A DNA stretch of 41,143 nt, taken from Chthonomonas sp. (GTDB taxonomy: Bacteria > Armatimonadota > Fimbriimonadia > Fimbriimonadales > Fimbriimonadaceae). Position numbers and translations under genes: made by a program. The notes beneath the pieces are model-generated. The model had not been told where the DNA came from. It searched no databases and saw only the letters and a list, made by a program, of their open reading frames with translations. This document shows positions 1-41,143 of the stretch, in pieces (the first letter of the stretch is position 1; every line of letters starts with the position of its first letter). The stretch covers positions 1 through 41,143 of the forward strand of contig JAEURP010000016.1 in NCBI GenBank assembly GCA_016788585.1. Direction: 5' to 3'.

Positions 1-196
1 AGCGATTGGTACGGCCACGATGCAGAACGGCGACGTGAACAACACGGGTGAAGTAGATGCGGCCGACATCGACCAGGTTATTGCTGACTTCGGTTCGACG
101 AGCGACATCAGCTCTGACACTGACGTTAACGGTGAAGTCGACGCAGCAGACATCGATATCGTGATCGCCAACTTTGGCGGCGTAGACGACATCTAA
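1..196 (+). CDS. C-terminal fragment of a dockerin-tailed secreted protein
   Basis: The reading frame is open from the left edge (first full codon at base 2) to TAA at 194-196, so only the last 64 residues are visible. They form two EF-hand-like dockerin type I repeats: a DVNNTGEVDAADID loop, a DFG spacer, then a DVNGEVDAADID loop, ending GGVDDI. Such loops bind calcium. In this group the tail is seen on many secreted proteins, and no cellulosome should be inferred. From the ATG-like codon at 20 to the end, the DNA is almost identical to the tail of the next gene, silent positions included. This indicates a tandem paralogue or recent gene conversion. The upstream domains, and hence the function, are outside the window. 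Confidence 0.8.
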   Translation, partial: AIGTATMQNGDVNNTGEVDAADIDQVIADFGSTSDISSDTDVNGEVDAADIDIVIANFGGVDDI

Positions 197-215
197 GTCG
201 CGCTCAGCGAACAAC

Positions 216-248
216 AAGCCCCCGGCATTTTGGCCGGGGGCTTTTGCT
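216..248 (+). terminator. Rho-independent terminator
   Basis: A perfect 10-bp stem (217-226 with 233-242, AGCCCCCGGC/GCCGGGGGCT) is followed by a TTTT tract at 242-245. It lies 20 bases after the stop codon of the first dockerin-type gene. Confidence 0.9.
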
Positions 249-264
249 TTCTGAAAAACCAGAC

Positions 265-293
265 TTGTCGCAGGGTACTTACTGTGTTACAAT
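265..293 (+). promoter_or_regulatory. Sigma-70-like promoter of the dockerin-type gene
   Basis: TTGTCG (265-270) and TACAAT (288-293) are separated by exactly 17 bases. Transcription would begin near 300. This excludes the TTG at 244 as the start of the next gene and supports ATG 337. Confidence 0.7.
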
Positions 294-336
294 GTGCGCG
301 ACTTGGCATTGTTACGCCAGTCTGTTGAGTGCTTTC

Positions 337-2673
337 ATGAAGAATCGAACATTTACTTTGGCGATGAGTGTCGCCTCCTTGGGCTTTGCCGCAATGGGCA
401 GTGCCCAGCAGATCACTGTTGCCGGACCGGTCACCTTTGGCGGGCCGATTGGCAGTGTTCTTAACACCTATCTAACAGGCGAAAGCCCCGTGACCACCGC
501 CTTCATCATGGGTAGTGGCGTTACCGTTCAATCTGCCGAGATTACGGAGGTTCACACGAATACCTATGCCACCGAAGCTACGGTGCGAATGGAGAACAGC
601 GCTTTCCCAACCATTTTCTATGCAACCGATTTCACCTCTACTGGAGCGTTTGTGGGAACGTTTAGTGCAGTTGCGGGAACAGTAAGACCCTGGACGACAA
701 ACGGTAACAATGGAGCGACAATTCCGGTGGCATCTACGTGGAACCTCGAGTTCTACGAGACATTCGATGACGGTGGTGTTGGCGCCGACGCAACTGGTAC
801 CAACATCGATTTCACGATCAATCAGCCCCCTGCGCCACCAACGCATACCGATTTGGGCACAGTGACCGACGCGAACCCCTTGATGGTTACGATCAATAGT
901 CTCGATCCCAACGGTGTGTACTGGTACAAGTTCAATTTGGCAACGGCAGTGAATTCTGCAAGCGACCAATGGCTGTCGATCTGGACAAGCGGAACGGGTC
1001 TCGATTCAGAGATCGGCTTGTATCGCCCAGATGGAACCGTTGTGAATACCGATGATGATTCGGGCGCAGTCGATTTCTCTGCGTTTGTTTATGGTCTCAT
1101 GCCAGGCGACCCGAACTCGGGTTATGATCAGGCAACTGCAGATGCTACGACGCTGGCAGCAGGAGACTATTATCTGGCTGTCGGCCTGTTCGATACGGTC
1201 TTCGCTGCTGACTTTTCGGCCACCTCAACAGGCACTGGTGGTGGACCAGTTACGCTAAACATCACGAGGGGAACGGTGCAGTATCCGCTCGATGTTACGC
1301 TTGCTGGGCCTTACGCGGCGGGTGGCCCTCCTGGTAGCGCCGATAACTCGGTATTCACCATCGCCTCTGTTGGAACAGCTTTCATCTATCCCAAGACGAT
1401 GATTTTATCGGCTCAGGGAACGGAAGTAATTGGAGCGACGAATCTGAATGAGGTTAGGCTCCGAGTTCGGTCATCGGCTTTCCCGGGCATCTCCACCGAT
1501 TACTTCATGACCTCCTCGACCGCGACGACAGTGAACATTGCATCGGTCCTAGTGACATCGCCTGATGAAACTTCTGCTGGGTGGAATGAAGCTGGAAGCA
1601 ATTCGCTGAAGGGTCTTACCATTCCAGCTGGCTCTACCTTGACCGGCGAATTGTTCGACTACTTTGACAACGGTGCGGGCTCCGACTCGGACTGGTCGAA
1701 TTTGACGATCAAGCTTCCTGAGGGTGCCGCGATCCCGACAGCCTCTGCACCGACCGCAGTGGACCTTGGGGTCGTCACCGATGCAACCCTTACAACGCCA
1801 ATTACGGCTTTGACGGGTCCGAATACAGCAGCACAGGTGTTCTGGTACAAGATCACGTTGCCAGGGGATGTCAGTCTTTCGGGTGGCAAGTTCCTGAATG
1901 TTTGGACGTCTCTTCCGCCGATCACAACAGGAGCGCTGACCGACTCCGTCATTTCAATCTATGACGCTAACGGAAAGTACATTTCCAACAACGACCAAGG
2001 TGCAAACCTTGCCCAGGCTGCCTTCAGCTTTGGCGCATCTGGATACACCGCTCCTTGGACGCCTGCTTCGGCTGACCCAGACTTCAATGGTCACTCTGGT
2101 GAGGGTCTGAAGGCTGGCGATTACTACATCGCAGTCTCTGGATGGAGTTCGGGTGTTACGGGTCGCGGAGATGGGTTTGTAAACGCCGGTGGAGGCAGCG
2201 CGACGGCACAGGGTACTCAGCTCAACATCGTGTCGAACCTCACTGCCGGTGTTACTGGAACTCTGAATCTGGGCGATACGATTGGTAGCTTTGCCTATCC
2301 TCGAAACATCTCTTACGAAGTGAAGCAAGGTGTCACGACATTGGCCAGCGGTACGTTGACGGTTAATGCTGCGAGTTCTTCGCTCAGCATTCCAGTCTCC
2401 GGTTCTGGCGCGGCTCAGTTGATTCTCGATGGTTCTTCTTTCTTGAAGCGAATCGTGAACTTCAACCTGTCTAGCCCTGCTGTTGGCACCGTGCTCATGC
2501 AGAACGGCGACGTGAACAACACGGGCGAAGTAGATGCGGCCGACATCGACCAGGTTATTGCTGACTTCGGTTCGACGAGCGACATCGCATCCGACACTGA
2601 CGTCAACGGTGAAGTCGACGCAGCAGACATCGATATCGTGATCGCCAACTTTGGCGGCGTAGACGACATCTAA
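337..2673 (+). CDS. Secreted two-repeat protein with dockerin-like C-terminus
   Basis: A 778-residue exported protein. A signal peptide (MKNR, hydrophobic stretch, GSAQQ) covers about the first 25 residues. Two homologous segments follow, each opening with a VAGP/LAGP motif in a Gly-Pro-rich context (ITVAGPVTFGGP and VTLAGPYAAGGP). Each segment then has a second unit of the form DLGxVTDA ... V(F/Y)WYK ... WTS ... D ... N-D, which looks like a beta-sandwich of the kind found in pre-peptidase C-terminal domains. The last 60 residues are the paired dockerin-like EF-hand loops shared with the preceding gene. ATG 337 is chosen because it follows the 265-293 promoter and gives a clean signal peptide; the frame is open further upstream. 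No catalytic motif was seen. A surface or extracellular structural role is inference. Confidence 0.85.
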   Translation: MKNRTFTLAMSVASLGFAAMGSAQQITVAGPVTFGGPIGSVLNTYLTGESPVTTAFIMGSGVTVQSAEITEVHTNTYATEATVRMENSAFPTIFYATDFTSTGAFVGTFSAVAGTVRPWTTNGNNGATIPVASTWNLEFYETFDDGGVGADATGTNIDFTINQPPAPPTHTDLGTVTDANPLMVTINSLDPNGVYWYKFNLATAVNSASDQWLSIWTSGTGLDSEIGLYRPDGTVVNTDDDSGAVDFSAFVYGLMPGDPNSGYDQATADATTLAAGDYYLAVGLFDTVFAADFSATSTGTGGGPVTLNITRGTVQYPLDVTLAGPYAAGGPPGSADNSVFTIASVGTAFIYPKTMILSAQGTEVIGATNLNEVRLRVRSSAFPGISTDYFMTSSTATTVNIASVLVTSPDETSAGWNEAGSNSLKGLTIPAGSTLTGELFDYFDNGAGSDSDWSNLTIKLPEGAAIPTASAPTAVDLGVVTDATLTTPITALTGPNTAAQVFWYKITLPGDVSLSGGKFLNVWTSLPPITTGALTDSVISIYDANGKYISNNDQGANLAQAAFSFGASGYTAPWTPASADPDFNGHSGEGLKAGDYYIAVSGWSSGVTGRGDGFVNAGGGSATAQGTQLNIVSNLTAGVTGTLNLGDTIGSFAYPRNISYEVKQGVTTLASGTLTVNAASSSLSIPVSGSGAAQLILDGSSFLKRIVNFNLSSPAVGTVLMQNGDVNNTGEVDAADIDQVIADFGSTSDIASDTDVNGEVDAADIDIVIANFGGVDDI

Positions 2674-2691
2674 GTCGGCTTAGTCAAACTA

Positions 2692-2726
2692 TGGGGGCTG
2701 GCTCGAAAGAGCCAGCCCCCCTTTTC
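2692..2726 (+). terminator. Rho-independent terminator
   Basis: A 12-bp stem (2693-2704 with 2709-2720, GGGGGCTGGCTC/GAGCCAGCCCCC) carries a GAAA tetraloop and is followed by CTTTT. It ends the dockerin-type gene. Confidence 0.9.
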
Positions 2727-2740
2727 TCGCCAAAAGCGTC

Positions 2741-2746
2741 TAAGCT
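2741..2746 (+). promoter_or_regulatory. -10 box, probably leaderless start
   Basis: TAAGCT ends 6 bases before ATG 2753, so transcription would begin at or next to the start codon. No ribosome binding site is visible. A -35 element is not obvious. Confidence 0.45.
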
Positions 2747-2752
2747 ATTAGT

Positions 2753-3259
2753 ATGCTCACCGCAACATTGCTCACCTCGTTGATCCTCGCGCCCGAAACG
2801 CGCATGACCCCGTTCGCTACTTACTCCGGAGCGAACTCGAAGATCAAAAAGCACGAGGTCATGCTTCTGAAGAGTCAAGACTCTTGGGACCAAGCCTGGA
2901 GGCGTCACAAGGGCTGGACCGACACTTCGAAGCGGGCTCCTGCCATCGACTTTAAGAAGTGGTGGGTGGTCGGCGTTACTATGGGTTCGGCCCATCTTTG
3001 CCGTGGCTACGTGACCTCTCCAGCACCGTACGGAATCTTTGATAGCGAAGATAAGATGACGTTGCGGATCAAGCCAAATTGGCGCTACACCACGGAACGA
3101 GAAGAAGAGACCACACCATTCCTGTTCATCGCCATCAAACGTAACCCCGGCAAGCCCATCGTGATCATGCATGACGACGCACGTAAGAACGGCGAAGCTC
3201 CCAACTGGCGCAAAATGACCACCCTAAACCAAAGGGACGCCTCTATTCCATCTCGATAG
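2753..3259 (+). CDS. Secreted protein with PrcB-C-like domain
   Basis: 168 residues. The N-terminus (MLTATLLTSLILAP) resembles a short signal peptide. The rest matches the general pattern of the PrcB C-terminal domain: SWDQAWRRHKG near residue 43, then a DFKKWWVVGVTMG strand, a YVTSP turn, and a late strand PFLFIAIKR with a proline-rich loop. In the family this domain is found on periplasmic proteins associated with proteases, and no enzymatic residue is known for it. The gene starts behind its own -10 box and converges on guaA, overlapping its 3' end by 17 bases. The assignment rests on motif pattern only; an uncharacterised secreted protein is the fallback. Confidence 0.7.
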   Translation: MLTATLLTSLILAPETRMTPFATYSGANSKIKKHEVMLLKSQDSWDQAWRRHKGWTDTSKRAPAIDFKKWWVVGVTMGSAHLCRGYVTSPAPYGIFDSEDKMTLRIKPNWRYTTEREEETTPFLFIAIKRNPGKPIVIMHDDARKNGEAPNWRKMTTLNQRDASIPSR

Positions 3260-4763
3260 TCGCCGGCGGCTTGCTCGTGTAGTCATAGAAAACGCGGTTC
3301 ACGCCTTTCACTTCATTGACAATCCGATTGGCGACGGCCTCAAGGAACTCAAAGGGGAAGGCGACCGCCGTTGCGGTCATGGCGTCTTCACTGGCGACCG
3401 CTCGTAATACGATCGGTGATTGGTGCGTGCGCTCGTCGCCCATCACTCCGACTGTTTTCACATCGAGGAGCGCGGCGTAACTCTGCCAGATTCCTTGCCG
3501 CAGGCCATGTGATGCGATCATTTCGCGGAAAATCGCGTCGGCCTCCTGAACCATGTGTACTCGTTCGGGTGTGACCTCACCCAACACGCGAACCCCAAGA
3601 CCAGGGCCAGGGAAGGGCTCTCGATCGACCATCTCGTCCGGCAACCCTAATGCGCGACCAACCTCCCGAACTTCATCCTTGAAAAGCCAGCGCAAGGGCT
3701 CAATCACCTTCATGCGCATCCAGTCGGGCAAGCCGCCAACATTGTGGTGGCTTTTGATCTTCGCGCTCGTCGGCGAGCCACTCTCGATCACGTCGGGATA
3801 AAGCGTGCCTTGAGCCAGGAACTCGCAATCCTTGAGTTCATCGGCATGCGCTTCAAAGCAACGCACAAACTCCGCTCCAATAATCTTCCGCTTGTCCTCC
3901 GGATCTAAAACGCCCTTGAGGGCCCCGAAGAACTGATCCCTGGCGTCAATAGCCACGAGATTCGGATGAAAATGATCGGTGAACTGCTCGATGACGTGCT
4001 TCGCCTCGTCTTTGCGCAAAAGACCGTGGTCAACAAACACACAGGTGACTTGATCGCCGAGAGCCTTGGTAAGCAGCGCGGCGACAACCGAACTGTCTAC
4101 TCCGCCGCTCACGGCGCAGAGGACGCGACCTGTGCCCACTTCTTCCTGGATCCGAGCAAGCGACTCTTCGATAAAACTGGCGCTGGTCCAGTCGCCGGCA
4201 AAGCCAGCGTGATCGAACAAGAACCGCTTCAGCAGTTCCTTCCCGCGAGGCGTGTGCGTGACTTCCGGATGAAACTGAACACCAAAGCGCTTGCCGGACT
4301 GGATCCCTGCGATGGGGCAGCTCTCAGTTTTTGCAATCACCTCAAAGCCGGGCGGTGCCTCAAGAACCTGGTCGCCATGACTCATCCAGACCTGCTCGCT
4401 GGCAAACCCATCCAAGATGGATCCTTCCGAGACGTGGTCAATATTGCGCCGACCGTACTCACGGTCCAGCGCTTTCTCGACTTTGCCGCCAAGTTGCAAC
4501 GCCATCAATTGAAGGCCATAGCATATGCCTAAAACCGGCTTGTCCTCTAGGACCGAGAAATCCATCGTCGGCGCGCCGTCATCCAAAACCGACGCAGGAC
4601 CACCCGACAAGATCACGGCATGCGGGTCAAGTTCGCGAATGCGATCGGCCGCCGTCATCCATGGAACCATTTCACTGTAGACACCAAGTTCGCGTACGCG
4701 GCGGACGATGAGTTGCGTGTACTGTCCGCCAAAATCGACGACGAGGCAAGTCTGGTGTTTCAA
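3243..4763 (-). CDS. guaA: GMP synthase (glutamine-hydrolysing)
   Basis: 506 residues, full length for GuaA. It converts XMP to GMP using ATP and glutamine in purine synthesis. The N-terminal class I glutamine amidotransferase has its nucleophile C81 (LGICYG) and the H165/E167 pair (FHPEV). The ATP pyrophosphatase domain carries the P-loop SGGVDSS at 219-225. The C-terminal dimerisation domain ends with the typical DYTSKPPATIEME. The start is TTG at 4763. A CAAAAT hexamer lies 6 bases upstream, so the mRNA may be leaderless. The gene is divergent from accB across a 39-base spacer. All key residues are present. Confidence 0.97.
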   Translation of the reverse strand: MKHQTCLVVDFGGQYTQLIVRRVRELGVYSEMVPWMTAADRIRELDPHAVILSGGPASVLDDGAPTMDFSVLEDKPVLGICYGLQLMALQLGGKVEKALDREYGRRNIDHVSEGSILDGFASEQVWMSHGDQVLEAPPGFEVIAKTESCPIAGIQSGKRFGVQFHPEVTHTPRGKELLKRFLFDHAGFAGDWTSASFIEESLARIQEEVGTGRVLCAVSGGVDSSVVAALLTKALGDQVTCVFVDHGLLRKDEAKHVIEQFTDHFHPNLVAIDARDQFFGALKGVLDPEDKRKIIGAEFVRCFEAHADELKDCEFLAQGTLYPDVIESGSPTSAKIKSHHNVGGLPDWMRMKVIEPLRWLFKDEVREVGRALGLPDEMVDREPFPGPGLGVRVLGEVTPERVHMVQEADAIFREMIASHGLRQGIWQSYAALLDVKTVGVMGDERTHQSPIVLRAVASEDAMTATAVAFPFEFLEAVANRIVNEVKGVNRVFYDYTSKPPATIEME

Positions 4764-4772
4764 GACGCTATT

Positions 4773-4778
4773 TTGACA
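4773..4778 (+). promoter_or_regulatory. Candidate -35 element upstream of accB
   Basis: A consensus TTGACA lies in the 39-base spacer between the divergent guaA and accB. The best downstream -10 candidates (TACTTA or CTTACA near 4794-4801) are poor, so the call rests on the -35 only. Confidence 0.3.
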
Positions 4779-4802
4779 TGTCGTGTATCATCGTACTTAC
4801 AG

Positions 4803-5231
4803 ATGAAATCGCGAATCGACGAGTTGGCGGAGTTGATGAAAGAGTACGGATTATCTCAAGCTCGTCTCAAAGGCGAGGATTGGGAAATTTCCTTTTCGAA
4901 GGAGCCTCCTAGCCGCGGTGTGGCGGCCTCACCAGCGGCTGAGCCACCTAGGTCGAACCCCTCTCCTGTGACGCCAAAAGAGTCTGGCGCACCCGCCGGC
5001 ACGCCGATTTCTTCGCCAATGATGGGAATCTACTACGGCTCGCCCAGCCCTGGCTCACCGCCATTTGTAAAGGAAGGCGACTCGGTTACTGCCGGTCAGG
5101 TTGTTGGGCTAATCGAAGCCATGAAGGTCTTCAATGAGATCGTCGCGACAGCCAGCGGAACCGTAAGCCAAGTTGTCGCGGAGAGCGGATCACTGGTCCA
5201 ACCCGGCGATGTCCTGATTTATGTCGCGTAG
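4803..5231 (+). CDS. accB: Biotin carboxyl carrier protein of acetyl-CoA carboxylase
   Basis: 142 residues from ATG 4803. The longer open frame to 4620 overlaps guaA and has no BCCP character. The N-terminal helix (MKSRIDELAELMKEYGLSQA) is typical of AccB and is followed by a Pro/Ala-rich linker (about 35-68). The biotinyl domain has the EAMKVFNEI motif with K108 as the biotin site. AccB carries the carboxyl group between biotin carboxylase and carboxyltransferase for fatty acid synthesis. No accC follows; instead hom overlaps its last 11 bases. That pairing suggests translational coupling but not a shared pathway. Confidence 0.93.
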   Translation: MKSRIDELAELMKEYGLSQARLKGEDWEISFSKEPPSRGVAASPAAEPPRSNPSPVTPKESGAPAGTPISSPMMGIYYGSPSPGSPPFVKEGDSVTAGQVVGLIEAMKVFNEIVATASGTVSQVVAESGSLVQPGDVLIYVA

Positions 5232-6126
5232 TCGAGTTGGCTTGATCGGCTTTGGCACGGTCGGGGCGGCCGTCTACGAGCAGATTCAGACTAACCTCTG
5301 GGAGCGTTTTGAGGTTGCTCGTGTGGCCGTGCGGGATCGTGGCAAAGCCCGCCCCGCCGAAATCGAGGACCTGCTTTGCGACGCCCAATATCTGGTGCAA
5401 GCCGATGACGTCGACATTGTCGTCGAGGTGATCGGAGGAATCCATCCGGCAATCGACCTGATCAAGCTGGCCCTCACCCAAGGCAAACGCGTGGTCACCG
5501 CTAACAAGGAGCTGATTGCCAGGCATTACGACGAGCTGATCGCATTCGGTGGAGACCTCCGATTTGAGGCCGCCGTTGCGGGAGGAATTCCCGTCATTCA
5601 GGTACTAAGGACGCTAGCGCAAACGAACCGGATTACTTCCATTCACGGCATCCTGAATGGCACAACGAATTTTATCCTGACCGAGATGGAGACGCGGCAG
5701 AGCGAACTCGAGCCGATCTTGAAGGAAGCCCAAGCTATGGGATACGCCGAGGCTGACCCGACGGCGGATGTCGATGGGTTTGATGCCATGTACAAGATCG
5801 CTATCTTGGGAGCCATAGCGAGCGGTGAGCAGCTCGATCTTGAAACGATCCCTCGATCAGGAATTCGCGAAATCTCGCTAACGAAGATGCGCGAAGCCGC
5901 GGAGCATGAGCGACGGATCAAGTTGGTGGCTTCCTGGACCCGAGAATCCGGCGCTCGCGTAACCTGCCAAGCGTTGCCGCTTGATCACCCGTTAAGCCAA
6001 GTCGATGGGGTGATGAACGCGGTTACCATCGAAGGTGACTTCATGCCGACGCTGACTCTCATCGGTCCTGGAGCCGGTGGACGTCCGACCTCGAGTGCTA
6101 TTTGTGGCGACCTTGTCGCCGAGTAA
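5221..6126 (+). CDS. hom: Homoserine dehydrogenase, short form
   Basis: 301 residues. It reduces aspartate semialdehyde to homoserine in the threonine/methionine branch. The NAD(P)-binding GFGTVG is at residues 10-15. The family motifs TANKEL, AVAGGIPVI, NGTTNFIL, GYAEADPTADVDGFDA and the C-terminal GPGAGGRPTSSAICGDL are all present, so the catalytic core is complete. It ends right after the core and lacks the C-terminal ACT domain of the common 430-residue form, which implies no threonine feedback through that domain. It starts inside accB (11-base overlap). Confidence 0.95.
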   Translation: MSRSRVGLIGFGTVGAAVYEQIQTNLWERFEVARVAVRDRGKARPAEIEDLLCDAQYLVQADDVDIVVEVIGGIHPAIDLIKLALTQGKRVVTANKELIARHYDELIAFGGDLRFEAAVAGGIPVIQVLRTLAQTNRITSIHGILNGTTNFILTEMETRQSELEPILKEAQAMGYAEADPTADVDGFDAMYKIAILGAIASGEQLDLETIPRSGIREISLTKMREAAEHERRIKLVASWTRESGARVTCQALPLDHPLSQVDGVMNAVTIEGDFMPTLTLIGPGAGGRPTSSAICGDLVAE

Positions 6127-6134
6127 ATGAAAGA

Positions 6135-6158
6135 GGGCAGGAGCAATCGCCCCTGCCC
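6135..6158 (-). terminator. Hairpin between convergent genes
   Basis: GGGCAGG (6135-6141) pairs with CCTGCCC (6152-6158). Read on the minus strand it is followed by TCTTTCATTT, so it best serves the thioredoxin-like gene. Read forward after hom there is no T tract. Confidence 0.5.
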
Positions 6159-6177
6159 ATCTGAACTTCTAATCGAA

Positions 6178-6735
6178 CTAGTCCGCGTTGACTTTGGCGA
6201 GATTCTGAGCTAGAACTTCGGTGCCAGCCTTGTCGGCCTTCACGTTGACGAGGTTGCTCACCACTTCCCAGTTCTTGTAAAAGAGAACCGTGTTCTTCAC
6301 CTCGCTCTTCGTATTGATCTTGTAGTTGGTGATCGCCTTGTGGTCAGGAGCGATCATCGCCATGCTGACGTTCTTAAGACCTTCGGTCTTAGCTACTTCC
6401 TTCAGCTTCTTGGCCATGTCGGCTTGCTGATCAGCAGGAGTGATGAAAACGATGAGCGACTTGAATTCGCTGGCCTTGTACTGATCTTGAGCCTTGTCGA
6501 GAGTCTTGGCAAGAGCGAGAACGTTCTCAAACTTGTCCCCGTTAACCCAGACCTGAGCCTGTGGACGATTCTGGAAAGTGCATGGGAAGCAGCCGGTGGT
6601 ATCAGCCAAAGCACCGACGACATGCTTCGGGTGGAATGGCGTGACGCGCTCGCCAGAAGCGAGGCCGGAACTCAACGAAGCGGCGAATGCGCTGGCAGTG
6701 ACGGCGAGGACAGCGGTGATCAGAGTCTTTTTCAT
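6178..6735 (-). CDS. Secreted thioredoxin-fold protein
   Basis: 185 residues from ATG 6735, preceded by AGGA about 9 bases upstream. The frame is open further upstream but loses the signal peptide. A signal peptide covers roughly residues 1-28 (MKKTLITAVLAVTASAFA). A CxxC pair, C49-F-P-C52, sits at the N-terminus of a thioredoxin-like fold: a VWVNG strand, a long helix ending in KAQDQYKASEF, the strand SLIVFITPAD, and later VLFYKN. A redox or thiol role outside the cytoplasm is inferred. The gene is divergent from the ccm cluster, and cytochrome c maturation does use periplasmic thioredoxin-like proteins, but the sequence does not prove that role. Confidence 0.75.
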   Translation of the reverse strand: MKKTLITAVLAVTASAFAASLSSGLASGERVTPFHPKHVVGALADTTGCFPCTFQNRPQAQVWVNGDKFENVLALAKTLDKAQDQYKASEFKSLIVFITPADQQADMAKKLKEVAKTEGLKNVSMAMIAPDHKAITNYKINTKSEVKNTVLFYKNWEVVSNLVNVKADKAGTEVLAQNLAKVNAD

Positions 6736-6835
6736 GGTCTTAATTCCTAGAACGCGCCGGCAATTGCCGACCACAACTAGTTATAGGTCGAATTGTGACG
6801 TAAAGTTCCCGGCAATCTCAAGAGTGTCGGTCGAA

Positions 6836-6841
6836 TAAACT
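6836..6841 (+). promoter_or_regulatory. -10 box of ccmA, leaderless start
   Basis: TAAACT ends 7 bases before GTG 6849. The same hexamer precedes ccmC and the gene at 27243 at similar distances. Confidence 0.55.
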
Positions 6842-6848
6842 AGAGATC

Positions 6849-7418
6849 GTGCTGATCGCCAAAGAACTTGGAAAGCGATTTGGCTCGCGATGGGTGTTTC
6901 GCGGGCTGCAATTCCAAGTTTCTTCGGGTCAAGTGCTCGGTGTTTTCGGTTCGAATGGGAGCGGCAAGAGCACTCTCTTGCGCGTCCTCGCTGGCCTCGC
7001 GACAGCGAACGAGGGTGAGGTCGCCTTAAGTGGGGAAGTGGACCTACGCCGAAGCGTGGGCTACGCCGCGCTCGACCTCGCGCTTTACCCCGATTTGACC
7101 GCGCAAGAACATCTCGATCTGGCGGCACGGCTTAGAGGCGGAGGAACTAAGGGGTGGTTGGAGCGGGTCGGCCTCCCCGCCGATCAGCCAACACGCGAGT
7201 TTTCCAGCGGGATGCGAGCAAGGCTTCGCTTAGCCATTTCGATGCAACACGAGCCGCTAATGCTGCTCCTCGATGAACCGGGCGCCAGCCTGGATGAAGC
7301 GGGGCGAAGCCTGGTGCAAGACCTTATCACTGAGCAGTGCGAACGAGGTGTCGTAGTCCTCGCGACCAATGAGCCAAACGAAAAGGAGTGGGCCAATCAT
7401 GCCATCACTCTGGGCTGA
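6849..7418 (+). CDS. ccmA: Haem-export type ABC ATP-binding protein
   Basis: 189 residues, a short ABC ATPase. Walker A GSNGSGKST lies at about 35-43, the ABC signature FSSGMRARLRLA at about 118-129, and Walker B LMLLLDEPGASLD at about 137-149. A transport ATPase alone would be ambiguous. The next genes encode a CcmB-like membrane protein, the haem-handling CcmC and a CcmD-like peptide, which fixes the role as CcmA. CcmA drives release of haem-loaded CcmE in cytochrome c maturation. Translation starts at GTG 6849, 7 bases after a TAAACT box. The last 20 bases overlap ccmB. Confidence 0.85.
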   Translation: MLIAKELGKRFGSRWVFRGLQFQVSSGQVLGVFGSNGSGKSTLLRVLAGLATANEGEVALSGEVDLRRSVGYAALDLALYPDLTAQEHLDLAARLRGGGTKGWLERVGLPADQPTREFSSGMRARLRLAISMQHEPLMLLLDEPGASLDEAGRSLVQDLITEQCERGVVVLATNEPNEKEWANHAITLG

Positions 7419-8079
7419 AACACTGGCAGTGTTCAGCAAAGAAATGCGCTCGGAATGGCGTTCCCGTCAAGGCTTTCTCGCAGGTGGGTTGTTTAGCGTT
7501 GTCGCGGTCGTCGCGATGGCGTTTGCGGGCATCAACGGTCGCCCCACGCCAACGCTACAGGCGGGCATGTTTACGGTCGTATTGTTGTTTGCCGCTTGTA
7601 TCACGTTGCCAAGGGTTTTTCTCGTCGAGGACGAGCAACGCACGATCGACCTACTCCGCCTCCTCGCCCGCCCCGAGGCGGCGTTCCTAGGGAAATTTGG
7701 TGCTTGCAAACTCCAGATTCTCGTAACCGCCGCGATCCTCGCCAGCTTTTACATTCTCCTTAGCGGGGCATCCGTTGCGAGCCCCATCATGCTCATCGCC
7801 GCTCTCGCCCTCGAATCCGTGACCCTCGCTGCAACTCTTTCTATCGTCGGAGTATTGGTTTCCGGAGCTCGCAATCGCTGGGTCCTCGCCGCCGCCGTCG
7901 GCCTCCCCCTCCTGCTCCCCCAAGCCACCCTCAGCATCGGCGCACTGCGTTTCGCCTTCGGCGAAGGCTCCCAAACCTCCGCCCTCCAAAATCTCGGCGG
8001 CCTCGGCCTGTTCGCCATCGCCATGATCAGCTTCGGCCCGGTCTTGGCGAATGCGATGTGGAGGCTGGAAAGGGGCTGA
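7399..8079 (+). CDS. ccmB: Haem exporter membrane subunit
   Basis: 226 residues from ATG 7399, which follows AAGGAG at 7382-7387. It is a membrane protein with about six hydrophobic segments, the first near residues 26-47. The EDEQRTIDLLRLLARPEAAFLGK stretch after the second segment matches CcmB (where it reads ...GTLELLLLSP..). CcmB is the permease partner of CcmA. The start overlaps ccmA by 20 bases. The stop codon (TGA 8077-8079) lies inside a GGCTGAT heptamer, the first unit of the dispersed repeat that fills the spacer to ccmC. Confidence 0.85.
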   Translation: MPSLWAETLAVFSKEMRSEWRSRQGFLAGGLFSVVAVVAMAFAGINGRPTPTLQAGMFTVVLLFAACITLPRVFLVEDEQRTIDLLRLLARPEAAFLGKFGACKLQILVTAAILASFYILLSGASVASPIMLIAALALESVTLAATLSIVGVLVSGARNRWVLAAAVGLPLLLPQATLSIGALRFAFGEGSQTSALQNLGGLGLFAIAMISFGPVLANAMWRLERG

Positions 8080-8160
8080 TGGCTGATGGTCTATGGTCTA
8101 TGGTCGACGTCCTAGCCCTTAGCCATTAGCCGTCAGCACTCAGCCCTCAGCCTTCGACCA
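8074..8160. repeat. Heptamer repeat element between ccmB and ccmC
   Basis: Head-to-tail heptamers GGCTGAT, GGCTGAT, GGTCTAT, GGTCTAT start at 8074 inside the end of ccmB. They are followed by a block of inverted variants (AGCCATTAGCCGTCAGC and similar). The element can fold back on itself. The ccmC promoter lies just beyond it. Confidence 0.75.
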
Positions 8161-8166
8161 ACCAAG

Positions 8167-8172
8167 TAAACT
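8167..8172 (+). promoter_or_regulatory. -10 box of ccmC
   Basis: TAAACT ends 9 bases before GTG 8182, with no Shine-Dalgarno sequence between. It matches the arrangement at ccmA. Confidence 0.5.
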
Positions 8173-8181
8173 CTCCCAGAC

Positions 8182-8925
8182 GTGCAACCCCAACGCATTT
8201 GGCCGAAAGTCATCGCCCTTCTCGCCCTGACCGCCATCACCGTTACCGCGCCGCCCGCCAAGGGATTCATGAATCCCGACCTCGCACGCATCCTCTTCTG
8301 GCACCTCCCCTGCGCCCTCCTCAGCACGATTTTCCTCTTCATGGGCGCGTTTTGGGCTTTCAAAACCATCTCGAAGCCAACTCCTGCCAACGATGCCCGC
8401 CTCGCCGCGAGCCTCGACCTCGCCGCCGTCCTCGCCATTCTCACGTTGCTGACCGGAATGGTCTTCAGCAAAGTCCAGTGGGGCGCGTGGTGGAGTTGGG
8501 ATCCGCGCCAGACTTCCTACCTCTTCGTCACCTTAATTCTCCTCGGTGGCATGGCCCTTCGCTCCGGCCTCGATGACGACATCAAGAAAGCCAAGGCAAG
8601 CGCCGGATACGCGCTGGTCATGCTCGTCCCGATCGCGTTTCTCACGTTCGTCTATCCGCGCCTTCCACAGGTGCAAAGCCTGCATCCTAGCGACACCATC
8701 CAACAGGGCTCGCTCGATAGCCCATACCGAATGGGCGTGCTCTTTGGCATGTTCGCCATTGGCTTTGTCTGTATCGCGATTTGGAAGGTCCGAGTTCTTG
8801 CGCGGGCATTGGAACTACAATTAGCGGATGGAGCAATGGCCATGGCAAGCGGTTCTGGCGCTGGTGATTCTGATCGTGGTGGGCGGCCTGGCGGCCCTGT
8901 GGTGGACGACGAAACAGCGTCTTGA
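8182..8925 (+). CDS. ccmC: Haem-handling cytochrome c maturation protein
   Basis: 247 residues, six predicted membrane segments. The tryptophan-rich haem motif WGAWWSWD lies at 100-107 and is followed by PRQTS. Two candidate haem-ligand histidines are in the expected places: H41 (FWHLPCAL) before the motif and H168 (SLHPS) after it. CcmC loads haem onto CcmE at the outer face of the membrane. The start is GTG 8182 behind a TAAACT box. The last 33 residues are low-complexity (Gly, Ala, Asp) because this stretch also encodes ccmD in another frame. Confidence 0.93.
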   Translation: MQPQRIWPKVIALLALTAITVTAPPAKGFMNPDLARILFWHLPCALLSTIFLFMGAFWAFKTISKPTPANDARLAASLDLAAVLAILTLLTGMVFSKVQWGAWWSWDPRQTSYLFVTLILLGGMALRSGLDDDIKKAKASAGYALVMLVPIAFLTFVYPRLPQVQSLHPSDTIQQGSLDSPYRMGVLFGMFAIGFVCIAIWKVRVLARALELQLADGAMAMASGSGAGDSDRGGRPGGPVVDDETAS

Positions 8926-8938
8926 TCGCCTAAAATGA
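8828..8938 (+). CDS. ccmD: CcmD-like single-span membrane peptide
   Basis: 36 residues. A short N-terminus (MEQWPWQ) is followed by one hydrophobic span (AVLALVILIVVGGLAALWW) and a basic tail (TTKQRLDRLK). This is the plan of CcmD, the small subunit that holds CcmE to CcmABC; known CcmDs are somewhat longer (about 45-70). It lies in a second frame over the last 98 bases of ccmC, and its stop overlaps the next gene's start as ATGA (8935-8938). The size, hydrophobicity, position and coupling support it. Sequence identity within so short a family cannot be judged by eye. Confidence 0.7.
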   Translation: MEQWPWQAVLALVILIVVGGLAALWWTTKQRLDRLK

Positions 8939-10326
8939 CGTCCGCCGAGCTCACCGCCCTCCTGCGCGATTGCCCGCTCATCGCGAGCGCCCAAGCCTCC
9001 CCCGGCCCCCTGCAAGACCCCGATACCCTCGTCCGCATTGCCCAAGCCTCGATGCAAGAAGGCGTCAAGGTCATCCGCCTTGAAGGCACAGAAATGGCCG
9101 GCCCGGGTCGAGAGAAAATCCGAACACCGAACACCGAAAACCGAACACCAGTAACCATAGGCCTCATCAAAAAGCACTACCCAGGTACCGACGTGTACAT
9201 CACTCCGACGTCGGTCGAAGTGGATGCTTTGCTCGCCGCTGGCTGCGAGGTCATCGGCCTCGAAGGCAGCTCCCGCCCCCGACACAACGGTGACAAGTTC
9301 GAAGACTTAGTAGCGCGCATCCACGCGGGCGGCGCCATGGTCATGGCCGACTGCGACACGCCCGAGTCGGTGGCGCAATCGGTAGCCGCTGGCGTTGAAC
9401 TTATCGGCACAACCCTCGCCGGCTACACCGAAGCTCGTCCCATGAGCGTCGGCCCGGACTTCGACATGCTCCGCCAAGCCATCGCCCTCGCCCCCGGTCG
9501 CGTGATCGCCGAGGGCCGCTATGCCGAACCTTGGCAAGCCCAAGCCGCTCTCGCGATGGGCGCGATCGGCGTCACTATTGGCGCGGCGCTCAATGACATC
9601 GTGCGTCTGACTCAGAACTTCGTCCGCGCGATGCAGCCCTATCACGGGCCAGTCGGCGCTGTAGATATCGGCGGCACGTGGATACGCTTCGCAGTCTTCC
9701 AAGATGGCGAGCTCACCCATATCATTCGCGAACCCTTGCCCCAAGATCGCCTTGGCTGGATCGCCGCTCGCCTCGCCGAGAGCGGCGTCAAGCGTCTCGG
9801 CATCAGCACCGGCGGCACGGTTCACGACAACGTCGTCACCGAAGCCAGCGACCTCATTCCCGGCTATGTCGGCACCAAATTCGAGTTCCCCGGCGTCGAG
9901 GTCTTCGCGCTTAACGACGGCCTCGCCACCGCCTGGGCGCATGGCCTGCACTATGGCGGCCAGCGTGTCGCCACTCTGGCTATCGGCACCGGTTTAGGAT
10001 TTGGCATCGTGGATCGCGGCCGCCTTTTGATGGGCCGCAATGGCGAGTATCCGAGGCTCAACAACCGCGCCTTCTCCGGCGGCGGGACCCTGGAAGAGGC
10101 GGTGGGTGGCGGATTTCGCGACGACTCCCCCCTAACCCCCCTCACAAGTGCGGGGGGGATTGACGAGGCAGTTCGCCTGATCCAAGAGCTCTACTATCCC
10201 GATGTCATCGTGCGGTGCGGCGGCGTCGGCCTCGCCAACGACATTGCGGGAACCGTTCCCTCTCCCTTCGGCGAGAATGCTGGGCTAATGGGCGCGGCGA
10301 TGCTGGCGAAGTGGCCGATGGCATAA
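8935..10326 (+). CDS. Fusion of ManNAc-6-P epimerase (NanE) and ROK sugar kinase (NanK)
   Basis: 463 residues. Residues 1 to about 235 are a NanE TIM barrel: GVKVIRLEG, GLIKKHY with the catalytic lysine, the YITPT strand, MADCDT, GTTLAGYT, and the end VIAEGRY...GAIGVTIGAAL. Residues 240-463 are a ROK kinase: VDIGGTWIRFAVF phosphate loop, STGG, ALNDGLATAW with the catalytic aspartate, and AIGTGLGFG. Together they would phosphorylate ManNAc and epimerise ManNAc-6-P to GlcNAc-6-P. The usual ROK zinc site (CxCGxxGCxE) is absent. Residues about 59-72 and 397-409 are encoded by dispersed-repeat DNA (9119-9150 and 10124-10162). The start overlaps ccmD. Confidence 0.88.
   Translation: MTSAELTALLRDCPLIASAQASPGPLQDPDTLVRIAQASMQEGVKVIRLEGTEMAGPGREKIRTPNTENRTPVTIGLIKKHYPGTDVYITPTSVEVDALLAAGCEVIGLEGSSRPRHNGDKFEDLVARIHAGGAMVMADCDTPESVAQSVAAGVELIGTTLAGYTEARPMSVGPDFDMLRQAIALAPGRVIAEGRYAEPWQAQAALAMGAIGVTIGAALNDIVRLTQNFVRAMQPYHGPVGAVDIGGTWIRFAVFQDGELTHIIREPLPQDRLGWIAARLAESGVKRLGISTGGTVHDNVVTEASDLIPGYVGTKFEFPGVEVFALNDGLATAWAHGLHYGGQRVATLAIGTGLGFGIVDRGRLLMGRNGEYPRLNNRAFSGGGTLEEAVGGGFRDDSPLTPLTSAGGIDEAVRLIQELYYPDVIVRCGGVGLANDIAGTVPSPFGENAGLMGAAMLAKWPMA
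9119..9150. repeat. CGAACAC-type repeat inside the nanE domain
   Basis: Three CCGAACACC-like units in a row fall within the coding sequence. They give the odd residues IRTPNTENRTP between the second and third strands of the barrel, where NanE proteins normally have a short loop. Confidence 0.65.
10124..10162. repeat. C-run/G-run repeat inside the ROK domain
   Basis: A CCCCCCTAACCCCCCTC run followed by GCGGGGGGGA can pair over about 7 bp. It encodes DSPLTPLTSAGG. Similar C-run/G-run pieces are intergenic at 29890-29935 and 34678-34710. Confidence 0.55.
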
Positions 10327-10327
10327 T
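10322..10327 (+). promoter_or_regulatory. -10 box of the mntA-hepT pair
   Basis: CATAAT ends 6 bases before ATG 10334 and overlaps the end of the preceding gene. This indicates a leaderless transcript. Confidence 0.5.
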
Positions 10328-10333
10328 AAAGTT

Positions 10334-10648
10334 ATGAACCCTCGTGAGGTGCTACGCAATAACCAAGATGCAATATCCGCGCTTTGCGAAAAGTACGGCG
10401 TGGTTCGCTTGCGACTCTTTGGCTCAGCCTTGCGAGATGATTGGGATGAATCCAGTGACTTCGATTTCGTGGCCGAATTCGGATCACCTCCCCCCGGCAT
10501 CAACCTTTTTCGGCAGCAATTTGGCCTCCTAGTTGAGCTCGAGGCATTGCTTTCTCGTCCTGTAGACCTCGTTGACTGGGGCGCGGCAACAAAAGACAGT
10601 TTCAAGAAAGTCGTTAACGATACGGCAGTAGATCTTTATGCGGCCTGA
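10334..10648 (+). CDS. mntA: MntA-type nucleotidyltransferase antitoxin
   Basis: 104 residues. The minimal nucleotidyltransferase motif GSALRDDWDESSDFDF (G30-S31 and D42-x-D44) gives the metal and nucleotide site. In type VII systems the MntA antitoxin adds AMP groups to a tyrosine of its partner HepT and so neutralises it. The partner follows directly with an 11-base overlap (10638-10648). A -10 box lies 6 bases upstream of ATG 10334. The gene order and sizes match the family. Confidence 0.9.
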   Translation: MNPREVLRNNQDAISALCEKYGVVRLRLFGSALRDDWDESSDFDFVAEFGSPPPGINLFRQQFGLLVELEALLSRPVDLVDWGAATKDSFKKVVNDTAVDLYAA

Positions 10649-10958
10649 AACCAAGATCGCTCTGAACGATGCTTTGGCGGCTGCCGAAGAGGTTATCGAG
10701 ATCGGCTCTACAGGCCTTGACGATCGAATCACTGGACTTGCGGTTGAGAGACTGCTCCTCATCGTCGGAGAGGCCATGGTGCGTGTTCGCGATTTAGAAT
10801 CTCAGGTGCTAGACAGCATCCCAGATTGGCAACTTATCGTCGGAATGCGTAACGTCATTGTTCACGGTTACGATCAACTCGACCGGAGGCGCCTTGCTGC
10901 CGCAATCTCTGAAGACTTGCCGATCCTAATCAGCAACTTGAGACAACTCATAGATTGA
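10638..10958 (+). CDS. hepT: HepT-type HEPN toxin (RNase)
   Basis: 106 residues, all-alpha. It has the HEPN motif RNVIVHGY: R71, H76 and Y78, the exact R-x4-H-x-Y pattern of HepT, in which R and H form the RNase site and the tyrosine is the AMPylation target of MntA. An upstream helix carries VGEAMVRVRD. It starts inside mntA. With both active sites intact the module should be functional. Such pairs are mobile and often act in phage defence or plasmid maintenance. Confidence 0.9.
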   Translation: MRPETKIALNDALAAAEEVIEIGSTGLDDRITGLAVERLLLIVGEAMVRVRDLESQVLDSIPDWQLIVGMRNVIVHGYDQLDRRRLAAAISEDLPILISNLRQLID

Positions 10959-10988
10959 TTTATCTACTAAACCCCAACCCCCAAGACG

Positions 10989-11408
10989 ATGGAAAACAAA
11001 ACCCAACCCACGAACGTCGACCCGCGCGAGTTTATCAACAGCATTGAGTCCGAGCAGAAGCGAAAAGACGCCTTCATCCTCCTCGAGATGTTTGAGAAGG
11101 TGACGGGAGAGAAGCCCGTTATGTGGGGGCCGACCATCATTGGCTTCGGCAAGTACCACTACAAGTCCGACCGAAGCCGCTGCGAGGGCGACTGGCCCCT
11201 CACCGGCTTCTCCCCGCGCAAGGCCAACCTCACGCTCTACGTGATATGCGGCGAACCCAACCCCCTCCTCGAAAAGCTCGGCAAGCACAAAACCGGCGTC
11301 TCGTGCCTCTACATCAACAAGCTCGCGGATGTAGATACGGGCCTACTGCCCGAGATCATCAAGCACGCTTGGGATTACGGGAACAAGAACTTCGAAGTGA
11401 TCAAGTAA
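10989..11408 (+). CDS. DUF1801 domain protein
   Basis: 139 residues. The layout agrees with the DUF1801 (YdhG-like) family: VDPREFINSIESEQKRKDAFILLEMFEKVTG, then the conserved PVMWGPTIIGFGKYHY core near residue 43, a GDWPLTGFSPRKANLTLYV strand pair, and a lysine-rich end with the CLYINKLADVD motif. The cellular function of the family is not settled. It has no signal peptide. Its TAA stop (11406-11408) is the first three bases of the repeat TAACGGAGGATAGG. Confidence 0.85.
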   Translation: MENKTQPTNVDPREFINSIESEQKRKDAFILLEMFEKVTGEKPVMWGPTIIGFGKYHYKSDRSRCEGDWPLTGFSPRKANLTLYVICGEPNPLLEKLGKHKTGVSCLYINKLADVDTGLLPEIIKHAWDYGNKNFEVIK

Positions 11409-11456
11409 CGGAGGATAGGCTTCAGCCTGTCAACTGGCGCGGCGGACTTTAGTTTG
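11406..11456 (+). repeat. GGCTTCAGCC hairpin repeat, left copy
   Basis: TAACGGAGGATAGGCTT begins at the stop codon of the DUF1801 gene. It continues through AGCCTGTCAACTGGCG and then GGCGGACTTTAGTTTGCC. The inner parts are short palindromes (AGGCTTCAGCCT). The first 34 bases recur inverted at 14258-14291 with two differences. Confidence 0.8.
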
Positions 11457-11492
11457 CCACCTCGGATTGGTATGTTGAGATATCAAATCAGC

Positions 11493-12329
11493 TCAGAAAC
11501 TGCCATAGGAATCATGCTGAGCAACAAGATTTTGATGCCTTAGCAGCCCTTCAATGTCAGGAAAGAGCGAACGCCAGTCGACACCATCTTCAAGCAACCA
11601 GCAAAGTACCTGCCACTTCAACTTCGAAGGTATCTCAATTTTCACCAAAGGCTCTTTGCCTTGCTGAATCTTGAGACGATCAATAGCTTCATTAGGTCGG
11701 ACCAAGAATCTGTCCCAATGATCCGTGGCGGCATCTCCGATCTTGAAGGTTTGAGCAAAGAGACCGCTTTGCGCCACCAGCCTCTCAGAGCAATATGATC
11801 CCTTGCTGCAGGTTATCTCAAGTTTATGCCCGGGCTTAAGTGCTTGCTCGAACTCAGAACTGGAGATGCCCCATAGCGCAAAGCAATTTGTGGACGCCGA
11901 TCCTGCAAAGTGTGCACTCTCAGCGGCGAAAAACAATGCCACTTGCCATCGACTGGTGAAATCGATCAAGGAAGTGTAAAGTCCATAGTGCTGACCAAAC
12001 GAAAGGAGTTTGTTCATGTGTTCGGGGCTGTTAAGAAGCTCCTCATCACTGAAGTCAAGCGGTATGCCTTTGCTGCTGAGTGCAGTCCTTAGAGCCGGGA
12101 TTAGAGCCAACTCAAGTGATCTCTCACCGATCTTCATGCATCGTACAACCCGGTCGCTTAGCGTTGCAGAACCGTGCCAAGCCAACGACCGTTCGAGGCT
12201 TGACTCAAGTCTCCATAGAGAATCTGCCTGACCACGCCAAATGGTTAATGGGCGGCTGCTTGAAATGTTCTTAACTAGGGCTATGAGCTCTTCTAAACTT
12301 TCGGCTGAAAAAATGGTTGGACATTGCAT
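11493..12329 (-). CDS. FRG-domain protein
   Basis: 278 residues. The features of the FRG domain are clear: IWRGQADSLWRLESSLER near residues 30-47, the core QHYGLYTSLIDFTSRWQVALFFA near 113-135, and RLVAQSGLFAQ near 183-193. FRG is named for its Phe-Arg-Gly signature and is found in phage-related and defence islands; its biochemistry is not settled. The start ATG follows AAGGAAGG. The gene is more A+T-rich than its neighbours and is divergent from a serine protease gene with a 102-base spacer. The pair sits between inverted repeat copies, which suggests acquisition. Confidence 0.88.
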   Translation of the reverse strand: MQCPTIFSAESLEELIALVKNISSSRPLTIWRGQADSLWRLESSLERSLAWHGSATLSDRVVRCMKIGERSLELALIPALRTALSSKGIPLDFSDEELLNSPEHMNKLLSFGQHYGLYTSLIDFTSRWQVALFFAAESAHFAGSASTNCFALWGISSSEFEQALKPGHKLEITCSKGSYCSERLVAQSGLFAQTFKIGDAATDHWDRFLVRPNEAIDRLKIQQGKEPLVKIEIPSKLKWQVLCWLLEDGVDWRSLFPDIEGLLRHQNLVAQHDSYGSF

Positions 12330-12373
12330 AAAACCTTCCTTTTGAAAAAGTGAGCTGGAATACTACTATCTGC

Positions 12374-12402
12374 TTGTTTGTGCAAGTGCAATCATGTATG
12401 AT
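12374..12402 (+). promoter_or_regulatory. Promoter of the serine protease gene
   Basis: TTGTTT (12374-12379), 17 bases, TATGAT (12397-12402), 30 bases upstream of ATG 12432. On the other strand TTGCAC occurs in the same spacer and could serve the FRG gene, but its -10 is poor. Confidence 0.6.
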
Positions 12403-12431
12403 CGGGTCATTGCCATAGAAGGGCCGATGCT

Positions 12432-13871
12432 ATGAAACTGAATCGAATCTACGTCATTTTGGTGTTTTTGATAGCGAGCGTTATCAGTAACGGTCGCTCT
12501 CAAAGTCTCTCACCAGAAGATGTTTACAAGAAGGTGTTACCGTCAGTCATGACTCTTTTGGTTCGCACGGGCGATGGAAGTACAAGTATCGGAACCGGCT
12601 TTTTGGCCATAAAGGATGGCGTTGCAGTAACCGCTTGGCATGTTGTAAAGGGAGCAACTTCAGTTCATGCAAAGTTCTCGAACGGAGAATTGTTCGAATG
12701 TTCGGGCTTGATAGACAAGGACGAAAAGCGTGATGTCGCACTTATTCGAGTGAAAGTGTTCGGACGGCCCTTGCTAGAGGCTACAAAAGCCGACCCTGCC
12801 GTTGGTGCAAAAGCATTCCTAGTGGGTGCTCCGAAAGGGCTCGAGTTCACCTTTACAGATGGCCTAATTAGTCAACTGCGTGATGTTGAAGGAATGAAGC
12901 AGTACCAATTCTCGTGTGACGCTTCCCCCGGAAACAGTGGCGGGCCGCTCCTTAATTCTGAGGGACTGGTTTCTGGGGTTGTGTCGTGGCGCCTTCGCGA
13001 TGGCACAAACCTCAATTTCGCGGTGCCAATCGGTTACGCCTTGGGGCTCGACTCGACCTTACCTACCCAACCTTGGGCTTCCGTAGGGCCTTCAACAGAA
13101 CCACCTCAAAGCAGGGAGGCTGCTACTGTCTCAGACGACGTCATGGATAGAGCCTTCTGCGAGGCGATAGTTTCTCTTGTGGAATTTGCTGTTGCCAGCG
13201 ACTCCATACGAGTTAATGTTGCTCAAAGAAGCAATGGCTACAAGGAAGGATTGCCACCTTATTACTTTGCAGTTTTGGAACGTGGCAAGCGGACTCTGGC
13301 AAAACTAAAGCCAGTTTCAAGCGGTGACTCCAATAGGCAAGAGTTTCACCAATTTCTGGTCAGGGCCCTTGAGACTTGGATAAGCGATTTTCCGCAACTC
13401 GGTGAGGCAATCCGTCTGGCAAGAGTTCATAACGGCTGGACAGCGGAAGCGAACGAAGCGTTGGCAAAGTATGTTGGGGGATTATCCATCTCGCAGGAAA
13501 TGCCTTCTGCCGACGTTCTCAAGAAAGTTTATGCGTCGCCGATTTTGTTAAAGGTGGTTCCTATTGATGCTCAAGTCGGATTCGGCATCGTCAAATCACA
13601 GTCTGGGTTTACTCTTGGCATTAGCTCATTTCCAGAAAATCCAATGGGTGTGATGAATGTTTTGAAAGATAGCTGGGCTTTGCGGCTAGGATTTAGAACA
13701 AATGACGTGATACTAACAGTGGATGGTCAGTCCTTTGAATCCATTGAACAGATCAAAATGCATTTACTACAGAACAAGGGCAAGAAGTTAAAGGCAGTTG
13801 TACGAAGGGAAGGAAACGAAAAGCGAATTGACCTCAACATCCCTGCCGATTTTCCAAACGGCAAGCCCTAG
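12432..13871 (+). CDS. Secreted trypsin-like serine protease with PDZ domain
   Basis: 479 residues. A signal peptide or anchor covers residues 1-24. The protease domain (27-205) has H70 (VTAWHVVKG), D101 (RDVALIRV) and S169 (SPGNSGGPL), so the triad is intact; this is the DegP/HtrA (S1C) type. A middle region (about 215-370) matches no family I recognise. The C-terminal PDZ domain (about 380-475) includes WALRLGFRTNDVILTVDGQ. HtrA proteases usually follow the catalytic domain directly with PDZ, so the 150-residue insert is unusual. Base composition is A+T-rich compared with flanking genes. It is divergent from the FRG gene. Confidence 0.88.
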   Translation: MKLNRIYVILVFLIASVISNGRSQSLSPEDVYKKVLPSVMTLLVRTGDGSTSIGTGFLAIKDGVAVTAWHVVKGATSVHAKFSNGELFECSGLIDKDEKRDVALIRVKVFGRPLLEATKADPAVGAKAFLVGAPKGLEFTFTDGLISQLRDVEGMKQYQFSCDASPGNSGGPLLNSEGLVSGVVSWRLRDGTNLNFAVPIGYALGLDSTLPTQPWASVGPSTEPPQSREAATVSDDVMDRAFCEAIVSLVEFAVASDSIRVNVAQRSNGYKEGLPPYYFAVLERGKRTLAKLKPVSSGDSNRQEFHQFLVRALETWISDFPQLGEAIRLARVHNGWTAEANEALAKYVGGLSISQEMPSADVLKKVYASPILLKVVPIDAQVGFGIVKSQSGFTLGISSFPENPMGVMNVLKDSWALRLGFRTNDVILTVDGQSFESIEQIKMHLLQNKGKKLKAVVRREGNEKRIDLNIPADFPNGKP

Positions 13872-13925
13872 AACGAGAACGATCAAAGGGAGCTTATCCT
13901 CCCAGGCCGCGTCTCCGGTTCCTGC

Positions 13926-14129
13926 CTAAAGCTCTCGGCTCTTGCCATTCGAGTGATCTTCTATGGCCGAACCGAAGAGCTTATCGAGCCGCCCTGAAGC
14001 CGCGTCCTTGTCAATCTGTGCATCCCAGGCTTTGGCATCATGCTCTACAAACCAGTCCCTCAATTCCGCAAACTCGGCGGGAGAGAGCTTGATGATCTGA
14101 GCTTCGATATCCTTGATTGCCTTCGACAT
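13926..14129 (-). CDS. Orphan antitoxin-like protein
   Basis: 67 residues from ATG 14129 (74 if the upstream ATG at 14150 is used). TATATT ends 6 bases before ATG 14129, which favours the shorter form. The sequence (LSPAEFAELRDWFVEHDAKAWDAQIDKDAASGRLDKLF) resembles the small antitoxins normally followed by a RelE/ParE-family toxin. No toxin frame follows between the stop and the protease gene end, so it appears to be a solitary remnant or acts in trans. The family call is by pattern only. Confidence 0.65.
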   Translation of the reverse strand: MSKAIKDIEAQIIKLSPAEFAELRDWFVEHDAKAWDAQIDKDAASGRLDKLFGSAIEDHSNGKSREL

Positions 14130-14135
14130 GATTTC

Positions 14136-14141
14136 AATATA
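14136..14141 (-). promoter_or_regulatory. -10 box of the orphan antitoxin gene
   Basis: TATATT (minus strand) ends 6 bases before ATG 14129. This is leaderless spacing. Confidence 0.4.
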
Positions 14142-14189
14142 CGACGGCAAGTTAGAGGTGTTGGTCGCTCAGTCCCGGGTCTGGATCAC

Positions 14190-14291
14190 GGGGCGGGAAT
14201 GAATTCCTCGCCGAAGGCGGGCTGAAGTCCACCCTCCGGAACAGGCTAAAGCCTATTCGCCAATTGACAGGCTAAAGCCTATCCTCCGTTA
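14190..14291 (-). repeat. GGCTTTAGCC hairpin repeat, right copy
   Basis: Read on the minus strand from the portal stop codon: TAACGGAGGATAGGCTT, AGCCTGTCAATTGGCG, a second AATAGGCTTTAGCCTGTT, then GGAGGGTGGACTTCAGCCCGCC and an inverted GGCGAGGAATTCATTCCCGCC segment. It faces the copy at 11406 and, like it, begins exactly at a TAA stop. Confidence 0.8.
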
Positions 14292-15365
14292 GACGACCCC
14301 ATCCCGAAATGCGCTCAGCGGCGTTGCCTCGAACTCGAACCGAGGCACGTCGCCAGGCCCGAAGTTTAGTTCGATTAAGGGGCGGATGACTTGTTCGGTC
14401 ATCACGACATCCGCTAGCTCGCGGCGGATTGCTTCGATCTGCAACATTAGAACCTGCAAGTGAACCTTGCCCAGCGCAAGTGACCCCACCCGGCGGCCTT
14501 CATCTGTCGTCAGGGTCTGCCCAAGAATCGACCGCGCGATCTCGCGGTTGTGGAACTCGATCGCGTCTTGAAAGGCATTGTTGTCGCTCTCGCGGCCGTG
14601 CAAAGTCGAGACCTCGATCTCGCTCGGAAACACCACGGCCGTGTTCTCGTGCAAGCCGCGCAACGCAGAAAGAACAGAAGCCTGCTCATCCGAAGGCAGC
14701 CCGCGGGCATAGCGGCCCAAGACGGTCGGCGAGGCGAACCGCTCCAAGTGCGCGCGCCAAGCATTCTGCAAAGCCCGCTTCGCCTCATAGTGCCGCCACG
14801 CTGGAATCAAGTCGCTCCGCCCTTTTGGATGCGCGAAAGACGGGCGGTTCATGAACAGCACGAAGCGAGAGCGGGGAAGGGTGATCTCGTCCTCGCCCGG
14901 CACGCGCATGCGCAGCTCGGTGATGCGACCAAAGGCATCCGCCTCAAGTCCAAAGTGCAATGGATTTTTCGGGCTCACGCGCTCCAAAACCAGAGCATCG
15001 CCCGACAGCATATAGTCCAGTTCCAGCACCGACCATCCCCGCGCAAAGGCGTCCATCGCGTCGGCAAGGATCGTGCGCGGATTGCCGTCCATCAGCTCGA
15101 AACACCGCTCGACAAACAGAGCATTCCGCCGCGCCGCCACAGAAGAAGATGAAGGAACGACCTTAAACTCCGCGGCGAGAACGGCCTGCTTTTTGATCGT
15201 CAGCGCGGTCTGCACCATGGCGTCGCGCTCCATCTCGGCGATGTCGGCAAAGCTCGGGCTGGCGGAGCCGCTCGGCAGTTCAAGAGCGCGGCGTTCAAAT
15301 TGGGTCAGGCTAGGGGCGAGAGGTCGAGTAGGTTTGGGTTTGCGATTGAATAGGCTGAGTTTCAT
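14289..15365 (-). CDS. Phage portal protein, DUF935 (Mu gp29-like)
   Basis: 358 residues from ATG 15365. The DUF935 hallmarks are present: a helical N-terminus with GSASPSFADIAEMERDAMVQTALTIKKQAVL, the ARGWSVLELDY strand, SRFVLFMNRPSFAHPKGRSDL, and the C-terminal ARSILGQTLTTDEGRRVGSLALGKVH. Portal proteins form the dodecameric ring through which DNA enters the capsid. Mu gp29 family members are about 400-500 residues, so this one is short. Its start lies inside the terminase gene (56-base overlap). No head, protease or tail gene follows; the next thing is a repeat at its stop codon. Confidence 0.85.
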   Translation of the reverse strand: MKLSLFNRKPKPTRPLAPSLTQFERRALELPSGSASPSFADIAEMERDAMVQTALTIKKQAVLAAEFKVVPSSSSVAARRNALFVERCFELMDGNPRTILADAMDAFARGWSVLELDYMLSGDALVLERVSPKNPLHFGLEADAFGRITELRMRVPGEDEITLPRSRFVLFMNRPSFAHPKGRSDLIPAWRHYEAKRALQNAWRAHLERFASPTVLGRYARGLPSDEQASVLSALRGLHENTAVVFPSEIEVSTLHGRESDNNAFQDAIEFHNREIARSILGQTLTTDEGRRVGSLALGKVHLQVLMLQIEAIRRELADVVMTEQVIRPLIELNFGPGDVPRFEFEATPLSAFRDGVV

Positions 15366-16605
15366 GAAAGTTTCGTTTGCCGTCGGCGGCAATGACTAGG
15401 TGATAAGGGGCCACGAGCCCTTTCACGGCAAGCGCGAGGGCAATGACCAAGTCGTCGTGATAGCCACCGACCGCTTCCATCTTCAGGCGGCCCGAAGAGC
15501 GGTGCGTGACTTCAAAATGCTGCAATTCGCGAAGCAAGTCCAGGTTCGGTGTCATGTGAAGCGTGCGCCGATTGAACATCATCGAGAGGCTATCAATCAG
15601 GTCAACCTTGGTGGTCGGCGTAAAGACTAGCCCCTCCAGGCACTGCTTGGGCATGAGGGGCTGAAGCAACGCCATCACGGCATCGCCCGTCCCGGTTTCG
15701 TCGCAAATCACGCGGGCCGTCGGATAGCGATTCACCACGTCGGCAATTCGCTGAACCAGGCTCTGCCAGTTCTCTCGGCGGTGCTTTTCGCAGTGGATCA
15801 CGTTCGCGCCATCGCGGTCGCCCTGCACCACCACAACCGCGGTGTAGTCGTCGTACTTGCCAAAGTCCACGCCAATCGAGACCTTGTCAACTTCAAGCAC
15901 TGGCAGCTCGCGCAGCGTCGCCGCTTCGATCTCTTCGGTCAAGAAGACGGCCCCAGCCGAGTCCATAAACTCAGCGCCGTATTCCACTGCGTACGCCCGC
16001 TCGCTGATGAGTTCTTGTTGCAGGGCCAAGAAGTCAGCGCTGACATACGGCGATTCCCAAGAGGGCGCGGTCTTGCTCCAGAAGTCGGGGAAGCCGTCGA
16101 GCCCGCGCCGAAACAGACGCCAAAAGTGGTTCTTGCCGAACGGCGTGCTGAGCAGCGTGAGTCGCCCGTGAGTCGTGGCCAGCATCGGCAGGGCAATCTC
16201 GGTGATCAGTTCCTCGGGCACATAGGCGGCTTCGTCCACGATCACGTGCGTCGCGCCTTGCCCGCGCAAAGTCCGGCCGACGTGCCCCGACCGCGCCCAA
16301 ACCTTATGATCGCCAACGCGAAGGCTGGGATACGGCGTACGCCTCACCTTCAGTTCACCGGGGAACAGCATCTCGGCAAACTCGACCACCCGATCAAACA
16401 GAATCTCCGCTTGAATCAGGGTCGGCGCGAGAATGAGCTGCTTTGAAGCGCCGGAGTTCAGGACTTCGAGAATGATCGCCGCCGCGCAAGCATCGGTCTT
16501 GCCCCATCGCCGGCCACACGCCAACACTCGGTAGCGGGCATCGGTTTCCAGAAATTCCCGCTGCCCCTCATGGGGTGTCCAGTCGGGGATGAGCTCTTGG
16601 GGCAC
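15310..16605 (-). CDS. Phage terminase large subunit
   Basis: 431 residues. The packaging ATPase has Walker A CGRRWGKTDA (30-39) and Walker B THVIVDEAAYV (about 134-144), with the coupling motif LLSTPFGKNHF. The C-terminal RNase H-like nuclease has D in SIGVDFGKYDDYTAVVV, VICDETGTGD, and the final acidic GGYHDDLVIALALA. All catalytic positions appear intact. The start is GTG 16605. No small terminase subunit lies upstream; the next gene upstream is an unrelated membrane-anchored protein. Together with the portal it makes an isolated two-gene packaging module. Confidence 0.9.
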   Translation of the reverse strand: MPQELIPDWTPHEGQREFLETDARYRVLACGRRWGKTDACAAAIILEVLNSGASKQLILAPTLIQAEILFDRVVEFAEMLFPGELKVRRTPYPSLRVGDHKVWARSGHVGRTLRGQGATHVIVDEAAYVPEELITEIALPMLATTHGRLTLLSTPFGKNHFWRLFRRGLDGFPDFWSKTAPSWESPYVSADFLALQQELISERAYAVEYGAEFMDSAGAVFLTEEIEAATLRELPVLEVDKVSIGVDFGKYDDYTAVVVVQGDRDGANVIHCEKHRRENWQSLVQRIADVVNRYPTARVICDETGTGDAVMALLQPLMPKQCLEGLVFTPTTKVDLIDSLSMMFNRRTLHMTPNLDLLRELQHFEVTHRSSGRLKMEAVGGYHDDLVIALALAVKGLVAPYHLVIAADGKRNFHETQPIQSQTQTYSTSRP

Positions 16606-16638
16606 ACCTTACACGGAGGTGGCCGTTGCAAAAGTCAA

Positions 16639-17142
16639 CTATTCAGCGGCGACTGGCCTTCTGATCTGGCCAGAAACGTAATTGTTACCGGTACTCGTGT
16701 TCGTATGAATCAGTACTGCAGTGGTTGTCGAGCCTCGCCTTGGCACAAAGCGCACTTTGGCTGTGCGGTTCGTGGTCGTGAAGTTGAGTCTTAAAGCGAT
16801 CTGGGCAGCTTCTTTGTCAAACTCGAATTTGGTGCCGTTGACATAGATTTCTTCTAGCGCGCCCGAGACTTGCGAGCCGTCCATGGTGGCAACAACGGGA
16901 AAGTTGACATTACCGTCGATCGAAACCGCGCTGACTTGTATGTCATAAATGAGAGCTTCTCCGTCGACAGTTGGCGGGTTTACCTTTGTCAGAGGAATTA
17001 GAGATCCCGTGAGTAGTGAGGAATGGGTGTGGATGGCGCCTTTCATGAAGGTCCTGAGAATGAAACTGCCAGCCAGCGCAAATAACAGTGCGGCTCCAAT
17101 TGCTGGCGCCAATGAGTGCGAAAAACTACGAATCCTGCCCAT
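16639..17142 (-). CDS. Membrane-anchored protein, tandem paralogue B
   Basis: 167 residues from ATG 17142; the frame is open upstream to 17190 but the membrane anchor and a nearby TATTAA favour the shorter form. One hydrophobic segment (about 12-33) is followed by an extracytoplasmic domain. That domain carries TGSLIPLTKVNPPTVDGEAL, then DIQVSAVSIDGNVNFPVV, a VNGTKFEF strand, and a LIHTNTSTGNNYV end. The same blocks in the same order occur in the next gene upstream, so the two are paralogues. I do not recognise the family. A beta-rich fold exposed outside the membrane is inferred. Confidence 0.75.
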   Translation of the reverse strand: MGRIRSFSHSLAPAIGAALLFALAGSFILRTFMKGAIHTHSSLLTGSLIPLTKVNPPTVDGEALIYDIQVSAVSIDGNVNFPVVATMDGSQVSGALEEIYVNGTKFEFDKEAAQIALRLNFTTTNRTAKVRFVPRRGSTTTAVLIHTNTSTGNNYVSGQIRRPVAAE

Positions 17143-17234
17143 AGTCTTAATACGGTAAGCCGTTCGAATAATGTGCAACGATGTGCACACATCGAATACC
17201 TCTCTCGGCGATTACAGACAGGGGTTTGGAGGCA

Positions 17235-17729
17235 CTACTGGACGGTTTCGGCAGTGTAGTACTTGTCGAAGCTCGTGTTCGTGTGTATCAGTTCGATCCC
17301 ACCGTCGCCGCTAGGCGTCAGCTTCACTTGTACCGTCCGATCATTGATCTGAAACGTGAGCTGGATGGCCATTTCAGTGACTCCTTTTGGCACCTCAACC
17401 TCTCGCCCGTCCACTTCGACTTTCGTCAGTTTGTCTGAGAGCGGTGTCTCATCGGTTGAGCGGATGACCGGGAAGTTCACCGCACCGTCAATGCTCACGG
17501 CACTGGCCGTAATGTCGTAAACAATCGCATCGCCATCAGTTGTTGGCGGGCTGACCTTGGTGATTGGAATCAGTGAGCCGGTGAAGTTCGGTGGCCACGG
17601 ATCGACTGCCGGTGCTGGAAAGAAGTACCGAACGACGCCGGCCCCAAGAAGGAAGCAGACCAGCGCTCCGATGATGAGGCTCAAGATCGACATGCTCGGC
17701 CTCTGCCGTTGAGTAGGCTGATTCTCCAT
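17235..17729 (-). CDS. Membrane-anchored protein, tandem paralogue A
   Basis: 164 residues. A short cytoplasmic N-terminus (MENQPTQRQRPS) and one hydrophobic anchor (about 13-36) are followed by a domain homologous to paralogue B: TGSLIPITKVSPPTTDGDAI, YDITASAVSIDGAVNFPVI, VEVDGREVEV and LIHTNTSFDKYY. Identity is high in the first half and lower in the second. It starts 14 bases after the stop of the large cyclase-STAND gene on the same strand, so the two are probably co-transcribed. Function is unknown. Confidence 0.78.
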   Translation of the reverse strand: MENQPTQRQRPSMSILSLIIGALVCFLLGAGVVRYFFPAPAVDPWPPNFTGSLIPITKVSPPTTDGDAIVYDITASAVSIDGAVNFPVIRSTDETPLSDKLTKVEVDGREVEVPKGVTEMAIQLTFQINDRTVQVKLTPSGDGGIELIHTNTSFDKYYTAETVQ

Positions 17730-17743
17730 AACCTAGTTACGGA

Positions 17744-20239
17744 TCAGGTGCCAATTTCTGCGCGCAAGAAGGCAGAAAGAGAGCCATTCAATTCAGCTGG
17801 TTGCAAGGATTGTCCTTCAAGCTGCCTCATTTCATCGGGGTAGCCAACCTCGATTGGGTCGTCTCGAACAATAACGATGTTTGGGGCTGCCAGGTAATTG
17901 GCCCAAAGCGATGAGGCTCGATCAAGGCGGCCCAATCGTACAAGGACGATCGCCGCTAGCGCCGAGATGATGCCGAGATACCCGACGAGTTCGATCTCCT
18001 CGGCCAAGTTCGCCGCCCTTAAGAGGTCTTCCAGTGCCGCCTTCGGTCCCTTGCGGTTAAGATTCAGTTCCGCGAGGTTTGTGTAAACGAGGACGCGGTG
18101 AGCATGATCGCCCTGACGAGCGTGGAGGTCGGCCGATTTTTCAAGAATCTCAGCCGCCTCATCCATGCTGCCCTCGCGGTTTAGGAGAGCACCAAGGTTG
18201 CTTAGAATCGATGCGTACACCTTGTTGTCGCCGATTTGTTCGGCAAGGGCGGCAGCCTGGCGGGTGATATCGATTGCTTCCAGATTTCGACCTTGTTGCC
18301 ACGCAATGACGGCGGAGTTCATCAACATCTTTGGCTGCAGGTGAAGGTCGTTCCGAATTTCGGCATCTTCGATTGCGATGTTGAGAGCCACTTCCGCCTC
18401 ACTCATGCGGCCCTCTTGCATCTCCATGGTTGAAAGATCATTGAAGAAGCGCGCGCGCTGGCCCGACGGAGGCAGCCGCTCGATTTGCTTCAAAATGCCT
18501 CGCCCCATCTGAGCGGCAACCTCCAAGCCGAGCCGGAATCGGAAATAGAATTGAAGGCCGTGAATGAGCTCCATGGCTTCTTCAAGAAACTCGTGGGAAA
18601 CCGCAAAGTTTAATGCGGCAAGGATATTGGCATGCTCTTCATCCCATGCACGAAACGATGCAGGACTCTGTTCTGACCGAATCTGAGCGTCGAGCCGCTG
18701 ACAAATCTGCGCCTCATTACGAACAAATCGTTCGATTGCTTCCGGTGAGGCCGGGGCATGGCGAGTGAGGTACTGCTTGGTGGTCTTGAGCAGTCGGTAT
18801 CGACCATGCTCACCGCCGACAGACTCGTATTGCACCAGCGACTTCTCGACTAGCTCCCGCATGACTTGCGCGGCGAGAATTGGCGACAGGCCCCAAACTT
18901 CGGCGGCAGCTTCCAGCGAGAACGTCGAAAAAAGGGCGAGCGCAGCTAGCCGCGCCTGCGTACTTGACTCAAGGCGACCAATGCTTCCAGCCAAAACGCC
19001 TTCGAGGCTGCGATGCCGGTCATCGTCAGTCGCCGATGCGATGTCGAGGGCCGTGTATTCCTTGACCAACCCCTTTACTAACTCCGGCGTCATCGAGGCG
19101 AGCATGGGGGCGAGAAGCTCGATTCCAAGAGGTAAGCCATCAACGCTTTGGACAAGTTCCAAATACAGGTCCAGTTCCTTTTCTGTCTTCGGAGCATCGG
19201 CTCCGCAGGCGATGGCGCGATCCATGAGCATCAGCTGGCCCTCGTCTAGCGGACCAAGCACGAGACGACGCTCGCCAGGAATGTTGAGTGCCTCTCGAGT
19301 TGTCGCCAGAATGTGGGGTGATTGAGTGGAGGCAAGAAGCTCGCTGACCACCTTTCGAGTGGCTCGGATGTCGCCATCGGCATTGTCAAGAAGAATGAGG
19401 CACTTACGGTTGAAAAGGCGCTCCGACAACTTGGGGATGGTGGCGCTGCCAATTTCTGGATCGATACGGTTTCCCAGCGTTTGGATAATGCCGTCTTCGG
19501 TATCGGCGGCGGCGAGGTCCACATAAATCGTGTCGCCTCCCGTGCGGCTGGCGACCTCGATCCCAAGACGGGTTTTGCCCGCACCTGCAGGCCCCTGAAT
19601 GCTAACCAGGCGGTGCTCGGTGATGAGCTTCTTGGCTTGTACCCGCTCGTCAATTCGACCAATAAAGCTCGAGGAATAAGAGGGAAGCTGGGCAATGTGC
19701 AGGAGGTTGCGAATTGGGGGAAAGTCGCTTGGAAGGTCGTCGGATTGAACTTGGAAAATCTCAATTGGGTCTTCAACGTCGCGGAGTCGGTGAATCCCAA
19801 GGGGCAGTACTTCCGCTGGCGAAGACTGAGCGGCTGAGGCGGAAACCAGAATCTGGTCACCTTGTGCGATCTCTCGAATACGGGCGCACCGGTTCACGAC
19901 TCCTCCCCAGTAGTCGTTGGGCAGAGCGTGGGCACTCCCATAATCGACGGCCATTCGGACCGCGACTTTCGTGGGGGCATTGGGAATCTGGCGGGTTGCA
20001 ATGCCGAGGGCTCGGGCGCAGGCGATTGCGTCGTTGGCCTTCGCAAACGCGGCGAAGATAGAGTCACCTTCTCCCCGATGCTTGAGGACACGCCCCCCGT
20101 GCTCTTGTGCAAGGGATTCAGCGAGTTCGGTGTGGCGCTGTAGCCACGTGAGGAACTCAGCGCCATGCTCTTGCTCAAGCCTCGTGCTGCCGACGACGTC
20201 CGTCATCAGCAACGCGACTTGCTCAAGCGCTTGGGTCAT
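17744..20239 (-). CDS. Class III cyclase-STAND ATPase-TPR regulator
   Basis: 831 residues from ATG 20239. A frame open to 20383 is discarded because CATACT lies 6 bases before ATG 20239. The N-terminal cyclase homology domain (about 5-165) keeps both metal aspartates (D14 in TDVVGST, D59 in GEGDS) and the N/R pair in VNRCARI, so it may be active. A STAND/NB-ARC ATPase follows: Walker A GPAGAGKT at 216-223 and LILLDN at 281-286, then a winged-helix-like segment ending GRYRLLKTTKQYL. The C-terminal third is TPR-like. Mycobacterial relatives carry a LuxR helix-turn-helix at the end; this one has none. The output could be cyclic nucleotide or protein contact. Confidence 0.87.
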   Translation of the reverse strand: MTQALEQVALLMTDVVGSTRLEQEHGAEFLTWLQRHTELAESLAQEHGGRVLKHRGEGDSIFAAFAKANDAIACARALGIATRQIPNAPTKVAVRMAVDYGSAHALPNDYWGGVVNRCARIREIAQGDQILVSASAAQSSPAEVLPLGIHRLRDVEDPIEIFQVQSDDLPSDFPPIRNLLHIAQLPSYSSSFIGRIDERVQAKKLITEHRLVSIQGPAGAGKTRLGIEVASRTGGDTIYVDLAAADTEDGIIQTLGNRIDPEIGSATIPKLSERLFNRKCLILLDNADGDIRATRKVVSELLASTQSPHILATTREALNIPGERRLVLGPLDEGQLMLMDRAIACGADAPKTEKELDLYLELVQSVDGLPLGIELLAPMLASMTPELVKGLVKEYTALDIASATDDDRHRSLEGVLAGSIGRLESSTQARLAALALFSTFSLEAAAEVWGLSPILAAQVMRELVEKSLVQYESVGGEHGRYRLLKTTKQYLTRHAPASPEAIERFVRNEAQICQRLDAQIRSEQSPASFRAWDEEHANILAALNFAVSHEFLEEAMELIHGLQFYFRFRLGLEVAAQMGRGILKQIERLPPSGQRARFFNDLSTMEMQEGRMSEAEVALNIAIEDAEIRNDLHLQPKMLMNSAVIAWQQGRNLEAIDITRQAAALAEQIGDNKVYASILSNLGALLNREGSMDEAAEILEKSADLHARQGDHAHRVLVYTNLAELNLNRKGPKAALEDLLRAANLAEEIELVGYLGIISALAAIVLVRLGRLDRASSLWANYLAAPNIVIVRDDPIEVGYPDEMRQLEGQSLQPAELNGSLSAFLRAEIGT

Positions 20240-20245
20240 GTTAGT

Positions 20246-20251
20246 AGTATG
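20246..20251 (-). promoter_or_regulatory. -10 box of the cyclase-STAND gene
   Basis: CATACT (minus strand) ends 6 bases before ATG 20239. Confidence 0.4.
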
Positions 20252-20541
20252 GCTGGGGAGCGCTGGGTGTAGCTGGACAATTGAGGGACGTGGCGGGACG
20301 TTGAGTGACATGGCTAGCGAAACGATTGGTTGACATCCTCCCCTCTCGCCCCATAAAGAGTGATGCGCATTCAGGCAGGGCAACGAAAACGTGGAGGGGA
20401 GAAAGTGCGAATTCCGTCATTTCGACAACTTCGTCAGTTTCGTCAAGTTACCGAAACGAGACCCGAGCCACGAAACCCATCAGCCACCGTCCAGCCATGT
20501 CCCTCTACCGTCTCTCAACGTCCCGCCATTGTCCAGCCCCC

Positions 20542-20571
20542 TTGCAATCCCGCGAACCCACGCGCCATAAT
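20542..20571 (+). promoter_or_regulatory. Promoter of rpmB
   Basis: TTGCAA (20542-20547), 18 bases, CATAAT (20566-20571), 22 bases before ATG 20594. A GGAG ribosome site lies between. Confidence 0.65.
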
Positions 20572-20593
20572 GATCTTCCCACGGAGCAATCTC

Positions 20594-20863
20594 ATGGCCA
20601 AAATCTGTCAAGTCAGCGGTAAACAGCGAAACAACGCGAAGCACATTCGGCACCGACACTCGGGCCAGTGGAAGTTCCGCGCGCCCAAGAAGCCGCGAAG
20701 CCAGAATCCTAACCTGCAGATCGTGACCGTGCAAACTCCCAATGGCAAGGTTCGACTCAAGGTCGCGACCTCCGTCATGAAGACCCAGGAATTCGCCTCG
20801 GTCGTAGCAGGCGTTCGGCCACTGCCGAAGGCTTGGCTCAAGAAGCCCAGCTACAACATCTAA
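20594..20863 (+). CDS. rpmB: 50S ribosomal protein L28
   Basis: 89 residues. The N-terminus MAKICQVSGKQRNNAKHIRH and the central KWKF-type segment (QWKFRAPKKP) followed by a VRLKVAT strand are diagnostic of bL28. The protein binds 23S rRNA near the exit region of the large subunit. The start ATG 20594 follows GGAG with good spacing, and a promoter lies just upstream. The frame extends upstream without a natural start. It is monocistronic, with a terminator at 20885. Confidence 0.95.
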   Translation: MAKICQVSGKQRNNAKHIRHRHSGQWKFRAPKKPRSQNPNLQIVTVQTPNGKVRLKVATSVMKTQEFASVVAGVRPLPKAWLKKPSYNI

Positions 20864-20884
20864 GACGAGCGATCATTTTTCGGA

Positions 20885-20918
20885 AGCCAAGCGCAGATTA
20901 GCGCTTGGCTCTTTTCTT
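20885..20918 (+). terminator. Rho-independent terminator of rpmB
   Basis: A perfect 10-bp stem AGCCAAGCGC/GCGCTTGGCT (20885-20894, 20901-20910) followed by CTTTTCTT. Confidence 0.9.
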
Positions 20919-20943
20919 GCCTGCGCAACGTCTTTGGGTTGTC

Positions 20944-21360
20944 ATGCTGAAAGAATTCAGGGAGTTCGCCCTTGGCGGCAATCTATTGGATGTCGGAATT
21001 GGCTTCGTCATTGGAGCGGCCACTGCGGCCTTCGTTGGTTCATTCACGACCAATCTGGTCACACCGTGGCTCGGACTCGCCGGAGGGGGAAACATGGGCA
21101 GCCTGTTTGCCGTGCTCAAAGCAGGGAAGTCCGGGGCCGCAAGCTACCCAACGCCTGCAGCGGCAACTGCCGATGGCGCGGTGATCTTGCCTTGGGGAGC
21201 GTTTGCCGATGAGTTCGTCAAGTTCTTGCTTATCATGTTCGTGATGTTCCTCATTGTGAAGATGGCGAACAAGTTCAAGAAGCAAGAAGAAGCGGCTCCG
21301 GCTGGCCCGACTGAGGTCGAGTTGCTTACCGAAATTCGGGATGCGTTGAAGAAGGTCTGA
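20944..21360 (+). CDS. mscL: Large-conductance mechanosensitive channel
   Basis: 138 residues from ATG 20944. MLKEFREFALGGNLLDVGIGFVIGAA is the MscL N-terminal amphipathic helix and first transmembrane gate helix. The second membrane helix is FVKFLLIMFVMFLIVKMAN, and the C-terminal helix (VELLTEIRDALKK) is typical. The periplasmic loop is longer and Ala/Gly/Pro-rich. The channel opens under membrane tension during osmotic downshock. The stop TGA overlaps the start of a heptamer repeat element. Confidence 0.95.
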   Translation: MLKEFREFALGGNLLDVGIGFVIGAATAAFVGSFTTNLVTPWLGLAGGGNMGSLFAVLKAGKSGAASYPTPAAATADGAVILPWGAFADEFVKFLLIMFVMFLIVKMANKFKKQEEAAPAGPTEVELLTEIRDALKKV

Positions 21361-21427
21361 TGGTCTATGGCTGATAGCTGAGGGCTGATTGCCTTAAGCC
21401 ATTAGCCATTAGCTATCGACCAATAGA
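21358..21427. repeat. Heptamer fold-back repeat after mscL
   Basis: GGTCTAT/GGCTGAT-type units run right from the mscL stop codon, and inverted variants (AGCCATTAGCCATTAGCTATCGACC) follow, so the element can form a hairpin. It is the same family as at 8074, 32325, 35223 and 41011. Confidence 0.7.
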
Positions 21428-21437
21428 AGAAAGAAAG

Positions 21438-21464
21438 AGCCCAATCTCAGTGAGATTGGGCTTT

Positions 21465-21465
<1 letters not shown>
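21438..21465 (-). terminator. Terminator downstream of the tRNA gene
   Basis: A perfect 12-bp stem (21438-21449 with 21451-21462, AGCCCAATCTCA). On the minus strand TCTTTCTTTCTT follows; on the plus strand TTTT follows, so it may act both ways. Confidence 0.85.
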
Positions 21466-21541
<76 letters not shown>

Positions 21542-21559
21542 AAGTGATTATACCCTCGG

Positions 21560-21665
21560 GTTCGTTGGGTTGGTTAGGATAGTTGGGGTTCGTTTGGATT
21601 GGTTCGGATTGGCTGACCTAACCAAACCTAACCAACCCTAACAAAACCAAGCCAATCCGAACCAA
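21560..21665. repeat. GGTT/GGATT-type inverted repeat
   Basis: A 16-bp perfect inverted repeat (TTGGTTCGGATTGGCT at 21599-21614; complement at 21650-21665) encloses CCTAACC units. The left flank is more of the same motif (GGGTTGGTTAGG). It lies between the initiator tRNA and the oppA-like gene. Confidence 0.8.
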
Positions 21666-21693
21666 GCTACGGGGTACAACTACATCTAGGCAA

Positions 21694-23301
21694 ATGACCA
21701 TTCGATCGCTTCTTGCCACTAGCGCGCTCGCGCTCCTTCTCGTTGGCTGCAATTCAGGCGGCGGCGGCTTCAGTAAGAACGCGGCCTCGACCCAGGCCAA
21801 GGTCGGAATCTTCCGGTATCCGATCCCAACTACACCCACCACGCTCGACCCGGCTACCGTCGAAGACGGCGACACGATCGACGTCTTACAGCAAGTTTTT
21901 GAAGGGCTAGTAGCTTGGGACGAGAACAACAATGTCATCCCCATGCTCGCCGAGAAGTGGGAGATCAGCCCGGACGGCACCAACTACACGTTCACCTTGA
22001 GGAAGGGCGTTAAGTTTCACAACGGTAAGGAGTTGACCAGCGAGGATGTGAAGTGGTCGATCGAGCGCGCCGCGAACCCGACGATTAAGAGCGCGGTTGC
22101 CGGCGGCTACATGGGCGACATCGTCGGCGTGAAGGAAGTGGTGGACGGTAAGGCCACTGAGGTCACCGGTATCACGACTCCCGACCCGCTAACGGTGGTT
22201 ATCAAGATCGATAAGCCCCGTCCATACTTCCTGGGCAAGTTCACCTACCTTTGCTCCGCCGTCATGCCGAAAGGTGACGTCCCAGCTACGGCAAACATCT
22301 CGAAACCAGCCGAGATGATCGGCACCGGCCCGTTCACGGTTACCGAGTATGTGCCGGATCAGGTGGTCAAGCTCAAAGCCTTCAAGGACTACCATGGTGG
22401 TGCGCCAAGGGTCGAAGGCATCGAGCGGCCGATCGTGAAAGATGGCGTCGTCAGACTCAATATGTTCCGCACCGGCGAAGTGGATTTGGTGGCCCTAGAG
22501 CGCCAAGATGTGGCTGGAATCAAGGCCGATCCTGAACTCAAGGATCAGCTAAAGTTCTATGATCGGCCGTCGGTTTACTATGTCGGTTTGAACCTGCGTA
22601 AGACGAAGGTTTTCGAGAATCGTAAGCTCCGCCAAGCGATCGCGATGGCAATCAACAAGGATCAGATCGTCAACGAACTCATGGGCGGGCAGAATACGGT
22701 TGCAAACGGCGTGATTCCGCCTGGCGTTTTGGGTCACCGAGATAAAGCTGCCGTTCTTCCTTACGATGTTGAGGGCGCTAAGAAAATGCTCGCCGAGGCT
22801 GGCTTCCCGGGGGGCAAAGGGTTGCCAACAATCGAGCTTTGGTGCCGCGATGGTCGCCCCGACGTAAAGCTCGTTACGGAAGCTGTTTCGACTCAACTGG
22901 ACAAGAACATTGGCCTGAAAACCAAGATCGTGATCAAGGAGTGGGGCGCCTACCTGGATGCGCGGAACAACTACGAAATTCCGTTCTGCCACATGCGCTG
23001 GGCAGCTGACTACCTGGACCCGGAGAACTTTGTAAGCTTCTTTTTCGCCAGCTACGGCGCGGAGAATCGAAGCGGCTATGCAAACCCGGCGGTCGACGCT
23101 CTTACTTCGAGGGCCGACACGATGCCTTTAGGTGAAGACCGGTTAAAGCTTTATCACGAAGCTGAGGACATCGCTCTTCAGGACGCGGTCCTTATCCCGA
23201 TCTACTTCCAGCGCGACGCTGAGTTAGTGTCGCCGCGAGTTTCGGGCCAGCGCGAGTCTATTTTTGGCCATCTGCCGCACACGACGACTTCCGTTAAATG
23301 A
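21694..23301 (+). CDS. Peptide/oligosaccharide ABC substrate-binding lipoprotein
   Basis: 535 residues, SBP family 5 (OppA/DppA type). The signal peptide ends in the lipobox LLVGC, with C19 as lipidation site, then a Gly/Ser linker. Family motifs: TLDPATVEDGDTIDVLQQVFEGLVAWDENN, PMLAEKWEISPDGTNYTFTLRKGVKFHNG, the LTSEDVKWSIERA helix, and VYYVGLNLRK...LRQAIAMAINKDQIV. Such proteins deliver peptides, sugars or nickel to a permease; no permease gene is adjacent. The stop overlaps the start of an AraC-type regulator (ATGA), so the two are expressed together. The ligand cannot be read from sequence. Confidence 0.93.
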   Translation: MTIRSLLATSALALLLVGCNSGGGGFSKNAASTQAKVGIFRYPIPTTPTTLDPATVEDGDTIDVLQQVFEGLVAWDENNNVIPMLAEKWEISPDGTNYTFTLRKGVKFHNGKELTSEDVKWSIERAANPTIKSAVAGGYMGDIVGVKEVVDGKATEVTGITTPDPLTVVIKIDKPRPYFLGKFTYLCSAVMPKGDVPATANISKPAEMIGTGPFTVTEYVPDQVVKLKAFKDYHGGAPRVEGIERPIVKDGVVRLNMFRTGEVDLVALERQDVAGIKADPELKDQLKFYDRPSVYYVGLNLRKTKVFENRKLRQAIAMAINKDQIVNELMGGQNTVANGVIPPGVLGHRDKAAVLPYDVEGAKKMLAEAGFPGGKGLPTIELWCRDGRPDVKLVTEAVSTQLDKNIGLKTKIVIKEWGAYLDARNNYEIPFCHMRWAADYLDPENFVSFFFASYGAENRSGYANPAVDALTSRADTMPLGEDRLKLYHEAEDIALQDAVLIPIYFQRDAELVSPRVSGQRESIFGHLPHTTTSVK

Positions 23302-24398
23302 TTCGACCAACCGTCTTTGTTGCCGACTTCCCAAGGGCCGCCTCTGACCCTTGGATGCCCCACAACGACTCATCTGAGTGGCAGCCAAGCGGCAAAGGAG
23401 CATGGCAAGGCGACGCAATCGAGGTCTCGGGACCGGATCAGTCATCAGTCATACGGGTCCACCTGATTGGCGTCTTCAATGCTCTCAAGACCAAAGTACA
23501 GTTCTTGAGCTCGAGGGCGGTTTTGCCGCCGATTTCGCTTCAAAAAGGGCGGCACTACGGCGCTGGGTTTCATTCCAACTTGGGTGATGGGATCGAGAGC
23601 GAGGCGATAGGAACGTGCGACAGCGGGGAGGTGTTGAGGATCAGCATCGACCTGCCTCATGAAACGGTCTTAGAGTCAGTGCGAATCTCCGGTGTGACGA
23701 CTCTGTATGAGGTCGCATTTGAGGTTGCCAAGGCCTGTCCGTTCAGTTCGCGAGGCGCGGGTGTTTCGCTTGCCGAAGTCGGAGTCGCAGTGCGCGTCGG
23801 CGATCGGGTTCGGATTCTTCGCGCCATGGATCAGCTCTATGCATCGGCAAAGGGGCAGCCCGTCGACGAGGCTCGTGGGAGCGTTTTGCTCTTCTTGGCG
23901 GTTGTGGCGGCGGCTCAACTGGAGGCCGGTACACGCAAGCCGCTTCACCGATTCCAACTGGAAGCCGCTCGTGCACTGGATAAGGCTCGGACGGTCGACC
24001 AGGTCGTGACTCTGGCCAAGAGACTCGGTGAAGAAATCCTTGGTGACCTCTTGGAAGAGAAAGCGCCGACCGACATGCTGATCAACCGCGCATTGAATTT
24101 GGTCGAACGCAATTTTGGTCGGCACCTTGCTGATGAAGACGTCGCCCAACAACTCTCGCTCAGCACGTCGCATTTCCGCCACCTCTTCAAGCAGGCCACT
24201 GGGCAACCCTTTCACCAGTACCTCATTTCGCTACGGCTCGAAAAGGCGCGCGCAATGCTTACTGAGCAAGGCCTTCCCGTTGCCGAAGTGGCCCGAACCG
24301 TTGGTTTTCAGAGCCCGGCACACTTTAGCCGGGCATTTCAGAAGCGCTTCGGTGTTGCGCCCAACGCGATTCGCATTGGCGTGAGATCGAGTAGCTAG
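23298..24398 (+). CDS. AraC-family transcription regulator
   Basis: 366 residues. The C-terminal 100 residues form the double helix-turn-helix: INRALNLVERNFGRHLADEDVAQQLSLSTSHFRHLFKQATGQPFHQYL and the second part LPVAEVARTVGFQSPAHFSRAFQKRFGVAP. The N-terminal 240 residues do not look like the usual cupin; part may bind a small ligand. It is translationally coupled to the substrate-binding protein, so the solute caught outside may be linked to its control, although no direct signal route is visible. Its end overlaps the convergent PEP-CTERM gene by 4 bases. Confidence 0.9.
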   Translation: MIRPTVFVADFPRAASDPWMPHNDSSEWQPSGKGAWQGDAIEVSGPDQSSVIRVHLIGVFNALKTKVQFLSSRAVLPPISLQKGRHYGAGFHSNLGDGIESEAIGTCDSGEVLRISIDLPHETVLESVRISGVTTLYEVAFEVAKACPFSSRGAGVSLAEVGVAVRVGDRVRILRAMDQLYASAKGQPVDEARGSVLLFLAVVAAAQLEAGTRKPLHRFQLEAARALDKARTVDQVVTLAKRLGEEILGDLLEEKAPTDMLINRALNLVERNFGRHLADEDVAQQLSLSTSHFRHLFKQATGQPFHQYLISLRLEKARAMLTEQGLPVAEVARTVGFQSPAHFSRAFQKRFGVAPNAIRIGVRSSS

Positions 24399-25126
24399 CA
24401 GGCTCTTCTTCGTCGCAAAAGCGTAGCAATCCCGAGCGTGCAAACTATCAGGCTCGCTGGCTCGGGGACAGTGTTAATGGCGACGAGATTGGTCTGCTGG
24501 CTTAATGATGGCGGACCGGAAGTATGAGTCACGACTGCACCGCCAGATACCGTCAAGTTGTAACCGTTGCTCCATGTGAGATGCGTCTGGCCTGCTCGCA
24601 AAGGGTGCCCGCCCGGTCCCAGAACGACATTGAAGGGCTGACTCGGTTGATTGATGACACCGAAATTCATGGTGATGCCAAATGGAGTCGTGAACGCATT
24701 CCATTCGTTCACCTCTTGAATGGTGTTGAACACCCCACCGGCGACATAGACGTGCTTTCCGCCTAGCACAGCGCTCGTGAGGGTGTTCGACTGACCTAGT
24801 GGGTTGGGGCCGTGAAGAAAAACGGCATCTACCCCAGTCAGCATCGTTGGAGTTATAGGGGCGTTGGTCGTCAAGACGGTGATGCCTTCGGCTTGGAAAG
24901 CCGCTTGCGTCGCCGGACCAAAGAAGACGGGGGCGCCCGTTTTGAACAAGTACGTCTTGCCCGGCCCGCCAAATTGAGTGACGATGTTCCGAATCAACTG
25001 AGTGGTGCTCGGTCCATTCATGGAAAGCGCCTGAGGGCCAATGATCCACTCGTCCCCAGAAACGATAAGGGCAGCGCGAGAAACACTCACCCATGAGGTA
25101 GCCAACAAAAACAATGCAAATCGCAT
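24395..25126 (-). CDS. PEP-CTERM sorted exoprotein
   Basis: 243 residues. A signal peptide is at the N-terminus (MRFALFLLATSWVSVSRA). The C-terminal sorting signal is textbook: TVPEPASLIVCTLGIATLLRRRRAC, with the PEP motif, a hydrophobic span and an arginine cluster. The body alternates hydrophobic strands with loops (VLTTNAPITP, VDAVFLHGPN, KHVYVAGGV), reminiscent of a Rossmann-like or amidotransferase-like fold, but no catalytic residue is evident. Exosortase would process it; none is in the window. An AGGA ribosome site precedes the start. Confidence 0.88.
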   Translation of the reverse strand: MRFALFLLATSWVSVSRAALIVSGDEWIIGPQALSMNGPSTTQLIRNIVTQFGGPGKTYLFKTGAPVFFGPATQAAFQAEGITVLTTNAPITPTMLTGVDAVFLHGPNPLGQSNTLTSAVLGGKHVYVAGGVFNTIQEVNEWNAFTTPFGITMNFGVINQPSQPFNVVLGPGGHPLRAGQTHLTWSNGYNLTVSGGAVVTHTSGPPSLSQQTNLVAINTVPEPASLIVCTLGIATLLRRRRAC

Positions 25127-25174
25127 TCAATCATCCTAAAGGAATCCCGCCAGGATGTCAAGCACTTTCTGAGC

Positions 25175-25375
25175 TTATTTGAGGCTACGATAGAAGAGAC
25201 CCATGATAATGAGGTCTGAGATCCCGATGAAGAGAATGAGTGAACCGGTGAGCATCTGGCCCGAGAAGAGTTGTATCGCACCGAAGGCGACAATGCTCAG
25301 GCCCGCAAAGCTGATTACCGCGAGAAGAATCCGCCGCCCGGTTGGGTCGGGGTCGTTTACTTTCTGAGGCTCCAT
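25175..25375 (-). CDS. Small two-span membrane protein
   Basis: 66 residues from ATG 25375 (the frame is open further but overlaps its upstream neighbour). After a polar start ([15 protein letters not shown]) there are two hydrophobic segments (ILLAVISFAGLSIVAFGAIQLF and LTGSLILFIGISDLIIMGLFY), ending RSLK. It overlaps the preceding small gene by 19 bases and shares its layout, LF-x-GQ-x-L centre and R-x-LK tail, so they may be paralogues. Both follow ispG in one operon. Function unknown. Confidence 0.7.
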   Translation of the reverse strand: MEPQKVNDPDPTGRRILLAVISFAGLSIVAFGAIQLFSGQMLTGSLILFIGISDLIIMGLFYRSLK

Positions 25376-25523
25376 AAGGCAAAGAACTCGATTGCGGCAA
25401 AAACAAGACATAGGGCTGCAAGGACAGACTGACCAGATTGCAGCATGAAAAGTCCCGCCGAGAGGGTGGCGACGCCGAAGCCCATCAGCCAGATTCTGAG
25501 CTTGGCCTTGAAGGCTTCGTCTT

Positions 25524-25527
<4 letters not shown>
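25357..25527 (-). CDS. Small two-span membrane protein coupled to ispG
   Basis: 56 residues. ATG 25527 overlaps the ispG stop as ATGA. After [11 protein letters not shown] there are two hydrophobic spans ([19 protein letters not shown] and [18 protein letters not shown]) and an SLRK tail. No family is recognised. The tight coupling suggests co-translation with ispG, though a role in isoprenoid synthesis is not shown. Confidence 0.7.
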
Positions 25528-26732
<1,205 letters not shown>

Positions 26733-26769
26733 GCGTACGGCTCGGGTTTTGCGTCGGGTGATGGGTGTA

Positions 26770-26775
26770 ATTATG
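26770..26775 (-). promoter_or_regulatory. -10 box of ispG
   Basis: CATAAT on the minus strand ends 7 bases before an in-frame ATC (26762). This is the leaderless spacing seen elsewhere in the window. Confidence 0.45.
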
Positions 26776-26814
26776 GCGGATCGGTGTAAGCTACGAGGCC
26801 CGAATGGGGTCTAA

Positions 26815-27135
26815 ATGCAGGTTCTGAATTCGATAATCTCATTCCTGATTTGCCTGCTCGTCTTTGGGGGCTTAGTATGGTTGTTACCTCCTATCGGCCT
26901 GTACCACGGGTTTGGAAGCCAGTTTCCTGTTGAGCCATGGCGAACCTACTCGACCTGGCCCCGAGAAAGTTTCAAGAAGTTCGTTAGCTGCTTTAAGCTA
27001 CCGATGTATGGCATGAGCCTTGGAATTGCGTGCCATGCCGCGAAGGTGCCAGGCCCTGACGAGTGGCCGTTTTGGGTTGTCCTATTCATGTCAGTTGGTG
27101 CCGTTTGGGGAATCGTACGCTATTCCAAACTCTAG
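26815..27135 (+). CDS. Small membrane protein of unknown function
   Basis: 106 residues. It has an N-terminal hydrophobic segment (IISFLICLLVFGGLVWLLPP), a polar middle with aromatic residues (EPWRTYSTWPRESFKKFV), a weak central segment and a C-terminal hydrophobic segment (WPFWVVLFMSVGAVWGIV). TAAGCT at 26787-26792 is a possible -10 box. It is divergent from ispG and isolated. No family recognised; codon use looks coding. Confidence 0.6.
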   Translation: MQVLNSIISFLICLLVFGGLVWLLPPIGLYHGFGSQFPVEPWRTYSTWPRESFKKFVSCFKLPMYGMSLGIACHAAKVPGPDEWPFWVVLFMSVGAVWGIVRYSKL

Positions 27136-27229
27136 CGTGCCGGTGTATTTGCTCCAACTGATGAAGCAGAAAAAGAGCCATCGGATTGACGATTGACCTT
27201 AGATCTAAGATGCAACTCCAAGCCCCCGG

Positions 27230-27235
27230 TAAACT
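27230..27235 (+). promoter_or_regulatory. -10 box of the secreted-protein gene
   Basis: TAAACT ends 7 bases before ATG 27243, in the same arrangement as ccmA. Confidence 0.5.
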
Positions 27236-27242
27236 CGCCATC

Positions 27243-28169
27243 ATGCGAGCCCATCTTCTCCTCTCCGCGTTTCTCCTCGCCGGAATCGTTTCCGCTCAAA
27301 TCCCTGGTTTAGGTGGAAACCAGCCAAAGATCCCCGGAGTGGGCGACCTCTTCAAGAAGGGGCCGAGCATTACGACGAGCCTTGAGGATGCGAAGTGGGA
27401 GGCGAAGGATCGGGACACGTTCAACCCTGAAATCAAGGACCTATTTAGCCTCGACCTCACGCCGGAAGGCAGCTTTGTTCTGAGGGCTGGCGGATGGGCG
27501 GGGGTGGTGCAGAGTTATTGCCTTAAGGCAGGCACGCATGGGCCGGGCGGCGGCGATGGCTATCTTTTTGCGCCGGTGAAGGGGCCTTTCGAAGGCGCGG
27601 TGTCGGCGGTCGGGCGTAATTCGGTCGCGCATCCCGAGATTCCGCAGCGCACTATTCAGCTTTTGCTGTGGGCCATGATCGCGCGCACCAAGTTTATGGA
27701 CCTGCCGCGCGAGCTCCAGGCTGCCGCGGCCAAGCTTCTCACCACCAAGCAGATCAGCGATATCAATGGCGGTGCGCTGGCGTTGCTTACTGATGAGCGG
27801 CTCGGTGGGGCCATTGTGAAGGAGCCACCGCTCGTTCGCCAGGCGCTAGAGGCCGAAAATCGCTTACGCGGCATGCTCACGAATCCCGCCTCGACCTTCG
27901 AGCAGATGGAAGCCGTGGCGGTCCTCACCGGTGCGGTCGAGCGTGGCAAAGGCTCCCGAGATGTGCCGTTCAGCCGGTGGTCGCTACACCCGGATGGCTA
28001 CTACGTGCGTTATCAGCCGTCCGGCTATTCGACGACGCGGTTAGAGGTGTACGTGCCCGAAAATTCAAAAGCCATCGGCAAGAAGTTCGACCCGGCCTCG
28101 CAGATCGCAGTGCCGGGGAACACGGCGCGTCAGCGGTTGCTTCAGACGGCTCGCAAACAAAAGGCATGA
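27243..28169 (+). CDS. Secreted protein of unknown function
   Basis: 308 residues from ATG 27243, chosen because it gives a clean signal peptide (MRAHLLLSAFLLAGIVSA) and directly follows a TAAACT box; the frame is open upstream to 27186. After cleavage comes a Gly/Pro-rich start (QIPGLGGNQPKIPGVGDLFKKG). The middle is helical (RELQAAAAKLLTTKQISDI), and the end has a Tyr-rich stretch (PDGYYVRYQPSGYSTTRLEVYV). No known domain. Its stop overlaps the methyltransferase start (ATGA). Confidence 0.75.
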   Translation: MRAHLLLSAFLLAGIVSAQIPGLGGNQPKIPGVGDLFKKGPSITTSLEDAKWEAKDRDTFNPEIKDLFSLDLTPEGSFVLRAGGWAGVVQSYCLKAGTHGPGGGDGYLFAPVKGPFEGAVSAVGRNSVAHPEIPQRTIQLLLWAMIARTKFMDLPRELQAAAAKLLTTKQISDINGGALALLTDERLGGAIVKEPPLVRQALEAENRLRGMLTNPASTFEQMEAVAVLTGAVERGKGSRDVPFSRWSLHPDGYYVRYQPSGYSTTRLEVYVPENSKAIGKKFDPASQIAVPGNTARQRLLQTARKQKA

Positions 28170-28972
28170 GCCGAACGCCGGAGCAGCTGGCCCAACTTCT
28201 GGCGAGCTACGCCGTGAGCCCAGACGAGCAGGTTCGGCAGGTTGCGCATCGTTGCGCGCTGGTTGATCTTTGGAAGATTCGCGACGGGAGCGATGTGCTG
28301 GAGGTGGGCTGCGGGCAGGGCGATATGACGGTCGTGCTGGGCAATCGCGTGGGTGACGAGGGGCGCGTCGTGGCGCTCGATTCCGCACCACCCGACTACG
28401 GCGCGCCGATCAGTCTGGGGGATTCGGTGAAGGCTCTACGAGATGGGCCGCTGGGGGATCGGCTCGATATCCGGCTGGGCTTCAGTGATTGGGAGACAGT
28501 GCCAAACGACTTCGATTGCGCGGTTCTGGCGCACTGCGCTTGGTACTTTCCGAAGATTTCGGAGCTTTACCAGACGTTGGAGGAGTTGCGCAGTCGGGCG
28601 ATTAAGTTGCATTTCGCCGAGTGGCGGCTTCAGCCCAAAACCAAGGCTCAGACTGCGCACTTCCTCGCGGCGATCATGCAAACGCTTGCGTCGGCCAACC
28701 AGCCCAACACCACGCGCAATATCCGCAATGCCTACTCGGAGAAGGAGCTGATTGCAGTGATCGAGGCGGCGGGTTGGAAAATCGAGCAGGTGGACGTGAT
28801 CGCCCAGCCCCAACTGGACGACGGCGTGTGGGAAGTCGCGGCGGCCCTGGAGGTTCTCAAGGAGACCTTCCCGGATGATGTTCGGGCTGAACTGGAAAAC
28901 ATCGCGGGGCAACTGGCGGCGCAAGAGAAGCCTTATGAGGCGTTGCCTTGCCTGGTGATTACGGCGGTGTAG
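28166..28972 (+). CDS. Class I SAM-dependent methyltransferase
   Basis: 268 residues. The Rossmann motif I is VLEVGCGQGDMTVVLG (near residue 45), followed by the acidic strand end GRVVALDSAPPD. Motif II-like DFDCAVLAHCAWYFP lies further on, and a C-terminal HFAEWRL strand. The substrate is unknown. The ATG at 28166 overlaps the stop of the secreted-protein gene. The frame is open from 27977 but that part lies over the neighbour. Confidence 0.87.
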   Translation: MSRTPEQLAQLLASYAVSPDEQVRQVAHRCALVDLWKIRDGSDVLEVGCGQGDMTVVLGNRVGDEGRVVALDSAPPDYGAPISLGDSVKALRDGPLGDRLDIRLGFSDWETVPNDFDCAVLAHCAWYFPKISELYQTLEELRSRAIKLHFAEWRLQPKTKAQTAHFLAAIMQTLASANQPNTTRNIRNAYSEKELIAVIEAAGWKIEQVDVIAQPQLDDGVWEVAAALEVLKETFPDDVRAELENIAGQLAAQEKPYEALPCLVITAV

Positions 28973-29033
28973 CAACAAACGCTGACCCCTCTCCTGTTCG
29001 AGCTTCCTTTGCTATCGCGCAGGACTCCTCGAA

Positions 29034-29060
29034 CTTCCTCTCCCGCAAGGGGAGAGGAAG
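29034..29060. terminator. Hairpin between convergent methyltransferase genes
   Basis: CTTCCTCTCCC (29034-29044) pairs perfectly with GGGAGAGGAAG (29050-29060) around a GCAAG loop. It has no T tract. It is part of a CTCCCGCAAGGGGAG repeat; a transcription-ending role is possible but unproven. Confidence 0.5.
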
Positions 29061-29083
29061 CTGCTTGCGCAAGGGAGGGGAGG

Positions 29084-29785
29084 CTACTTTCGGCTCGCTA
29101 GGGTTGCGTACTGCAAGTACCTGAAGTCGTGAAATTTGCCGCCGAAGAGGGCGTTGACGAGGGCGTATTTGCGGGAGACGCGGGGGTTGATGCCTTCGAT
29201 GAGGTCGACTTTGAACCCATTTTCTTCGTGCAGGCGGATGATGCTTTTGCGCGTGAAGAAGCGAAGGTGGGTGGCGTCGAGGGTGCCGGCGGGGACGTAT
29301 TGCCAGTCTTGCAGGCGCAGGATGTCGTGGTACATGACCGGCCAATAGAGGATGTTGGGGATCGAGGAGAGGACTTTGCCGTTCTCGCTGAGGAGGTCGT
29401 GGCATGCGCGAAGGGCCGCGCCGGGGTCCACAAGGTGCTCGAGTACGTCGTTGAAGCTGATGAGGTCGAACTTCTGGCCCTGCAGCTCAGGGATGCCGGG
29501 CTGAAAGACGCCTTCGATGGCTTTATCGAGGACTTGGGCGGCGGCGGTGACGGACTCGTGGTCGGGCTCGACGCCCCAGACCTCGGCGACGCCCTTTGAC
29601 TTGAGATGCGCGCCGAATGCGCCGCGTCCACAGCCGACATCGAGGGCTTTTTTGATGTTTTGGGGGATGTAAGGGTCGAGCTCTGGGCGCGGGTTGCTGT
29701 AGTAGGTCTCGTCCTTGGCGGCGTATTGCTGGCTCAGGGTGTCGTATTCGGCCACGGGATAGTTTAGCTGGACATTGCTGGACAT
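29084..29785 (-). CDS. Class I SAM-dependent methyltransferase
   Basis: 233 residues, UbiG/COQ3-like type. Motif I ALDVGCGRGAFGAHL (near residue 47) is followed by WGVEPD, with the acidic ribose-binding residue, then FDLISFNDVLEHLVDP and a C-terminal GKVLSSIPNI strand. The RFFTRKSIIRLHEENGF segment is usual in polysaccharide- or lipid-linked methyltransferases. The start codon and the first residues (MSSNVQ) are encoded by GGACATTGCT repeat units that continue upstream, so the N-terminus is repeat-derived. Confidence 0.85.
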   Translation of the reverse strand: MSSNVQLNYPVAEYDTLSQQYAAKDETYYSNPRPELDPYIPQNIKKALDVGCGRGAFGAHLKSKGVAEVWGVEPDHESVTAAAQVLDKAIEGVFQPGIPELQGQKFDLISFNDVLEHLVDPGAALRACHDLLSENGKVLSSIPNILYWPVMYHDILRLQDWQYVPAGTLDATHLRFFTRKSIIRLHEENGFKVDLIEGINPRVSRKYALVNALFGGKFHDFRYLQYATLASRK

Positions 29786-29811
29786 TGAGGGACGGTTGAG
29801 GGACGGTTGCT
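29764..29811. repeat. GGACATTGCT/GGGACGGTTGA repeat
   Basis: Units GCTGGACATT, GCTGGACATT, GAGGGACGGTT, GAGGGACGG run in series over the start codon of the methyltransferase gene. The same unit type occurs at 20268-20312 and inverted at 20490-20536. Confidence 0.7.
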
Positions 29812-29824
29812 TCGTTCTTGATGA

Positions 29825-29935
29825 GTTTGGAGTTCAGAGTTCTGAGTTTAGAGTTGCGCTAACCGCTCTCTCGTTCCTAGGAGAGGTGGGCATCCCCCTG
29901 TCACTCCGTGACATCCCCCCTGCAAGCAGGGGGAA
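29825..29935. repeat. AGAGTTCA units and C-run/G-run hairpin
   Basis: Octamer-like units (GAGTTTGGAGTTCAGAGTTC) at 29830-29858 are followed by CCCCCTG/CAGGGGG inverted pieces (29893-29932). The last piece abuts the TATAAT box of the next gene. Confidence 0.6.
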
Positions 29936-29937
29936 TC

Positions 29938-29943
29938 TATAAT
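29938..29943 (+). promoter_or_regulatory. -10 box of the GT-C-like gene
   Basis: A perfect TATAAT ends 5 bases before ATG 29949. The transcript must be leaderless or nearly so. Confidence 0.6.
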
Positions 29944-29948
29944 GAGCC

Positions 29949-31202
29949 ATGCCGCGATGGGCGCCGATTGTCATTATCATTGGGCTGTTTGTGGGCTTCG
30001 CGGCTTGGTATGCCGATGTGACACCGTACCGGACGGCGGGGCGGCTGGTGAACCAGAGGGGGAATGTGCCCGATGTGGGCGCGCCGGATGAGCGGCAACA
30101 TGCAAACTACATCTCGCACTTGGTGAAGGAGCGGAGTTTTCCGGTGCTGAAGCCGGGCTCACCGGACCTGATCGAGACGTATCAGTCACATCAGCCGCCG
30201 CTTTACTATCTCATTGCCGGGGCGATGGGGGAGCCGACGAAGGCAACGCGGTACCTCAACATCATTTTTGGGGTTTGCACGATCTTCGCTTTGTATAGGT
30301 TGGGGCAGTTAGCTGGTAAGAGCGATTCGGCGGGATGGGCCTGCGCCTCGTTTGGATTGTTGCCGGGATTTGTAATGTTGAACGCGGCGATTACCAATGA
30401 CGCGCTGCTTTTCGCGCTGTGCACGACGACGCTGGCGACGGCGATCGATGGAAGTTTGAACGGTTGGACTTGGAAGAACATGCTGCTGGTTGGGGTGCTG
30501 GCGGGGCTGGCGCTTTTGACCAAGAGTTCAGCTTTGGCGCTGCTTCCTGCACTAGGAATAGTTTGGCTGCTTGAACTTAGACAGAAGTCAGCCGAACCTT
30601 TGCACCTGGGGCTGGGGATCATCGCTTTGCCTTTGGCGATTGCCGCGCCGTGGTTCATGCGGAATGCTTCGTTGTACGGTGATCCATTGGGGCTGACCGT
30701 GTTCAAACAGGCGTTCACTGGCACGGCTCAGGCGAGCATGTTCATTCAAGAGCTCGGGCCGATTGCGTATTGGACTGATTGGGTGCTTTGGTGGACCCTT
30801 CGCAGCTTCGTGGGTGCGTTCGGCTACATGGATATCTTCTTGCCGACGACCTTGTATTTCGTGGCGATTGGGCTGTTGCTATTAGCGCTGATGGGGCGGC
30901 TGCTGTCGAGTGGGGTCGAAGGGCAGGAAAGGGATCCGCGACCTGGGCTCGTATTGGGCTGCTTCTTTGTCGTAGTTTGCCTGCTGTTCCTGCAGTTCAA
31001 CATGACGTATTTTCAAGGTCAGGCGCGATACTTGTATCCGGCGATCGGGCCAATTGCGGTGGCTCTGGGTGTAGGTTTGACGCGTTGGTTTGCAAAGAAA
31101 CCAAGTGTTGCTTGGATGCTTAGCGCGGGACTGTTAGGTGTGCTGAACTGGTATGTGCTTTCGAGCGTGTTGCCGGGTGAGTTTGCACGGCGAATCATTT
31201 GA
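29949..31202 (+). CDS. GT-C type membrane glycosyltransferase-like protein
   Basis: 417 residues with about ten membrane segments. The first extracytoplasmic loop carries DERQHANYISHLVKERSFPVL, with the acidic DE pair expected for the metal site of GT-C enzymes, then YQSHQPPLYYLIAG, as in DUF2142 and GT39 relatives. A TKSSALALLPAL segment is also typical. These enzymes move a sugar from a lipid carrier to protein or glycan outside the membrane. Donor and acceptor are unknown. ATG 29949 directly follows TATAAT. The stop TGA lies inside a TTGAAAG/CTGAAAA repeat. Confidence 0.8.
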   Translation: MPRWAPIVIIIGLFVGFAAWYADVTPYRTAGRLVNQRGNVPDVGAPDERQHANYISHLVKERSFPVLKPGSPDLIETYQSHQPPLYYLIAGAMGEPTKATRYLNIIFGVCTIFALYRLGQLAGKSDSAGWACASFGLLPGFVMLNAAITNDALLFALCTTTLATAIDGSLNGWTWKNMLLVGVLAGLALLTKSSALALLPALGIVWLLELRQKSAEPLHLGLGIIALPLAIAAPWFMRNASLYGDPLGLTVFKQAFTGTAQASMFIQELGPIAYWTDWVLWWTLRSFVGAFGYMDIFLPTTLYFVAIGLLLLALMGRLLSSGVEGQERDPRPGLVLGCFFVVVCLLFLQFNMTYFQGQARYLYPAIGPIAVALGVGLTRWFAKKPSVAWMLSAGLLGVLNWYVLSSVLPGEFARRII

Positions 31203-31226
31203 AAGTTGAAAGCTGAAAACTGAACT
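31197..31226. repeat. TTGAAAG/CTGAAAA repeat
   Basis: TTGAAAG, TTGAAAG, CTGAAAA, CTGAA follow one another; the first TGA is the stop codon of the GT-C-like gene. Confidence 0.55.
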
Positions 31227-31244
31227 CTCTCACGCTCGTATTGA

Positions 31245-31250
31245 TATAAT
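31245..31250 (+). promoter_or_regulatory. -10 box of the LolA-thioredoxin gene
   Basis: A perfect TATAAT. It overlaps the ATG at 31249, so that ATG cannot be translated from this promoter; ATG 31285 is the start. Confidence 0.6.
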
Positions 31251-31284
31251 GGAGAGGCGGGGATTCTCTCCAGGCAATAATCTA

Positions 31285-32274
31285 ATGAAGCGAACTAGTT
31301 TTTATCTCGTGGGGGCGATGGTGGCATGTGCAGCGGCTGCCTTTGCTCTCCAAAACGGCTCATCGATGATTTCGGGGCACGCTAAAGCGGTCTCGAATGC
31401 AGAGGGGCTCTCTACTCGAATCATCTCCGTTTCGGTTGGTGGTGGTCGTGCTCAGACTTCGGTTGATTTGGGCAAGCCCAACCTCTTCCGAATCGATGGA
31501 CCAACCTCGCTGAAGGTCTCAGATGGCACCAACATTTTCACCTACTACAAGGGTCAAAACGTGTACACGAAGGAAGCTATGAAGGCTGACTCGCTTGGCA
31601 GGGCGTTAGAAGGCGATGGCTTTATGGCGCTTCGTCCGTTCTTCGTTGCCAATTCGCTTTCTGGCTTGACTTCGATCAAGACGGGAACGGAAGTCAACCG
31701 CAAGGGCGTCATCTTGACCCCTGTGAGCGGCAATATCGGCGGCAAGAAGTTGACGCTTTATGTTGGCGAAGATGGCGTTGCACGACAAGCCGAAGTCTCG
31801 GCAAGCGGCGACGGCAAAACCGAAAGCACGATCTTTGACTACACCGAACTGAAGCTCGGCAAGGTAGATGCTAGCAAGTTCGAATTCAAGGCTCCGGCTG
31901 GTTCGAAGGAAGTTGATCCAGGCGAGTTCACCGCATCCAAGTGGTACACGAGTCTCGATGAAGCTAAGGCTGATGCTCAGCGTAACAACAGGCCAATCCT
32001 CGTGGATATGTACACCGACTGGTGCCACTGGTGCAAGGTTCTCGATGCCGAAGTCTTCCCGACTGCTGAGTTCAAGAACAAGGCTAAGAGCTTTACTCTT
32101 TGCAAGATCAACCCAGAAAAGGATCCTAACAAGGATTACGGCTTTGGCGTGGATGGCTTCCCAACCACCTTGTTCCTGAACAAGAATGGTCAAGAAATCC
32201 ATCGCTTGGTCGGCTTTAAGCCGCTGGATGGCTATCTCGGCGAGATGGATACGGCTTTAGGCAAGAACAAGTAA
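31285..32274 (+). CDS. Secreted LolA-like/thioredoxin fusion protein
   Basis: 329 residues from ATG 31285. A signal peptide (MKRTSFYLVGAMVACAAAAFA) is followed by a beta-rich domain (about 28-205) of the LolA/outer-membrane lipoprotein-sorting type: PNLFRIDGPTSLKVSDGTNIFTYY, KKLTLYVGEDGVARQAEV and FDYTELKLGKVD. The C-terminal domain (about 222-329) is a thioredoxin fold with C247-H-W-C250 (YTDWCHWCKVLD) and the cis-proline strand GFPTTLFL. CHWC resembles the DsbD-gamma/thioredoxin-7 type. A role in periplasmic disulfide or lipoprotein handling is inference. Confidence 0.85.
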   Translation: MKRTSFYLVGAMVACAAAAFALQNGSSMISGHAKAVSNAEGLSTRIISVSVGGGRAQTSVDLGKPNLFRIDGPTSLKVSDGTNIFTYYKGQNVYTKEAMKADSLGRALEGDGFMALRPFFVANSLSGLTSIKTGTEVNRKGVILTPVSGNIGGKKLTLYVGEDGVARQAEVSASGDGKTESTIFDYTELKLGKVDASKFEFKAPAGSKEVDPGEFTASKWYTSLDEAKADAQRNNRPILVDMYTDWCHWCKVLDAEVFPTAEFKNKAKSFTLCKINPEKDPNKDYGFGVDGFPTTLFLNKNGQEIHRLVGFKPLDGYLGEMDTALGKNK

Positions 32275-32291
32275 TCAGTTAGTCGACATGG

Positions 32292-32323
32292 GCGGCTAAG
32301 CGTTGCGCTTAGCCGCTTTTTTT
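32292..32323 (+). terminator. Rho-independent terminator
   Basis: An 11-bp stem GCGGCTAAGCG/CGCTTAGCCGC (32292-32302, 32306-32316) followed by seven T. Confidence 0.93.
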
Positions 32324-32324
32324 G

Positions 32325-32445
32325 TCTATGGCTGATGGCTTATGGCTTTTTTCTTATGGGGGTGTGGTCAGTGAGTCAGTGAGTCAGTGAGTCGGTCAGT
32401 CAGTGATGGACTTGCCATCAGCCATAGACCATTAGCCATCAGTCT
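32325..32445. repeat. Heptamer fold-back element with GTCAGTGA array inside
   Basis: TCTATGGCTGATGGC (32325-32339) and its perfect complement (32414-32428) enclose three GTCAGTGA octamers (32367-32390) and further GTCG/GTCA tetramers to 32406. The right arm continues with CCATTAGCCATCAG. Confidence 0.8.
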
Positions 32446-32505
32446 ATGTCCTGAAACCCTAAACCAAGCCCTAACTTTCCCCTGTGGAAAACCCGAGAAT
32501 CAAGG

Positions 32506-32511
32506 TACAAT
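32506..32511 (+). promoter_or_regulatory. -10 box of pdhA
   Basis: TACAAT. Transcription would start near 32518, upstream of the GGAGA ribosome site at 32534-32538 and the TTG at 32543. Confidence 0.5.
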
Positions 32512-32542
32512 TTTGAACCCGCAAGCGATTTCTGGAGATATC

Positions 32543-33667
32543 TTGGCAAGTACCCCGGCGACGAAGACGAATGGCAAAGCAGACAGCGAAGGATCGCTGG
32601 CGCGAGCCCACCTGACCAAAGACGATTATTTGGAACTGCTGAAGCAGCTCTATTTGGCGCGATATTTTGACATCCGCCTCGCGAAGGAAAAGCGACGCGG
32701 TCGCCTTACCGGCACCCTGTATTCCAGCCATAACCAAGAGGCGATACTTGTTGGTTCTCTTTATGGCCTGCGTCCAAATGACTGGATCAGCCCGATCCAC
32801 CGGGACATGCCCGCGTTCTTCCTGAAGGACATTCGCGCCGGTTGGGATAACAACGACCGTATGGGCCTAACCATCGAGGAGCTTTGTGCTCAGGTGTGGT
32901 GTAAGGTCACCAGCCCGAGCCGAGCGCGCGACAATTGGTCGCACATCGGCAGCAAGGCGAAGCACATTATTCACTCGACCTCGATGCTTGCCGGCACGAT
33001 TCCTGCCGCGGCAGGTGTGGTGTACGCCGACCGTCTTAATGGTGGCGACGCTGTAGTGCTCACCTATAACGGCGAGGGCTCGACCGCCCAAGGCGTTTTC
33101 CACGAAGCGATCAACTTTGCCGCCGTTCACAAGCTTCCGGTGATTACAATCATCGAGAACAACCACTGGGCCTACGGTACGCCGAATCATCTCGAATACA
33201 GCCTGCCAGACTTCGCGCGGCGCGCCGACGGCTACGGCATTCCTGGCCTCATCGCAGACGGTCAAGACGTTCTCGACGTGTACGACAAGGTCATGGAGTG
33301 CGTTGAATACGCGCGAGCAGGGAAGGGGCCGAGCATTATCGAATGCAAGACCTATCGAAGCTATGGTCATGGCGACCACGATGACGACCGCGCCGCCAAG
33401 TACCGCCCGCAAGAAGAGATTGAAATGGGCCGTAGCCGCGATCCGATTGCCATCATGAAGGGCATCTGCGTTGAAAAGGGCTACCTAAGCCAAGCCGACG
33501 CCGATAAGTACAAAGCCGAGCGCAAGCACGCAACCGAGGCGAGCGACGAAGACTTTCCACCGGAAGTAGTCGAGTACGTGAAGCGCGGCGTCGAATTCGC
33601 CGTCCAAAGCCCTGCTCCCGAAGCCCATGAAGGCTCCATGTGGGTATTCGCGGAGGAGACTAAGTAA
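32543..33667 (+). CDS. 2-oxoacid dehydrogenase E1 alpha subunit
   Basis: 374 residues from TTG 32543, chosen because GGAGA lies 5 bases upstream and the TACAAT box at 32506-32511 rules out earlier starts; the frame is open to 32387. The thiamine diphosphate motif runs from GDAVVLTYNGEGSTAQGVFHEA to FAAVHKLPVITIIENN. The phosphorylation-loop-like TYRSYGHGDHDDDRA is also present. It decarboxylates pyruvate or branched-chain 2-oxoacids with the beta subunit next door, to which it is coupled (TAATG). Which oxoacid is used cannot be decided; no E2 or E3 is in the window. Confidence 0.93.
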   Translation: MASTPATKTNGKADSEGSLARAHLTKDDYLELLKQLYLARYFDIRLAKEKRRGRLTGTLYSSHNQEAILVGSLYGLRPNDWISPIHRDMPAFFLKDIRAGWDNNDRMGLTIEELCAQVWCKVTSPSRARDNWSHIGSKAKHIIHSTSMLAGTIPAAAGVVYADRLNGGDAVVLTYNGEGSTAQGVFHEAINFAAVHKLPVITIIENNHWAYGTPNHLEYSLPDFARRADGYGIPGLIADGQDVLDVYDKVMECVEYARAGKGPSIIECKTYRSYGHGDHDDDRAAKYRPQEEIEMGRSRDPIAIMKGICVEKGYLSQADADKYKAERKHATEASDEDFPPEVVEYVKRGVEFAVQSPAPEAHEGSMWVFAEETK

Positions 33668-34671
33668 TGGCTGCAGTGGCTCAACCAACCAAGAAGAATT
33701 ATATTACGGCGCTAAAAGAAGCTCTGATGGAAGAGATGTCGCGTAACAACGACATGGTCTGCATTGGCGAGGATATTGGAATCCTTGGCTCGGCATTCGG
33801 CACCACCGAAGGCTTGCAAGAGAAGTTTGGTGCGAGTCGGGTGATTGATGCACCGATCAGCGAGGCTGCCATTGTCGGCACGTCGGTTGGCATGGCGCTC
33901 AACGGCAAGACCGTGATGATCGAGATGCAGTTTATTGACTTCATCTCGTGCGGATTTGACCAGATCGTCAACATGATGGCGACCTACCACTACCGAACCG
34001 CGGGCGATGCGAGCATGCCGATCGTGATTCGGGGCCCCGCAGGCGCCTATTCGGGCGGTGCGCTGTACCACTCGCAGATGAACGAGTCGTGGTTCCTCAA
34101 TTCGCCAGGTCTGAAGGTGGTTTGCCCGAGCACGCCTTACGATGCCAAAGGGCTCTTGAAGGCAGCATTGCGCGATCCAAATCCGGTTATCTTTTACGAA
34201 ATTAAGAATCTGTATCGCTTGCCTAAGATCGAGGAAGAACTTCCAGAAGAGGACTACATTGTGCCTCTCGGTGAGGCCAAGATTCGCAGGGAAGGCAAGG
34301 ACATCACGATCGCCAGCTATGGTCAGAACGTGTATCACTGCCTAGACGCCGCGGCCCACCTGGAGAAGCAAGGCTACGAGGCCGAAGTGATTGATCTTCG
34401 ATCCTTGAATCCGCTGGACGAGAAGACGTTGGTCGAGTCAGTGGCCAAGACGAACCGGTTCTTGATGGTGAACGAAGCGCCCAAAACCTGTGGGTTTGCG
34501 GGAGATGTCGTGGCTCGCATGAGCGATATTGCGTTCGAGTATCTTGACGCTCCGCCGCTGCGCATCACGCGTATGGACACGCCTGTGCCGTGGGCCAAGA
34601 GCCTAGAGACGCATGTGTTGCCGAGCGTGAAAGACATCGCGGACACGGCGCATAAGCTGATTACTTACTGA
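33667..34671 (+). CDS. 2-oxoacid dehydrogenase E1 beta subunit
   Basis: 334 residues. Typical E1 beta: YITALKEALMEEMSRNNDMVCIGEDIG, the RVIDAPISEAAIVGTSVGMALNG segment, EMQFIDFISCGFDQIVN, MPIVIRGPAGA, and the C-terminal domain ITIASYGQNVYHCLDAA...EVIDLRSLNPLD. It forms the alpha2beta2 E1 heterotetramer with the preceding subunit and supplies part of the thiamine site. The start ATG shares its A with the stop TAA of the alpha gene. Confidence 0.95.
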   Translation: MAAVAQPTKKNYITALKEALMEEMSRNNDMVCIGEDIGILGSAFGTTEGLQEKFGASRVIDAPISEAAIVGTSVGMALNGKTVMIEMQFIDFISCGFDQIVNMMATYHYRTAGDASMPIVIRGPAGAYSGGALYHSQMNESWFLNSPGLKVVCPSTPYDAKGLLKAALRDPNPVIFYEIKNLYRLPKIEEELPEEDYIVPLGEAKIRREGKDITIASYGQNVYHCLDAAAHLEKQGYEAEVIDLRSLNPLDEKTLVESVAKTNRFLMVNEAPKTCGFAGDVVARMSDIAFEYLDAPPLRITRMDTPVPWAKSLETHVLPSVKDIADTAHKLITY

Positions 34672-34730
34672 GGACGACCCCTCACCCCCTGCCCCCTCTC
34701 CCCTTCAGTGTGACGGGGTTCATAACGAAG

Positions 34731-34755
34731 AAGGCGAGCATGTTGCTCGCCTTTT
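34731..34755 (+). terminator. Bidirectional terminator
   Basis: AAGGCGAGCA/TGCTCGCCTT (34731-34740, 34744-34753) with TTTT on the plus side. It lies between convergent E1 beta and response regulator genes. Confidence 0.85.
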
Positions 34756-34775
34756 GCAATTCGAATTAGTGAATC

Positions 34776-35183
34776 TTAAACGTCGTAGCGCTTGGGGCCG
34801 GAGTCGGCACCTGAACCGCCAGCGGCAATTCGCTTCACGAACGTCACGAGCTCGATGGGGTTAAACGGCTTGGTGAGATACATGTCTGCGCCGTAGTGAT
34901 AACCCTCGAATACGTCTTTATCTTGCGCTTTCGCGGTAAGCATAATGACCGGGAGGCTCTCGAACTCGGGCTCGCGGCGGAGGTTCTTGAGAACTTCGAA
35001 GCCGTCCATGTACGGCATCATGACGTCGAGCACGACCAAATTCGGCTTCTCGGCCTTGATCTTCTCCAGCCCTTCCTTGCCGTCGTAGGCGGTTACTACT
35101 TGATAACCTTGGCGCTCCAGGTTAACCTGGATCAGGCGCACAATATGTCGCTCGTCATCACAAACAAGAATCTTCAGGGCCAT
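34776..35183 (-). CDS. Single-domain response regulator
   Basis: 135 residues. A CheY-like receiver: the acidic pair in CDDE (D9, D10), phospho-acceptor D53 (VVLDVMMPYMDG), T83 in MLTAKA, and K105 in LTKPF. Only a short tail (GGSGADSGPKRYDV) follows, so there is no DNA-binding or enzymatic output domain. Sequence style is close to PhoB receivers. No histidine kinase is nearby, so it is an orphan that presumably works by protein contact. The upstream spacer is filled with heptamer repeats. Confidence 0.93.
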   Translation of the reverse strand: MALKILVCDDERHIVRLIQVNLERQGYQVVTAYDGKEGLEKIKAEKPNLVVLDVMMPYMDGFEVLKNLRREPEFESLPVIMLTAKAQDKDVFEGYHYGADMYLTKPFNPIELVTFVKRIAAGGSGADSGPKRYDV

Positions 35184-35437
35184 GTGAGTGTCTCGTGAGG
35201 CATGATGCTACCTTATCTCGGAGGTCTATGGTCTATGGCTGTTGGTCGATGTCGATAACTGACGGTCTATGGTCTATGGTGTATGGCTGATGACCCATGG
35301 CCTTGGATAAACCCGGTAACACCGGTAAGTAAGAAACGTAGCCAATCGCCATCGTCCATAGACCATCAGCTATCAGCCATCAGCCATAGACCATAGACCA
35401 TCGACCATCGACCATAAACAAATTCTTGCAATTTCCC

Positions 35438-35466
35438 TTGCAAACCTTGCGTCTCTGTGTTATTCT
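35438..35466 (+). promoter_or_regulatory. Promoter of the lacI-GH13 operon
   Basis: TTGCAA (35438-35443), exactly 17 bases, TATTCT (35461-35466). The start of transcription would fall inside the palindrome that follows. Confidence 0.7.
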
Positions 35467-35485
35467 CATTCAGAATACGTATTCT
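35461..35485 (+). promoter_or_regulatory. Probable LacI-family operator
   Basis: AGAATACGTATTCT (35472-35485) is a perfect 14-bp palindrome with a central CG, as LacI/GalR operators have. TATTCT also occurs at 35461-35466 in inverted relation to 35472-35477. It overlaps the -10 box and start point, which suits repression of the operon by its own first gene. Confidence 0.7.
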
Positions 35486-35512
35486 TAACGACGTCGAAGT
35501 CGTGCCACGCCA

Positions 35513-36514
35513 ATGAGGGTTACGCAACAAGATATCGCTCGGATTTCGGAGGTCAGCCAGGCCACCGTAAGCCGCGTTTTGGCCGGCGATGTGCGCGTGG
35601 ACGGCGTGATTCGAGACCGTGTGCTCGCCGTGATGAGCACGCACAACTACCGTCCCGACGTTCGTGCGCGCAGCCTGCGCCAACGAAAGACGCACCTCAT
35701 CGGCCTTGTCCTCAAGAGAGAAGTTGGCAGCCTCCAGGACGATCCGTTCTTTGCCATGCTCATCGCCGAGGTCGTGGACGCCCTCGCGGGAACGCCCTGG
35801 CACCTTTGCCTCGATATCGCGGCCGACACCGCGAAGCAGCACTCGATTTATGACGAACTCCTTCGCACGCGGCGAGTAGATGGGCTGATCCTTGTCGAAA
35901 GCGAGGCGAGCGACGAGCGCATTCTTCGCCTGCAACAAGATCGTTTCCCATTCGTGTTGATCGGCAATGCAACCGAAATGCCGGAGTTGCATGCCATCGA
36001 TAATGACAATTTTAAGGCGGCCGAGATGGCCACACGGCATCTGAAAGATCAGGGCTACCAAAAGATTGCATTCTTAGCGGGGCCGCAAAATCTTACGGTA
36101 ACGCGAGATCGCGAGGCAGGCTATCGAAGCGCAGTAGATAACCCGTTGGTCATTTACTCAGACTTTGGCGCCCATTCAGCGCGAGAGGCTGCAGATCAGC
36201 TCTTCGATCTTCATCAGCCGGATGCGATCGTCGCGATGGACGACACGATGGCGATGGGGGTTATCCAAGCTGCTCGAGCGCGGAAACTGGCGATACCGCA
36301 CGACCTGGGGGTCGTCGGATTTAACGACACGCCGCTTTGCGACCATGTCGAAGGTGGTCTTACAAGCGTAAATCTGCAAATCGGCAACATGGTGCAGTGG
36401 GCGATTCGAAGGTTAGTGGACGTCATTGAAGAGGACGATGTGTTTGGCAGCCATCAAGCGATCATGGGCTGCGAATTGATGGTGCGTGGTAGCAGCATCC
36501 GGAGCCAGCGATGA
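35513..36514 (+). CDS. LacI-family transcription repressor
   Basis: 333 residues. The N-terminal helix-turn-helix (VTQQDIARISEVSQATVSRVLAGD) and hinge (RPDVRARSLRQRKTHLIGLV) are standard. The periplasmic-binding-like ligand domain follows: FVLIGNATEMPELHAIDNDNFKAAEMATRHL, QKIAFLAGPQN, DAIVAMDDTMAMGVIQAARARKLAIPHDLGVVGFNDTPLC. The last motif is typical of sugar-responsive members. It heads an operon with a GH13 enzyme, so a malto-oligosaccharide is a plausible inducer. A palindromic operator lies in its own promoter. The stop overlaps the GH13 start (ATGA). Confidence 0.93.
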   Translation: MRVTQQDIARISEVSQATVSRVLAGDVRVDGVIRDRVLAVMSTHNYRPDVRARSLRQRKTHLIGLVLKREVGSLQDDPFFAMLIAEVVDALAGTPWHLCLDIAADTAKQHSIYDELLRTRRVDGLILVESEASDERILRLQQDRFPFVLIGNATEMPELHAIDNDNFKAAEMATRHLKDQGYQKIAFLAGPQNLTVTRDREAGYRSAVDNPLVIYSDFGAHSAREAADQLFDLHQPDAIVAMDDTMAMGVIQAARARKLAIPHDLGVVGFNDTPLCDHVEGGLTSVNLQIGNMVQWAIRRLVDVIEEDDVFGSHQAIMGCELMVRGSSIRSQR

Positions 36515-38643
36515 ACTTGGTCCTCTTGTCTGTACTTCTTAACCTTCAAGGGATCAATCACGAGTTCCGCTACGAGGCCGATAAAGACTATAAGACGGTC
36601 AGTGTCGCTGGCACCTTTAATAGTTGGAACAACCAGGCCAACCCGATGACCCAAAATGGGCGCACTTGGACTACGACCATCAACCTAAAGCCTGGCGCAC
36701 ATCAATACAAATTTGTTCTCGACGGCACGACTTGGATCACTGACCCAAAGGGTAAGGATGTACCCGACGGCAATGGTCACATCAACACCGCCCTCACCAT
36801 CGTGCCGCCGGACTATCTGCTGAACCCTGGTCGGCCGGGCGATAGCGTCATTACCGAGAGCGCCATCGAGTTTCGTCCTGAAGTTCCGTTTCTCAACTAC
36901 GACCAAGGCAATCTGACCGTCCGACTTCGAACCCGGGCCAACGACATCATGTACGTTGAGGCCCGTTCGGGCGGGAAAGATATCTTGATGTCGCGCCGAC
37001 AGCAAGATGAACTCGTCGACCTCTGGACGGCGCGAATCCCCTGGGATCGCAAGAAGAAACTCGACTTCTACTTTGCGTGCGTGGATGCCTCGGCGGTTCG
37101 GTTGGTTGGCCCGCGCGGCATCACGGGATATGACCGTACCAATGTCTTTTCGCTAGACCCCATGAGCTACAAACCGTTCGAAGTGCCGGCTTGGGTGGAG
37201 AACACCGTTTTCTACCAAATCTTCCCCGACCGGTTTGATAATGGCGACAAGAAGAACGACCCGAAGGAGCGCACGGAGTGGCTTGGAACGCCGACCTATT
37301 CGAACCGCTACGGCGGCGACATGGCGGGCATCAAGCGCCGCGTGCCGTATCTGCAGCGGCTCGGCGTGAATGCGATTTACATCAATCCCGTTATGGCGGC
37401 GAATAGCAATCACCGCTACGATCCGGGCGACTTCTACAAGATCGACCCTGAATTCGGCACGAACGACGAGTTTGCCGCGCTGACGAAGCACATGGATAAG
37501 GAGGGCATCAAAGTGGTCCTCGACCAGATTTTCGACCACGTCGGCATCACTTTCCCGCCTTTTGTTGATCTGCTGAAGAACCAGCAGAACAGCAAGTACA
37601 AGGATTGGTTCTTCGTCAAGTCGTGGCCCGTGGAGGTTCGCCCGAATCCACCCTACGTCGGTTGGTGGGGCACCGAGTACATGCCCAAGATCAACCTCGC
37701 GAACAAGGAAGCTTACGACTATCTTATGAAGTCGGTGGACTTCTGGATGGCGAAGGCGACGTTGGCCGGGTGGCGGCTTGACGTTGCTAACGAGGCACCG
37801 CAGTGGTTCTGGAAGGACTTCCGCAAGCGCGTTAAGGGGATTGACCCGAATGCGTGGATCGTTGGCGAAGTGTGGACTGACGCGGGCGAATGGCTGAAGG
37901 GCGATCAGTGGGATGCCAGCATGAATTACCCGTTCCGCGATGTCTGCATCCAGTTCTTCGCCAAGAAGCAGACCAAGCCCAGCGAGTTCGTGAATGGCCT
38001 CATGCGCGTTCACAATCTTTACGCGCCGCAGGTCAGCCGCAACCAACTTAATTTGATCTCGAGCCACGACGTGCCGCGCTTTATGCACGAGGCGAATGGC
38101 GACCGCAAGATGGCGGCGATGGCGGCGATCACGCAGTTCACCTGGCCCGGCGCGCCGAGCGTTTACTACGGCGAGGAGCTCGGCATGGATGGCGGCGTGG
38201 ACCCGATGAACCGCAAGGGCATGCGCTGGGATCTTGCAACCTCAAAGAATGAGCTCCTAGAGCTTTACACCAAGCTTGCCCACATTCGAACACGCTCTAA
38301 GGTTTTGGCGGCGGGCGAACCCGTAATTTTCAACCAAGACGATGCGAAGCAGATCGCGGCTTATGGACGCCGGTTCAATGCTGACTTTGCCATCGTCGCC
38401 TTCAATCGATCGGACAAGCCGCAGAAGGCGGTCGTCAATGTTCCGCTCGATTGGAAGAAGGACGTCGTGAATGCCTTGACCGGCGAGCGGGTGACGATTT
38501 CCGCGAGCGGCAAGCTAGCCCTCGACCTCCCACCATTTTCGGCCTTTTTTGGGCTGAATGCAAGCACTCATCATATAACTACAGTCGCGGAGGCGAAGGC
38601 CGCCGCACAGAAACAGCTCTCGATTAAGGAGCCATTGCCATGA
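36511..38643 (+). CDS. GH13 alpha-glucan hydrolase (neopullulanase/cyclomaltodextrinase type)
   Basis: 710 residues. A short hydrophobic start ([14 protein letters not shown]) may be a signal peptide. Residues 17-95 form a CBM48-like module ([31 protein letters not shown]). A second beta domain spans about 118-218. The barrel (about 225-600) has [17 protein letters not shown], and the catalytic residues D424 ([11 protein letters not shown]), E453 (WIVGEVWTD) and D520 (SSHDVPR). The ending beta domain follows. It would cut alpha-1,4 or alpha-1,6 links in pullulan, cyclodextrin or malto-oligosaccharides. It is overlapped at both ends by its operon neighbours. Confidence 0.92.
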
Positions 38644-39548
38644 AAACCACCCGAACCCGGATGGGCTTTACGCTCATCGAACTCCTCGTCGTTATCGCGA
38701 TCATCGCCATTTTGGCGGCGATCCTCTTCCCGGTCTTTGCACAAGCACGTGTCGCTGCGAAGAAAACGGCAGCAATCAGCAATGCTCGCCAGCTCATCAT
38801 GGGCCACATGATGTATGCAAACGACAATGACGACATTGTCACGCCGCGCGTCCGCATCGGCTTTGGACCCACAGCGGGAGGCGATCCTTCTGCGGCTGTT
38901 ACGTGGGAGTCAATGATTCGATCCTATGTTAAGTCGAACGAGATTTTGATGTCGAGCGAAGACGGGCGACCTCGCTATACGACTCCTTACGGCACTTACC
39001 GCCGAAGCTGGGCTGTGGCAGGGAACGCATTCAAAGGCATCCAGGCCGGCGTGAATCAGCAGGTTGACTGCGGAAACGGTATCGGTGTATTGCAGTTTCT
39101 GAATCGCGAGTCGAACAGTTTGTCAAGTTATCCGGAGCCAGTGGCAACAATTGGTCTCGTGGAACTCCGCCAGCGACACCGTACAACTGCAAATTATTTT
39201 GGCGCTCGTGAGTGGGCTTGCGAAAGCTGGTCTCGCAATACTCGACGCGACTCACAACCACCAGGCAACCTCATCCTTTCGGAGTGGGGCGACATTGCCT
39301 ACAAGTACGCCGAGTCAGCAGTGTTTGCCATGATGGACGGCCACGTGATTACAAAGAAGGGGATCGACAAGACCTCTACCGGGGCGATGAGCGGTGCCGA
39401 ATTCAAGGGCTATGAGCGACGAGCAGGCGCTTGGGACCTTAATGGGGAAGCATCGCCAAACTACACAGCAGGACAGAGTTGTCTTGATGCATTCCCATAT
39501 CCTCCTACGGGTAGCAATCGCGACTGCAGAATTCCGGGCGAACAATGA
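38640..39548 (+). CDS. DUF1559-type prepilin-like protein
   Basis: 302 residues. The type IV prepilin signal is clear: [38 protein letters not shown], with the G-F cleavage site after residue 9 and E at +5. The long C-terminal region, with [17 protein letters not shown] and a late cysteine pair, follows the H-X9-DG style of pseudopilins abundant in Planctomycetes and Armatimonadota. The start overlaps the GH13 stop (ATGA). A prepilin in the same operon as a glucanase suggests a role in surface handling of substrate, but this is inference. Confidence 0.88.
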
Positions 39549-39784
39549 AACAGCAACTACCAATGCCTCTAGTGGTTGGCATCGTCGCCGCAGTGGTGCT
39601 TCTGGGTGGATTCTTCATCTGGCGTAGCGGGGCCGGTACGGCTTCGTACTCGGCTGAGGAAAAGCGGTTGGATGAGGAGCTAACTAAACCAACCGGGAAG
39701 AACTTCTATGGCTCGCCAGATGGGTTTGGACAGCCAGCAGTTGATCCAAATTCCGAAGCGGGAAGAAGATCAGGCGGGAAGTAG
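39545..39784 (+). CDS. Small single-span membrane protein of the prepilin operon
   Basis: 79 residues. One N-terminal hydrophobic segment ([19 protein letters not shown]) is followed by a polar Gly/Pro/Ser-rich tail. ATG 39545 overlaps the prepilin stop (ATGA). No family is named for it. The terminator at 39807 ends the four-gene operon. Confidence 0.75.
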
Positions 39785-39806
39785 GCCCGCGACCGAAGTA
39801 AGATGG

Positions 39807-39836
39807 GCCGCGCACGGTTGGTGCGCGGCTTTTTTT
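39807..39836 (+). terminator. Terminator of the lacI operon
   Basis: GCCGCGCAC/GTGCGCGGC stem (39807-39815, 39821-39829) followed by seven T (39830-39836). Confidence 0.93.
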
Positions 39837-39846
39837 GCCATTGAAA

Positions 39847-40992
39847 CTAGCTCTTTACGAGTTCGCGTAGGTCTTCGTCGTTGATCTCGTCCTTGCGGTC
39901 GGCGGCGTCGAGGAAGCGCTGATAGACTTCTTCGAAGCGGTCGGTGGCGAAGTCGAAGCCTAGCTCCATGAGTCGGTGCTTGAGGCCGTGGCGACCGGAG
40001 CGCGCAGTGAGCACAATTGAACTCTCCTCTGCGCCGACGAGATGAGGATCGATGATCTCGTAGGTCGAGCGCTCTTTGAGGACGCCGTCTTGGTGGATGC
40101 CGCTGCTGTGGGCATAGGCATTCGCGCCGACGACGGCCTTATTGCGCTGGACGACCATGCCGGTGAGTTGGCTCACGAGGCGGCTGATGGGCACGAGCTT
40201 GTTCAGAACGATGTTGCTTTCGAGGCCAAAGAAGTCCTTGCGAATGTGCAGCGCACAGGCGACCTCTTCGAGCGACGTATTGCCGGCCCGCTCGCCGATG
40301 CCGTTGATTGTGACTTCGACCTGCCTCGCGCCACCAATGACGCCGCCGAGCGTATTGGCAGTCGCCATGCCGAGGTCATTGTGGCAGTGGCAGCTTAGGA
40401 TGGCCTTATCCGAGTTCGGCACGTTCGATTTGATGCCCGCCATGAGGTCGCGGTACTCGGTGGGGAAGGTGTAGCCGGTGGTATCGGGCACGTTGATCGT
40501 GGTCGCACCGGCGGCAATGACGGCTTCGACGACTTGGTAGACATACTCTCGGTCGGCCCGGCCCGAGTCTTCCATGAAGTACTCGATGTTGTCGGTGAAC
40601 TGGCGTGCGAGTTTGACGGCATTAACCCCGGTTTCGAGGGCTTGTTCGCGGGTCATGCGGAGTTTGTACTGGAGGTGGTTCTCGCTGACGCCGAGACCGG
40701 TGTGAATACGTCGGCTCTCGGCGGGAGCGAGGGCTTCGGCCGCGACCTCAATGTCCTTGTCTCGGGCTCGAGTGAGTCCGCAAATGGTCACGCCCTTGAT
40801 CTCCTTGGCGAGGGTGTTCACGCTCTCAAAGTCGCCGGGCGAGCTGATTGGGAAGCCGGCTTCGATGATGTCGACGCCCAGGTCGGCGAGCGCATGCCCG
40901 ATCTGCAGCTTCTCCTCCATGTTGAGGTGAACGCCAGGAGACTGCTCCCCATCGCGCAGGGTCGTGTCGAAGAAAATCACGCGGTCGGACAT
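39847..40992 (-). CDS. leuA: 2-isopropylmalate synthase, short form
   Basis: 381 residues. It condenses acetyl-CoA with 2-oxoisovalerate, the first step of leucine synthesis. The barrel has FDTTLRDGEQSPG (8-20), the metal-binding HCHNDLGMA, and NGIGERAGNTSLEE. The HSSGIHQDG and VLTARSGRHGLKHRL motifs of the linker region are also present. It ends shortly after, so the C-terminal regulatory LeuA dimer domain (about 130 residues in the 510-residue form) is missing. Leucine inhibition through that domain is therefore not expected. A related citramalate or homocitrate synthase is a weaker alternative. ATG 40992 lies 8 bases after CATAAT. Confidence 0.9.
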   Translation of the reverse strand: MSDRVIFFDTTLRDGEQSPGVHLNMEEKLQIGHALADLGVDIIEAGFPISSPGDFESVNTLAKEIKGVTICGLTRARDKDIEVAAEALAPAESRRIHTGLGVSENHLQYKLRMTREQALETGVNAVKLARQFTDNIEYFMEDSGRADREYVYQVVEAVIAAGATTINVPDTTGYTFPTEYRDLMAGIKSNVPNSDKAILSCHCHNDLGMATANTLGGVIGGARQVEVTINGIGERAGNTSLEEVACALHIRKDFFGLESNIVLNKLVPISRLVSQLTGMVVQRNKAVVGANAYAHSSGIHQDGVLKERSTYEIIDPHLVGAEESSIVLTARSGRHGLKHRLMELGFDFATDRFEEVYQRFLDAADRKDEINDEDLRELVKS

Positions 40993-41000
40993 TATTGTTT

Positions 41001-41006
41001 ATTATG
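41001..41006 (-). promoter_or_regulatory. -10 box of leuA
   Basis: CATAAT on the minus strand ends 8 bases before ATG 40992. The -35 position falls inside the heptamer array; with an 18-base spacer it reads TAGACC. Confidence 0.5.
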
Positions 41007-41010
41007 GTGC

Positions 41011-41143
41011 GGTCTATGGTCTATGGTCTATGGTCTATGGTCTATGGTCTATGGTCTATGGTCTATGGTCTATGGTCTATGGTCTATGGTCTATGGTCTA
41101 TGGTCTATGGTCTATGGTCTATGGTCTATGGTCTATGGTCTAT
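41011..41143. repeat. (GGTCTAT)19 perfect heptamer array
   Basis: 133 bases made of exactly 19 copies of GGTCTAT without a single mismatch, running off the right end of the window. It starts 19 bases upstream of the leuA start codon. The single-unit form of the same heptamer occurs in several other spacers. Confidence 0.97.

Follow-up and report, generated by a model that had tools for sequence, protein, structure and literature searches.

Heptameric repeats, IVP genes and related systems

In the literature that we searched, tandem heptamers and the IVP protein family are treated separately and are joined in a single observation, in Coxiella burnetii (PMC4990558). The intervening sequence (IVS) of the Coxiella 23S rRNA carries GACAGAT heptamers just before the S23p ORF, in two or three copies depending on the strain, and it was called a selfish element (PMC4990558). 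Heptameric intergenic repeats have been described as GGGAATC in Xanthomonas and GGGGAYT in Nostoc, and 186 GGGAATC arrays with 70 cases of inverted pairs were reported for Xanthomonas campestris (PMC4692102); the repeat of the Beggiatoaceae is TAACTGA (PMC4679880). Term searches of these two papers found no mention of a link to IVP. Two other systems are close to the locus described here, namely REPIN/RAYT (PMC3116915), in which dispersed intergenic hairpins share a lineage-specific word with one cognate gene framed by the same sequences, and the diversity-generating retroelements, whose protein Avd has a four-helix-bundle fold homologous to IVP (PMC10053308).

Here we analysed a stretch of 41,143 bases (the window), which is the whole of contig C24 in a 27-contig, 2.38-Mb metagenome-assembled genome (MAG), and found that the (GGTCTAT)19 array at its end forms the downstream arm of an element with the structure inverted heptads–IVP–(ATAGACC)19. 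Like the rRNA IVS, this element is an IVP ORF bounded by inverted sequences, but it is intergenic, carries a tandem heptad array as each of its arms, with 19 perfect units in one of them, and is accompanied by hairpins without IVP throughout the genome. Its site between leuA and glgP lies outside any 23S rRNA gene. In the STRR-type and other heptamer families, imperfect tandem heptamers also occupy many intergenic sites, often as inverted pairs, whereas the word of the present arrays goes with one IVP lineage. The likeness to REPIN/RAYT lies in the dispersed hairpins and the framed gene, but the gene within its own arms is PF05635 only and not a RAYT transposase of the Y1 tyrosine type. REPs are 20–40 bp long and RAYT has a nuclease domain, in contrast to tandem arrays of 7–8 bp units and a four-helix bundle. 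Unlike a diversity-generating retroelement, the element has no reverse transcriptase, TR or VR beside it, and the single RVT_1 match of the genome is on contig C11, away from the element on C18 and C24.

The array and the contig ends

Tandem Repeats Finder placed (GGTCTAT)19 on the plus strand at 41011–41143 with period 7, 19.0 copies, 100% matches and no indels, which confirmed the 19 identical heptamers of the sequence-only reading and moved the start ten bases on from position 41001. Two-unit GGTCTAT matches numbered 27 in the window, compared with a mean of 0.06 after shuffling. Eighteen bases (40993–41010) separate the array from the leuA ATG (40990–40992, minus strand). On the minus strand, the sense of both IVP and leuA, the feature at 41011–41143 reads (ATAGACC)19; it reaches the contig end and is continued by bases 1–136 of contig C18 (locus L009).

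Because the end of the window is also the end of C24, 19 is only the assembled number of units. In the same MAG, contig C18 opens with TGC-GGTCTTT-(GGTCTAT)18 followed by TTGATAG, and its overlap of 136 bases with TGC-(GGTCTAT)19 of C24 contains a single mismatch. The array is therefore likely to have about 19 units, although it may be longer than the assembler could span. The two contigs were taken as adjacent because leuA and glgP are divergent neighbours in two congeners. The array terminates both contigs and their overlap contains a mismatch, as might be expected if it were a chimeric or collapsed contig end, but the congener gene order accounts for both flanks, and shorter arrays of the GGTCTAT word sit inside contigs. 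We therefore consider an assembly artefact highly improbable; the array itself is real, and only its unit number is in doubt.

The window has prepilin-like genes, as fits Armatimonadota, and for an IVP of a relative in the same family the closest named records were from Fimbriimonadaceae. (GGTCTAT)3 was absent from the 100 relatives searched. At a strict threshold, only two period-7 arrays were found in 314 kb sampled from the rest of the genome, so such arrays do not characterise its intergenic DNA in general. The recent origin that had been read from the perfect identity of the units was supported, since the array is absent at the orthologous site of both close congeners, G001 and G004. A viral origin was also considered and rejected: neither a relative of the IVP protein nor (GGTCTAT)4 was found in IMG/VR.

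An IVP element between leuA and glgP

The order on C18 is array, IVP gene, inverted heptads, glgP. The IVP gene (L009:133–546, minus strand of C18) is intact and encodes 137 aa, a full-length four-helix-bundle protein of the 23S-rRNA-intervening (IVP) family PF05635/TIGR02436, with an E value of 2.4e-33 for PF05635 and a TIGR02436 score over the cut-off. Its TAG stop is part of the first downstream unit. Beyond its start, at about L009:592–619 and before glgP, are degenerate units (ACCATCGACCATAGGCCATCGACCATCG) of the GGTCGAT/GGCCTAT type, which are inverted relative to the downstream array. In an rRNA IVS, complementary ends form a stem that RNase III cuts. When the whole element was folded, the inverted arms paired in the predicted structure, but the fold as a whole had z = −1.1.

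In the congeners G004 and G001, whose LeuA is 96% identical, leuA and glgP are divergent and roughly 130–150 bp apart, and the gap contains neither the repeats nor the IVP element. The same gap in the present species holds an extra block made up of heptads, IVP gene and array. Since C18 joins array, IVP gene and inverted heptads to glgP, the neighbour of leuA in the congeners, the array forms the 3′ arm of this IVP element. That it is a device of leuA, a possible switch in the sequence-only reading, is not supported. The element would have inserted between the divergent genes after the split from the congeners and would have replaced about 90 bp, including the leuA −35. Comparison of the sites revealed neither a transposition event nor a target-site duplication or exact junction, and the intergenic sequences have diverged too far from those of the congeners for duplications and junctions to be visible. 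As a whole, we assign a probability of about 0.7 to the explanation that the array is an arm of an inserted IVP element and that any effect on leuA is incidental.

The leuA promoter

leuA (39847–40992, minus strand), the host gene adjoining the element, encodes a 2-isopropylmalate synthase of 381 aa without the regulatory domain. By comparison with relatives, most of which have GTATAAT, its −10 is CATAAT (41001–41006, minus strand). Since the sequence upstream is all array, the best candidate for a −35 is TAGACC in the third unit (41025–41030, minus strand); this −35-like hexamer, assigned by spacing, would be supplied by the array. The minus strand thus reads TAGACC, an 18-nt spacer and CATAAT, with a fixed 14 bp of array between the two hexamers. 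The array does occupy the −35 position, as had been noticed from the sequence alone, and TAGACC replaces the −35 while a −10 stays.

A phase-variable leuA promoter switch, which that reading had proposed, is weakly supported and seems to us improbable. A perfect array in the −35 region is likely to vary in length, and this speaks for a switch. But in a periodic array anchored at its promoter-proximal end, gain or loss of units keeps TAGACC-18-CATAAT whatever the length, and a spacing switch is not expected; in phase-variable promoters with simple sequence repeats (SSRs), the unit number alters the −35/−10 spacing or the frame, and here it alters neither. The array also belongs to an IVP element, and elements of the same architecture adjoin unrelated genes. 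Array length could affect leuA only through a site upstream or through transcripts that run on from the IVP gene, and any such effect would be a side effect of the element landing on the promoter. The short LeuA had been cited as lacking its feedback domain; the domain is indeed missing, but this is unrelated to the array, because in most relatives the match is about 380 residues long, which makes it the rule in the family. If the IVP explanation holds, an array next to a metabolic gene should not be called a phase-variation switch before an IVP neighbour has been looked for.

GTATAAT lies only about 8–25 bp before the ATG in many relatives (L041–L059), and leuA may be partly leaderless.

Inverted arms around IVP genes in many phyla

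To survey arrays around IVP genes, 80 IVP loci, 32 of them from Mesorhizobium, were gathered by protein similarity alone, and arrays with at least 24/28 matches were counted within 150 bp of the IVP ORF and further out. Period 7–8 arrays numbered 76 per 23.8 kb beside IVP and 6 per 282.6 kb further out, which means that they are about 150-fold denser beside the gene. Arrays on both sides were found in 43 of the 80 loci, and 42 of these pairs were inverted; 34 of 48 loci outside Mesorhizobium had at least one array, and 16 of the 80 had no clear arms. The set was extended to 129 with loci from the order of the source genome and from seven further genomes. Arms of the same period on both sides were present in 76 of these 129 loci, in many phyla, and were inverted in all 76, with a period of mostly 7 or 8 bp. 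The arrays of L212 and L344 were direct and not inverted. Most upstream arrays end 0–20 bp ahead of the IVP start codon, and the downstream array often runs over the stop codon.

Thus, inverted arms appear as a general design of IVP loci, which suggests overlooked selfish or mobile DNA and not a leucine switch. On plasmid 2 of Azospirillum lipoferum, an IVP gene with inverted heptad arms lies inside an apparent 23S rRNA sequence, identified by our own reading of the flanks. Two cyanobacterial plasmids (L344, L346) have an IVP gene between cas6 and cas4, a third has one between genes for ribonucleotide reductase, and 18 IVP genes were listed in a survey of cas loci (PMC3936711). Such positions are compatible with insertion.

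The repeat word follows the IVP protein

A scan with the GGYYNAT word alone found arrays at 2 of 30 IVP loci, and a scan open to every period revealed a separate word for each IVP. About 40 words were present among 91 loci with a clear word (41 classes, one of which is a run of N). The word was identical in 96–99% of pairs with at least 80% protein identity and in about 0.1% of pairs below 40%, and none of 21 within-genome IVP pairs had a common word. It follows that the word goes with the IVP protein and not with the genome. The IVPs of Mesorhizobium, in lineages A, B and C and with words such as TAGGCAG and TAGCGAA, support this coupling. Within the source genome, most IVP genes have arms, each with its own word: GGGGTGT at L080, GGGTCTC at L084, GGTTTCA at L094, a 10–11-mer at L091 and GGTCTAT on C18. 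Word and protein may also co-vary by joint vertical descent without recognition.

The coupling extends to repeats away from the gene. (TAGGCAR)3 had 29–107 matches in each of the six genomes with that IVP word and was absent from all nine genomes whose IVP has another word, and one complete Mesorhizobium chromosome with two IVP genes has seven further TAGGCAG hairpins without IVP. These results bear on ordinary microsatellite slippage, by which heptamer arrays would arise at random in intergenic DNA, unlinked to IVP. Several bacteria do have an excess of heptamer SSRs (PMC4692102), and 19 perfect units must come from an expansion of the slippage type, but slippage alone leaves the roughly 150-fold enrichment beside IVP, the constant inversion, the tie between word and protein lineage and the restriction of (TAGGCAR)3 to genomes with the cognate IVP word unexplained, and we regard it as very unlikely.

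Hairpins without IVP in the source genome

GGYYNAT triplets gave 104 matches in the source genome, 0 with the reversed control and 0–3 in congeners. The matches are at more than 10 intergenic places and mostly form hairpins of the type (GGYYNAT)n–short loop–(ATNRRCC)n. Three IVP-less inverted heptad hairpins of this family are in the window: at 8072–8163, where the corresponding site of G004 has only unrelated sequence; at 21355–21425 (GGTCTATGGCTGATAGCTGAGGGCTGAT...AAGCCATTAGCCATTAGCTATCGACC); and at 35220–35419. Four hairpins of the genome were folded, and three had z values of −3.3 to −4.3 below shuffles, the fourth −1.8. The sites orthologous to the L103 and L010 hairpins are empty in G004, and the L099 site is common to both genomes. 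The solo family mixes GGTCNAT and GGCTNAT words, while the arms of the C18 IVP gene carry mainly GGTCNAT.

Possible mechanism and wider meaning

From sequence comparison, we infer that IVP elements are mobile and that the IVP protein binds the repeats. The protein, of a family of pentameric four-helix bundles, would recognise its word in single-stranded DNA or RNA, with several units bound per ring, and its binding would maintain or spread the arms. The protein XCC0516 (structure 2gsc, E 8e-20) of Xanthomonas campestris, the species with the GGGAATC arrays, is made up of five assembled four-helix bundles according to the title of its paper. With five subunits in the ring and a repeat unit every 7 bases, single-stranded arms might be bound multivalently. 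TRAP, which wraps RNA, offers an analogy for such an IVP ring on its arms. The copy with IVP would be the autonomous form and the hairpins without IVP its passive derivatives, as REPINs are to RAYT, and the perfect identity of one arm could reflect recent slippage expansion.

No known catalytic motif was found in IVP. A reverse transcriptase acting in trans was considered and rejected: RVT_1 was not detected in 8 of the 14 genomes searched, and 7 of those 8 carry IVP genes (G001, G004, G008, G151, G152, G154 and G155, G001 and G004 being incomplete genomes), which makes it unlikely that a reverse transcriptase is an obligatory partner.

Autoregulation without mobility is a possible alternative, to which we give a minority weight. 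The arrays would then be multimeric sites on the IVP mRNA through which a ring-shaped IVP controls its own translation, and the solo hairpins would be targets elsewhere. The position of upstream arrays, mostly 0–20 bp before the IVP start, and of downstream arrays, often over the stop, fits this, and in Beggiatoaceae the TAACTGA heptads are directly before start codons (PMC4679880). But autoregulation leaves the inverted downstream arm, the IVP-less hairpins with empty congener sites and the IVP within rRNA unexplained.

More tentatively, and at somewhat less than even odds, IVP proteins may be the cognate factors of a very widespread class of mobile elements with inverted tandem 7–8-mer ends, each IVP ring reading its own word, and the rRNA IVS, the cyanobacterial STRR and the heptamers of Xanthomonas and Beggiatoaceae may be its products. 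If this is true, a very common orphan gene family (IVP/S23/TIGR02436) would gain a role, the origin of the rRNA intervening sequences would be joined to the unexplained heptamers of cyanobacteria, xanthomonads and Beggiatoaceae, and each IVP protein would be expected to bind the word of its own arms. The rRNA IVS elements are already known; the rule of arms around IVP did not appear in the literature searched, subscription papers being outside its scope, and its novelty is not certain.

Other repeats in the source genome

At 29767–29860 of the window, GCTGGACATTGAGGGACGGTTGCT, which is also in the upstream arm of the IVP gene L091 on contig C22, is followed by an array of GAGTTYR heptads; 29767–29809 and that arm have a stretch of 24 bases in common. 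Contig C22 has two IVP genes, L089 and L091 (positions 37996 and 43628), which are 83% identical and 5.6 kb apart, with arms recognisable in one and none in the other, a possible duplication. An inverted 10-mer array of the TTGGTTCGGA / TTGGTTAGGT type forms a hairpin at 21550–21667 of the window, and its word resembles the arms of the IVP genes L068 (G008) and L070 (G004). Short arrays of the 7-mer ACCGAAC and the 8-mer GTCAGTGA are at 9115–9151 and 32364–32406 of the window, respectively.
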